DNA from: Polytrichum commune
Lineage: Eukaryota > Streptophyta > Polytrichopsida > Polytrichales > Polytrichaceae
Reading direction: 5' to 3'
Assembly: GCA_950295325.1 (NCBI GenBank)
Contig: OX485806.1
Span: 33,170,001 to 33,234,000, forward strand
DNA: 64,000 nt
Below the pieces are notes generated by a model that saw only the letters and a program-made list of their open reading frames with translations, was not told the origin of the DNA and ran no database searches. The position numbers and the translations under genes were made by a program. Every line of letters starts with the position of its first letter. Within the stretch, counting starts at the first letter, position 1. Shown piece by piece: positions 1 to 64,000 of this stretch.

Positions 1-176
1 TGAATAAATCAATCACATAATACAATCCATTAGTGATTGCGCTATACATTCGAGGTCAACTTTCAAGTAGTCTAAAGGTTAAAGAAATGATAAGATTATA
101 CTAAAATGGGTAACTCCTTGTGCTAAACATAGCATTAACCATCAACAAGAAGTTTTCCTCCTTTTCCAATTTGGTA

Positions 177-1298
177 CTCCCTCTATTTCAAAATAAAAGT
201 TACTTTTGGACATAAATTGCATTACGAAATACACGGGTAGATCACTTAGTGCATTTTAAAAACGACGTGCGGCATAATATAGAGAGGATTTAAATCATTT
301 GAAATAAAAATTATAAAGGAATTCCAAATAATGAAGGGGCCATTAAATGTAGACAATCCCATTATAAGTAAGTTAGATGGACATAAAACGTGGGCCATTA
401 TCTTTTTGTAAAATGAATATAGGGGCTAAAGATAAGGATCCTAGAAGGTATGTTTAGTATGGTATGTAAATGGGTTTAGGACTTACGGGGATGGATGATA
501 ATTGGGATTTCCGTCTGTCCACCCTAAATTGTAAATTCTAAACATGCTTTACTATGCTATGTGTTTTTGGTCACTTGCATTGCAATGACCGCTATGGTAT
601 TTGTGTTGGCATCTCCTATGTGTTTTCATCATAATAGTGTTTGCAATGGTATTACTGTTTGCACCCTTTTTTGTTTCCATGCTTTCCCTCAACACTCGTC
701 AATTGCATTAGGAAGTAGATTAGCTTTTATTACTTAAAAGGAATATAGAGTACAAAAAATTGTAGTGACTTGGACAATAAAAGTAATGGAAGGGTGCAAA
801 CAAATGGGTCATTTTGAAATTTAAGTAATTATAGGGAGGCTTTAATTCAACCCTTGAAGGTAAATAGCCCCAAAACCAAAAAAATCCACAGCCGCACGTG
901 GTGCACAAAAATGCCTTAGAGTGATCTACCTGTGACGAAATAAAAGTTACATTTGGTGAAATTTCTCTCAAACTTTGTCAAACAAACTGGAATGTTGCCA
1001 AATACAATGAAAAAGTTGTTATTGACGAACTACCAAGTCAAATAATAGTTTACACTTGTTTAACAATTGATATTTGGACTCGACGGCGTCGACGCACATC
1101 AACGCCGTTTTATGTGTGAGATCAATCGGTGTCAATCGTTAATGGCGATGAATAGGTGTTACTATGGACACCCCTAGCTTGCTGGAAAGTGCTTAGTGAG
1201 AGCTATGCAGCGCACACAATTTTGTGCTAAAAGTGCGAAAAAGGACCTTAAGCCCACAGATTTCCTAAAACGTAATTTTGATTTTGAAACGGAGGGAG
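177..1298. mobile_element. Stowaway-like Tc1/mariner non-autonomous element
   Basis: The left end reads CTCCCTCTATTTCAAAAT and the right end is the inverse of CTCCCTCCGTTTCAAAAT. Each end is flanked by TA (175-176 and 1299-1300), the target duplication of Tc1/mariner elements. CTCCCTCCGTTTC is the classic Stowaway terminal repeat. At 1.12 kb it is longer than most Stowaway MITEs. A second pair of inverted arms lies inside (about 238-275 and 889-930, sharing GTAGATCACT and CACGTGCGGC), so another element may be nested in it. No transposase reading frame is recognisable. Confidence 0.75.
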
Positions 1299-1426
1299 TA
1301 CTAGTTAAGAATTGGAATAGTGGGAAGCCTATAAGGAGGGTTGCCTAGAAGCTTCCCCAAACTTCAAGCCACCGCATTTACAATTGCCACTTCCCATTGT
1401 GCTACTAATAAAACTCAAGATTCAAT

Positions 1427-2412
1427 AGAGTTATCCGTAAAGTCCCTCAAAGAGCGAGGGAACCATGGGTTTGAACCTTTTTTGAGAGAACTTTCTAGTA
1501 ACCCTTAACTTTCTAAGAGGCCATTTCTTGACTTATGAATTTTTGAAGGCATACTCATCCAAAAGGAAGGTGTTAGGAGGGTCACAATTGGTATCATTGT
1601 GTTCCTCATGAAAGTTTCTTGGCAATGATGTCGATCTCATTCCAATATATAAAGATGGGTGTTTGTGATAAAAATTTAAAGTTAAGAATGAACTATGTTA
1701 TCCGTTTGTTGATAAATGACTAAATATTGTATCTCCATATTATTTTGACTAAAAATTATCAGTTTTTTATGGACTTTTTTTCCTACCTCGAAGTGTATAT
1801 TTATCTTTAATATAAGCTTGAAAGTTTAGAATATAATTCTATTGCATATATTTATCACAATTTCTTGAATTCTAATGATTTTAAATCGATTATGAGCAAT
1901 TTCTAAAAAGTATCCAATATTGTCAACATATTGATGTGATCTTAAAAATCATCAGCAACATCTCTTCTTTAGGTATAATAAAGAATTGCGCTCTAAAAAG
2001 CTTACTTTTTTAGATGATCTTATGAAACCACATTACGCTTCATGTAATCGTAATGTTATGAGTTAAAAGCATGTTAGCTTATCATGTATTGGAGCCTATT
2101 TTAAAAGTTGGGTGCAAATTTTGGAACCTCCTCTTTGCACCTCTCATACTTTGAAAGAATTTCAAATTCTAAAAATAAGGCGTGCGCATGGGACCCGCTG
2201 CCCTAAATCTTGGATCGACCTATGCAAGATAGCTTGGCCCACTCATCCTAGTAAGACAAGCTAAAAGATTAGTTTTCAATAGTATGACACCACTCCAAAT
2301 GTATGATAAATTTAACCAGTAAGAAAATTGAGTAACTTTGTGTTAATTGTGATAAATTCAAGGTTTGAAACTAAACCCATGGTTTCATCTGCTTTACTTT
2401 ATGAATAACTAT
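1427..2412 (+). repeat. Dispersed ~1-kb inverted-terminus repeat (family E), copy 1
   Basis: It begins AGAGTTATCCGTAAAG and ends with a diverged inverse of the same motif (TTTACTTTATGAATAACT). The whole ~980 bp is clearly similar to 39853-40833. Partial copies lie at 3135-3561 (opposite orientation) and 33845-34065. There is no coding capacity. It is probably a non-autonomous DNA transposon; no clean target duplication could be picked out. Confidence 0.6.
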
Positions 2413-3134
2413 AATCTAAACCCGATTTTAACAAGTATCCAAGAAGAACCCTGCAACAATGATTCTATGTGGATGTTTGGGCCCATGGGTTCAAGACAAC
2501 ACTATTGATTAATATTATAAACACATATGTCCACAAGACCATTTAAGGGTGCAATCCTAAAATGAATAGTCATGTGGGCCCATGATAAGTGTCAATGTTA
2601 CTTGTATGCATGTGCCCAAGTTGATGCTTGTATGCATATGATAGTAAAATAGAAAAACGGAAAGTGGTGAAGATAAGTTGATTCGGCTTGAAAATCGTGC
2701 CATGTATTTTAGAGGTGGAGTAGAGGAAATGATGAGGAATGCAAGTTGTTTCAAAATTTTATTCCTTGTAAATAATTAGTTGCATTCTCCCAAAGAGGTA
2801 AGTAATTCAAACCACCTACTTGTACGGTAGAGTCTCCCCAATTTTGGGCATCAAAATATCTTACTTTGCATACAAATGCATACAAATGCACATAAAACAG
2901 TTTAGTCAATGGCACTCAAAAGTGATTTCAAGTGGTGTGAAACAAGACCTATTCAGCCAATCACTGCATCCTTTTTGGGCCACCACTTTTATAATTAACC
3001 ATTTTGGATCCACACAATAATGATTTTACTCCTAGTCTAGTGCATCGATAGTGACCATTCACTGTCTTATGGTTTTCCACCTTAAACATAGTCTTGTAAG
3101 TTGTGGTTTTGGGTTGACTTATAGGAAGGACAAT
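2413..3134. other. Unassigned spacer between two family E copies
   Basis: AT-rich DNA without a convincing gene or repeat. The short open frames here have no recognisable product. Confidence 0.4.
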
Positions 3135-3561
3135 AGAGTCATTCATAAAGTAAAGCAGATGAATCCACGGATTTATAAGTCTCAAACCATGAGTTTATGA
3201 GATTCAACACAAAGTCACCCAAGCTTCCTTAATGCTTAATTTATCATGCACAAGGAGCGGTGTTGGACTAGTGAAAACCAACTTTCTAGCTTGTCCTACT
3301 AGGATGGGTGGGCCAAGCTACCCTTGCAAAGGCCGATCCGAGATTTAGGGCAACGGCTCCAATGTGCACACCCTTTTATTGATCTTGAAATTCTGCCAAA
3401 GTTTGAGAGATGGGAAGACGAGGTTTCAAAATTTGCATCCAACTTTCAAAATACGCTATGAAACACAATGAGCTAGCGAACTCTTAATAGAATTCTTTCT
3501 CGAAGAAGGATCAAACCTACGGTTTCATCCCTCCTTTTTGAGGGTCTTTACGGATAACTCT
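3135..3561 (-). repeat. Family E, internally deleted inverted copy
   Basis: Its ends are AGAGTCATTCATAAAGTAAAG (left) and CTTTACGGATAACTCT (right), the family E termini in reverse. Only about 430 bp remain of the usual ~1 kb. Together with copy 1 it makes an inverted pair spanning 1427-3561. Confidence 0.6.
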
Positions 3562-3600
3562 AAGAGGTTGGTGATTTTGGTGAATGTTTGCTGGATAATG

Positions 3601-3708
3601 CTTGTCCTCTTTTTCTTTTTCTTTTTTTGAGACAGAAGGCCGACATGCCAACGTCAAAGCACAGAAGGCGGTTGACCACCTGGCAAGTTTTCCATCAAGT
3701 AGAGAGGA
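3601..3708 (-). mobile_element. SINE-1 fragment, 5'-truncated
   Basis: On the minus strand it carries the SINE-1 body (CTCTCTACTTGATGGAAAAC, GTGGTCAACC, CTTTGACGTTGGC) followed by an A-rich tail (TTTTTCTTTTT on the plus strand). The tRNA-like head is missing, as expected of incomplete retrotransposition. The full-length relative is at 32530-32735. Confidence 0.6.
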
Positions 3709-3941
3709 TAATGCTTGTCCTCTTCACCGGTTGGATGGCATCGGGTCCCGAATTCCGATCACCACCAATATACATAGTAATCAAATGAGCACCATCCACC
3801 ATGTAGATGTGTGTGTTTGTTGCTCACTTCATTTTAGGTGGAATTTGATTGGGTGTTGATTGGTTGCCATTATCATTGTCACGGTTCCATACAACACAAC
3901 AAGATGTTGGCAATGGAGTCATATTTTCTATTAAGGTCCGA

Positions 3942-4301
3942 GGGTGTTATTCGCTTCGTTTTTCTTGTTCTTCATCTTCTAGTAATCTAATTCATGTTTT
4001 CAAATTTGTGTTGCATTAGCAGATTTATGATTCAACATTAACAATGACCATTTTAAAAATTGAACCTCCCTTGCTTTAGTTATGGTTATCAAATGTGCAT
4101 GTTTGTTGATTTCTTAACAAAACACATGAGTCCTCTCAATTGTGTTCACTATTGAGTGCGGTGTAGTTGATTTAAGTTAAAAACGTAGTCCAACTTCACT
4201 TAGGTATGTGTCTTTATATTGTTTGTTCTTGGATCCTCATCTAACTACACACCAATCAAATTTGGATGTTCGATTAAGAACAATAACCAAATAACACATG
4301 C
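3942..4301 (+). mobile_element. MITE family B copy (GTGTTATTCGGTT termini)
   Basis: It starts GGTGTTATTCGCTT and ends ACCAAATAACACATGC, an imperfect inverted terminus. The interior matches 9159-9512, 5503-5844 and, inverted, 43233-43560. Shared internal landmarks are TGTTGCATTA, TTTAGTTATG, TGAGTG..GTAGTTGAT and GTAGTCCAA. It has no coding potential. Confidence 0.65.
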
Positions 4302-5502
4302 ATATGTTAGGTATACGACTTGTAGGGCACTTCCAACTTCGCATGCAGTTTTGATTGTTGGATCGGATTGGGAAATCTTTCATCCAATTAGCAATTGCAA
4401 ATCACAAAGATTGTTATATGTAAGTTCCAAAGTTGTAGTAGAGATACAAAGTTATGATAATCAAAAGTGGTGATCATTTAAGATACTCTTAAAGGTATCA
4501 CACAAGCCATTACCAATCATAACTCTATTTGAGTAAATCTAGACATGTTTTAACCGGGACTTTTTGGTTAACTCAATTTCATGGTAGATTTTGTCACTCT
4601 ACACTTCTAATGTATCTAAATTTAGGAAGAAGCATGTGAATTCTTAATGAAGCTGAATGTTATAATATCAAAATATAATGACATACAATCAATAGATAAA
4701 TAATGACAATGTAAACTAGACCTTCCTTTTTCATAAAATCGTAGTCAAGTTAGATATGTAACTTTATTTGGAAGATCTTACCATAAAACTAAAGATTGTT
4801 AAACTTTGGATTGGAACCTTGATCAAGTTATGAGTTTTGTGTTTACTATCGAACTTAGTTGGTGGCCACATTCTAAGCTCATAGTCCGATCCCATCACAC
4901 TACAAGTCTTGTTATATACCACTCAAACATAGGCGTTCAATTAACCCCTAAAGTAAGAGGGGATATACATGATAATCAAAGATGTAATTTAAAGTGTGGC
5001 TTGCTGGCTTAATTTGGAGTTGAAATATAAAAAGGTAGTTGTTGAGGATGATTAAACCGCATCTATATGGTTGGAATCAAGGTAACTATGAACTAGTATA
5101 TAGGAAATAAATTTAAGAACATTTTCCTTCCAAAAAAAGACAACAAATCTCTATATCATCAAAATTATGTAAAATATGTCTCGATTGATTATAATCATGA
5201 GTTCAATCATATGGTGGAGAAATAACAAGAGATTTCGAGTCCATAACCTTATTAGTTTTCTTATTAAATAAATTTTGTAACAAAGGCAAAAAAAAAAAAA
5301 AAAAAAAAACCATGATGTTTGAACACTTCAAAATCCATAGAAAAAAGTTAGTAAGAAATTCTTACAAAACAATTGACAAAGGCAATTTGTAACTTTACAA
5401 GTAGAGAAAACTTATCTAAAAATAGGCGTATTCAATTGCTCTTAAGTTACTTCAAAAAACACATGTAACCCAATTTGGATTGAACTCTCCTTTAAGACAT
5501 GT
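4302..5502. other. Gene-free AT-rich spacer
   Basis: I see no gene. A poly-A run of about 22 bases lies at 5288-5309. Parts of 4740-5000 resemble the family B interior but are too diverged to bound. Confidence 0.4.
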
Positions 5503-5844
5503 GGGTGTAATTCAAGTCATTTTTCATGCTCTCCAGCTTCTACCAATAAGATTTATGCAACAAAACTTGTGTTGCATTAACAAATTTGCAATGAAGCATC
5601 CACAAAAATGGTGTTAAAAATCATACATCTCATGATTTAATTATGATTATCAAATGTGCATGTTTATTAATTCTTACCTGAATACACAAGTCCTCCCAAT
5701 TGTGTTCATTGTTGAGTATGGAGTAGTTGATCAAATTAAAGATGTAGTCCAATCCCACTCAAACAATAGTCTTTATGTTTATTCTTTGAGCCTCATCTAA
5801 TCACACATCAATAAAATATAGGTGTCCAATTAGCACAACACATG
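5503..5844 (+). mobile_element. MITE family B copy, diverged
   Basis: It begins GGGTGTAATTCAAG and ends near CAACACATG. It shares the interior landmarks of the 3942-4301 copy (TGATTTAATTATGATTATC, TGAGTATGGAGTAGTTGAT, GTAGTCCAAT). Confidence 0.55.
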
Positions 5845-6399
5845 ATCATTGATGCTTACCCCACCCCGAATCATAAGCTTGTTATTGAAATTGGATTGTG
5901 GTCGAGTGCCCCTATTTTTTGAGATAATAGATTGTGCCACTTTTGTTCTTATAATGTAGTTGAAAATGAGGCACACTTCGTGTTAACCCCATTGGAGATA
6001 AGTTTCTATCATTATTTGAGAATGTAGTGCTAGGGAGTCTCTAGTCAATCTTTCAATTGGATTGGCAACTTGAGATTAGCCTTTGTCTCATAGAGGATAC
6101 TGCACTCCACCACTCTAAGAAAGTAGCAAGTTTGAAGCTAACTTGATGTACTCTTAGTGCCGTTAGCCTTTTGATTTCCCGTACTTCAAAATCAATTTCA
6201 TTTCAATAGGAAAAAGTAACAGAATAACATCCGTATAAAGTTTTAGAGTTAAGAAGAGTGACCACACAAGATCCATATACCTTGTTGCTTTATCATGTAT
6301 AGGGAATAAAATTATGAAACAACTTGGATTCCTCACCATTTCCTCTAGTTCATCTCTGAAAAAAATATTGCACAACTTTCGAGCCACTCTTTGTAGTTG

Positions 6400-6662
6400 A
6401 ATCAATAAATAAATAACCAACGGCAGGCCATCCGACGTGAATTTGAGCCCGTTGGACTTACCTTGCTCAAGAATCCTCTTGTTGCAGGGTGGGGTTCACT
6501 GCCTACCTTGTGATGAGTGGGCTTTTGGCTTCCTACCTACCTAGCTGGTGTTTTCCATCAAGTAGAGAGAAGATTTCACAGTGGAAATCAAATTGCCAAC
6601 CACTCCATTCGAAAATGAGTATCTCTCCACTATCACCTAGTAATTTAGGCTCATCTTGAACC
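6400..6662 (-). mobile_element. SINE-1, near full length
   Basis: Read on the minus strand it starts GGTTCAAGATGAGCCTAAAT, has a Pol III box-B-like segment (GGTTGGCAATTTGATTTCC), the body CTCTCTACTTGATGGAAAAC, and ends in a TTATTTATTTATT tail. It closely matches 14919-15174. The tRNA-related head plus short A/T tail defines a SINE; box A is poorly preserved. Confidence 0.6.
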
Positions 6663-7687
6663 GTAGTTGAATCAATTTATTTTCACCGTTTTCCATGTTC
6701 CTTACCTTATACCAAAACACTTGTTGAAATCGCACATTTTGCATGTCATGTAGCTAGCTACCTTACCATAATGTTTTGTACTTGGGAGGGTCCATCACCG
6801 CCAACTTTACTAATAATCCTAGGACAACCCCCCCCCCCCCCCCTCCTTGCGGTCACCATAGGCATGCAAGTGAGTGCGCTTAATAAGTTACACCCATTCA
6901 CGAGGCTTTTGCCGAAAGGAAACCATCTGCCAAAAGATCTTACGTTGCTTGGATTCATGACTACCCTATAAGGCTTGGATAAATTGTAAGTTGGTGAACA
7001 AGTTAGGTAGTGGTCGGAAACTATGTGGGCCCCGGCGTACACATGGCACTTATCCCTATATAATACTTCGTCCTCCACCAATTGGAATGAGAATGAGGTC
7101 ACACAAGTTTGTTTTCCGGTTAGGATAGATAGGTAATAGGTGCACACGTTTGTAACAAGTGAAAGGTTTCACTATGACCTCTTCACCCTCTTTCATGCCC
7201 TTCATGTTTGAACATTGTAGAGGCATTGAAAACTAACAAAGTTTAGCAAAAATGTCTAAATTTGATCTTACAACTATGAACTTTGATGACATTGATGCTC
7301 ACGAGGTCGAGTATTTAGTGTCATCCTTTGACGGCAACTTGTTGTTTGAGTTACACCATGTGGCTATGGGAGTGTCAAGTGTGTATAGATGGTCTATGGG
7401 CGACATGTATAAGACGTGCAATTGACATCTTTGGTGCACAACAAAAACAACTAATATCCATAATGAGTTTGGATTCTCATTTAGGCATTCATCTTGTTTG
7501 GTCATCTCCAGTGTCCGAATGATTATAGTGATTACAACTATCTCAATGAGTAGACAGGCATTCATCTTGTGTTGGTCATCTCCAGTGTCCGAATGATTAT
7601 TATGATTACAACTATCTCAATGAGTAGACATTGTGATGAATAATTTATCTTGTTATGTTCGTGACAAGTTTATTACAAACCAATAAT

Positions 7688-8330
7688 ACATACAGGCCTG
7701 GGCTACATCACATCTTCATTCGGCTGGGCCCCGCCCCTCCCACGTCTCCTTCACTGCCCGGTCTTCCTACGTGGGAACTCTTCCTTGTTGGGAACCAATG
7801 TGACGATACTTACATGACCGGGCACTTAATGGCTTAAGTGACTGGGTATTGTCACATTGGTTCCCAACGGGGAAGAGTTCCCACACAAGTGTGGGCATGA
7901 AGACCGGGTAGTGAAGGAGGCATGGGAGGGGCAGGGCCTCGGGGGGGGGGGGGGGGTAAGTCATTGGTTGGAGTAGCAATATACGTGCGAACAAATGATA
8001 GGGTATTTAAAAAACATGGGGGCAAAAAAATATAAATGGACTTAAGAGTAATATAGGGTATCAAAAATGGCAATGGACATCTTTAAAGTACTATAGGGTA
8101 TGGAATAATAGGTAATTTGGAATTATAAGTAATGCAAGCCATTTTTCTATTAACCCAAAGTAGAAATTTACATAATGATAGCATGTGAAAAAAAGAAGAG
8201 AATTGAAAGTAATACCCCCCTTATAAAATAGTGGTTGTTCGCACCTATATCCTTAATTTTTTAACACACTGCCCCCCCCCCCGAGGGCAAGGCCCAGCCA
8301 AATGAAGATGTGATCTAGCCTAGGGCATAC
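7688..8330. mobile_element. Complex foldback element with nested inverted repeats
   Basis: The outer arms pair 7692-7728 (GGCTACATCACATCTTCATT) with 8300-8328 (AATGAAGATGTGATCTAGCC). A second inner pair joins 7728-7806 with 7852-7941 (GGGAACTCTTCC / GGAAGAGTTCCC, GGGAACCAATGTGAC / GTCACATTGGTTCCC). A poly-G run of about 16 bases follows the inner arm and a poly-C run of about 12 precedes the right outer arm, so these tracts are also complementary. No transposase is present. Confidence 0.6.
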
Positions 8331-8344
8331 GTACGATAGCCATA

Positions 8345-8690
8345 ATCTGGACACCTATGAGTGAGCGGTATGTGGCTTGGTGTGGATCTATGAATAGGAC
8401 CCCAAAAAGACAGGTGTTTAAAAGAGATGGACTACTTGCTCAAAATATGCTAGCCATTTTAAGCTCAAGAGGCAACATAATTAGGGAAAACCTATATGAC
8501 CACTTAATGAGCACAAGAATCTTCAATTTGATACTATATATAAGATACTCATATGAGCTCCGAAGTTATGAGGCAAACGGCTACGAGCCCGATTTGGAGT
8601 TGCTAATTATCTTGCACAATTGCGTGTTTCACATCGTACGGGAGAAAATCATCCATCCATCCATCCATCCATCCATGCACATCTACCTTA
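8345..8690 (+). mobile_element. MITE family A copy
   Basis: Shares the family A body: GTGTTTAAAAGAGATGGACT, TGAGCACAAGAATCTTCA, GATTTGGAGTTGCTAA, and the right terminus CATCTACCTTA. It contains a (CATC)n microsatellite at about 8650-8677 that is absent from other copies. Relatives lie at 15190-15545, 35075-35300, 44665-45032, 52564-52937 and 58605-58978. Confidence 0.65.
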
Positions 8691-9158
8691 GTGGAGATTA
8701 AGTTGGAGACGTGAGATGTAATTCATCCCCACCCTCTTGGAGCCCTCGAAGTTAAAGCACTCCTGGGACAAGAATTGTGTAAGAAGTAGGGAAGAGTCCA
8801 AAGGTGCACCTGCACAAAAATGATGAGCCTTGGTATGTTTGTATGTACATTTTGTTTTTATTCTTGAGTATCTATTTGAATTTTGGACGGACTCAAAGCG
8901 TCATGCCGCCATTTAAAACTTATTAGGCTACGGCTAGATGTCTTGCTCTTTGAGATGGGACCATAACCGACATTATACCGAGGTAAAGGGGGTCTATTAT
9001 AAGCCCCCTCCTTATAGGTGTTGGGATGAAGTCAACCTAATTGGGTCACATGCCACCAATAACTAATTTGCTACAGCAGTCATTCTTAGGTGTAATTAGC
9101 TAACAACTCTTGCTTGTTGTTGTTGTTGTTGTAACAAGAACATGTAACATAGGTGTGT
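8691..9158. other. Gene-free spacer
   Basis: Nothing recognisable apart from a short (TTG)n run at about 9110-9130 that abuts the family B copy. Confidence 0.35.
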
Positions 9159-9512
9159 GCAGGTGTTATTCGGTTCAATTGCCTTGCTCTCCATCTTCTA
9201 GTGATCATATTTACGTCTTCATATATATGTTGCATTTGCAAACCTATGATAAAACGTTCACAAAAAAAGTAGGACCGCCCTTGATTTAGTCATGATTATT
9301 GGAAGTGCACGTTTGTTGATTCCTTAATTGAATACCTAGGACCTCCGACTATGTCCATTATTGAGTGTGGAGCAGTTGATACAATTTGAAAACGTAGTCC
9401 AATCTCTCTTCATACATGTGTGTTTATGGTGTCTACTCTTTGATCCTCACCTAAGCACACACCAATCAAAGATAGGTGTCAGATTAGGAAAAAGGAATAA
9501 GATAATACATGC
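9159..9512 (+). mobile_element. MITE family B copy
   Basis: It starts GCAGGTGTTATTCGGTTC and ends AGATAATACATGC, with the same interior landmarks as the 3942-4301 copy. It sits 27 bp left of the pogo element. Confidence 0.65.
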
Positions 9513-9539
9513 ATATCTTTTGTATTATGGTTCACTATA

Positions 9540-10829
9540 CAGTCTAACCTTGATAATGTCACCCTTGTTAATAGAACACCTTGATATTGCCACCTAAAAG
9601 TTTGAAACCGATTTTCATAGTGTAAAACTCCCTCGTTATTATCCCTATCACCCTTGGTAATGTCACTATTTTTTTCCAAAATCCGTAGTGTAAATGTGAT
9701 AATACCAAGTATGGATGGATTGTATGTGATGGTTGGATGGACAGATTATTAGGCATTTTTGCAACTGTGATAGTGAAAGTTATAGATGGGTTTAATGCTT
9801 TTGTACTCTCCCATATCACTATCTTGTTCCTTCCACCAAATGTGACTTCAGTTGTTTAGCCTTTGGATCAAGGAGTGATTGCAACATTCAAAATGTGCTA
9901 TAAGCGCAAGCTTGTTGCCTGGACTTTGCAACAAATTAATAACAACTCAAATGAAGTTTTGGGGAAACTGAATGTTGATCTATTTCAAGCTATGCTATGG
10001 TGTGTGGCGGCATGGCATGAATTAATGATCAAACCATTAGAAATTGTTGGAGAAAGTCCGCCATATTGCCTACATAGTGGAATGCAAATATCAACAATTT
10101 TGATGAACGTATGAAGTCCAAAATGGAGGAAGCAACTTTGGAATTGGGCAATCTCATCGCCGCATTGAATTTGGGTTTGGATGTCGAAGGCAAGCCTGTA
10201 GAAAAGCTTTGTCCTTTGGAATACATAAACATGGAAGGTGAAGATGATTTTGAGGTGGAATATTCTACTGAGGAGCTTGTGCAATTAGTGCAAGATGGCG
10301 AATAGGTTCTTGATTCCATGGAAGTAGACCCATTGATTGTTGATAGCAATGATGACGAGTCTAAAGTAGTGAAGCTAAGCGATGCACAAAAATATGCTAA
10401 AGATGTTTTGAATTTTATGGCTAGCCAGGGTGTTCAGATTTTCAACACTTTGGAGTTGTTAGGAATGGAAAAAATCCATGACAAACTCATTAGAATTGGT
10501 GTTGCACATTTAACATCAACAAAACAATGTGACATTAGAAGCTTCTTTGTCTCTAGTGAGAGGTCTTTACCTGATCTCAATGACACATTATGATGTGCTC
10601 TTGTTGTTATTCATAATTTTAAATTAGATTTTACATTCAAAAACATTGAAGTCTCATATTTTTTATTTTCTTTTTTACATTGTAATTTTATTTTAATTTT
10701 CTACCTATTTTTTGATAATATCACATTATGCACAAATCTTCAAAATGTGACATTATCAAATATGTCACACCTTGTTTATATCACTCTTTTGGGTGAAACG
10801 GATGGTGTGACATTATCAAGGTTAGACTG
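9540..10829 (+). mobile_element. Tigger/pogo-type transposon, internally deleted, with perfect TIRs
   Basis: Perfect 23-bp terminal inverted repeats run inward from both ends: CAGTCTAACCTTGATAATGT plus CAC at 9540-9562, and their exact complement at 10807-10829. Both are flanked by TA (9538-9539 and 10830-10831), the Tc1/mariner/pogo target duplication. TAATGTCAC-like motifs recur in the subterminal regions. The interior keeps only the 3' part of a pogo/Tigger transposase frame. About 180 bp of non-coding DNA takes the place of the DNA-binding domain and the first catalytic residues, so it is a non-autonomous deletion derivative that could once be moved in trans. Confidence 0.9.
9818..10593 (+). 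pseudogene. Tigger/pogo (DDE_1) transposase C-terminal remnant
   Basis: In the + frame ending near 10114 the sequence reads LFLPPNVTSVV, a TAG stop at 9857-9859 (a Gln codon in relatives), then PLDQGVIATFK. This is the hallmark third-aspartate block of pogo/Tigger/Jerky DDE transposases. The downstream segment, with WHELMIKPL, matches the usual W..V...TI.NCW region in degraded form. A frameshift near 10100 moves the frame; acidic C-terminal sequence continues from 10111 with another stop at 10303-10305 and runs to 10593. The N-terminal HTH domains and first two catalytic aspartates are absent. It is a dead transposase inside the 9540-10829 element. Confidence 0.8.
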
Positions 10830-11324
10830 TACCCGAAAAGAAAAAAAGAAGAAAAAGAAACAGAGACGTTCATTTTACACTGCCATTGTGTTGTCCATTC
10901 ACCACGTCTAGTCCATGCTGGCGTCGTTATTTTGGATGTAGCATTGGGACTTCCCGAGAGATCATCCATCCCATCCACTTATTCATAACTTTAGGTCACA
11001 AATTGCAATAGGTGCCTACCTATTGTAGATTGTGGATCATGGGTTTCATGGATTAAGAAATCAATTAAGCATAGGATGCGGATGAATGTTTTTTTGAAGA
11101 ATGGATGGGAAACATCCATCATACCGATTAGTTATGCATGCAGCCTTTGTTGCCTACCAACAACAACAAAGGCTGGGTCTGCCTCGTACTCACTCCGCCC
11201 GCCTTCGGATGGGTGTAAGTAAAGCCAGCCAACAGGAACCAAACAAAACTAAAGTTCATTCACACCCCTTGGTGTACAGGCCGGGGCCGGTTCAACTTAT
11301 CCCCCCCCCCTTTATGGATGATTT
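10830..11324. other. Gene-free spacer
   Basis: Nothing gene-like. It contains an AG-rich run directly after the transposon and a poly-C tract at about 11299-11308. Confidence 0.35.
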
Positions 11325-11660
11325 TCATCCACCGACTTATCCCCCGCCCGTGTCACTAAGGTGTTGTGAACGCCTCCCATCAACTCGTGCGCTAGGAAGA
11401 TCTCGACCGTCGATTGCGATCTGAGAGATCTAAAGGTTCCGATGTTCCCCCAACTTCTGGTTTCTCTTCCCACTAGGTAGAGGTTGAGAAATTTCACATT
11501 GGATGAAATCTCCACCTCCATCCACTTGCGAATCTAGGATGAAATTTTTCAAACTCAATCCTTCATTAAAAGGACTTGTGGGAGGGATGATGCCGACGGA
11601 GGGAATCAAACCCCTACCTCTTCCTTCCGAAAGGTAGAGGCAAGGGTAATAGTCCTTTAG
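11325..11660 (-). mobile_element. SINE-2 candidate
   Basis: On the minus strand, TTCGGAAGGAAGAGGTAGGG is followed by GGTTTGATTCCC, a fair Pol III box B. The ~330-bp unit is repeated in plus orientation at 34605-34925, with matching blocks through the whole length (GGACTTGTGG/GGACTTGCGG, GGATGGAGGTGGAGAT, GGAAGAG..GAAG). Two dispersed copies with a tRNA-like head support a SINE. No clear A-tail was found. Confidence 0.45.
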
Positions 11661-12310
11661 GAAACTCCATTGGAAACTTTGGGAACCCTCTTGGAACCTT
11701 CAAAATCCCACACAAATGCTCTCATACATACAACCGGATAAACAATCAACCCCTTCATCTTGCAAACATTGATTATTCATCCACTAAAGTTTCATTCATC
11801 GAAAGTTTTTTTCCAGGCTACCCAAGAAGTTTTGTAGCCTCAGTGACACGCCCCTCCCCCCCCCCGGAACTAGTCCTCCAGGGAACTCCATTGGGAACTT
11901 TGAGAACCCTCTTGGAACCTTCAAAATCCCACACATATGCTCTCATACAATCAACCGGATGAACAATCAACCCCTTTATCTTGCAAACATTGATTTTCAT
12001 CCAGTGAAGTTTCATCCGTCGGAAGTTCTTTTTTCGGGCTGCTCAAGAAGTTTTGTAGCTTCACTGACCCCCCCCCCCCACCCCCGGGGAACTAGTACTC
12101 CGGGGAACTCCATTGGGAACTTTGGGAAGCCTCTTGGAACCTTCAAAACCCCACACAAATGCTCTCACACAATCAACCGGATGAACAATCAACCCCTTCA
12201 TCTCGCAAACATTGATTCTTCATCCACTAAAGTTTCATCCATCGGAACTTTTTTCCCCGGGCTGCCCGAGAAGTTTCGTAGCCTCAGTGACACGCCCCTC
12301 CCCCCTTCTT
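11655..12310 (+). repeat. Three-copy tandem repeat, ~215-bp unit, with poly-C spacers
   Basis: Three consecutive units each run GGAACTCCATTGGGAACTTT ... TTGGAACCTTCAAAA ... GCTCTCATACA ... CAACCGGAT ... CTTGCAAACATTGAT ... AAGTTT(T/C)GTAGC and end in a poly-C run (about 11856, 12067, 12296). A related single unit lies at about 34330-34560. Confidence 0.75.
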
Positions 12311-12992
12311 TTACAGATAATATGTATGCCTCAAACCCATTACCCTGTTTACTGCTCGGCTGGCTGTCGTAACAGAATAAAAGGGGGTCGTGTGTTGTAC
12401 GTGACTTCCTTCCCTTCACTTCCCTCCAAACAATTGCGGTTAGTTTGATAAATGGGGAGCTTGGTACTTTGGTACCCGGAAATACGTTAAAAGTTCGTAG
12501 GTTAACACAAAAGACAATGTACTGCTTGCAAACGTATATAATATTCTACTCAATGTAAGGTATGTGTGAGTCATGTGACCACTAGACTCTTTAATTGGAC
12601 ACCCGTTCAAGTCTCGTTGACATGTCGTGTCTTCATTGGACACGAGAACGACAAATATAGAATGCCCTCACGACCCGGTGAATGTTATCCTTCAATATCG
12701 TACACGTGTCGCTCTGCTACGAACTACAACAAGGACTCTTCTCGTGCCTACTTCGTTGTGTCTGTGACTCGACAAGGGAGCACAACAAAGTCCTGCTATA
12801 TAGCCTGTAGTAGGGCTCCTCATGTACAATATCTAGTGTGTAGTTGACTGGGTACATGTCAAGGCTTGTAGTAAAGAGCCAACACTAAAGAGACTTGTGT
12901 TGATACGGTGAGACTGGATTGTGTGCTTAAGACACATGATTCATTTTTAGGTTCAAATAAATAACATAATTGGGAGGGCCTATGTGATCACT

Positions 12993-13028
<36 letters not shown>

Positions 13029-13621
13029 GAGAGAGATTTACCTCTTATACCTTGTGAATTTCAAGTATGATTTTGCAATAGGAAATGACAATTTTTTAAA
13101 TTTCATAATAGTGCACCCATTGGGACAATCTTGAATCCAGTGCGGTGGCTAAAATTGCACGTGGAGTTGGAAGTGCCCACACCAAAGCCACATAATTTAA
13201 ACACAACAGAAATCAACTATATCAAAGGTTTTGTATGTAAGGGAAAATCAGGTATGGCAGGGTCTGCACCATTGGCAACAACTTCATTGAATGTTCTTGA
13301 AGTGATTACCATAGTTTACTAGCAGGTTAGGCAACTTGCTGCCTAATATTTAATTAAAGTTCAAAAAGTAGGTTCGGCACCTAAAAATAGCATATTCATA
13401 TTTTCAGCAATTTTCTCTTTTAATTTTTAAAAATTCGGCTTAGATTCATTTTTAATTTTCTATTTCAACTTAGATCTTGTACATCTCTCTTGCATTGAAT
13501 GACAAGTAAGATGTGAGTGAAGAGTTGAGAATGCTCTGTGCTTTATGCAAGTAGAGTGGAGTTGTGTTCAACAATGCATATGGGATATGTAAACTTTGAG
13601 GTGAAGCACCTAGTTAGACGT
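12311..13621. other. Gene-free spacer with GA microsatellite
   Basis: No convincing gene. A (GA)n microsatellite of about 44 bp, with one interruption, lies at 12993-13036. Confidence 0.45.
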
Positions 13622-13975
13622 CATTTTTATAACACGCATAACTTTTGCATAAAGTCTTCAAATGACATAAAATTTGTTGGAGGTGAAATATTACTTGATT
13701 TCTAAACTTTTCTTAGACCAACAAAATTCCAAAAATGTTGATCTTCTATGCACAAATGAGCTCCAAAAAACTGTTATGAACGCATTTTAATTTTTTGATC
13801 TTTACACGGCTGCAATGTTTTGTCCATATCTTTTGCATAAAGACTTATTTTGACACAAAACTTGTTGGAGGTGGAAGAAGGATTGATTTCTCAACTTTTG
13901 TTAGTTGGACAATATTCTATAAAAACTTCATCTTCTATGCTCAATTGGACTCCAAAAATTTGTGTACAACACATT
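13622..13975 (+). repeat. Direct duplication, ~190-bp unit
   Basis: Two diverged consecutive copies share CTTTTGCATAAAG, TTGTTGGAGGTG, ATCTTCTATGC and CTCCAAAAA. There is no coding signal. Confidence 0.5.
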
Positions 13976-14527
13976 TGGAAAGCCTTGCCTAGAGTCTTGC
14001 TACTTCTTAACCCATATTCTTTGTGGACTATGTACGTGAGCTTGATTACAAAAGGAGCACCTTCTCTCCTTCAAAATTCACATATGCTTCCACTGTAAGT
14101 AAAACTCTAGTGAGAAGTAAAAATTTCTTACTTTTAGGCAATTTTGAAAAATAATTAATTTTATATTCGGCAAAAAATGCCAATAATATTCCAAAATTTT
14201 AGGCATCTATTTTTTGAATTATTTTGTGCCGAACTTGCTATTAAACTACGGTATACTAGGTGAGAGGGAATTATTGCATACAAGCACACCTCTCATCCAT
14301 CCGACATGAAAATGTGATCCCCTGTAGGTTCATGGCCAAATTTATATCAAGTGTCTCAAGTGTCTTGGATTAGACTAATTTGGAGTCTTTAAATCTAATT
14401 CCAGTGTCAAGTCAACTTAAGAAAGTAACCCTTGAGTTGCATACTATATCATGGCTTCAACGCTGGATAAATGAGAGATATGCTCATAGGATTAGCAAGT
14501 TTGTTGAAATATTTCAAGGATCAAGGT

Positions 14528-14700
14528 GTATTACACTAAATATTGAATTTAGTGTCATCAATTCTATTTGTCTTGCTCAATACTAATCGTAAAACCGCCT
14601 GTGTAGTGTCACTAACACTAAATGTAACCCTTATGCTATTTGTCATTCCTTGTTAAAAAAGAGAGTAAAGTTTGGACATAGTAGATTTACATTGTTGGAA
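14528..14700 (+). mobile_element. MITE family D, left half only
   Basis: It starts TTACACTAAATATTGAATTTAGTGTC and continues with the family D interior (TTCTATTTGTCTTGCTCAAT, GTGTAGTGTCACTAACACTA). Full-length copies are at 41966-42356 and 61125-61505; the right half is missing here. Confidence 0.6.
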
Positions 14701-14918
14701 TTACTTTCAATTATTAAGCGAATTTTCAACCAAATTTCAGTCAATTATCACAATACGTGACTGATCTGAAGTGAAGTGACATTGAAAAAGGATCGAGGTT
14801 AGGGTCTCAAGAGGCTCGTTTACTTCAATCAAAGACCACCTATTAGGGTTGGGTCGGGGTTGAGGTTGGACTGATTTTGGGGGTTTATGGTAGACATGCC
14901 TAAATCCAACGCATCATT

Positions 14919-15174
14919 AAATAAATAACCAACATCGGGCAATTCCATGTGAATTTGAGTCCATTGGCCCTATTCTGTTTAAGAATCCTCTTGGTGCAGG
15001 GTGGGGTTTATTATCTACCTTGTGATGGGTGGGTTCTTGACTTCCTACCTACTTAGCTAGTTTTTTCCGTCAAGTAGAGAGAAAATTTCACAGCGGGAAT
15101 TGAACCGCCAACCACTCCATTCGGAAATGGGTGCTTCCCAACTATCACCCGGTACTTTAGGGTCATCTTGGACC
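14919..15174 (-). mobile_element. SINE-1, near full length
   Basis: On the minus strand it starts GGTCCAAGATGACCCTAAAG, followed by TACCGGGTGATAG, the box B GGTTCAATTCCC, CTCTCTACTTGACGG and a TTATTTATTTAAT tail. GGTTCAATTCCC is a near-perfect Pol III box B and CCAACCACTCC lies where the tRNA anticodon/TPsiC region would be. It is the best preserved tRNA-like head of the SINE-1 family in the window. Confidence 0.7.
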
Positions 15175-15189
15175 TAACACATCATTAAT

Positions 15190-15545
15190 TTCGATACCTA
15201 TATGTGAGTTGTATGTGGTTAGGTTTGAATCTGCAACACTCACCAAATAGACATGTGTTTAGAAGAGGTTGGAGTCTGTGGTTAGAATATGGTAATCATT
15301 CAACATGATCTTTTTTTTTTAGGGGGTGGGGGGGGGAGGGGGCAATATGACTGCTTAATGAGCATGGGAACGTTCACTTTGATGATTAATAAGATATTCA
15401 TATGAGCTTTGAGAATTATGAAGCAATTGATTACGGGCACGATTTGGATTTGCTAATCATCTTGCACTGATTGTGTATTCCAGATCCTACAAGGAGTGGG
15501 TGGAGAGAGAAAAAATATATGTGAGTAACACACATCTACCTTAGT
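15190..15545 (+). mobile_element. MITE family A copy
   Basis: Has the family A body (TGAGTTGTATGTGGTTAGG, ACATGTGTTTAGAAGAGG, CTTAATGAGCATGG, GATTTGGATTTGCTAATC) and ends ACATCTACCTTA. It carries a poly-T/poly-G expansion at about 15310-15345. Confidence 0.6.
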
Positions 15546-16319
15546 TGAGGTTAATCCGAAGAGGCCAAAGCAAATTCTTCCCCAAAAAAGTTGTCAAGAA
15601 TAATTCAGTTCAACTCATAAGTTTATTAAAGACATATCAACACTTCTTCTAATAAATGTGATTGTAAGTATCTAAGCTTTGTAGACTTAGGATTGTTTCC
15701 ACAAACCATTAGCCCATCCCATGTGTCCACTACCGGAAAATCATAGCGTAAACGTGTATGCTAGTGTTTTTTTTTGGGGGGGCAAAGAGGACTACATGGA
15801 CAATAGAAATTCCACTTCAACCTTGAAGAATCAATGAAACCTCGTGAGCTTGTTGTTCGCTTCCTAATTAGAGTCAAGGACACTTTGAACAACCCTACGT
15901 TACTAACCCCCCCCCCCCCACCAATGGACTACATTTAAAAGGCCCTCTCGACCGAGTACGGACCAATTGGCATTGGGAACAAGATTGGCCTTGGTCGCAT
16001 TATAATTTAAAGAGAAGTGGTGGAGACGGCGAAAGTCAAGGGGTGGGGGGGTTGACCGGATGCTTTGGAGGTAAGTAGGAGGTACCTTACACCCAACCAA
16101 CCAACAAGAACCCAACCAACCTCCCTCCCTCCGTAACTCCCCTTGCGTGGTACTTCCCTTTAAATTTTTCCTCCTCCTTCGTGCAATAACTTATCGACTT
16201 GATTGGACGTGCTCCGGCGGGCACCACGTAAAATGGGCACCTCGTCCGGAGCCAAACGGAACGGAGGGGTGGTCATCCACATTGGCTTTGGTTTTAGAGA
16301 GAAGGAGAGAGAGAAAGAA
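15546..16319. other. Gene-free spacer
   Basis: No gene recognised. G- and C-homopolymer tracts lie at about 15773-15782 and 15907-15919. Confidence 0.35.
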
Positions 16320-17940
16320 GGTTTTGGACCCATGACGTTGGGACTCCCACGCGAGGAGACCGTGGGAACGTGCATGTTGACACTAAACTACTTCATAAAC
16401 GCATCGACATTCAACACTTATTGACTTGTTGACACTCAATACACTTAATGACAAGTGCACTCTAAACCCTGTAATGTCAACCTCCTTAATGTCACTTCTT
16501 CTCTTATATCTTGAAACCTTAGGGAGCGGATGTTCTGAGTCTAAATTGCACTCCTTATTGTTATGTGTCCCTCCCATATATCACATATCTTGACATTAAA
16601 ATAAACCACTGAAGATTCAAACCACGTGCTTGCACACATCACCTTGTTGTCATTGTAGTTGTTGAGTTTTGGACCCATGACGTTGGGAATCCCACGTGAG
16701 GAGACCGTGGGAACGTGCATGTTGACACTAAACTACTTCATAAACGCATCGACATTCAACACTTATTGACTTGTTGACACTCAATACACTTAATGACAAG
16801 TACACTCTAAACCTCGTAATGTCAACCTCCTTAATGTCACTTCTTCTCTTATATCCTGAAACCAGTGATCGGGGAAATTTTTGGGTATAATCGGTTGAGA
16901 TCCTAGTGTTTGCAAGTCCAACCGGTTACATGTTGACATCCTCCGGTTTTCCTTTATCAAATTGGGGTATATTCTATAAATCCCTCTAAAATGATCGGTA
17001 ATTTTCCTACAGTCTTGAACTTCAACCGGTTATTTCTCAAACTCAACTGGTTCATTTGTAACTAACTGCCGGTTCTCCTCGATCATTGCCTGAAACCCTA
17101 GGGAACGGATGATTCTGAGTCTAAATCGCACTCCTTATTGTTACGTGTGCTTCCCATATATCACATATCTTGACATTAAAATAAACCACTGAAGATTCAA
17201 ACCACGTGCTTGCACACATCACGTTGTCGTCATTGTAGTTGTTGAGTTTTGGACTCATGACGTTGGGAGTCCCACGTGAGGAGACCGTGGGAACGTGCAT
17301 GTTGACACTAAACTACTTCATAAACGCATCGACATTCAACACTTATTGACTTGTTGACACTCAATACACTTAATGACAAGTGCACTCTAAACCCCGTAAT
17401 GTCAACCTCCTTAATGTCACTTCTTCTCTTATATCTTGAAACCCTAGGGAGCGGATGTTCTGAGTCTAAATTGCACTCCTTATTGTTATGTGTCCCTCCC
17501 ATATATCACATATCTTGACATTAAAATAAACCACTGAAGATTCAAACCACGTGCTTGCACACATCACCTTGTTGTCATTGTAGTTGTTGAGTTTTGGACC
17601 CATGACGTTGGGAGTCCCATGTGAGGAGACCGTGGGAACGTGCATGTTGACACTAAACTACTTCATAAACGCATCGACATTCAACACTTATTGACTTGTT
17701 GACATTAAATACACTTAATGACAAGTGCACTCTTAACCTCGTAATGTCAACCTCCTTAATGTCACTTCTTCTCTTATATCTTGAAACCCTAGGGAACGGA
17801 TGTTTCTGAGTCTAAATCGCACTCCTGATTGTTACGTGTGCCTCCCATATATCACATATCTTGACATTAAAATAAACCACTGAAGATTCAAACCATGTGC
17901 TTGCACACATCACGTTGTCGTCATTGTAGTTATTGTCATT
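16320..17940 (+). repeat. Tandem array, ~345-bp unit, four copies
   Basis: Units begin GTTTTGGACCCATGACGTTG at 16320, 16666, 17246 and 17591. Spacing is 346, 580 and 345 bp; the 580-bp unit contains a 226-bp MITE insertion plus small changes. Each unit joins a GTGGGAACGTGCATGTTGAC segment to the left portion of a pogo-like MITE (CACTCTAAACC, TAATGTCAC repeats, TTGACATTAAAATAAACCAC). Copies are highly similar, so amplification is fairly recent. There is no coding content. Confidence 0.85.
16863..17088 (+). mobile_element. hAT-type MITE (family C), 226 bp, 8-bp TSD
   Basis: Terminal repeats are CAGTGATCGGGG at the left and the inverse of CAATGATCGAGGAGAACC at the right. It is flanked by a perfect 8-bp duplication CCTGAAAC (16855-16862 and 17089-17096). 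The neighbouring array units show the same site without the insertion (CTTGAAACCCTAGGG). CARTG termini with an 8-bp duplication are diagnostic of hAT elements. Internal motifs AACCGGTT and CTCAAACTCAACCGG recur in all copies. Confidence 0.93.
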
Positions 17941-18088
17941 ACTGCGATGCTGACTTTGTATTTTTCCATAATGTCACATGCTACACTAAATCTCTTGTAC
18001 CATGCATCCCTGATAGCGTTGCATAGCTTCTTAATATCACATGCATTGTGGTTGCCACGAGCGTGATATTATGGAGTTTAGAGTGCAC
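17725..18088 (+). mobile_element. Pogo-like MITE with 26-bp imperfect TIRs
   Basis: The left end GTGCACTCTTAACCTCGTAA is the inverse of the right end TTATGGAGTTTAGAGTGCAC. TAATGTCA-type motifs repeat just inside both ends, as in the Tigger element at 9540-10829 (CAGTCTAACCTTGATAATGT). The last tandem-array unit supplies its left half; a related copy is at about 38840-39200. Confidence 0.6.
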
Positions 18089-18449
18089 TTTCAAAGTAGG
18101 GTCACCGCTCTTGGGGTGCAACCTCTTATTCCTTACTTTACTATGATTGGAAAATTTGTAAGTTGATGAGCACAAGAAGGGTTTATCAGCTCTTAAATTA
18201 TGGCCATCTTAGAGTTGTATTTTTTTTTTGTGTGTGCTTTTTTGGGGTCAAGTTTTCAAGGGAGCAACTTTGACTACAATCATCTGAGTGATGAAGCCAC
18301 AAATGGACAAGAAATTTTCATACAAATTTGGACATAGTCATCTAAAATTGGACAATTTCATCCAATTTTCTATGATTATGCGATTCTTTGATGATTCCAT
18401 CCACGGGAAAACATGGAAATCGAAGAAATTCCCTAATCTACTTGTATAT

Positions 18450-18612
18450 GTTCAAAGTGATAATTAATAAGATATTTACATGAGCTCTGAAAACCATGAG
18501 GAAAGTGGCTATGGCCTCAATTTGGATTTGCTAACCACCTCATGCTAATCGCATGTTTCGTCTCCAAGGAGAAGTGTGCTAGTCGAAAGAAGTAACCATT
18601 TTAAGACCCATC
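18450..18612 (+). mobile_element. MITE family A, right half
   Basis: Matches the family A right half: TTAATAAGATATTTACATG, GTGGCTATGGCCTCAATTTG, GAGAAGTGTGCTAGTCG, AAGTAACCATTTTAAGACCC. Confidence 0.55.
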
Positions 18613-18863
18613 AGCCAAATATATTGGAGCTTAGAATCGCACGGAAGTCATAATACGGTTCTTTAGTTTGGCTTATCGTACTAGCACTTTGGGTCATTGA
18701 CCTACCTCCATATGTTTTTGGCTTCTTTGTGCAATGATGTGATTCATTTATGCCTTAAAAACCAAAATCATTCATACATTTGTAATTGTGCATGATAATA
18801 ATAATGAAAAAATTATCTAATTTTTTTTTGTATATTTTGTAATGATGTTCTCGGTATTGAGGG

Positions 18864-19089
18864 TAGTGAACGGGAAAATTTTTGAGCCAACTTGGTTGTT
18901 GTCCTTACCTCTTCATTATGAACTAGTTATTCATTGAAATGCTCGGTTATTCCTTGTATTATAATTTTAAAATAGTAAAAATTTCAAAATCTAGTTTGGT
19001 TTATTTCCTAGAGTTTTGATTTTGATTTAGTAATTTTGGAAACCGAACTGGTTAATTTGTGACTAGTAGTTGGTTCTCCCCGTTCATTG
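18864..19089 (+). mobile_element. hAT-type MITE (family C), diverged copy
   Basis: The ends are TAGTGAACGGG and the inverse of CAATGAACGGGGAGAACC. The length is again 226 bp. The flanking octamers ATTGAGGG (18856-18863) and ATTTAGGG (19090-19097) match at 7 of 8 bases. The interior is strongly diverged from the 16.9-kb copy, so this is an older insertion. Confidence 0.8.
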
Positions 19090-19799
19090 ATTTAGGGCAT
19101 CTTCAACTTGAAGGAAATAATCTCCCATCCTATTTATGCAAGTTGGGCCTTGACACTCAATATACGTGTGTACATACAAGGTGGAGGGTGCTCAAACCAA
19201 CTCTATTTATGCGATTTGACCTATTTTAGAAAAGAAAGAGAAAGAACCTCAATTTTTGTATGAGTCGACGTGAATATGAGCCCATTTGCTTTGTGCTAAT
19301 CATGTTTGACCAAGTTGTAGGGTAAGGTGTATAACCTTTCTTTCAAAAGGTGGGCTCTAAGGGTCCTAAGCAGCTATATTATACATAACTTGTCCAAGTG
19401 GCGTGTTGGGTTATGGGGGTGGGTTAACTGGGGTTTGTTCTTGGTCTAGTGTTCTTTTGTTGAGGATAAAGGAGGTGAGGGTGCTTTATGGCATTTTGGT
19501 GTATGGCTTTCATTAGGTTTTCAATTGCGGGTTTGGGGATGTTTAGTGCAAATTTGAGTGTTTGCGTAATTTGTGCATCAGATTTACTAGGTGTTGTCTA
19601 CAACGAGTTGGATAATTTGTGGTGTATGTTTTTGTTGGATAGCCATTTGCCTATGTATGTAAAGTTAAGTCTGGCCACATGGGTTTCTCTTTTTCTATGT
19701 TCTTTGTTGATGAAGTTGTGTAGGTTTCGTATGGAGCCATCCTATGTGGCCGATGGTACGCTAGTGAGCCAATATGGGTTTGAGTGTGCCATGTGCATC

Positions 19800-19960
19800 A
19801 GGGGGTTTCTTTGTCTTTAGTTGTTCCTTCATTTGCTAGTTCATCTGCTATCTCATTCCCAACGGATCCCATGTGTGCTCTAACTTTTTGTATGGTTGTT
19901 TTCTATTTGGTCCAATATATTTCTTGCATGATGGCTCCAATTAGTGGGGTTATCTTGGTG
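19800..19960 (-). pseudogene. RNase H domain fragment of a LINE-type retroelement
   Basis: On the minus strand the sequence encodes KVRAHMGSVGNEIADELANE, which matches the terminal GNE.AD.LA block of RNase HI domains in retroelements. In-frame stops lie on both sides (TAG about 35 bp upstream, TGA about 20 residues downstream). Only the end of the domain is recognisable. The large plus-strand open frame over it at 19488-19820 is its shadow. Confidence 0.6.
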
Positions 19961-20439
19961 ATTGTATTGTGATGATGAGTGTCTTAAGTGGTCATTTATT
20001 GGTATATGATGTTGACGCTGTCGATGAAAATGCAGGTGTTGAACTATCCTATCCTTATGATATTGATGGCCAGCAGTATGTACATTTATGCTCTAAGAAT
20101 GTTTTAGGTACAAATAATAAACTACACCACATCTTTGATTGCACCATTCTAATTGAATTTCTTTATGTCACCCCTCCCCCCATGAGCTACTTCAAACACA
20201 TCCCCTCAAACATCAAACATCAAACACCAACATACACATTTGTCGTCACATATTAAAGTGGCGCAGTAGAGGTCACAAGCATGTTTTTAAGCCTTACAAA
20301 ACAATTGCAACAAACTTTAACCCTACAATAATCCAAACGATTTAACACGCCGAAAATCTCACACTACGTGGAGTTGAGGGGAACGGTCCTCTAAGGATTA
20401 GTGAGGCATGAAATGAAATTGATTTTAGACTTTGGAAAG

Positions 20440-20781
20440 CCAAAATGCTAACAGGACTGCCAAGATGGTTTCAAACCAGCTAATTTTTCAAAGTGGCAGA
20501 GTGTGGTAGTCTCCATGAGATAGAGACTAATGTCAACTTCATGATCTGATTCGGAAAAACTTATAGCTCCCTAAAATTACATTCTCAAATACTGATGGAA
20601 ACTTATCTTTAATGTGGTTATACAGGGGACACTCCAACACAAGGTGTGTTTTGTGTTCACCTACATTGTAAGAGCAATTTGGATAAAGCGTTGGGTAAAT
20701 GAGCAATTTGGAGAAAGTTGTGGAGTTTATCTTGGTAGTAGAATTTATAATTCCCACCTCTTCTTTACGTTGAGAACACAC
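20440..20781 (-). pseudogene. Retroelement C-terminal zinc-knuckle fragment
   Basis: The minus-strand frame contains PNCSYNVGEHKTHLVLECPL followed by YNHIKDKFPS. This is the C..C(...)E..H....CP.Y spacing found at the C-terminus of LINE reverse-transcriptase polyproteins (first Cys replaced). The following KISWFET segment recurs at 33700-33840. No reverse-transcriptase core is visible. It is a 3' LINE relic of moderate certainty. Confidence 0.5.
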
Positions 20782-22249
20782 CGCATAGCTTTAGCATCAA
20801 GTGTGGATGTCACCAATTCCGTGATTCAAGACAACAAGCTTGCCATACAAAAGTATTGATGCATGCGAACAATGAAGCGAACCATGTAGAGTTTGAACCG
20901 ATGTTGGACTCGTATCGTTTATAAATTTTTATTGTCTTTATTTTTATTACCATTTGGGTATCTATGATGAGGATTTCATATGTTTTTGATACCTAAAGAA
21001 TATGTATGTTTGATAGTGTAGGTGTTCTTGGTACCATTTAGGTGTACAAACCATGCAAGGACCTTCAACCTAGGCAAAATTCATCCTAATATTAATATGG
21101 TTTAGAATGGCAATGACTCAAATAAGAACTTAGGTATACGAAGGTTGCCTCACCTTGACATATCTATCAAATATCAATATTTGACTACTGTTATAAGTTC
21201 GAGATTTATGGGTAGGTTCTTTGATAGCTTTGATATTGATGTTAATTATTGATACCCATGCATCCACCTATATATTGGTCCAACATCGGTTTGAACATTA
21301 CATAATACATGATGGACATCATGTGAACCTTGACAACTAACAACAACCTCAATAAAATAGTGGTGTTCATATCAAGAACCCAATTAAGAACTCATATCAA
21401 GATGGTTTAGGTAGGACGACCCAAACATTAGACCATGTTGTTGTGGTCCATATATTAATTTGAGACAAGAGAAAGTCTCAAATTAACGAATATAGTGATT
21501 GATGTTTGATCATACATTTGCTAACATAACACAAACATTGAGAGGCAACTAAGCTTATCAATAGACAATAGAGAAGAAGAAAGACTAATTGAATAACACT
21601 TGCATACCTCATGCACATGTACATTTAGACCTAAATTGTGCAAGTTGACTGGACGCCTACAAAGAACAAACTAATTGACTAGCAAGGTAGGTGGCGTATA
21701 GATGGATAATTTTCTTTGAGCACCACTTCTTGTAGGTCACAAAACATGCAGTTAGTGCAAGATGATTAGGGTGCAAGCATGGTCAAGTGGACCAAAAAAA
21801 ATGCTTTGGTATACTAAATCTATAATTTTTTGGTCAAGTGGCTGAAAAGTAGTAGCAAAATGTTGTTTAATTTTTTTTTTAAAAACACTTTATGGTGCCC
21901 TCTATTGTTGTGTCATGTACTCAAATATAAAATATAAAGTTGAGAGTCTCAAATCTTATCAGTAGAAGTAATGCTCAAAAGCAAATGGCCAATTTTGTTT
22001 TGACAAATTTCATGACCTTAAATATTTTGAAATTGGAATGCTTTTCATATTTTTTGAATTCGTTATAAACACAAGGAAATGTTAGAAAATGTATAAAACT
22101 ATTAATTGTATGTAATTTTATCCTAATCAAACAAAATTTAGCAATCGCTTTATGAAAGTGAAGATTCTTGTGTTAATTACCTCCCCCCCCCCTTTCCCCC
22201 CAAAAATCATACCGACTATTCAACCCATAATGACTAGCATATGTTGAGC
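20782..22249. other. Gene-free spacer with a family A scrap
   Basis: No gene seen. 21665-21780 is a reverse-oriented partial family A copy (GCAAGGTAGGTGG ... AACATGCAGTTAGTGCAAGATG). A poly-C tract lies at about 22182-22190. Confidence 0.4.
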
Positions 22250-22720
22250 ATGTCATCTCATCTTTTTGATGCTCAGTTCTTAGATCCACACCCAACCACA
22301 TACTCATGTATATGTAGGTGATTGAAACACAGTTGTGTTCAATTTAAGGCAGGGGGGGTCTTAAGTGGCTCAATTTCTTAATTGGACCCCTGGACTTTGA
22401 TCGTTATGTGGTTTCGGTGAGGATTACAAAGCAAACATCACAAAGACACATGTTGAAAAGAGATTGGACTATGTCTTCAAATACTAATAACTACTCTACA
22501 CTCAACAGTGAACATAATTAGAAGGACCGATGTATCATGTTAAGAAATCAACAAACATGCGCTTTCGATAACCATAACTCAATCAAGGGAGGTCCGATTT
22601 TCAATCCGGTTTTTGCATATGTTTGTTAATGATGCTACACAAATTTCATTGTTAATGTTTGCAAATCTTATCGTCATTAGAAGTTGGAGAACATGAAGAA
22701 TGTACCAAAGAACACCCACG
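22250..22720 (-). mobile_element. MITE family B copy with family A-like segment
   Basis: The right portion (TTAAGAAATCAACAAACATG, CATAACTCAATCAAGGGAGG, GAAGTTGGAGAACATG, ending ACCAAAGAACACCCACG) is family B in inverse orientation. The middle (ACACATGTTGAAAAGAGATTGGACTATG) is typical of family A. It may be a chimera or a member linking the two families. Confidence 0.5.
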
Positions 22721-22775
22721 TACGATCTGCACGTCTGCCTTAAGTTTAGAATGCCATTGAATTGAAGAAAGGCAA

Positions 22776-22875
22776 GGGGGGGGGGGGGGGGGATCGAGTC
22801 AGGCTTGCTCGTAGTGTACTTGTTCTGTTTACTATTATTATTATTATTACTGTTGTTGTTGTTATTATTGTTACC
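22776..22875. repeat. Poly-G tract and ATT/GTT microsatellite
   Basis: A G run of about 17 lies at 22776-22792, followed at about 22835-22872 by (ATT)n-(GTT)n-(ATT)n. Confidence 0.9.
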
Positions 22876-23203
22876 CATTTATAAATAGGGTGCATGGGAC
22901 TGGGGTTCAGTTACGGTTCAAGAGTCTCTCCTGTCCGGCTTGACTGGAGGGTAGGAAGGTCGAGAAGGAAAGCAAAGCAAAAGGAAAGGCTCCCCACAAC
23001 TTTAATAACTTAAGTGACTTCAACCAACAACGAAGGCTAGCTGTTCAAGTCAGGCTCTTTCCGGACACCACTTTTCCCAATAATGCACCTTCGCTTGTAT
23101 GCCACGTGTTGATCTCGCCTTCCCATTGTACCCCGTTCACTTACCCAACTTACGTGCTTGGGGCGTTCTTTCGTTGCTTTGCTTTGCTTCATCGTCGGAC
23201 ACG

Positions 23204-23519
23204 GTGTGTATGTTTGACAAAGTTTTTGCAAGTTTTTGACATTTGACACGCAAAAACCTGCACAAAAAATAAAATGTACGTCAATCGACACGCACGATCT
23301 AGAATTTGACATGTAGCGTGACTGGTGCAGAAGAAAAAACCACACGTCAATTGACATTTAGAAATTGAAATGACAGGTACCCCTAGGCGTGTGACAGTGA
23401 GGTGACATTTTAGAAGAAATGTAGATGTCGATTGACGTTCCTTTTGTGTTCTTGAAAACGTCACGTGATACTTTGGATTTGAAGTTGAATGTCAAATGAA
23501 ATTTGTCAAACATACACAC
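23204..23519. mobile_element. MITE with perfect 18-bp TIRs
   Basis: GTGTGTATGTTTGACAAA at 23204-23221 is exactly inverted at 23502-23519. The 316-bp interior carries several GTCAATTGAC/GTCGATTGAC-like palindromes. No coding potential and no unequivocal target duplication. Confidence 0.75.
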
Positions 23520-23611
23520 TAGTTGGACACCTATATATATATATATATTTTTTTTTTGATTGGTGTGTAGTTAGGTGAGTATCATTGAATAATTGATAAA
23601 AAAAGATTAAA

Positions 23612-23882
23612 CCCTTAGGGCCACTTCACACATGAGACTGAGAACCCGTGACCATTACACTTCAAGCACTCTCATTGGTGGAAGAGGCGGAGCTAGTCGA
23701 AGTTCGCTTCACGCTACGCTTGAGGGACCAACGGACCAACGGAGTATGTGAATGCAAGATGGATGTAAAGTCTACATGGATTCCTACATGGCATCAAATG
23801 GATCATGTTTTATGGTCACTTGGACTATTCTCAAAAACCACCTCTTGGAGGTAGGCCAACACAAAATTGGGGACCATGGCAC
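23612..23882 (-). mobile_element. MITE family F, truncated copy
   Basis: It starts GGGCCACTTCACACATGAG and is the reverse complement of the right half of 48403-48895 (AAGTGTAATGG, GGCGGAGC, GAAGTTCGCTTCACGCTACG, GATGGATGTAAAGTCTACATG). Its other terminus is missing. Confidence 0.65.
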
Positions 23883-23924
23883 TTCCAATGTTCACAACCA
23901 TTTATTTATTATATTTAAGAATGT

Positions 23925-24140
23925 GTGAGGACCCGCATTTGATAATGAACACAATTGGGAGTATCTCTTGTTTAGTTGAAGAACTACCAAGCATGCAATT
24001 CTTGTAACTATAACTACATCAGGGTAGGTACAATCTTCAATCAAATTTTTGATGGTTGCTTCATTGTAGATTTGATAATGCAACACATGCTTCATTGTGT
24101 AAATTTGACCGGTAGAAGCTAAAGAACATGGAAATAATCA
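23925..24140 (-). mobile_element. MITE family B fragment
   Basis: Inverse family B landmarks: GAACACAATTGGGAG, CATAACTACATCAGGG-like, TGATAATGCAACACATG, AGAAGCTAAAGAACATGG. Confidence 0.45.
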
Positions 24141-24780
24141 AATGTAATAGAAGCTAGAGAACTAATCAAATAACAACCACATACCTTACACAACTTATCA
24201 ACTTTCTAGAGAATCTCCACTCATGGAGCCACAACCAAGCCTCTACCATTGGCTTCTTAGACCATTTAAGGTGAACTAGCATGGTATGTTGCACTCATAA
24301 ACTCTTATATGTATATAGAAATGCCATTGTCCACCAATTATAATATAGAGGCCCTAAATCGGCTCACTAAGTATGGTGCAATAAAGTGCCCTTGAATTAT
24401 AATTGGTGGGCAATGAGATTTTTGGATACATACATACATACATGGACCTTGGAGGTGGGATGTAGCATGAGGCCTTGTTATGAAGGCGCAAGAATACCAA
24501 TAGTTGTGGCCCACTTCCGGTTCATGAGTGGAGATTCTCTAATCCCTTACAATCCACCCTCAATATGTGTTACCCCGATAAGTGTTGAAATCACACATGT
24601 ATTAAGAAAAATTATGTTTCGCATAAAAACTCCAAAAAACACACTAGTAATTGTTAATTGGTAACTATTAACAATATCTATAAGAAAACTATGCTCCCCT
24701 CTTCAATGAATTCACCTCAAGAAATGTTAATGGATGAAAGTGAAGATATGAAATTTTATAACTTGCATGAAATTGATAGA

Positions 24781-24831
24781 AACCCTAACTCTAAACCCAA
24801 ATCCTAATTTTAAAACCCTAAACCCTACTAC
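24781..24831 (+). repeat. Telomere-like AAACCCTAA cluster
   Basis: Degenerate plant telomere repeats (AACCCTAA, TAAACCC, AAACCCTAAACCCTA). No gene is evident beside it, so this looks like an interstitial telomeric patch or an orphan telo-box. Confidence 0.6.
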
Positions 24832-26487
24832 CTTACTAGAATAATTGGCATTCGTATTTGCAGAGAGTGAAACTAGACCCACTATGAATGCACATAAGCT
24901 CATCAATTATGAACTAGAATGTGATCTAAGCAATTCTTACATACCTACTGAGGAGAAAATTTGAAGTATTCTTGATGAAAGACATGATGCGGTTGACAAT
25001 AATCCTATTGAAGGTGTTGAGAATGTGCAAATTGGTGACGGGGTAGATAAGTAGGATTCAAGGAGAGGGGAGCTAAGACATGAGTGATGAATGGTGAGTA
25101 ATGAGCGGCGAGCAATAATACATGAGTGTTGAAGCCAAATTAGGTAAATATGCATGGTTTACGAACACTCTAAAATTGGCACTCATTTGATTGTTTTTTT
25201 CCAAGTTTACAACATTATGAAGGAAAACAAATATAGGGCCCTACTATCATAGAGACTGAAGAAAACAATTAGTCCATTGTTGATTTTTACTATAACAATG
25301 CATGCCAATACAAGTCACTTACAAACATCATAAACACACGTTTGAACACATCACTTGGAGCATCACTCATTCCCTACAACACCAACAAGTTCAAGTAGTT
25401 GCATGACCTCGTTGTAGGTGAACATTGGGGTGTGAATGAACTTATCATTGTCGTTGTCCACCTTGGGTAAAAATCTAAACACATAATATAGACGTTTGCG
25501 GTACACCCATTTCCCTCTCTTTCTCAAAGCCTAAGGAAACATTTTCGTGAAGTCTAGGCATGTACAATGCGGGATGTCACCGATTGTGACATGTTAGGAA
25601 TTGTCCTCCTCAGAATTAATGTTGATTTTCACTCCGAACCCATGATATGGAATGGCAGTGTCTCCAACCACGTAGTAATCCTCCACGAGTCTAGCATTTT
25701 GCAAATTCTTTTTGCGATCCCATGTGGGTGTAGCTGGATTGCAACACGTTACCTTTGAGAACCTGGAAGTTGGTGGGCATCCGAGTTTGGGGGTACACAA
25801 AAATGAGATTGAGGGATTGGGAGTGTCACAATTATTGAAAGCATGTGCCGCAGCTAGAGTGCCTGCCTCTATTGCAATTGAAACATGGCATCTTCTAGCA
25901 CCGACACCTCTTCCTTTGAGATATTCATACCTATCTTCACCTCACCATGTGGTGGGAACTATAGGCCATTCCACCACTTACTTCTTCTTGCTTCTTCTCA
26001 CACAATGCTTGATATCGTTAGGGCAAAACCAAAATTGCACTCTATATTGTTGGTAGAGCGGAATTCCTTCTTTAATCCTTTGTAAGTTGAAGCAATAGTG
26101 TCATGCTTGCTAAAACTGACTCTGGCATTGGCTTACATTGCCCAACATCTTTTGGCTAAGTTAAGGGACAATCTAGCAACGTGCCATTGTGAAGTAGGGT
26201 AGTTTGTCTCTAAACATGTTGTGGTATGAGCCACACCATGCTCTACATAATTCAAAAACTCCTCAATGCATGTCCTTTTAGATCAACCATTAGGGCGAAG
26301 GATTGAATAATTAACTTTGTTGGGTCGATGTGAGTCATGATCGGCACCAAATGGCAAATCTAACTTCCATTTAGTGGACCTAAATAACTTTGAGCCCTCC
26401 AACGCAAAATGTCTAGTGTTAAGATCTTCTACCCGAGAAAAAACTTCATTGCATCTATGAGAATCTTTGGATCTCCACACCTCATTG

Positions 26488-27887
26488 CTCGGGGGTGCAC
26501 TGTACTAAACATGTACGAGTATACGTGAGTGCACAGGAGGGGTATTGATTTGGACCTTGCCGTATTACGTATACATATGGTATACATGTTATAATTTATA
26601 GTTACGTACATATATGGAAGGCCTTTAAAAAATATACAATAATTGTACTTGTATGGTACTGTTACTATACTACATATCATAAGTTTTCATATTGGATGAA
26701 ATTAGGATTAACTAGGATTAACGATTTTCGTTAGCAACCTTATAGGGTAGTATGAACCATGTACAAGGTGTCAAGGTAATATCAGGGAAAGAGGCAGTAT
26801 TAAGGTTTTGAAATGATTCGTTCAGCTCAAAGTAACAAATACCCTTTTCCCCTCCCATCCCTAGGTTTTGTTTTCTCTTTTTGTCGGGTGCTGAAGGTTT
26901 TTGTTTTCTCTTCTCGCATAGCCTGCTTCTTTTGCCGACAACTGCTTCACTTTTCTTTCTTTCACCTGTTGCTTCCAGCGCTTCTCAGCGTCCCTGCGGT
27001 TACTGCTACTGTGGGAATCACCAAAAGTCTTGACATTGTCATGGGCTCGTTCTGAAATTCCCTCTCTATCAAATGCAAAGTCAGTTGTGGCTTATGTAAC
27101 GGTAGGGGAGTCTAGAATTTTTAAAAGTACACTTGTTAATCAATTGAATGGCAAATTGAATCCTTCTTTGTCTAAAGATCGGTTGACTCGAATTAAATCT
27201 GGCATATTATATATGAAGCCTAAACTCCCGAGTGTTGGAAACCATGACACTTTGTTAAAGCTTGGTTGTGACTGTGGTGTGTGTTTTTTGAACACACCTG
27301 AAGCTAAAATTGTGAAAAAACGAGGTAGGCCAAAAAAATCTACTCGAATTAAGGTTGGTTTGTTGGGAGAGTTTATAGGATGCGGAGGAAGTTTGATAAT
27401 CGTTGGGTGGAGTATAGGGATCCAATTGACTTGATGGACCGTCCATCAAATGTGGAGATTGGTTTATGTTGGTATCAAAAAATGGCTAACAACAAGTGGA
27501 CATATGATCTTACTGATCATTTGATGGTAGACTTAGAGACAATAATTGCATTGGCTACAATGACATATATTGGTGAATCAAATGTTTATGAGTTACATCC
27601 GGGAGATGAAAAAGTTTTCAACAACTTTGCTGATGAAAGCTAGGATATTTTGTTATACATATTATAGAGGTTGATTGTTGTTCAAAAGTATATTTGTATA
27701 CTTATGTTAATGACTATATATGAATGGATGTTTTTTTTGTGTATACATATTGTCACTTGTATATTTATTGTTGCAATTGTATGTGTATTACTTCATTTCA
27801 CAAAAAATAACTTGTATATAGGGGGTTTTTAGAGTATGCAGTGAACGCACGTGATTCTAGGTTTTAATGAAAGGTGCACCCCCCGAG
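26488..27887 (+). mobile_element. 1,400-bp nested transposon, 8-bp TSD, cargo ORF
   Basis: The ends are CTCGGGGGTGCAC (26488-26500) and the inverse CTCGGGGGGTGCAC (27874-27887). A perfect 8-bp duplication CCTCATTG flanks it (26480-26487 and 27888-27895). Removing the element and one duplication restores CACACCTCATTGTAGCCTTC, which aligns without gaps to the homologous position in transposase copy B at about 63546-63580, so an empty site exists. An 8-bp duplication suits hAT, P or some MULE elements, but CTCGGGG termini are not typical of hAT. The superfamily is unresolved. The interior carries a broken reading frame (see next entry) and no recognisable transposase. Confidence 0.85.
26813..27643 (+). 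pseudogene. Unrecognised cargo protein frame inside the 1.4-kb transposon
   Basis: From about 27066 the frame reads AKSVVAYVTVGESRIFKSTL, SKDRLTRIKSG, LKLGCDCGVCF and an AT-hook-like KKRGRPKKS. A one-base frameshift near 27350 is followed by GWFVGRVYRMRRKFDNRWVE, YDLTDHLMVDLE and a stop after FADES at 27643. Upstream (26813-27029) is a CT-rich, leader-like stretch whose frame is different. The basic AT-hook motif suggests DNA binding. I do not recognise the family and see no DDE triad. The clean 3' end and single frameshift suggest it was coding recently. It could be captured host sequence or the accessory ORF of an undescribed transposon family. Confidence 0.6.
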
Positions 27888-28522
27888 CCTCATTGTAGCC
27901 TTCAATTTCAAAAATATCAAATTAGGGTCTTTACTAGTAGATCCTACTTTCAACCATGATTTATAATTTCTAATATGCATGAACGCATGGGTCAAATTGT
28001 CGATTGTCGATTTGTACATGCAAGTCATCTTGTTGCAACCACTTGTTGTGCACCATCTCTCCAAGGTTACATGTTGGCATCTCCACACAATCATCTATTG
28101 TCATATCATGTAAACAACACACAAATGTTGCAAACCTTGGACAACTGGAAAAATAAGTATAATTAACCAAAAAAAAATCAATACATTTTAGGGAACAACT
28201 ATAGTTAACTAGAAAATTTTAAGACCATATTCAAGAACAAATGCAGTTAACTAGAAATATTTCAACTATTATTATGTATTCAAAGAAGTTCGCCTCTTAA
28301 TTTGCTTCAGTTAAGAGTCTTTGATATGCTTGGGCCACTAAGGGCCATCAAGAAATGCCTTTATACGGTCACTCACAACGTTGGGCTCCGGAACAACCTT
28401 CATGTATACCACCAACAGATAGATAGAAACTCCAACCCCTTTCAAGCAAGGGGCCGGCGTGAATAAAGTGTCCGTTCGTAATGCCAATGACCCGATGCCC
28501 ACTGGACAAGGGGACCACGGGG

Positions 28523-28926
28523 AGGTCACTTCATTGTCAAGTTGACACCACGTGCGGACAAAGTTTGCTACCCCTATATTACATGCCATATCTAATTTTA
28601 AAATTTATGATATTTTTTCTACATATACATAACCATTGATAGTATGTTTTGTATACTTTTTTGAAACTTTTAGTCATCTTTATTTTTTTTAGTAATTTTT
28701 TTAGTTCAATTCTGTGTCATTCTAGTTAGAAATGGTATGTTTTATGAAAAAAACAAATCATCAAATTTAGTTACCACTTTTGACTATGTCATAGGTACTA
28801 TGTATATCTACTCATGAAAAAAAATTGATAAAATTTTGACCCATTTTGGTGGTGCAACTTACCAAAAGAATATATTTTTTGGTCGCACGTGGTGTTCAAC
28901 TTGACAATGGAGTGATCTACCCGTGA
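28523..28926. mobile_element. Inverted-arm element in the copy A intron
   Basis: TCACTTCATTGTCAAGTTGA plus CACCACGTGCG at 28527-28560 is inverted at 28882-28920. The same arm motif (GATCACT ... CACGTGCGRC) occurs inside the 177-1298 element. Confidence 0.55.
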
Positions 28927-29024
28927 AGGGGACATTGGGACAAATACTACTCTCCCCTTTCGAGGATGGACACTATAGTGACACACTATACAAGTTCCTA
29001 GCTAGCCACTAGTGCCTTGAAGAT

Positions 29025-29205
29025 ACTGGACATGGTATCCCCCAAAGGGCTTTGAGGTACCCATACAACAAGGTCCAAGGACCCCCCACCATAGTTGGGT
29101 GGACTAAGGTGGTGAGCACCACGCCGGCATGGGGAATAGAACCCACAACCTCCTCATTGGGGGCCATGAGCCCTAACCACCAAGCCAAGGCCCGTGGTGC
29201 CTTAC
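29025..29205 (-). mobile_element. SINE-3, tRNA-derived
   Basis: On the minus strand GGCCTTGGCTTGGTGGTTAG forms a good box A (TGGCTTGGTGG) and, about 35 bp on, GGTTCTATTCCC forms box B, one base off consensus. The spacing fits a tRNA-like Pol III promoter. The tail runs through GTCCACCCAACTATGG to GTATCTTCAAGGCACTAG. Only one copy is in the window. Confidence 0.65.
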
Positions 29206-31546
29206 CACCAACACAAATAACACACTAATGACACTACAACGCTACAACAAAAATTCCATGAACCGACTGTGCTCAACTTTAGTTCACTAGATATATATAA
29301 CTCTAGTTAACTAGATTTTTTGACAGAGTGAATTTAGAACAACTATAGGTAACTACAATTTTTGGCAAGTAAAATTGCGCACAACTATAATTACAAAAGA
29401 CAACTAGTTAACTAGTAGTTGAATTAGTTGGTTGGTTGTCCAAGGTTTGAAATGTTGTATATTTCTTAGATTTCCAAAGAAAACATCATTCAAGAGTTCA
29501 TTTTAGTAATGAATTTGTAATAAGCATATGGCCACCCCCATTGCCTGTAACGGAAGTGCCAAAACTCCAACCACTTAAAGAGACCAAAAATACCATCTTT
29601 TGTTGCAGTGTTGGATTATAACCACCATGATTGAATCACGTGATATCTAGTCTCAACTTCATTCATCATTTGGGCGTCCTTGTAATCCTTGCACCATGTC
29701 ATGTGCTAAAATTGTAATGATGGTTTGATATACTTCCGGATCGTTTATCCAAGTTCGATGACCAATGAAAAAGACATGTATATTCACGACCGATCATGGG
29801 CAAAATGGGACCTTTACCTCCATAGACCTTCCTGACTACATTGCAATTTGTTTGGGTATTGTCTATCATGCAACCTTTGAAGTTTATAATTGACACTTCA
29901 TTCTCTGCCATGACATAATTTGAGTTTTTCTATACCAAAGTTTAGGTTGCGCCATATTTGGATTGCATGTCACAACACACAATCATCAAAATCTTACAAT
30001 AAGGTAGAGGATGCTAAATCCAACACCCCATCCAAAACCAACACCTATAAACGCCTCCCAATTGCCAACACTCTACAACCTTGAACCGTACCCGGCAGTG
30101 TAGGAGTGTCTAGGCCCACGAAGTGACGGTTTTAGGTGCCATTAGTGGTGCCACCTCATAGTGGCCTCCATGACCTTCATGTAGGGTATGTAACGGGCTC
30201 CACTCTATCTCGGGTTGGTTCAAGGTGGGATTAGGGTGGCTTGTCAATGCCTATTCTAGTCATTCTATTCACAACGCCAAGGAGGTAGGCCCATAAAGCA
30301 CAAAAGGGTCATTTCCCGGGATGCAAAGGGGGTCGGTTCCCGGGATGCAAGGTGATGGTTTTGCAAGCGAACCGGGAGGGATCATGGAGGTAGCCGTGTG
30401 GCTTTGCATACCATTACTACTTGGGCTTTGATGTAGTTTGGGTCTAGTACCCAGCTATGTTGTGTTGGTTCTAGGCAATGAAGGTGGGGGTCCTCATCAT
30501 ATGCGAGGTTGCCATACACGGGACCTATAATTTGGTATAAGGAAGCTAGTAGTTTTGACTTTGAATATTCATCAAATATTCAATTGAGACTAAAAATATT
30601 TTTTCTTTCTTGATGCCTATGTTTAGCCCAAAGGCTAATATGAATATATATTTTATATATCAACCACATAGCCATATGTATGTGCAATAGCTTAAAGTGT
30701 TGGTTTAAGCACCCTCTACCTTACTTATCGTCATACACATGACATGCTAGGGTGGTCCAATCCTTCAACAGTTTGACATGGTCGAACATTATCCACAAAT
30801 TCTCCATGTCTCCCCCGACATGCACTTGCTTCACAAGGTCCACACCACTCCCTGGAAGATCCACTAACATTTCAACAAACACTTTGTCTTTTCATTACCC
30901 AAAGAACATGTTACCCTACATGCAATTGAAACCCGAATGGTCTTTGAGCACCATAATACATTGTGTTCATTATACTACGTACAAAATGCTTTGAACTCAA
31001 CATAAAGCTATGACAATTTGGAGAGGCTATAGTACGAAGTTTATCCAAAACCACCTCCAAAGACGAACATGTCATGTGATGGTCTTCACCATTTGATGAA
31101 GATTTAAGAAGATAAGTTTGCCAATAATTGTTTACTTGTTGTCATTACTATAGCAGAGTGCTTGGCAATGGGTATTTTCATAACCTCATTAACGACACAT
31201 TGATAAGCCATATCCAATAACTCACGGCGTGTGTCATTAGAGACAATGCGATCATGCATACCCAAATGAATACAAGCCATGAAGATCCCATGGTTTGTGG
31301 GAATGGACATATAGTATGCGAGCATGACACAAAACAATGCACACAAGTGTAAAATGGTATATCTTACACTCCAATGTGGATTTAATTGGGGCCTCACTTC
31401 CAACAAGAAATGTGGTTCTATTTTGCTAATGTTTTCCCGTGGATTATTTGGAAGACGGGAATGATTTTAGTATTTAATAAGGAGAAATGACCTAAAAAAG
31501 CCATGGTCGTCGTGAAGCAAGACAACCTTGATGTGTTTGATAGGAG

Positions 31547-31645
31547 TCGGTGTAAGGTAGATGGATCTTAAATGGTTATTTATGCCATCTAGCCCACTTT
31601 TCCTAGGATTTGAAACACACAATTAGTACAAGATGGCCCTAGGGG
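31547..31645 (-). mobile_element. MITE family A fragment
   Basis: Inverse of the family A right end: TAAGGTAGATGGATCTTAAATGG, TAGCCCACTTTTCCTAGG, CACACAATTAGTACAAGATGG. Confidence 0.6.
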
Positions 31646-32529
31646 ATGGACTCTTCATACCACATACTCGTATAAACTAACATGAGTGTAAAAAGGGTAT
31701 TTCCTTAAGATAGTAGCGTACATAGTATGCAAAGCGGAGAGGTATTATACTTTCTCAAGTGCATACATTTAAAAAGGTTATTAAATTCTTTGAAGTAAAA
31801 TCAGATGTACAAAAGGGGGCCCTAAGGTCTAGAGAAAAAACTAACAATAAATGTATTAGTTTCATCCAATTCACATTTTCAGCCTTTGTTGTCATATGGT
31901 CATAGTTCTCAATGTTGACTTCCATGTTTGTTTGTGTTAGGGATTGCATTTGAGTTTTAGTTTTTTACTAGTTAGAGGCCCTTGGAGTGCTCATTGGCTT
32001 CCTTGAATTTTGTTTTTCCCCTCTGGATTGTTACTAAGCCATTGTGCTCTCGTCTTTGCTTGTTTAATACAACCGATGACTTAACATGCTATAGATGAAA
32101 AAACATTCAACGACTTTCTCATTGGAAAGTGTGAGTGAATTTTATATGCAATAAAGGCCTCTTTGATTCGTGATTTATATTTTGTATATGAGTGGAAGCA
32201 TTTATCACATTAAATTGAAAATTTTAGTATAAATAAATGCATTCATTTTCTAGAATGTCATTAGTATGTATACATTTTTTCCTTTCTCTGTAGAATACTC
32301 GTATATACGGGGTTTAATCTCATAATGACCCATGCATGTCATTCAGGTTTCCAATGAAGAGTCCGACCCCTTGAGAGGATCGCTAGTAGATCCAAACCAA
32401 GGCCATAACCGCTTTCCTCTTAATTTACAAAATTCACATGGGATAGTGAAAATACAATGTTTCTATGTATTTTTTACCCTCCCCCACAGTATGTACATGT
32501 TCATATGTGTAATCAAGTTGCCTTTATAA
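31646..32529. other. Gene-free spacer
   Basis: AT-rich. A segment at about 32290-32350 (GGGGTTT..CATAATGACCCATGCATGTCATT) resembles 39540-39600, so it holds part of another dispersed repeat. No gene recognised. Confidence 0.4.
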
Positions 32530-32735
32530 GGTCCGAGACGACCCTAAACTACCGGATGATGGTGAAGAGATGCCCAAATCTCAAGGAAGAGGTTGGCGGT
32601 TTGATTCCGGCTATGAAATCTCCTCTCTACTTGACGAAAAACTTGCCAGGTAGTCAACTGTCTCCTATGCTTTGGCGTTGGCCTATCGACCTTCTGTCTC
32701 AAACCTTTAACAAAATTAAAATTAAAAAAAAAAAA
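32530..32735 (+). mobile_element. SINE-1 with A-rich tail, full length
   Basis: It starts GGTCCGAGACGACCCTAAAC, continues TACCGGATGATGG, has the box B-like GGTTTGATTCCGG, the body CTCTCTACTTGACGAAAAAC and ends in an AAAATTAAAATTAAA-type tail. Its 3' third (CTTTGGCGTTGGCC) differs from the copies at 6.4 and 14.9 kb, which defines two SINE-1 subfamilies with a common head. Confidence 0.7.
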
Positions 32736-33699
32736 GTTTCCTTGATAAATACATGACCTCTTCACCCATGTAAATTACCTTGGATCAAAATTAGACAACA
32801 AAATCCAATAACTTTGATCCTTCATCCATCTAACAACCACACTAAAAAAAACACTTACCTATTTTACATTATTAATGTGGTAGTAAATGCTCGGCACCTA
32901 ATTGCACTTATCGGTGTATAGGTGAACTTTGGGGGCCTTAAGATAGGGAGGGGAGCCCAATTAAGATAGTAACGGACGGACGTGGACGGACGGCGGACGT
33001 GGACGTTCGTTCGTTGGATGGGAGCGGCCCTTTGGGGGGCTCAAGGGGCCGGGCCACCCGGGATTTCTTCAGCCGGGGAATCTGCGGGTTGGATGCTAGC
33101 CCATTTCACTCTAGTTGGATTCTTGTAACCCATTTAGCGGGTGGGAGCATATTCTACTACAAAGGAGGCAAAAGAATTTAGGGGGTTAAGTTTAGTGGAT
33201 GCGTCCACTAAACTACTACTAAAGCTAGCAAACTCGGCTACAATTTAAAGTACCGTAAACACGCACCAAATCGGGCCTCCTTCCCATGACTCCGAATTCC
33301 CAAAGAGTTTCCGCACCATCTTTAGCGTTTTGGAACATGCTCTTGTTGGATAAGGAATTTGGGTAATCCGTGGCCCAACAAACGGCTATTTGTGTACTCC
33401 GAAACGGCAATAGATAGTAAGACCTCTCGCAAATAGGACCACAAATATAACGCCTTTGATGCGCACACATATGGCAAATAGTAGTGCTACATATTTAACC
33501 CTATTTTGTTTTTTGATGAGGAGGATGCACATATGGCAAATTATAGTACTAACTTGTGCCCGAAATAATGAACCGGAAGATGATGCCTTAGGCATAAGTG
33601 TCATTCTAACACATCGTCATTGTTTCGTCATCGTTCCCTCCGATGCTTTAACCCCTTGCACACCCAAGGAGTCCACTCTACCATGAAAGTGAGCTTGAT
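32736..33699. other. Gene-free spacer
   Basis: A degenerate GGACGGAC/GGACGTGGACG run lies at about 32970-33015. GCACATATGGCAAAT(T/A) is duplicated at about 33462 and 33526. No gene recognised. Confidence 0.4.
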
Positions 33700-33840
33700 T
33701 TCAAAGTCCGCGAAGTCGAAAAGGCTTCTAGGACTGAAAGTATATGAGGATGGGTTTCAAACCAACTAATTCTCTAGAGTGGCGGAGTTTAATAGTCTTC
33801 GTGAGAGTAGAGGTTAATGTCAACAAGGGGATTTTCAAAT
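33700..33840 (-). repeat. LINE-like 3' fragment
   Basis: Corresponds to the end of the relic at 20440-20540: GGTTTCAAACCA(A/G)CTAAT, AGTGGC(A/G)GAGT, GAGGTTAATGTCAAC. Confidence 0.4.
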
Positions 33841-33844
33841 ATCA

Positions 33845-34065
33845 GAGTTATTCATAGTCTCTCTCCAAAGGAGACGAAACTGTGGGTTTGATCCTTCTTT
33901 GAAGAAACTTTCTATTACATGCTCATTAGCTTGTTGTACATTGGAGCTTATTTTTGAAACCTGGGTGAAATTTTTGGGACCTCCTCTTGTCACCCCTCAA
34001 ACTTTGGGAGAATTTTAAGATCTAAAACATGGTGTGCATATGGGACCCACTGTATTAATTCCCGG
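33845..34065 (+). repeat. Family E fragment
   Basis: Starts AGAGTTATTCATAGTCTCTC and rejoins the family E interior (GTGGGTTTGATC, GGGACCTCCTCTTG, CTTTGGGAGAATTTTA, CATATGGGACCC). Confidence 0.5.
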
Positions 34066-34071
34066 ATGTTA

Positions 34072-34215
34072 GGGTGTTGAGTATACTAAAAGTGGATGAA
34101 CTAAAAGTAAATTGGGACAACAATATTTGTAAACTTATTCATGAGAAGTGTCATTAGAAAAGCTACCACAATGACATAAAATACCATATGACACTAAATA
34201 TAATATTTAGTGTAC
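34072..34215 (+). mobile_element. MITE family D, right half
   Basis: Contains the family D right portion (GGATGAACTAAAAGTAAATT, TTATTCATGAGAAGTGTC, ATGACACTAAATATAATATTTAGTGTAC). Confidence 0.6.
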
Positions 34216-34329
34216 TTATTCTAGATATTTTTTTGTTGGTTGAATGAGAGGGACACTTGTATAGAGTGGTCACTAAGCCATGTCATTCAGGCGTTGTAAA
34301 TGGAGGGTGTGTGGTCGTGGACAAACCAC

Positions 34330-34925
34330 ATCCAAGCCATCCATTCATAGAGTCCCAATCCTACGGTCTACAAAATTGCTCAGGCAACCCGAAAAAATAT
34401 CTAACGGATGAAATTTTGGCGGATGAAAAATCAACGTTTGCAAGATGAAGGGGTTGATTGTTCATCCCATCCCTGTAGGGGGGACTCCATTGGGAACTTA
34501 GGGAACCCTCTAGGAACCTTTAAAATCCCACACAAATGCTCTCATACGACTGGTAAATTTTCATTTCATTTCAAGGTTGGTCATCAAAAGGAGCTTGGAG
34601 TTGATGGCTAGTACCCTTGGTTCTACTTTTCGGAAGGAAGAGGTAGGAGTTTGAACCCCACCCCCCGTCAGCATTGTCTCCTCCGCAAGTCCTTTTAATG
34701 AAGGTCTTAGTTAGAAAAAATTCATCCAATATTTGTGAGTGGATGGAGGTGGAGATTGCATCCAACGTGATGTTTTTCAAGCTCTACATGAGGGGAAGAG
34801 AAGCTAGAAGTTGGGACAACATAGGAGCTTTTAGTTTAGTCAGATCGCAATTGACGGCCGAGATCTTCCTAGCCCCCGACCACACAGGAGGCGTTCACAA
34901 TGCCTCAATGATGTGGGTTACTAAG
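34330..34925 (+). repeat. Composite: 215-bp-unit relic plus SINE-2 copy
   Basis: 34330-34560 carries the ACTCCATTGGGAACTT/GCTCTCATAC unit of the 11.7-12.3 kb array. 34605-34925 is the plus-oriented SINE-2 copy (TTTCGGAAGGAAGAGGTAGG, AGTTTGAACCCC as box B). Both partners also lie side by side at 11.3-12.3 kb. Confidence 0.5.
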
Positions 34926-35074
34926 GTTAGTGTTAGATACCCGGTCATTATAAACCACAAAGATGTTGCTTCTAGTACAATTTTGGTTATATTGAAGTGA
35001 TAATTTAACACATATCCATAATTCAACACATTGTTGCCGCAACACATTGTCAAGTAGAGGGATGCGTGCCACTC

Positions 35075-35300
35075 TTTGGTAGAGTAGACATGCCTATTTC
35101 AGTTATTTATCTTAATCAGACGCTTATATTTGAGTGGTATGTGGATTGGTGTGGCTCCAAGAATGGGCATTGATAAGAAATGTCTTTGAAAGAGATTGGA
35201 TTTTGATACCTACTAATAGCATAATATTTTGGAACCATAATTGCACCTTTGGATGCAATTATGCTAATGCAAAGGGCAACCTCCCTACCTACCTACTTGT
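35075..35300 (+). mobile_element. MITE family A, left part
   Basis: Starts GTAGAGTAGACATGCCTATTTC, then TTTGAGTGGTATGTGGATTGG, AAGAATGGGCATTGATAAGA and GAAAGAGATTGGA. The right terminus is not recognisable. Confidence 0.5.
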
Positions 35301-36649
35301 ACTTGTCTGTATGATTACATGCATGGTCGTTTTGAGCAATGATGTTCATTCTAAGTGCATTCTCTTATTTAAGAGGGTTGGACAAATCCTTTGGGGTGTA
35401 GAAATGCACTAGGTACTTCTAGTGTATGATATTTCAACATCGATCATCTTATATGTGTGCAAATTGGTTCAATTGGATGCACATTGATGTTCGAAAGGCT
35501 CAAAGGCCTAAGATGCTGCTAAGTGCTTGAAATGTATGATATGTGCATGTTGTTTATTCATACATTTGGCAAACTAGTTGAACTTGGAAGCCTCTAGAGG
35601 TCTAAGGGGATATTCCAATTATTTTATGTAGCTAATTTCAATGGCTTGTTCAATCTCAATGCGTAGCCGATTTCCTCCTTAGTTTGTGGTGTGTGTGGCC
35701 ACATCTAGAGTGCAACTATAAGTTTGGCCCACTTATTTGCTTATTGTTATGTATGTGGTGCCATTGTTCACCTATCAAAGCATATATGTAACCTTGAATT
35801 TGTTTTCATGTATAGTTAGAAGTTGCCACCAAAATTGACACATAGATTCTATTCAATCACTAAATAATACTCCCTTTCATTCATCTAAATATAGCCACCC
35901 TAAACTCCACAAAAAACCTCAAGCTCATCACCTTGGTTGCTTCAAAATTCAACATTTAGCTTACATACTACTTTCCAAAAAAAAAAATAATAAGGGTTGA
36001 TTCCAAGGTAACAATTCCGGGTTCCAAGTAAAGTCTTGGAGGGCTTTGGTGCAAAGAGGCACTCATGTGTGATCTTGCGGGGACAAATGAAGTGCGACTT
36101 CACTTCAAGAGGACATGTAATTACAACTAGAATATTTAGGTAGTGATATACCTCCCAAGTACATTCAAAACACTTATGAGAGATCTTAGACCAAATAAGT
36201 ATTGAATTAAATAGGAATTGGTCTTTGTTGAACTCTATAGATTCACAAAAGAATAACATACTTATAATTAGTGCCCTAGGATAAGGATGATTACTAGATG
36301 TGCAAGATTCCTTCACTAAAACTAAAAGACTTTAAACCTTGACACTAGAATTTTTAGGGGAACATAATTTCGCAAAACTTGAGCAATCACTCCATAAGGA
36401 TTTCAAGAACTAGAGGATAGATTTTGGGACCACATCAAAGTTTTACAAATTAAGTTGTAAGACACATATACATGTGATTTTAGAAACATTTCCAAGGAGT
36501 TCAAAGTATACTTGGAAGATCCCATCATTCAAATATATCACTTGCAAAGGAATTAAGACATCCAAATTTTAGAGCTAACCTAATCCTCTAGAGTTATAAA
36601 ATTTGTGTTTCCCGGTTAATAACGGGTTACACTGTCTAAGGTTGGGGAA
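35301..36649. other. Gene-free spacer
   Basis: No gene recognised on either strand; only unconserved short frames. Confidence 0.35.
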
Positions 36650-36654
36650 GTCTA

Positions 36655-37917
36655 CCAACTAGAAGGTGACCTCAACATGGAGGTCTTTACAGAGTCAGAG
36701 GCGTTGGTCCACTTTGTTCCATAGGTGTTTAATAGGATTCATGTTGGAGGATTATGGACTCCATGGCAATATTGTGATTGCATGGTCATTGAACCATGTA
36801 ACTTTTGACCTGCTGGTATGTTTTAGGCCATTATCATGTTGGAAAATGCACTCCTCCACTTCTTTTCCAAACTTCACCACTAGCATGCTCAGTTATCCTG
36901 TAAGATGTTTTGATAATGCTTGCTATTCATTTTTCCTTTGTATTTGGTCAGCTTCCCAACGCCCTCCCAACTCATGCAACCTCAAAGCATGATGTGCCCT
37001 CATCTATGCTTCACATTCTTACTAACCACACAATTGCTTAGGGGTTCCCCATGCCTCTTCCAATACCACTCTCAATCATCAAACCCCACAATGTTGAATT
37101 TACTTTCATATGAGAATAGGGTTTTCCTCCATTACTCCTCCATCCAATCCTTATGCTCTTTAGCCCATTCTTGCCTTAACCGTTTGTGACGATCTGAAAG
37201 GAGCAACTTATGCTTCTTAATTGTAGACTACAGTCTTTGGCGCTTTAGTGCTCTTCTTACTATGTTAGGGGAAGTTATGATATTTGGAAACCTCTCGAAG
37301 AATCCTTTGACATTTTACTACAATACCATGCTCTACTGTTTGCACCAATCGTGCCAAGTAATGATCATCCCTCTCACTAAGAATGTGTGGACCCCCTGAC
37401 CTTCCCTTATCCTTTGGCTTCCTTATTGCTTTATAACGTTTAGGGCCGGTTCACACTATGGCCAAACTTCGAGAGGAGAAGCGTTTCGACCAATGAAAAT
37501 GCATAAATGTCCAAAGTTCGTCCTCTCGGCCTTCACACTAGAGGCCGAAGTCCAAAGGACGTCGCCTCCAAAAGAGCCTAGGTGGCAACACTTTTAGGAA
37601 AATATGGCGGGAAGAGTTCGGCCTCTCGAGCCAAGTTTGGGTCGAGCAAAATGCTCGACCCAAACTTCCGTCGAGAGGCCGAGCATTTTTAGCCGTGGAT
37701 TATTTTAATATACTTTTTCAACCCAAAGGCTTCTCCTCTCGACATAGTTTGGTCTAGAAAAGTGACGCTTCTCCTCTCGACTTGGGCATAGTGTGAACCG
37801 GCCCTTAATGATGCGACTAATTGTTGATGTCAATGTTCCTAGTTGTACGACAACTATGTTGTGAAGTATGAAGGGCAATATAACATGAGCACGAATTTCG
37901 AAGGGAGTTTCGGACAT
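36655..37917 (-). pseudogene. Tc1-like transposase relic split by a MITE
   Basis: It starts at ATG 37917 (minus) with MSETPFEIRAHVI, followed by an HTH-like STISRIIK. The MITE at 37443-37804 interrupts here. The frame resumes with KGRSGGPHILSERDDHYLAR and continues through KTLFSYESKFNI, FQHDNGLKHTS and MNPIKHLWN. These are the Tc1 blocks (linker GRSGRP, first D region, QDNDPKHTS, DLNPIENLW). The second catalytic Asp of HDN is kept, but the final acidic residue of the PIE triplet is Lys, and several stop codons interrupt. It is clearly dead. Plus-strand open frames here are shadows. Confidence 0.75.
37443..37804. mobile_element. Harbinger-like MITE with long internal hairpin, TTA TSD
   Basis: The termini GGGCCGGTTCACACTATG(G/C)CCAA are inverted with one mismatch over 23 bp. 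TTA flanks both ends (37440-37442, 37805-37807), the PIF/Harbinger target duplication. A near-central palindrome (AAGTTTGGGTCGAGCA, AAA, TGCTCGACCCAAACTT) and flanking CGAGAGGCCGA arms make most of the 362 bp self-complementary. It interrupts the Tc1-like transposase. Confidence 0.88.
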
Positions 37918-38516
37918 GATGGAAGGGAGAATTGAACCAAGAACCTCCTGAGAGCAAAGCAAAAGTGTTAATCATTGAGAGTTATTGCATATTCTAACAC
38001 AGATTGCTCCTATAAGGTACTGTACCAAATTTGAAGAATCACAAAAGTAATGCAACACCCCAAAATCACGTTTTACCATTTCCTGCTAGCATGTGAGTCC
38101 AATCACCATGGAAACCGATGTGAGGTTAGCCCACATACTTTATTTAGACCGTCTTGGCACCATGTGACGTAAGCTTTCCCCGTTTCCGAGAAAACGTCAA
38201 ATTTTGTATGTTTGTGAGTCATTTTAAACTCATAATTGTCAAGAATATGTGATCCCGTAAGTGGTTATCGATCGCATCCCAAGCAAAGATTAGTATAAGC
38301 TATAGATTCCCGATCGAGCAGTCATGAGTTGCGGGTGTCGAAGCACTGCAATTAATCAACATGTACCACAACCGCAATTAGTTGAACTACAAACTTAGAA
38401 TAAACATGCAACCAACCATGTTCATGTTGAACAACGTTGGCATTGACTTCCCTTGGGTTTGGTGTGAAATCTATTATTTAATGGTTCTTAAACATTTCCT
38501 TTTGGATTCTCAAGAA

Positions 38517-38746
38517 CAATGATCGAGGGAGAACCGGCGGTTAGTTATAGATGAACCGGTTGAGTTTGAGAAATAACCGGTTGAAGTTGACGACTTAAGG
38601 AGAATTACCCATCACTTTAGAGGAATATGATGGAATATATCTCAAATTAATGTAGAAAAACCAAAGGATGTCAACATGTAACCGGTTGGAGTTGCAAACA
38701 CTAGAATCTCTCAATCAATTATGCTAAAAAATCTCCCCGATCACTG
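38517..38746 (-). mobile_element. hAT-type MITE (family C), inverse copy
   Basis: Inverse of the 16.9-kb element: starts CAATGATCGAGGGAGAACC and ends CTCCCCGATCACTG. The flanking octamers CTCAAGAA (38509-38516) and CTCGAGAA (38747-38754) match at 7 of 8. Confidence 0.88.
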
Positions 38747-38839
38747 CTCGAGAATTTCATTCACGTCATTTGGCAAATACAAATGGGAGGAAGTTAGAAT
38801 GTTCATTGTCACCTCTTGCCACATTCTCCGGATATGATA

Positions 38840-39200
38840 GAAATTTATCCATGTAACCTCCACAATGACACACTCTGTAATGTCACTCCCTCTCTTTATA
38901 CTCTGAAACCCTAGGGAACATATCTGCTCAGTTCAAGTCTCCCTCCTTGTTGTCATGTTTCCCTGTCATATATCATGGTTTTTGACATTAAAATAATCCA
39001 CCAAAGAATTCAATCTACACACTCGCACGCATCATGTTGTCATCGTTGTCATTAGTGCAGTGTTGACTTTATGTTATTCCATAATGTCACATGCTACACT
39101 AATCCTTTATTAATCACGCATCCATGTTACCACTGCATGCGTTCTGAATATCACGTGCACTTGCTTGCCATAGCTGTGATTTTAGGGAAATTAGAGTGTA
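38840..39200 (+). mobile_element. Pogo-like MITE, second copy
   Basis: Matches 17740-18088: TAATGTCACTCCCTCTC, GAAACCCTAGGGAAC, TTGACATTAAAATAATCCAC, CCATAATGTCACATGCTACAC. It ends ATTAGAGTG followed by TA. Confidence 0.6.
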
Positions 39201-39852
39201 GAGAGAAAAAGACCATTGTGCTACAATCCATTGTGTGCATAACATTACTCAACAACGGACATTTGTTCTGTGGCCATGGGAATATGACTATGGGATGCAA
39301 ATCATGTTGAGAGCTCAGTGTGATTTTGAGCCTCCTTGCGCAAGATTTTGCATCCCATGATTATATTCCCCCCAAGGGGGTGGATTCTTGATACCACGTA
39401 CGAACTAACGTGAGTGTATATGTAGTGGAGGCATGTTATCACATTAAATTAAAAAGCTTAGAATAAATACATGAGCCCATTTTCTAGCTTATCATTAATA
39501 CATATACATTTTTTTCTCTATATATTTTTATGATATGCAGGGGTTTTTATTTCATAGCCATCCATGCACGTCATTTAGATCTTCAATGAAGAGTCCACCC
39601 TCCTACTCTCCTACCCATATCATGTTTATCAATAATTTATGTTTTTTTTTTCAAATTTGAGTAATTATGTTTGTTTAAACACTTTACACCGATGGGAGAA
39701 GCAAAGAGGTTCATTGGTATGAAAGACTTGAGCCAAGCTCAACCATGTTATGTAGCTTAATAGCCAAATCAAAAACCTAAGTTCAAGTAATCATGTTTTG
39801 ATTTGAGAATGTGATAAAAAGAAAATGGTTGACAAGTGATTTGGTGGAAACC

Positions 39853-40833
39853 CATGATGATAGAGTTATCCGTAACGTCCCTCAAAGAGAGATGAAACGT
39901 GGGTTTGATCTTTTTTTGCCAGAACTTTCTATTAACCCTTTAATTCCTTAACATGCCAGTTTTTGGCTTATGAATGACTCTTCAAGGCAATTTCATTCAC
40001 AAGGAAGGTGCTAGAAAGGTCACAATGGGTATCATTGTGTTCCTCATGAAATTTTCTTGGCAATGGCGATGATCCCATTTCAATATGAAAAGATGGTTGT
40101 TCATAAGAAATTTTAAAGTAAAAAATGAACCAAGTTTTCCCTTTGTTTATATATTTCTATATATAGAAACTTAACATAATTTTGATTGAAAATTTCTAAC
40201 TTTTGTGGACTTTTTTTCTTACCTCAATGTGTGTATCTATTTTTTTTATATAATCTCGAAAGTTTGGACTATATTATTTATTGCATATATTTATCACAAT
40301 TTCTTGAATTTTAATGATTCTAAATCGATTAGAAACAATCTATGAAAAATCACTAAAAATTGCTACCATATTGATGTGATCTTAAAATCTGTAGCAACAA
40401 CTTGGTTTTTAGGTACAATAATCATTGAGCTCTAGAAAGCTTACTTTTTAGATAATCTAATGAAACCACAATGGGCTCCAAGAAGTTAAGGGTTAACATC
40501 TCATTAGCTCCTCGTGTATCAGAGCCTATTTTGAAGGTTGGGTGAAACTTTTGGGACCTCCTCTTTCCACCTCTCATGGTTTGAGAGAATTTTAGGAACT
40601 CAAATAGGGTATGCGCATGGGACCCTACGCCCTAAATCCCAGATCAACTTATGCAAGGCTAGCTTGCCCCACCCATTTTAATAGGACAAACTAGAAAGCC
40701 ATGTTTTGATGGTCCAACACCACACATGCTTATGATAAATTAAGAAAACTTGGGTCACTTTGTGAATTCTCATAAACTCGGGCTTTGGTACTAAACCCAT
40801 GGGTTCATTTTTCTTTACTTTACAAAGAACTCT
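39853..40833 (+). repeat. Family E, full-length copy 2
   Basis: It starts AGAGTTATCCGTAACGTCCC and ends TTTACAAAGAACTCT, and is collinear with 1427-2412 over ~980 bp with many substitutions. No coding potential. Confidence 0.65.
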
Positions 40834-41965
40834 AATGTTACTCCAACTTCCAACCATGATTACCTATTGTCTCTAAGATTTAGCCTTCACAAATTTCTTT
40901 TGCATGTCAGCACAACATGGGACCTTCAATATCCTTCAAATCACACTTCATCATACATCCTTGATTTGAGGTAAACCCCCAAGGCTTTCTAGGGTTAATA
41001 AAATTTCCACTATTCCCAAACTTTGAACAAATTTAAGTAACATTTAACATAGTTATTGATAATCTACACACAAAGAACTCCATAAACAACTTCATCATTA
41101 GAGGAGGAAGTGTTATAGTAGTGGGCATCAAGTTTGGGGGCTTTTTAGTGAATTCCTTCCCCCCCCCCAAAAAATATTGCCCAATTGCACTTTCTTTCTT
41201 GTCCTTCCTGACATGTTACGTGCCACGCATGAATTGAGACAAGAAAATCATTGTTCAAATATTTGGCACCACATATGTGGCATGCGCTGTCAAACTAATG
41301 AACAGGGAGAACCAGCAACTAATTACAAATGAACCAATTGAGTTTGAGAGATTTAGATTTCCTACTCTTTACATCTCTTGCCCTTTACATCCCCTCTCCC
41401 CCCCCCCCCCTTCCTCTTCTAATGGCCATGGATGGTGGTCCACACTATTTTAGTAGCACCTCTAGCAATCCTCAAAGTTTCGAGCATTAATTTTTCCGAT
41501 TTGCAAGTCATGCTACTCGCCGTGTATTGAACTAACATGCAAATGTTGGACAAAAGTAATTGTCAATTGGCAAGAGGATGGCATTTCGATTCATTGATAA
41601 TAAGCCAAAAAATGGACACTAAAAAGATACATGTTACGATGAGATTTGAACCATGTGATCAATATACAAATTCCAACCTCGGATCAATTGTGAACGCAAT
41701 TGGGAGGGCTTTTGTAATAACTTGAAGAGAAGGAGAATCTTGGTTGATTATGACTTTTGCATCTCAACTCTAAATCTCAAACATAAATTGAGAATTTGCA
41801 CGATTCACAATCACTAATCAAATGAGATAATTCCCAATTTGATCCAACACTTCAAATGGTATGTGAATTTGAAAGTGCCCACCACTATAGGGCCACATGT
41901 TTTGAATGATTTTTTGATAGGGAGATATATACATCAATTCAACAATTTATTATTACTACACATAT
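40834..41965. other. Gene-free spacer
   Basis: Contains a truncated inverse family C end (41296-41350, AATGAACAGGGAGAACCAGC) and poly-C tracts at about 41158 and 41398. 41540-41900 resembles parts of families A and B but is too diverged to bound. No gene seen. Confidence 0.4.
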
Positions 41966-42356
41966 TACTACACTAAATATTGTATTTTGTGTCACCAATT
42001 TCATTTGTCTTGTCAATACTAATTACAAACTGCTCGTGTAGTGTCACTAACACTAATTCTAAACCTAACATTATTTATCATTCCTTGTAAAAAAGATTGG
42101 GCATTATAGATTAACAATGTTGCAATTACTGTCTTCACGTCTTTCATACAAATGTCAATCATCCATGGCAATATTTCATTACAAAAATGTTAAGATGCAA
42201 AATATACCAAATTTTTGTGTCAATAATTGGCATTTGGGTGAACTAAAAAGAAAGTTGGGATGACAATATTTGTAAAGTTATTCATAAGAAGTTGTATTAG
42301 AAAAGTTACTACATAAAATACCATATGACATTTATTACAATGTCTAGTGCAGTACA
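41966..42356 (+). mobile_element. MITE family D, full length
   Basis: The left end TTACTACACTAAATATTG and the right end CAATGTCTAGTGCAGTACA are degenerate inverses. The interior matches 61125-61505 along its length. It abuts the next element directly. Confidence 0.65.
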
Positions 42357-42578
42357 CTGATTATCCCAATTAGTGCATGTTAATACTCATAATTACACAA
42401 TGCAATAACGTCTTACTCAAGAGTTCAGATACTTACTAATGAAAGTTCAATAGGTTGTTCAATCATTATAGAACATAAAAATGACTACTTGATGAAATAT
42501 GACATTTTCATTAAATAGTTATAGCATTGTGTAACTCCGAACGATAACACCACACTAATTGGGATAATCGGTTTAGTG
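42355..42578. mobile_element. MITE with 17-bp TIR GATTATCCCAATTAGTG
   Basis: GATTATCCCAATTAGTG at 42359-42375 is exactly inverted at 42553-42569. The interior (TTACACAATGC ... GCATTGTGTAACTCC) resembles the element at 42864-43092, so the two are related. Confidence 0.65.
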
Positions 42579-42655
42579 AATACTTTGACTTCACTTTTTA
42601 AACCTATGCAATTAACAAGTAAAACCCAAGGTACTTCACAACAAGAAAGCATGCA

Positions 42656-42735
42656 TCTTCTTTCTTTCTTTTTTCTTTCTTTTTGGTAACACAAGAGGCG
42701 CTTGACCACCTAGCTAGTTTTCCATCAAGTAGAGG
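42656..42735 (-). mobile_element. SINE-1 fragment, 5'-truncated
   Basis: CT-rich tail on the plus strand (A-rich on the minus), then GCTTGACCACCTAGCTAGTT and TTCCATCAAGTAGAG, the SINE-1 body in reverse. Confidence 0.55.
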
Positions 42736-42863
42736 AAAGCATGCATCTTCCAACACACATGTTTTCATTTTCATTGTTTCAGTTTATCTAGAGACTCTAT
42801 AACAACCTCTGATCTCTTGGGTTTCATGGGTTTCACGTTTCTAGAGCCCAAATTTGCAACTTT

Positions 42864-43092
42864 GTACTACACTAAATATGATATTTAGTCACTTATTAAT
42901 TGAAAATACTCAATGCTATAAAAACAATTTATTGTACATCTCATTTTTTGCCAACAAAGGTCCAATTGGTTGTTTGGACATTATAGGACATTAACATCTT
43001 TCCTTGGTAGAAATCTGCATTAATAAAAAGATACAAGAATGTGTAACTCCAAATAGTAAGTGACGCTAAATATCATATTGAGTTTAGTTTTG
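42864..43092. mobile_element. MITE with ACTAAATATGATATTTAGT termini
   Basis: The left end ACTACACTAAATATGATATTTAGTCACTTA is inverted, with a few changes, at 43058-43092 (AAGTGACGCTAAATATCATA). The termini resemble family D and the interior resembles 42355-42578. Confidence 0.6.
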
Positions 43093-43232
43093 GAGCATTC
43101 TAAAAAAAAATTTGTCCCGGCAATTTAAATCCACAAAGTCAAATACACTGGTGAGGTTGTCATAAAATCATGGCCATAATTGACAATGATGATGCAAGAA
43201 AATTGAACTAAGTGTCAGGGGCACATGAGGCA

Positions 43233-43560
43233 TGCAGGTGTTATTCGGTTACTTTTCTTAATCAGAACATGTATTTGATCGGTGTCCTGTTAGATGAGGA
43301 TCAAAGAACAAACACCATAGAGGAATGTTTAATAGAGAAATCACCACCTCTCAAAGTTTTAATACACACAATAGTGAGAACAACTGGGAGGATTTATGAA
43401 TATCAATCAAGGAATCAACAAACATACTTCCGATAATCATAACTACATGAGGGGACGTCTGATTTCCACTCCATTGTTTGCTGATGCAACACAAGTTCAC
43501 TGTGTAAATCCAATCGGGAGAAGTTGGAGAACATGAAAAAGGAACCAAATAACACCTACG
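43233..43560 (-). mobile_element. MITE family B, best-preserved TIRs
   Basis: It starts GCAGGTGTTATTCGGTTAC and ends GGAACCAAATAACACCTACG, a clear inverted terminus of about 18 bp with few mismatches. The interior is the reverse complement of 9159-9512. Confidence 0.7.
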
Positions 43561-44228
43561 AACCTTAACTTGTCTTTGAAACTGCAATCTATACCCAGCG
43601 GGACATAATGATTCAAAGAATCTGATAGAACACTGTCCAACATAATACAAAACACTCTTTTTGTTGCAGGGAGAACTTCTCCAAGTGCCACCTTTCATTA
43701 AAGACACGCTCTTTCTGGAGCACATCTCTGAGGTCTGAGAGACTATTTACACGGACACAGATCCAGTATTTTCAGCAAAACAATCAGCATGCATGTCACA
43801 TGGCAAACTCAATTAACTTATCACCAAAAAATTGACTAGGAAATGTAGACCTATGTGATATGATTTTGTGTGGCCTCTGCAGTGGTTGGTAAGAGCTGGC
43901 TCCACCATTCCGATGAAGGAACAGGTTGGGCCAACCTGTGATGTGTCACAAAACGTTTGCCACTATCAGCAAACCCACAAGCGATGCGATTATAAGAAAA
44001 GAAAAAAAGTCCAAGTTTATATTGGTTATCAAATTGCAAATTACACATGCATTACAAATGGACATACAGAATTGGAGAAACTCACACATGAACTGAACAA
44101 GGAAACTTGCATCACACCCAGACACTTGCACATTACAGTTGAAGAAGCATCAGAGTGGTATGCATAGAGATGAGAAGCTTTGTAAACCTGCATATTCCTT
44201 GATGAGCGCTAAAATATAATTGAATTCT

Positions 44229-44447
44229 CAGGCTTGTTTGATGTATTCTCAGCATAGAAATTGATCTGTCTGTTTAACTGACACTCAAGGATAAGGCGAA
44301 GGGTTGGCTGTTCCAAGTTATCTCCTACAACATCCTGTCATCACCATATCTTATATGTCAATCAGTCAACAGTCGTATCTGCTTTGCCGCAGGTTTCTGC
44401 AGCACCTCCATTTTGGAGGAGTTCATTCGGTGACTTTGCAATCACCC
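44229..44447 (-). CDS. Putative 3'-terminal exons of a minus-strand gene (unrecognised product)
   Basis: Two open segments on the minus strand carry splice signals. After TTTGATTGTTTACAG (acceptor near 44448) comes VIAKSPNELLQNGGAAETCG and then KADTT, ending at a possible donor ACT|GTTGAC. After ATGATGACAG (acceptor near 44337) comes DVVGDNLEQPTLRLILECQL, then NRQINFYAENTSNKPENSIIF and a TAG at about 44217-44219. Joining them keeps the frame. They lie 2.4 kb downstream of the L1-domain gene on the same strand and could be its alternative 3' end or part of another gene. I do not recognise the product. Confidence 0.4.
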
Positions 44448-44664
44448 TGTAAACAATCAAAATAAGGTAAAGCTTGAAGATACATTTTAACCTTGATTCA
44501 TTTTTCTGTGCCTCTAGCCAGCCAGAAAATGTACATTCAAGTCTCCCTGGATGTGGCTTGCTCTCATTATTCCAAGTGGCCTAACATTCAATAATTTATT
44601 TATGTTTAAAGCCAAAGGCCTGCAAAAGAATGTATATGTACATTGCGCCCTACAACCTTTTTAG

Positions 44665-45032
44665 AAGCTTGAAAGGTAGACAGCCCTTATTCAATTAATT
44701 TTCTTATATGAGTGGTTTGGTATAGCTCCAAGAACATATACCAAAAAGACATATGTTTAAAAGAGATTGGACTGCATGCTCAAAATATGATAACCATTCT
44801 AGATTCAATAGTCGACATAAACAAGGGGCCCTATGTAACTATTTAATGAGCACAAGAATCTCCACTCTGATAATATATAAAAATATATGATGTGAGCTCC
44901 AAAAACCATTAAGAAAATGGATGCGACCTCAATTTGGGTTTGGTAGCCATCTTCTACTAATTGCGTGTTTCATATGTAAGGAGAAGTGGGCTAGTCAGAA
45001 AAATTGAACATTTAGGACCTACCTACCTTATC
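44665..45032 (+). mobile_element. MITE family A, full length
   Basis: Runs from AAAGGTAGACAGCCCTTATT to GGACCTACCTACCTTA with the usual body (GTTTAAAAGAGATTGGACTG, GAGCACAAGAATCTCCACT, GAGAAGTGGGCTAGTCAG). Confidence 0.65.
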
Positions 45033-45049
45033 AAAAGCAGACCACAGCA

Positions 45050-46840
45050 ATGACCGAGAAAGCCATGCAAGATTTATGCAACCGCAGGTTGGGTAGAAGA
45101 AAAAGCAATTAGCACAACCTATGGACCATTAGGCACAAGGTGGAAAATTGTTCCACTCAGAACCTGCGCTCTCTATGTTCTCCAAACCATGTTCACCTCT
45201 TCAGTAGATTATCTGCCTAAATCCTAAACCCTGAAATTGATTTTGAAGACAAAAGACCATATTCAAGCACATTCACACCAAGTGTTTTGAGAATCCCAAC
45301 ACACTTCATTCGTTATTCCATTTAATGCATGTGGTACTAATTCCCAAATCACACTATTTTGTCAAAGCTCAAAATTAGTGAGGGCTGAAATTTCCACTGA
45401 GTGATACTAAATTCATGAATACATCCTCATTTACCATACCTTTCAAGAAAATTAGTGCATGCTCTAAGGTGTTTGTAGAGTGCATACTTTATCTTGGTAA
45501 GCTCAAAGAGGCTTCTTCTTTGCAACTGACACCACTCACTCCTGAGGCACCTCCTAACACTAAGAAACTGAGAAACTGAAGAGGACGTGCATTGAGAGTT
45601 TCTAGCACTCTGACTCTCTGGGCTCCCAAAACCCTAGATCTTCTAGAGGCACTAATTTTATAACATGAAGAAATTTAGTATCCCCTTCACTAAATTCCCG
45701 CTCAATGTTAGCCCACCCTCACTAATTGAAATAATCAGAGTAGTGAGCCTATGGATTGGGAACTCTCTACACCTGTCACTTAATAATTTCAAAGGGGCAC
45801 ATAATTTCTCTTGTTTCATGCATTCTCACATAAAAGGCTAATCAGTCAGACAGTATACCAAAAGCAGACCAAGAGAGCTGCATGACGTTTATGCAACCAC
45901 ATGTTGAATATTGTGTGCAAGATGAAAAGATTACCAGAAAATATGGATCACTAAGCATGAAGGTGAGGTGTTCCACTCAGAACCTGCACTCTCTAAGTAT
46001 ACTCTCTAAATGTACTCTCCACACAATATTCACCTCTTAAACCCTTAAGTTGATGTTAAATAAAAATCATCATAACAAACAATTCAAGCACATGGACACC
46101 AAGTGTTTGAGAAGATAATAATTATAAATGTATACAAACCAAAAGAGATGAGGGTACCTGACTAACCACCATAGCCACCACTCCCTTTCGGCTAGCTTTT
46201 CTCTTGCCCTTTGTGGTTGTGTGCTTCCTCATTTTCAACATTCATGCAACCACATGTTGGGTATTGTGTGGAAGAGAACGAAGTCAACACAAACTATGGG
46301 CCTCTAAGCAAGAAGGTGAGAAACTGTTCCACTCAGAACCCACGCTACCTATGTTCTCCAAACCATCATGTGTACCTCTAATACCTCAAGTTCATGTTAG
46401 AGAAAAGTTATCACAGCGTTCAAGCACATGGACACCAAAATGTTTGGAAAATTGCGAATTATACATGTATATGAATCAAATAGAGATGAGATTACTAACT
46501 CAGCCCCCGTTGCAACAGCAGCTCCCCTTGGAGATGCTTTTCTCTTCCCTTCTGTGATTCTGTGCTTCCTCTTTTTCAACATTCATGCAACCACGTGTTG
46601 GGGTATGTGGTGGGAGAGGAATCAACTAAGAACAATCAACTAACTATAAGTGAGAAATCGCTCCACTTAGAACCTGGACTTTCCATGTTCTCCAAAATCA
46701 CCATGTTCGCCTCTAAAATCCTAACCCTCAAGTTGATGATACAGAAAAATTATCACACCATTCAATTCAAGCAGATGCACACCAAGTGTTTGGAAAAATG
46801 CATATTATAAATGTATATGAATCAAAAAGAGCCGAGGGTA
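45050..46840 (-). repeat. Tandem duplication of the L1-domain gene's 3' exon region
   Basis: Units of about 340 bp repeat downstream of the coding exon. Copies of the coding tail lie at about 46500-46580 (KKRKHRITEGKRKASPRGAA) and about 46160-46240 (MRKHTTTKGKRKASRKGSGG). The following non-coding part (TTCATGCAACCACATGTTGGG, CTGTTCCACTCAGAACC, CAAGCACATGGACACCAAGTG) recurs five times, near 45070, 45890, 46240, 46590 and 46655-46790. The second copy reads on past the point where the main exon stops (GAAVATGAELVISS). This could create alternative C-termini. Confidence 0.75.
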
Positions 46841-46844
46841 CTGA

Positions 46845-47921
46845 CTAAGCCCCCGTCGCAACAGCAGCTCCCTTTCGAGAAACTTTTCTATTGCCTTCTG
46901 TGGTAGTGTGCTTCCTCTTTTTCGACGCCACAGTATCTACTGGTTCTTCGCCAACGTCCATATGAATATCCTTGGCTTCAACCACCACATCCTCGGCTTC
47001 AACCACCACATCCTCGACTTCAACCACCACATCCTCCTTCTTTGACCACTCTATCTTCTTTCTCTTCCACCACTCTTGTGATTGACCAGATTGACCACTT
47101 GAGATTTCAATCTTAAGTGGCATATTGGGCAAAGATTGAAACAAAGGCAACGCCACAGACTCCAAAGACTTCAAAAACAAAGCTCGAATGTTTTCCCATT
47201 TCTTGGGCACTTGCTGTGACACACCCTCGATAACCGCCCTAACATTCTCAATAATCTCCACCCTCGGTTGCGAAACCCTTCCCACTTTCACCACACTGCA
47301 TGTACCCCCACTTACATACATAAATGTCGAGCTGCAAGAAGCATTAATTTGTCCTGACCATTGCGCACGCGTCAAATCCACGGGAATAGGATGCTTCTTC
47401 TTCTTGTAGAATGCCTTCCCCAGCAGAGTAGGAAGTTCAGCGAGAATGCGGTCATCCACCAAAAAGATGTCATAACTCCCGCAAAGCTTCCTCTTAGCCT
47501 CGTATGCGAAGTAATCCGTCTTCAGCTTGGACAGAGGTATCACTTTAGCGATTTTCAACCCCTCTTTAGCAATTCGCTCTTGCGCTATCTTCTTGTTCAT
47601 CTTCTCCTTCGACTTTTCTCTGTCGCTAACGATGAGACAAACCTCCTGGCTGCCGTCCAAATGGTAAAGAGGATGGGGAATGGTTATCTTGTAAGGGTTT
47701 GTTCTTCCCCTGTCTGGGATCTTCTTCAACGAGACGACGAGATATAACAACTGGTCGTCCTCCAGAAGCTGTGCCTTCTCTCTTTGTTTCTGTGATCCCG
47801 TCCACTTCAGTAACGCATCCACTGCCATCCCGATTTGTGCTTCGTCCACCTTCCCGCTTGATTGCGGCTGCCGCGGAGCGGGAGGGCCACCTTCCATCGC
47901 CGCGTCCATCGTCACTGCCAT
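46845..47921 (-). CDS. Ribosomal L1 domain-containing protein (RSL1D1/Utp30-like)
   Basis: 358 residues from ATG 47921 (MAVTMDAAMEGG). The frame is open a further 39 codons upstream to ATG 48038, but that stretch is Cys/Phe-rich and looks like leader, so the internal start is preferred. Residues about 20-250 form a ribosomal L1-like fold: LLEDDQLLYLVVSLKKIP, NPYKITIPHPLY, EVCLIVSDREK, KVIPLSKLKTDY, YDIFLVDDRILAELPTLLG, KKKKHPIPV. This matches the L1p/L10e family of nucleolar proteins related to human RSL1D1 and yeast Cic1/Utp30, which act in pre-rRNA processing. The tail is acidic, with three 7-residue repeats EDVVVE(V/A) at about 296-316 (21-bp DNA repeats), then basic (SKKRKH, NRKVSRKG), likely a nuclear/nucleolar signal. 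The 3' end is tandemly reduplicated downstream. Confidence 0.88.
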   Translation of the reverse strand: MAVTMDAAMEGGPPAPRQPQSSGKVDEAQIGMAVDALLKWTGSQKQREKAQLLEDDQLLYLVVSLKKIPDRGRTNPYKITIPHPLYHLDGSQEVCLIVSDREKSKEKMNKKIAQERIAKEGLKIAKVIPLSKLKTDYFAYEAKRKLCGSYDIFLVDDRILAELPTLLGKAFYKKKKHPIPVDLTRAQWSGQINASCSSTFMYVSGGTCSVVKVGRVSQPRVEIIENVRAVIEGVSQQVPKKWENIRALFLKSLESVALPLFQSLPNMPLKIEISSGQSGQSQEWWKRKKIEWSKKEDVVVEVEDVVVEAEDVVVEAKDIHMDVGEEPVDTVASKKRKHTTTEGNRKVSRKGAAVATGA

Positions 47922-48129
47922 CAAAAACTCAAATCCTAACCTTCTCTGAAAACCTTGGCAACAAAAGACAACACAAAATGCCTCCCCGTGCAGCCTCTCT
48001 AGGTCATCAGCATCATCACGTCCGTCAGTATGCTCCACGAACCCTAAGCGCTAATATTTGATCTTCGAGTTGCGTGATCCTTAACAATGTGGACAAAAAC
48101 AACACTGGTCCTTGTTACGAAAGGTTTTG

Positions 48130-48273
48130 ATGTCCGTCAATATGTTTAGCTACGCTGCCAAACAGATTCCGAAGAAACCTTGGGCGAATTTGGTGATCTC
48201 CGAAGCTCGACAGAGGGCCGAGAGACACGGTGTGGAGGACCTCCAGTGGATTAGCTTTAGGTTTAGGGTTTAG
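48130..48273 (+). CDS. Small ORF or first-exon remnant, divergent from the L1-domain gene
   Basis: MSVNMFSYAAKQIPKKPWAN followed by LVISEARQRAERHGVEDLQW and ISFRFRV, stop at 48271-48273. The composition is coding-like and the N-terminus is basic and short of acidic residues. The stop lies inside a TTTAGGGTTTAG telo-box. The frame could continue through a splice upstream of the telo-box. Product unknown. It may be a truncated first exon or chance. Confidence 0.3.
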   Translation: MSVNMFSYAAKQIPKKPWANLVISEARQRAERHGVEDLQWISFRFRV

Positions 48274-48280
48274 GGCTTAA
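48254..48280. promoter_or_regulatory. Telo-box cluster upstream of the L1-domain gene
   Basis: TTTAGGTTTAGGGTTTAGGG gives two to three AAACCCTAA telo-box motifs on the minus strand, about 340 bp upstream of ATG 47921. Telo-boxes are established promoter elements of plant ribosomal and translation-related genes. Confidence 0.6.
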
Positions 48281-48402
48281 GGTTGCCTCCAGCATCGGAT
48301 GAAACTAGTGGATGAAAGTACTATCGTTGGTCATCTCATGGATGATATCGTGTGTTCCGTCCATTGATGGCTACACTCTTTCTCCTCTTTAGGCTCGGTT
48401 CA

Positions 48403-48895
48403 GGGCCACTTTACACACGAGCCAAGAGCCTTGACCATGAAATTGTGAGAGCCCAAAAGAAAGCGTCCAAAGGCCGTCCAAGACACTTCCAAAATCATGT
48501 AGTGTGGTCACGGACCCTCAAGTGTAGTTTGAAGTCATATGTGACTGGGTCCTCAACCAAATGTTATTTCAATGAATTTCAATTCAAGTGGGTCTTCACA
48601 CATGATAAAATCAAATGAATCAACGGTTTTAAGCATTTAGAGTGTCATGGTTTCCTGGTTTTGTGTTAGGCCTACCTCCGTGGTTTTTTAAAATGATCCA
48701 AGTGACTATGAAACATGATCCATTTGATGTCATGTAGGAATCCATGTAGACTTTACATTCATCTTGCATTCACATACTTCGTTGGTCCCTCAAGCGTAGT
48801 GTGAAGCGAACTTGGACCGGCTCCGCCTTTCCCACTGATGAGAGTGCTCGAAGTGTAATGGTCATGGGCTCTAAGTCTTGTGTGTGAAGTGGCCT
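48403..48895 (+). mobile_element. MITE family F, full length
   Basis: The left end GGGCCACTTTACACACGAGC is inverted at the right (CTTGTGTGTGAAGTGGCC). Inner arms AGAGCC.TTGACCAT and ATGGTCATGGGCTCT extend the pairing. The right half is found inverted at 23612-23882. The head GGGCC..TTCACAC is shared with the Harbinger-like MITE at 37443. Confidence 0.7.
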
Positions 48896-49282
48896 TTAGA
48901 CGAGCACCTGGACAAAAAGATTGTCAAAGGTCATTGGTTGAAATAACTATTTTATACAATGCATTGTTCAAACCTAGGGTTTTCCCACTTCGTCAACCCG
49001 CCATGTCACTAACCAATGTAGCCACCTTAGTGGACAAGATGAAGAAGTTACGGGTCTTGCCGACGGGTGGCTCCAAACTCTCCCGGTGGAGGAATGCTCT
49101 TGTTTGTCGAGTTAGGGTTGCTGGCAAATTTGAAGCCACATTTGATGAACTAGACAACACACATATTGGTTGATGATGTGGAAGCACTTTGGGGGGACAA
49201 AAGACTAGTCAGGGTGTCAATGTTTACACTTTGTCCCAATATTTGCCTAAACTAGGCCTTAGGTTCAATCCTAACTTTTTGT
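48896..49282. other. Spacer with one unassigned open frame
   Basis: A plus-strand frame ending at 49173 contains MSLTNVATLVDKMKKLRVLP and RWRNALVCRVRVAGKFEATF. It is coding-like but of unknown family, and has no supporting context. Confidence 0.25.
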
Positions 49283-50035
49283 ACAACACTCCTTTTTAAA
49301 GATGACTTCGCATAAGTGCAAACTCGATTTCATGAAGGTTCCAATCTAGTTCACGAACCTTCCAACCAATGTTACAAGAGTGTTGTACTAATTTCATGAA
49401 CCTTCTAAATTAGTTCATGATTTTTCTAAACCGACTTGACATGTGGCACACCTCAATTTCATGATAGTGAACCTTTACCTCTAGCAACTTCATGAATATT
49501 CCAAACCAATTTCATAAATTTGTTTGCACTTTGTGGTTTTCATATCTCAACTTCTCGGCGTCTCACCTCCTTGTTTCGCATTCTTTGCCTTCTCATTATT
49601 CATTGGTTCACCTTTGTTTTGAGAGGGCAATTGAAATTTTGGTACATGTACACTATTTTGTCTATTTAGTGTGGGTTACCATTTGGAGCTACACATTGCT
49701 ATGACACTTTACTAAGAGTATCATTTTTTACACACATAACATACTCCTTTGATAAGATGACTTCACGGAAGTGTAAAGTCAATTCCATGAAGGTTCCAAG
49801 CTACTTCACGAACCTTCTAACTTGTGTTACCATAGTGTTCTCCCAATTTCATGATTCTTCTAAACCAATTTGACATGTGGCAAACCTCAATTTCATGATA
49901 GTGGACCTTTACCTCTAGCAACTTCATGAATTCTTCCAAACCAATCTCACAAATCTTCCAAACCAAGTGGTTCTCATATTCCCAACTTCTCACCTTCTCA
50001 TTTCGCATTCTTTGCCTCCTGGTTTTGCAGCATTT
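49283..50035 (+). repeat. Direct duplication, ~455-bp period
   Basis: Two consecutive copies share CTTCATGAATTCCAAACC-type segments, ATTTGACATGTGGCA(A/C)ACCT, TTTCATGATAGTG(A/G)ACC, TTACCTCTAGCAACTTCATG and CATTTCGCATTCTTTGCC. Confidence 0.7.
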
Positions 50036-50196
50036 GCCTATTGGTGAGAACCTTTGTGTTGGGTTTGATAGTAGAATCGATTTGAAAGCGAATTTGTGTG
50101 CCCACATACAACTCTCTAGTTCTCTAGTGTCTGGATCCAATTCTCTAGGATGCTCAGGTTCTCTTATAAAGTTTTGTAATGATTACTTGCCTCAAG

Positions 50197-50422
50197 CAGT
50201 GATCGGGGAGATTTTTGGGCATAATCGGTTGAGATCCTAGTGTTTGCAAGTCCAATTGGTTACTTGTTGACCTCCTCCGGTTTTCCTTTTTTAAATTGAG
50301 GTGTATTCTATAAATTCCTCTAAAATGATCTGTAATTTTCCTGCAGTCTGGAACTTCAACTGGTTATTTCTCAAACTCAACCGGTTCATTTGTAACTAAC
50401 TGCTGGTTCTCCCCGATCATTG
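50197..50422 (+). mobile_element. hAT-type MITE (family C) with perfect 8-bp TSD
   Basis: CAGTGATCGGGGAGATTTTT at the left, CTCCCCGATCATTG at the right, 226 bp. The perfect 8-bp duplication GCCTCAAG flanks it at 50189-50196 and 50423-50430. It is the closest relative of the copy at 16863. Confidence 0.93.
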
Positions 50423-51620
50423 GCCTCAAGGCCTCTTTTGCACAACTCAATAGAAAGTGATAGTATGTTTTGTTCTTTCCCTGCATTCTCTAAGTTCGTG
50501 GATTCTGATACACAGATTAACTCAGATTCACAAACTGTATAGCATATGAACTATCAGCTTTTATCTGTATCACTTGAGTTGTCTCATACTGTTAGTACTA
50601 ATAATCAAAGAATAAAGGGGGGGGGGGGGGGCTATTGTAAATGGAGAGGAATTCTCACTTTGCTAGTTTCTTTACAAATACACACGTAGCTTATGTCTGT
50701 ATCACTTGAGTTATATCTGGGTGCATTTGAAGGGGTCGTTTGCATGAACTTTTGAAGGCTGTCAGGCATCTTCCTGGTTATCTCTAAGAAAGAAAAAGCA
50801 ACCTATTTAGAATGCTTCAAAAGCTGAAGAACAACTTTGAGAAGAGCCAGGGTTGCATAATTCTATGTACTGGAAGTTCTGCTAACTGGACTCCAACGCA
50901 GTATGATATGTGTGCCTTATGCACTCACTCTTCTTAATTGAACACCTATATTTGAGAAGTATATTGCAAGGCTTGTAGTGAAGAAAGAACACCAAAACGA
51001 CATTAGTATGTTACGATGAGATTGGACTATGCACTCAAATATAATACAATCTTCCCCACACCAATGCAATGGCCATAAATGTCTGGAGTTGGAAGTGCCC
51101 ACAATAGGACCACCCCAATATAAAGCTCCAAAAAGTGCACCAAGCAGGAGGTACAGATAACAAGGTCTTACTGGTACATATCCCTTGGCCATGTTCCCAT
51201 TCTCCAGTGTGACCAGGAGCAAAAAACATGTACCCCATCATTTGCTATTGATCAATCTTATATTGCATTATGCAGCATGCCTACAGTCTTCAAACCAGGT
51301 TTGAACGCCTTAAAAGAACCACAAACAACTCTACACCAGGCGTAAGGAGGCAAACTTATCCCAATCAGTAAGCACATTCATCACAAAGTGGGCTAGGTGG
51401 ATTACTTTTTCATCAAACTTGCAGGAGATTGACAAGTGTAACAAACACCTACTCAACCAGCAACCAAGATGCCACGAACCACGGAATTTTGCAACAGAAG
51501 ACAAACTTGTACCATATCCAAAGTGCCAAAGATGGTCAAATGTACAGTATTTTCCAGCAGCCGAGTTGGTACTGGTCATCTGCCACACATCTGATGCACT
51601 GCATCTCCTAAATACACACT
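50423..51620. other. Spacer downstream of the SOSS-B gene
   Basis: Holds a poly-G tract (about 50616-50632), a short family A scrap (50925-51050, CACCTATATTTGAG, TACGATGAGATTGGACTATG) and probably the 3' UTR of the minus-strand SOSS-B gene just below 51621. Minus-strand frames at 51035-51241 are hydrophobic but not recognisable. Confidence 0.4.
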
Positions 51621-53196
51621 TTATTGGTGGAAGGGCGAGCGAGGGTTACTTAACAGTGCCCCATGATGAAATTGGTTGTTCTGAGGCATGTGAGGGTTAT
51701 ATCCCACAGGATTCCAGACCTTGGGATTCGAAGGATCTTGTAACCACTGCAGCTTGCTCATATTCACGTTCTCAGAAAAGACCATTGTGAACTCCCCCAT
51801 TTTCTCCAGTGACCCTTTCTTCCCAGATCGTAACACGAGGTTGGTCTTGTGGAAGGAGAAGACTCCATTTGTGAGGCGCACGATGTCCCCTGGATTGAAG
51901 AAATCGCACTCATGGCCCCAAAGTTGTAGATGGACTGCAGCTGTTGCATCGGCTACCAAAGCTACAGATACAGCTGGACTCAACTCGCTGATTCGTGAGA
52001 CAGCCCCCTTTTCCAGTACAATGAATGTGAGGTTAAGGTTGGCTGCTGCCGAAGGTCTCAAATCCTGTTTCCAAATGCAGGCACAACATGTCAGCATAGA
52101 GGAAATGTCTGCCACATTCCATGTGAAGCATAGTGACCACAATAAAAGTACATGTATATTCTCTAACAATAAATTGGTGAAGACAATGTACGGACTGGCC
52201 CAGGTTTTAGGTGCAGCGAGGCTAATTTGTACATACGATTCCTGAAAAGCCCACACCTTACCAAATGTTTAAATGTCAATTATTCTGCAGGAAATGCACG
52301 GGTCCTTGCAAAGGTGACTCTATCACATGTACTGGATTTCCTTATAATTGAGTGAACATAACACATCACTTGTGGATACACTACAGATACACTCACAATC
52401 ACTAAGTCAAACAGGGGGGACCTAGAAAATGCTCTGTGCATCAAGGAGAATTATGTGGCAAACCAATACCAAACGTTTACATGTCAATTAATCTGCAGGA
52501 AATGCATGAGTACCTGGAAAGGTCACTCTATCACATGTGCAGACTGGATTCTCATAATCAAGTGCATGTAGGTAGACATGCCTATTTCGGTTACTTATCT
52601 TGATTGAACACCCATATTTAAGTGGTATGTGGTTTGGTGTGTATCCAAGAATGGATACCAAAAAGACACGTGTTAACAGTAATTGGACTCTGTGCTCAAA
52701 AAATGACTATCATCCTAGACTCAATATTAACATAATTGGAGATGGGTTGGGGGAGGCCTATATGACCATTTAATGAGCACAAGATTCTTCACTTTGATAA
52801 AGAATGAGGTATTCATATGAGGTCCGATGTGGCTACAGTCTCAGTTTGGATTTGCTAACCATCTTGTACTGATCACTATTCTAGGAGAAGTGGGATGGTT
52901 GGAAAAAGTAACCATTTAAGACCCATCTACCTTACCACATCACTAGGATACACTACAGATACTCTTACAACCACTAAATGCACACAAGAGGAAATACAGT
53001 ATGCTTCAAGGAAAACTATGCGACAAAACCATACCAACTACAACAAACCAGTGCAATATACTTGTCCAGTTTCTGTGGACAAGTGTGAAAGACTGAGGCA
53101 GAATGGAACCTTGATCTGAAGAGGGGCCTGTGCTGGAGTTGTTGGTTGCTGCTGCTGAGCTATAGGAGATCCTGACATTGGTGATGAAGGCTGCAT
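51621..53196 (-). CDS. SOSS complex subunit B homologue (OB-fold ssDNA-binding protein)
   Basis: Two coding exons: 53196-53110 (29 codons, MQPSSPMSGSPIA...APLQIK) and 52064-51621 (147 codons plus stop), 176 residues. The 1,045-bp intron has donor AAG|GTTCC and acceptor AAACAG|GATTTG, both phase 0. The join gives LQIKDLRPSAAANLNLTFIV, which fits the start of SOSS-B/hSSB1 OB folds. Residues about 30-135 carry the OB fold, with VADATAAVHLQLWG, NPGDIVRLTNGVFS, LVLRSGKKG and MGEFTMVFSE, the conserved blocks. The family binds single-stranded DNA at breaks. The Gln/Pro/Ser-rich N-terminal extension is unusual; an AGC/AGT serine repeat lies upstream in frame, with the next stop further up, so a longer Ser-rich N-terminus is possible if an upstream exon exists. 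The intron carries a 208-bp duplication and a family A MITE. Confidence 0.88.
52261..53045. repeat. 208-bp tandem duplication in the SOSS-B intron, split by a MITE
   Basis: Segment 52261-52468 recurs from 52469. The second copy is cut after TCATAATCAAGTG and resumes at about 52936 with CACATCACTAGGATACACTA. The intervening 52564-52935 is the family A MITE. The first copy therefore shows the pre-insertion site (AAGTG/GAGTG directly joined to AACATAACACATCACT). Confidence 0.75.
52564..52935 (+). mobile_element. MITE family A in the SOSS-B intron
   Basis: The ends are GGTAGACATGCCTATTTC and the inverse of GGTAGATGGGTCTTAAATGG, flanked by TA on both sides, consistent with a TA target duplication when compared with the duplicated empty site. 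The body is shared with 8345, 44665 and 58605. Confidence 0.75.
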
Positions 53197-53237
53197 TGCA
53201 GAGAAAATGACTCTACTTGGGATGCCACCACCACTAT

Positions 53238-53268
<31 letters not shown>

Positions 53269-53430
53269 ACGAAAGCTGGCTCCTGACAGGCAAGCACCTA
53301 TGGTCTATGTTCGTATATTTGCTAACTGGCTTAACCCCTGAACTTAGTATGAAGAGAATATACCATACTCTTCCACAAAGCAGAAAATCAAATATGCATG
53401 TTGATAACTTTCTATGAAGACATAATTTGC

Positions 53431-53763
53431 TTAATCAGACTTTTTCCCTGCTAATTGAGATGCACCAGAAGGTTCAGAGGGTTCGTTTCTTGCAAAACTG
53501 GCTCTTGCCCTCGACAAGAAGGCTGGGTCGGGTTGTGGAGTTGTAGCCACTGTTTTTTCGCGCAATGCTATAACGATGTAGATCACAATCACCACATTCA
53601 CAGATAGCACTGCTAAGAGCCCACTCCACAGAGTCGCCGATTGCTGAGATAATCCTTCGCTCCCAGGAAACAGTTTCGTATTAAAGGCATATAGCACCCA
53701 GAGGGGCAGTCCCCACATCAGCAAAGATGTGACGCCGAACAGGACCAAAACTTGGGCCCCCAT
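53431..53763 (-). CDS. VMA21-like V-ATPase assembly integral membrane protein
   Basis: 110 residues from ATG 53763 (MGAQVLVLFGV). Two membrane segments lie at about 5-27 (LVLFGVTSLLMWGLPLWVLY) and 46-67 (LLAVLSVNVVIVIYIVIALR). The loop LFPGSEGLSQQSATLWSG and the VNVVIVIYI block match plant VMA21 domain proteins (usually ~100-110 residues). These sit in the ER and escort assembly of the V-ATPase Vo sector. The C-terminus is GKKSD, ending Lys-Lys-Ser-Asp, an exact KKXX ER-retrieval signal like that of yeast Vma21. An intron acceptor (TGTTGCAG|GACC) lies 12 bp before the ATG. The open frame continues to 53889 only by reading through the intron, so the first exon is probably non-coding or adds few residues. 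A telo-box lies upstream at 54178-54189. It is divergent from DIM1. Confidence 0.85.
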   Translation of the reverse strand: MGAQVLVLFGVTSLLMWGLPLWVLYAFNTKLFPGSEGLSQQSATLWSGLLAVLSVNVVIVIYIVIALREKTVATTPQPDPAFLSRARASFARNEPSEPSGASQLAGKKSD

Positions 53764-55370
53764 GTAATTGGTCCTGCAACACATCACAACAATATGTGAG
53801 CTGAACGCATCTGGATGTGTCGGAGTTCCCGCTTCAGGACAAACATTTGCAGTGTAATGAACCTCAGATGTGTTAACCCTAATCCCCAAACGCTTTTAAA
53901 ATATTCATACCAATTGTGTATTGTCTCTTTATATACTGGATGATATGAAATCTTCATCAAATTCTTTCCAAGTCACTTTATGTGGATATAAAGAAGTGGA
54001 ACCTTCCAAGACAACAGGCTTTCACTATCCACCAAACAGTCACAACACAACGTATCATCACGCTCCACAGTTTCAAAATACTGAATGTATGAGAAGCCCC
54101 ACAAGCGTTTAGGGTTGAAGGGTGTCGCCAAAGAAGGAGAATCTAACAAAGGAAACCCATGGCAGATCTCAATTTACAAAACCCTAACCAAACATCCAAG
54201 TCATGTAATCTTAATATTAAATCTGGATGTTAGCTCGGAGTTGTAATTTCGCTCTTGGATGGATACTCGAAGGTGTCCAAAGATTTCGGAACTTTCAGAG
54301 GAAAGCAAGTGTCGGTGAGGCAATATGCAACGGTGTTGCCGCACTTTTGTCCTGACCACAAAAACTACGAAAGAATGTCCCGCAAATCGAAGATTACACA
54401 ATTGCATGTGTTGAAGCAATTTGCAACTTCGAATTCCTTCCTTCCTTCCCTTCCTTCCTTCCTTCCCTTCCTCACATCCTAACTAGTGCCCATAAGTCAT
54501 TCGTCACACCGAGTATGGGTTTCGTCGATCCGCCGATGCCATGACGCATCAAAAATTACTAAGGTTTAGCTGGACATGTTCCCAAATCGATCTTGACAAA
54601 CCCCGAGTTGAACCAGAATTGCACCCAAACCCAACAAAGTAACTATCAAAATGCAATACCTCTGGTTAACTCAATACCTATGATGTTGAAACGGGTACAA
54701 TACAAAGAGTCAAACGCCAAATCTTTTGCTAAACATGTTGCAGTTCCTTTCCTTCATACTCATCACCATACACATCTTTGCTGGTATGTCCAGGTACCCG
54801 ATACATTTGAATTTGTATGCATAAAGAGGATCTTGCAAAAGTTGTTGAAAAGTAGTGTGAAGTGCAACACACAGATATTCAGCAGGCACCGAATTCGACG
54901 TTGAAGAATTGGTCCTGTCGATCTGATGTCGAACTCTTCCTCGTACATTACCTCCTCCTCCCCAGACGAGATTTGAGAAATTTAGCCAAGCTTGTCTGAA
55001 AAGGTCACGACTCACCAAGCCCTAGCCCTATAAAACCGTTAACCTCATTTTTATAGGGTTAGGGTTTAAGGGGGTGGGTATGCCCACCTTTTGTTTTTCT
55101 AGGTCTGGGGTTTATGTGGGTTCTAGGGGCTCCGTTGCGGCAGGACCGAAATGTTAGTGCATGTTGTTTGTGGACAGTGTTGACGAGAATGCTAATCAAT
55201 AGCTACTGCTGTGACGTATCTGTGATATTTGGTCGGCAAAAGGGAGGGGAAATTCCAAAGAAGGATTCGCATGTACCACGGTTTTTTTAACACGGCCCCC
55301 AATCTTTAGTACAAGACTTGCATAGCAAATATACTTAAGGGCAGAGGATTTAAGGGTACAGGACGCATGT
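53764..55370. promoter_or_regulatory. Intergenic region between divergent VMA21 and DIM1 genes
   Basis: It contains the VMA21 5' intron and leader, AAAACCCTAACC telo-box motifs near 54178 and TAGGGTTAGGGTTTAAG near 55056, and a (CCTT)n tract at about 54438-54476. A near-perfect inverted repeat lies at 55021-55069 (CCCTAGCCCTATAAAA / TTTATAGGGTTAGGG) with TATAAAA inside one arm. The open frames on both strands at 54.6-55.0 kb have no recognisable product. Confidence 0.5.
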
Positions 55371-55508
55371 ATGTTCAAGTGTTTGCAAGCCGGGAGTGAA
55401 CTACTGCGAAGGAATCGGAGGGGCCAAATTCTACAGGTTCTGCAAGGAGCCTTGCTTCAAGCTTCTAATACTCATCAGAGCATCAGGAACACAGCGACTT
55501 CATCAAAG
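55371..55508 (+). CDS. Possible upstream first exon of DIM1 (presequence-like)
   Basis: An open frame from ATG 55371 reads MFKCLQAGSELLRRNRRGQI and on to TATSSK. It is Arg-rich with a single Glu, like a mitochondrial presequence. At 55508 it meets a donor AAAG|GTTCCA in phase 0. The acceptor GCTTCCAG|GGAATAG at 55742/55743 precedes the DIM1 ATG, and the 30 bases between are open and in frame ([10 protein letters not shown] before MAGG). Splicing would give an N-terminally extended, perhaps organelle-targeted DIM1. If unspliced, the frame stops at 55563-55565 in a telo-box. This is an inference from sequence; no transcript evidence is available. Confidence 0.35.
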
Positions 55509-55721
55509 GTTCCAACGCTCATACACTGGAATTTTCGTTGCGGTTTGCGGTGGTTTAAGGTTTAGGGTTTAGTTGTGGTGGTTGCCGACTGCGTTCTGTA
55601 CCTGGTGTGCGTCAGTTTGGGACATCCATTTTTGGTGTAAGTTAACCTTGTAAGTTGCATAGAGGCAGCCAGTGTAGTTGGCCTTCTGAAATCATCACGA
55701 GTTTCTTTTTGACTTTTTTAG

Positions 55722-59406
<3,685 letters not shown>

Positions 59407-61124
59407 CCAAGGACTCGCATTTTTGTGTCGCCCTGTATTTGTATCACAAGAAACAGTGCGGATAACCTAGATATAAATGTCTTGAAGAAATATTTGGAAC
59501 TTGGACCTTATTATATATAGGTCTACAAGCCTGCAGCACAGTGAATTTCCAATAAGTGGGGGGAGGGGGCGGGCAGATTCCAGAATCATAAGACTTGTTC
59601 TCTATATAAAAGTATGCCTACAGTGATTGTTCTAGGAATTAGTCCAAGCTAGTCTTGAGAAAGATCAGACAAGACATTACAGTTGCAGATATCTAGGAAT
59701 GTTTTCTAGGCCCGAGAATTGGTTTACACTGTTTGTGGAGAGATCTGCTCGATTTTTTTAATCCATTGATTCTTTTGACTAGAAAGCAAAGGTTGCGAGC
59801 TCTAAAAAGCAACAGCCTCACATTGTATAAGCATACTTGTCGACATCAAGTTTCCATAATCATCAAGTTCCACGTCACTTCGAGCACTTGAGACCCTTAA
59901 CCGAATTGGAAAACTCCCTACAGAACTTTTCAAATTTTAAAAAATCCCTACAGGAGGTTAATGTTTCATAGATTCATGTTTCAGTACGGGAGTTTTGCTC
60001 CAATTTTAACATTAAATAATGTTCAAGGAATGTTCAAGTGGTGTTGGACCCTCTAATTTTTGTGAAATGAAGGAGAGGTGTTTCACTTTGGCCAAAAGTC
60101 CCTAAATAGAGATGGATTTCATGGCAACGTTTTGAAGGCACCTAAAATGATACTCCTCCTGAAACTTTTTTAAGGAGTTCATCTGGAAGTTTTGACATTT
60201 GTGTGATGTAAATAGATATATGAATAATGACAACCAATGTTTCTTTGCGATCTAAAGTGGTTAGTGTGCATAGGTCCCTCCCAAAGTGGACACTGGTGAG
60301 ACTCGAACATTGAGAACCCAAATCAAATGGCAATTTTCAATGTCCACTTCGAGTGTGCCATACAATGTTCATCTTTCTTAATTTTTTGTCGAAATGAAGC
60401 TAATGCCTCAATCTCCAAAACATGATTGTAGACGAAGCAACAACTGTTGTAATGTTTTGACTTTAGATATATTAACCCCTCTCGCCACCAATGACCAAAA
60501 CCAACCCTAACAAACAGTTCTCATTGAAAAATGGGTCACACCCACTAAAATACAATTTAAAGATGGGATGAGATGAGATGACTAGGTGTTGAGCAACACC
60601 CCGAGTGCATGAGGGACACTTAACGGCCCTCTACATGTATTTGAAATTATTAGCTACCAATACCAATGGGTGACAAAGGTGTGGTCTCCACCAATGATAA
60701 AAAATGTTTTTGAGATATGTGCAATAAGGCCAATCTGACTCGTTGTTGTCATCAACATGTCCCATGGAACCCCTTTTGGAGAGAGAGAAATTTGTCTTAA
60801 CCCATAATGGACACATGATCTCAATATACACCATACACACAATTTATACATTAGGGAGGAAATAAACATATACTAATATTAGACATTGATGATTAAAAAA
60901 ATATGACATATATTTGCATTTAGAGGCACCCAGGCTATGTATTTGAACCTAAATCTTCAATAATATGAAGGTGTTCAACCAATTCAAAAAGTACACTTGA
61001 AGAGTAAGTTGATTTTAGATAGGATCAATTTTGACATGATTAGTTAAAAATGAAAATATGTAGTTTAATTATATGTTTTTGGGCTTCTTAGACGCTTAAG
61101 GGTTAACAAGGAATAGTCAAGTTT
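59407..61124. other. DIM1 3' UTR then gene-free spacer
   Basis: The first few hundred bases are probably the DIM1 3' UTR. The remainder has no gene or bounded repeat that I can support. Confidence 0.4.
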
Positions 61125-61505
61125 GTACTACACTAAATATTGTATTTAGTGTCACCAATTCTATTTGTCTTCCTCAATACTAATTGTAAATTGCCCGTGT
61201 AGTGTCACCAACACTAAATGTAAACCTAACATTATTTCTCATTCCTTGTAAGAAAATTTGGGCATGATAGGTTTACAACATTATTGCAATTATTGTTACT
61301 TACTAAGTGATTCCTTAATCCAAGAATCACTCATCCATGACAAAATCTCATTACAAAAATGTTAGGATGCAAATTTTCCAAAAGCGGATGAACTAAAAGT
61401 AAGTTGGGATGAAAATATTTGTAATTTATTCAGAAGAGGTGTCATTAGGAAAGTTACCACAGTGACATAAAATATTGTATGACACTAAATACAATATATT
61501 AGTAC
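61125..61505 (+). mobile_element. MITE family D, full length
   Basis: The left end GTACTACACTAAATATTGTA is inverted at the right (ATTTAGTGTCA-type; plus strand GACACTAAATACAATATATTAGTAC). The terminus is itself palindromic. The interior aligns with 41966-42356, 14528-14700 and 34072-34215. Confidence 0.75.
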
Positions 61506-62429
61506 TCTTTCTCTACTAGCATATGAGTCCCAAAGTGTATATCATGTGCAACCAATAAATTCATAATTCCATCACGTGTTCCATCATAGTATTCAATTTT
61601 TGAAAGAATAAAATAAATTCACTTGCACAAGCCATGTATTTTTGGGACGCATATTTCAATACTCTCTATCTAAAATACATGGGGAAACTTTGGATCAACC
61701 ATGACACATGGGCATTGGTGAAGCCACTATAATCGGTTGTCATTGGCACCAAGTTTAACAGGCTAGTTCATATGTATGGGTGCAATGGGTTGGGACCGTA
61801 TAGATTTATTTTTTTAATCTTCCTTCGTATTTTGCCATGTGTCAAGCTCACATTTGCTAAGACCCCTTGTATCTCACATGGAAACTACATTCTAACACTT
61901 GTAAAAAAATGGAATAAAGAGCCCTCTACATTACATCCTTTGGAGGTCGTAACATTAATTGACAACAATGAGTTGTTATGTGGACTTGAGAGCATGTGCA
62001 ATTTAATCTTGAGATTAAAATAATAATTTAAACAATTTTTTTTTAAAAAACACAATGGCTCGAGATTGAGGCTATCCGGTTATTAACCACATGTATTGGT
62101 TTCCTCGAATCTAGGAAACCCTAACAAGTGAATGCAATAACATCTACTTACATTGTGCACTCTCAGATAGCTCCACTAGAATTGAAAAAGAAAACACTAG
62201 GTACATACATTGAAATTATATTACTCCCTTTGTCCCAAAATGATTGTCCTACCCCTCGGAGTTTATATCCCAAAATGATGGGGCCTATTACAATGTAAAA
62301 CTAAGAAAAAATTTAGCCAAATGTTGATTCTTATTATAACAATCCAAAATGTATATGTGTGCAACCAAATATGTTTCCAAACATATTTTGTCATAAATTA
62401 TATGGTGAATATTGCAATGGCATTAATAC
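61506..62429. other. Gene-free spacer
   Basis: Contains a lone Stowaway-like end at 62223 (TACTCCCTTTGTCCCAAAATGATTG) without a clear partner. No gene seen. Confidence 0.4.
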
Positions 62430-64000
62430 TAACACTCAACAATGTCAGCCAGCTCAAGTAGTCACATGACCTCCTTGTAGTTGTATGTTGGAGCATGAAT
62501 GAACTTGTTGTTGTCGTAATCTACCTTGCATAAGAATTTGAACACGAAGTAAATGTGTTTGCAGGTTACCCATTTACCTTTCTTTCCTAAAGCCTAAGAA
62601 GACATCTTCATGAAGTCTAGGCAAGTGCACGATGGGATGTTGCCAATTGTTACACAATAAGCATTGTCCTCCTTTGAGACAATGTTGATGATAACTCCAA
62701 ATCATGGATAAGGAATGGCAATCACTCCAACAACACAATATTCGTCCATGAATCCAGTGCTCTTCCAATTGTTTTTGTGATTGGCCATTGGTGTTATTGG
62801 ATTTCATTGCATTGTCTTAGCAAATGTTGAAGTTGGGCGGAAGTCCGGGTTGAAGGCTTGTAAAAATGTGACCGAGGGATGGGGAGTTTTGCAATTGTTG
62901 AAAGCCTACAACAAGGAGACAATGCTTCCCTCTGCTACATTGGAATTCGACATCCTCCAGCGCCAACACCTCATCCCTCAACAAATTGGTGCCTATCTTC
63001 ATAGGCCACATGTTGGGTACTATAGGCCAATTCAACACATTCCTTTTCTTGTTGCCACTCACACAACATTTGATGTCATCATGGTAGAACCAAAGTTCAC
63101 ATTCCACATTGTTGGTGGAGCGGAATTCCTTCAACCCTTCATACATTGGTGCAAGGGTGCCATGTTTGTATGTTTTGACTTTTCCATCGTACAAAGTTCA
63201 TGTATTGGCCTATATTGCCCAACATCTTTTGGTAGATTTGGGTGGCAATCTTGCTATGCGCGACTGTGAAGGAGGGCACCCCGTCTCAAGCACCAATATG
63301 GTATGAGCCACACCAATTTCTTCTGCATTCAATGATTTCTTTAGGCGTTAACGAGTTGCTTGAGTCTTAGGGCGAGGAATGGAATAGTTAACCTTATTGG
63401 GTCAATGGAAGACGCAATCAACACTAGGTGGCAAGTCCAATGTTCATTTGATAGAACCAAACAACTCTGACCCCTCAAATGCACAATACTGGATGTTAAG
63501 TTTCTCTACCCTTAAATAACACCTCCTGCATCCACTAGTAGCTTTGGATATACGCTTATGGCAACAACCTTCAATTTCAAGGACACTAAATTTGAACCCT
63601 TGCCATTGGAACCCATTTTTAGTTGTGCTATGTAATTTGCAATCTACAAGAACACTCATATCAAAATATCCACTATCACTTTGTATATGCAAGTTATTTT
63701 GTTCCTTGACTATTGGACCAATTGTTGCGCACCATTTTGGCAAGGTTGCAAGTTGTATCTTTGCACACTCATTTATGATCATATCATGAATGCATAATTC
63801 TTGTTAAAATGGGATGCAAAACACTAAAAAAAACTATGGAATACAACATATTAACAACAACCAATGAATACAATTTGATAACCAAACATAAACATGGAAC
63901 AATTACTCACCAATAACATGTGACCACTCCATTGTCTAAATTGGAAATACCAAAACCCTAACCACTCAAAAAGTCCAAACAACCACTTTTGCAGCGCCAA
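62430..64000 (-). pseudogene. MULE-type DDE transposase with SWIM finger (copy B), cut by window edge
   Basis: Reading on the minus strand from 64000: an exon homologous to copy A 29.5-29.6 kb; an intron of about 105 bp with donor ATTG|GTGAGTAA (near 63912); then HDMIINECAKIQLATLPKWC, FQWQGFKFSVLEIEGC, FRSTNNVECELWFYHDDI and WPIVPNMWPMKIGTNL. It ends with a SWIM finger: IPSCTCLDFMKM ... KWVTCKHIYFVFKFLCKVD, so the CTC...CKH quartet is intact. In-frame stops (for example TAG after KMSS, TGA after KEVM) and frameshifts show it is decayed, but less so at the finger than copy A. The 5' part lies outside the window. Confidence 0.65.

Follow-up and report, generated by a model that had tools for sequence, protein, structure and literature searches.

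Background

Annotation of plant genomes relies on models of a few superfamilies of terminal inverted repeat (TIR) transposons. Target-site duplications are about 9 bp in MuDR/Mutator-like elements and 8 bp in Novosib, which is of green algal origin. Pack-MULEs and other gene-capturing elements contain mosaics of genomic fragments, including non-coding parts, between terminal repeats, and deletion derivatives of other elements can encode truncated repressors.

Duplications of 8 bp are usual in hAT and reported for Zisupton (PMC12730594); the P element of Drosophila and P-like elements of zebrafish have them too (PMC7776569). Land plants are among the groups for which P elements are listed (PMC4438587, Table 2), and Novosib, a Repbase superfamily, is listed under "protists" only (PMC4438587). 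Kolobok makes a 4-bp TTAA duplication, and in the hAT/P/MuDR/Kolobok/Dada group a C/DxxH motif lies between the second D and the E of the transposase (PMC9587614).

Here we describe a 1.4-kb element found in a 64,000-nt stretch of DNA from Polytrichum commune (the window). It is very probably a non-autonomous, internally deleted copy of a TIR DNA transposon whose putative autonomous form is 5.8–9.1 kb long and has CTCGGGG-type ends and one very large transposase.

Results and discussion

A 1.4-kb transposon with 8-bp target-site duplications

The transposon occupied positions 26488–27887 of the window (1,400 bp) and was flanked by a perfect 8-bp duplication, CCTCATTG, at 26480–26487 (left) and 27888–27895 (right), as seen in the sequence and by comparison with the 8-bp duplications of sister copies. 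The left TIR (26488–26500, plus strand) read CTCGGGGGTGCAC, one G having been lost from the family form CTCGGGGGGTGCAC, and the right TIR (27874–27887, minus strand) read GTGCACCCCCCGAG on the plus strand. On the plus strand, a 5′ terminal region (26488–26903) had 96% identity with positions 1–418 of a 9,148-bp relative (L044:608–9755), a 5′ interior (26904–27060) matched L045 and L046, two of the longer relatives, as far as their edge of the deletion, and a 3′ non-coding subterminal region extended from 27644 to 27873.

A paralogous stretch at about 63546–63580 could be aligned across the insertion point, where it had the duplicated bases once; it was diverged and had small gaps, one of them 3 nt long and directly adjoining the insertion site. 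The stretch supports insertion, yet it is no clean empty site. Thus, of the "gap-free" empty site in the original prediction, the alignment across the insertion point with a single duplication stood and the absence of gaps did not, and the predicted termini and 8-bp duplication were borne out.

Thirty-nine other copies of the element were taken from the same genome for comparison. Both ends were present in 33 of them, and these aligned over the full length, to no more than 3 bases from either boundary. An exact 8-bp duplication was found at the predicted (extrapolated) boundary in 29 of the 33 two-ended copies, and in L018, L025 and L032 too once the left end was shifted by one base; in L022 the duplication matched at 7 of 8 positions. 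Independent copies had inverted ends and 8-bp duplications, which indicated a TIR transposon. A genome search for the exact 20-mer GCTCGGGGGGTGCACTGTAC gave 101 occurrences, and none for its reversed control; numbers from searches of this assembly are lower bounds. A sample of 20 left ends was hand-picked, non-randomly, over contigs C1–C5. CYCGGGG ends and 8-bp duplications in which T is favoured at the third position would tentatively characterise the family, as part of the superfamily-level reading given below.

Four copies (L006–L009, on contigs C4, C3, C2 and C7) showed zero differences over 1,393 bp and had four different duplications. Identical copies on four contigs argue that the 1.4-kb element moved recently and, judged from these sequences, it has amplified recently.

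Long relatives and the internal deletion

Full-length relatives in the same genome were 5.8–9.1 kb long, with similar ends, 8-bp duplications and open frames of up to 1,549 codons. Exact 8-bp duplications flanked the 9,148-bp relative L044:608–9755 (two in-frame stops), L051 (5,802 bp, a 1,549-codon open frame), L052 (6,034 bp, frames of 414 and 1,189 codons) and the 8,426-bp relative made up of L049 and the stretch next to it (a 1,518-codon open frame). A 5′ end matching the family was not found at L050, nor a convincing end pair at L053. When the window and ten long loci were scanned for end pairs in which at least 7 of the 8 bases were duplicated, the true offset gave nine and five shifted offsets gave none; the scan missed the 1.4-kb element because of its lost G. 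The 9.1-kb copy (L044) held a mosaic of pieces that resemble DNA at five other places in the genome, among them a DUF1295 gene, which, like the form of the genome, looks plant-like. Hence both searches suggested in the original prediction, for full-length copies and for larger copies adding a DDE transposase, were positive, the latter with a likely DDE transposase.

When the frame of L044 was used as a tblastn query, the window was matched at 27054–27640. The ORF remnant (27054–27643, plus strand) comprised the C-terminal ~190 codons and the stop, with 85% and 97% identity to residues 603–705 and 702–796 of the L044 frame, and in 5/5 aligned relatives its counterpart was the C-terminal end of the transposase that the family itself encodes. 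It contained the AT-hook-like GRPKKS (27324–27341, plus strand) within the C-terminal domain; Pfam searches with the ORF pieces gave nothing but this AT hook, below threshold (E 0.2), and AlphaFold2 modelled the 96-aa frame of the window with a pLDDT of 40.8. Its frameshift was a one-base deletion near 27354, absent from the other 30 aligned short copies, and it also had a private 6-base insertion at 27153–27158. The ORF pieces, the AT-hook-like stretch and the single frameshift were therefore all present as predicted, and the "unassigned cargo ORF" was the C-terminal ~190 residues of the element's own transposase. The window ORF is the C-terminal tail of a ~1,450–1,520-aa transposase, neither cargo nor a captured gene.

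Element positions 1–392 and 408–573 aligned with 1–394 and 377–541 of the L046 element, and positions 566–1400 with 2153–2982. At the junction (27053–27060, plus strand) an 8-nt microhomology, TGAAATTC, was present on both sides of the stretch that is missing relative to L046, and the 1.4-kb copy arose by internal deletion at this microhomology.

A large transposase with DDE-like motifs

The putative autonomous form encodes one transposase of ~1,450–1,520 aa (L044, L049 and L051), mostly in one frame. Four motifs of a conserved region of ~450 aa, AEDET, SDGD.RRR, QD..H.GKKL and GSD.CE.FFS, were invariant in 5/5 aligned members, with spacings of 119–120, 42–47 and 188–195; D1–D2 spacing was 119–120 and D2-to-E spacing 233–242. 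The D, D and E and a DxxH between the second D and the E were likewise invariant in 5/5, as in the C/DxxH group. From this alignment of five sequences we infer a DDE/RNase-H-like cut-and-paste transposase, with a predicted fold and predicted catalytic residues.

Comparison of full-length relatives gave an excess of third-position changes and dN of 0.17–0.29; dS was saturated and not computable in four of five comparisons, and dN/dS was 0.12 in the fifth. The full-length protein is under purifying selection.

Pfam searches with the long frames and the catalytic region returned chance-level matches only (Sushi 0.4, AT hook 0.18, Angiomotin_C 0.048, ZF-HD_dimer 0.17, ANT 0.25), and with the C-terminal domain sub-threshold or single-member ones (AT hook 0.029, DUF7911 0.12). 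No match for the transposase was found in NCBIfam, a prokaryote protein library; the best PDB hits by sequence or profile (E 0.45) were unrelated molecules; and no relatives outside this genome were detected in the viral contigs or prokaryote genomes searched. The look of the C-terminal domain raised a chromatin-reader-like (BAH-like) reading, which was dropped as neither Pfam nor PDB supported it. No description of the element was found in the open-licence papers searched. A discrete transposon whose own protein is novel, as originally suggested, agreed with these results, since the protein matched no family library searched. The ORF proved to belong to a transposase, which by the original criterion refuted the cargo idea; it did not make the family a described one, because that transposase matched no model searched.

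Placement among known superfamilies

The element may belong to hAT, P or Zisupton/KDZ, known superfamilies with 8-bp duplications, as an ordinary member too diverged for family models, a reading to which we give slightly less than an even chance. Its SD..E.FFS and D..H motifs presumably resemble the P/THAP9 and KDZ type. The P protein is about half as long as this transposase. P/THAP9-like elements are alike in 8-bp duplications, short inverted ends and internally deleted copies (PMC7776569) and in a C/DxxH between the second D and the E, a motif compatible with both hAT and P (PMC9587614), and the D2-to-E spacing of 233–242 comes close to that of P, for which residues D303 and E531 give 228 (PMC7776569). 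However, D1–D2 is longer here (119–120 versus 73 in P), P-family or THAP Pfam models and P transposase chains in the PDB gave no match to the transposase, a PDB search with a profile of the catalytic region brought up no transposase chain of P or hAT at E values up to 10, and the C-terminal domain, which in one subfamily includes an AT-hook-like stretch, had no known relative.

hAT elements share the usual 8-bp duplications (PMC12730594) and the C/DxxH group (PMC9587614) and differ in their ends from the CTCGGGG-ended element described here. Assignment to hAT by Pfam domains was rejected, as none was found in the transposase although the hAT model PF05699, a positive control, detected at least 150 places in the same genome. 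The Zisupton/KDZ group is alike in 8-bp duplications (Zisupton, KDZ1) and large elements (PMC12730594, PMC12810828), and unlike in the inverted repeats of Cryptococcus KDZ1–3, 139–241 bp against 14 bp here. Neither the KDZ transposase model PF18758 nor CxC domains gave a Pfam match, though models of this sort would miss a KDZ member that has diverged. Run over the genome, PF18758 and the P model PF21787 matched nothing, but they matched nothing in control genomes either, so this result does not show absence.

No MULE transposase Pfam model (Mutator-like/MuDR) matched, and the duplication here was 8 bp; Pack-MULEs are thus alike in the fragment mosaic between terminal repeats and unlike in both these respects. 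The 8-bp duplications of varied sequence differ from the TTAA of Kolobok (PMC9587614). Novosib, compared by description, is alike as a DNA transposon with a DDD/E transposase (PMC9587614).

The models searched missed this lineage, which is possibly of superfamily rank. That it represents a superfamily-level eukaryotic cut-and-paste lineage outside hAT, P, KDZ, MULE, Kolobok and Novosib, recently active, with a ~1,500-aa transposase and a new C-terminal domain and escaping Pfam-based annotation, is a tentative proposal, somewhat less likely than not. If the lineage is separate, the eukaryotic DDE transposases gain a branch; if it is a plant arm of P, KDZ or Novosib, that family gains ends and a C-terminal domain that are new to it. 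This genome of 408 Mb contains a recently active group of transposons with host-like gene fragments, at least 91 transposase matches and many short derivatives, and identical copies at different sites together with uninterrupted long frames make its activity directly testable.

Neutral drift of the leftover ORF

The 1.4-kb family could carry a functional ORF, e.g. for a truncated protein repressing the full transposase. Of the 30 further short copies that were aligned, 17 kept a tail frame of at least 188 codons. Several derivative types retained the last 90–190 codons, and the ORF had 0.21 unique changes per site, below the 0.30 of the 5′ part though above the 0.14 of the 3′ part. Many listed derivative copies were open, in a listing ranked by score and biased to intact frames, from which no intactness rates can be taken. 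Among 31 short copies, chosen by DNA similarity and with identical copies counted, 25 synonymous, 89 non-synonymous and 9 stop changes were found against neutral means of 29.2, 86.5 and 7.3; a stop change was present in 15 of the 31 and a frameshift in 5. In derivatives of other lengths the retained 3′ stretches began at differing points in the ORF, as expected if the 3′ DNA and not the protein is needed. The leftover ORF drifts neutrally, without detectable selection, and on this pattern of change a functional repressor was rejected as very improbable.

Capture of a host gene, as originally suggested, has next to no likelihood: the lineage does hold host-like DNA, in that pieces of the 9.1-kb copy match five other places, but the neutral drift and the match to the tail of the L044 transposase ruled out cargo or a host gene, the ORF having been left by internal deletion of the element's own transposase.

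Short derivatives and a second element in the window

In the non-autonomous, internally deleted transposon proposed here, the transposase would bind terminal and subterminal DNA, excise the element and reinsert it with 8-bp staggered cuts, and the full-length protein may mobilise deleted copies in trans. The deleted copies seen retained about 205–570 bp of the 5′ side and 430–835 bp of the 3′ side, which they would keep because binding sites probably lie there. Deletions and capture of foreign fragments could arise via error-prone repair with short microhomology.

Short derivatives probably number in the hundreds. A second element of the lineage, 348 bp long, lay at 7938–8285 of the window (plus strand), with inverted CTCGGGG ends and the duplication GGCAGGGC/GGCAAGGC (7 of 8 positions). 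Its two halves corresponded to the termini of the 8,426-bp relative at L049, over about 166 and 164 bp.

Termini, target-site duplications and copies

The 1,400-bp stretch at 26488–27887 ended in CTCGGGGGTGCAC and GTGCACCCCCCGAG and was flanked by the target-site duplication CCTCATTG (26480–26487 and 27888–27895). The usual end in the family was CTCGGGGGGTGCAC, indicating that one G had been lost from the window copy. A search of the window's own genome (408 Mb, 64 contigs) with this stretch gave at least 43 matches, with identities of 92–97% apart from the self match, and 39 copies besides the studied element were fetched. Thirty-three of these 39 aligned end to end, within 3 bases of both boundaries, and 29 of the 33 had an exact 8-bp duplication at the extrapolated boundaries, in agreement with the termini and duplication originally predicted and present in the window. 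The other four were L018, L025 and L032, whose 8-bp duplications became exact once the left end was shifted by one base, and L022 (7 of 8 bases). Among the first fetched pieces, L035 was without a 3′ end and L039–L043 were without a 5′ end. A gap-free empty site had also been predicted in a paralogous stretch (about 63546–63580); the alignment spanned the insertion point, but it was diverged and had small gaps.

Thirty-two duplications were compared, comprising the 30 exact ones of the short-copy set (window included) and those of two longer relatives, L044 and L045, and omitting four inexact ones and the other long elements. T was found at position 3 in 22 and G at position 1 in 14, with no sign of palindromy in the 32.

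Origin of the ORF in the 1.4-kb element

In the first fetch, five copies matched the window element over its last ~835 bp only. About 10 kb was fetched around each, revealing longer elements. The L044 element (L044:608–9755, 9,148 bp) had the same ends as the window element and the duplication GTTTATTT, and those at L045 (3,047 bp) and L046 (2,982 bp) had the duplication GATGGCCA and one of 7/8 bases, respectively. No left end of the L047 and L048 elements was found within the fetched pieces. L044 contained three frames (392, 260 and 796 codons) in a single register, with two in-frame stops between them. The window ORF, predicted earlier to be unassigned cargo, matched the end of the last of these frames by tblastn (97% identity at 27356–27640 and 85% at 27054–27368). 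The predicted frameshift was a one-base deletion near 27354, shared by none of the 30 other short copies. The window element corresponded to the L046 type less about 1.6 kb, and its junction had an 8-nt microhomology (TGAAATTC) that was found on either side of the missing piece.

Unique changes relative to the majority were counted in 31 short copies. In the leftover ORF (191 codons), 25 changes were synonymous, 89 were non-synonymous and 9 were stop changes, against 29.2, 86.5 and 7.3 expected from neutral placement. Stop changes were present in 15 of the 31 copies and frameshifts in five; unique changes per site were 0.21 in the ORF, 0.30 upstream and 0.14 downstream. By the tblastn match and the near-neutral mix of changes, the ORF is a fossil transposase tail rather than cargo. 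The studied feature is a non-autonomous, internally deleted transposon.

Full-length relatives and their protein

The novelty lies in the parent lineage, which is large, recently active, carries host-like gene fragments and is unrecognised by the models searched. A genome search with the conserved L044 region found 91 places; several of them lay within open frames of roughly 1,500 codons, and the weakest matches were about 34% identical across the whole region. Starting from the most distant fetched relative, 98 places were found.

Five relatives were fetched. The L051 element (5,802 bp) had perfect 14-bp ends CTCGGGGGGGTCAC, an open frame of 1,549 codons and, in the orientation of the transposase, the duplication TCTAGATT. 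The L049 element, 8,426 bp after a neighbouring stretch was added, had the duplication GTGATTTC and a 1,518-codon frame. With the first ATG in the conserved N-terminus taken as the start, the L049 and L051 proteins had 1,509 and 1,493 residues. The element at L052, the most distant relative fetched, was 6,034 bp long, with ends CCCGGGGTGGCAAC, duplication CTCAGCTC and open frames of 414 and 1,189 codons. Its separate 414-codon frame (L052:2113–3354) lay upstream of the transposase and was Cys/His-rich, with no significant match in Pfam. L050 had a 3′ end, for which no matching 5′ end was found, and no convincing end pair was found in L053. In the window and ten long loci, a scan requiring CYCRGGG ends and a duplication matching at 7 or more of 8 bases detected nine pairs when the true offset was used and no pair with any of five shifted offsets; the studied element was missed because its lost G shifts the ends.

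Full-length relatives differed mainly at third codon positions; between L044 and L053, these accounted for 245 of 429 changes in the catalytic region. Values of dN between full-length relatives were 0.17–0.29, with dS saturated and not computable in four of five comparisons; the fifth (C-terminal domain, L044 versus L053) gave a dN/dS of 0.12. These results indicated that the full-length protein, including its C-terminal domain, has been under selection, unlike the remnant tail of the short copies.

Catalytic pattern and family placement

In an alignment of five members (35–72% identical to the first), AEDET, SDGD.RRR, QD..H.GKKL.NPL and GSD.CE.FFS were invariant, with the spacing D-119/120-D-42/47-DxxH-188/195-E. 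By these motifs, the family fits the C/DxxH group of DDE/D cut-and-paste transposons (hAT/P/MuDR/Kolobok/Dada), the acidic residues of the pattern being putative catalytic ones. Pfam searches with the long frames and the catalytic region returned chance-level rows only, NCBIfam gave no match, and sequence and profile searches of PDB gave nothing beyond chance; the C-terminal domain yielded no more than an AT hook below threshold and chance hits. The hAT model PF05699 matched at least 150 places in the same genome, so the missing hAT match was informative. The KDZ and P models had no match in the genome, which showed little, since the controls were also without a match. Because no searched family model fits, the family is assigned to the C/DxxH group and left unnamed at superfamily level; the lineage may form a separate superfamily or belong to P, KDZ or Novosib as a branch that the models miss.

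Host-like DNA in the 9,148-bp element

In the stretch separating its 5′ end from the transposase, the L044 element carried a mosaic (L044:1266–4922) matching five other genomic places: element positions 659–1026 (contig C7, 96%), 1025–1182 (C1, 92%), 1181–1460 (C3, 93%), 1460–3717 (C2, 97%) and 3759–4315 (a second C2 place, 97%). The three junctions joining the first four pieces overlapped by 1–2 bp, and the remaining gap was overlain by a further short C1 match. The first C2 stretch contained coding pieces of a DUF1295 gene interspersed with non-coding DNA; PF06966 was detected in two frames of the element (E = 3.9e-28 and 1.3e-4). Closely similar frames were present at the corresponding chromosomal place, where the 4.3 kb fetched contained no CTCGGGG-type end. 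We infer that the matching chromosomal places were the donors and that the DUF1295 gene belongs to the ordinary, intron-containing genes of the host. Parts of the mosaic recurred beside transposase sequence at another locus (L059), indicating that the mosaic DNA had been copied again.

Recent movement and short derivatives

Pairwise differences among the window copy and the 30 other short copies averaged 3.5%, and the window copy differed from its nearest relatives by 2.7%. Four copies (L006, L007, L008 and L009, on C4, C3, C2 and C7) were identical across 1,393 bp and had four different duplications.

An exact 20-mer (one G and the first 19 left-end bases) occurred at 101 places in the genome, and its reversed control at none; as it requires a G ahead of the end, the left ends in the genome number more than 101. 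Twenty left ends were hand-picked from these places across contigs C1–C5. A matching right end lay within about 1.25 kb at ten of them (element lengths 702–1,147 bp), each with an exact 8-bp duplication; at the remaining ten it was absent from the fetched piece. Seven of the latter (L062, L063, L069, L071, L072, L075 and L079) had the flank CTCCATAG in common, which suggests that a transposon copy was multiplied as part of a larger repeat. The ten short derivatives retained about 205–350 bp of the 5′ end and 434–517 bp of the 3′ end, with differing breakpoints, and the 1.4-kb type about 570 and 835 bp, respectively.

Other elements in the window and at L052

A second element of the lineage, a short derivative of another subfamily (L049 type), was located at 7938–8285 (348 bp) with CTCGGGG-type ends and a duplication of 7/8 bases. 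Its halves were 91% and 87% identical to the corresponding ends of the L049-type element, and 95% and 97% identical to short sister elements at L045 and L048. A candidate element at 28131–29449, within a few hundred bases of the studied one, had inverted terminal bases matching at 10/10 (CAAACCTTGG) and the 8-bp duplication AAATGTTG; a candidate short element at 20899–21288 had inverted ends CGATGTTGGA and the 8-bp duplication GTTTGAAC. At L052, a 286-bp element (L052:8081–8366) with ends CTCGGGGGGTTCACT and duplication CCAACAAG lay about 325 bp past the end of the 6-kb element.
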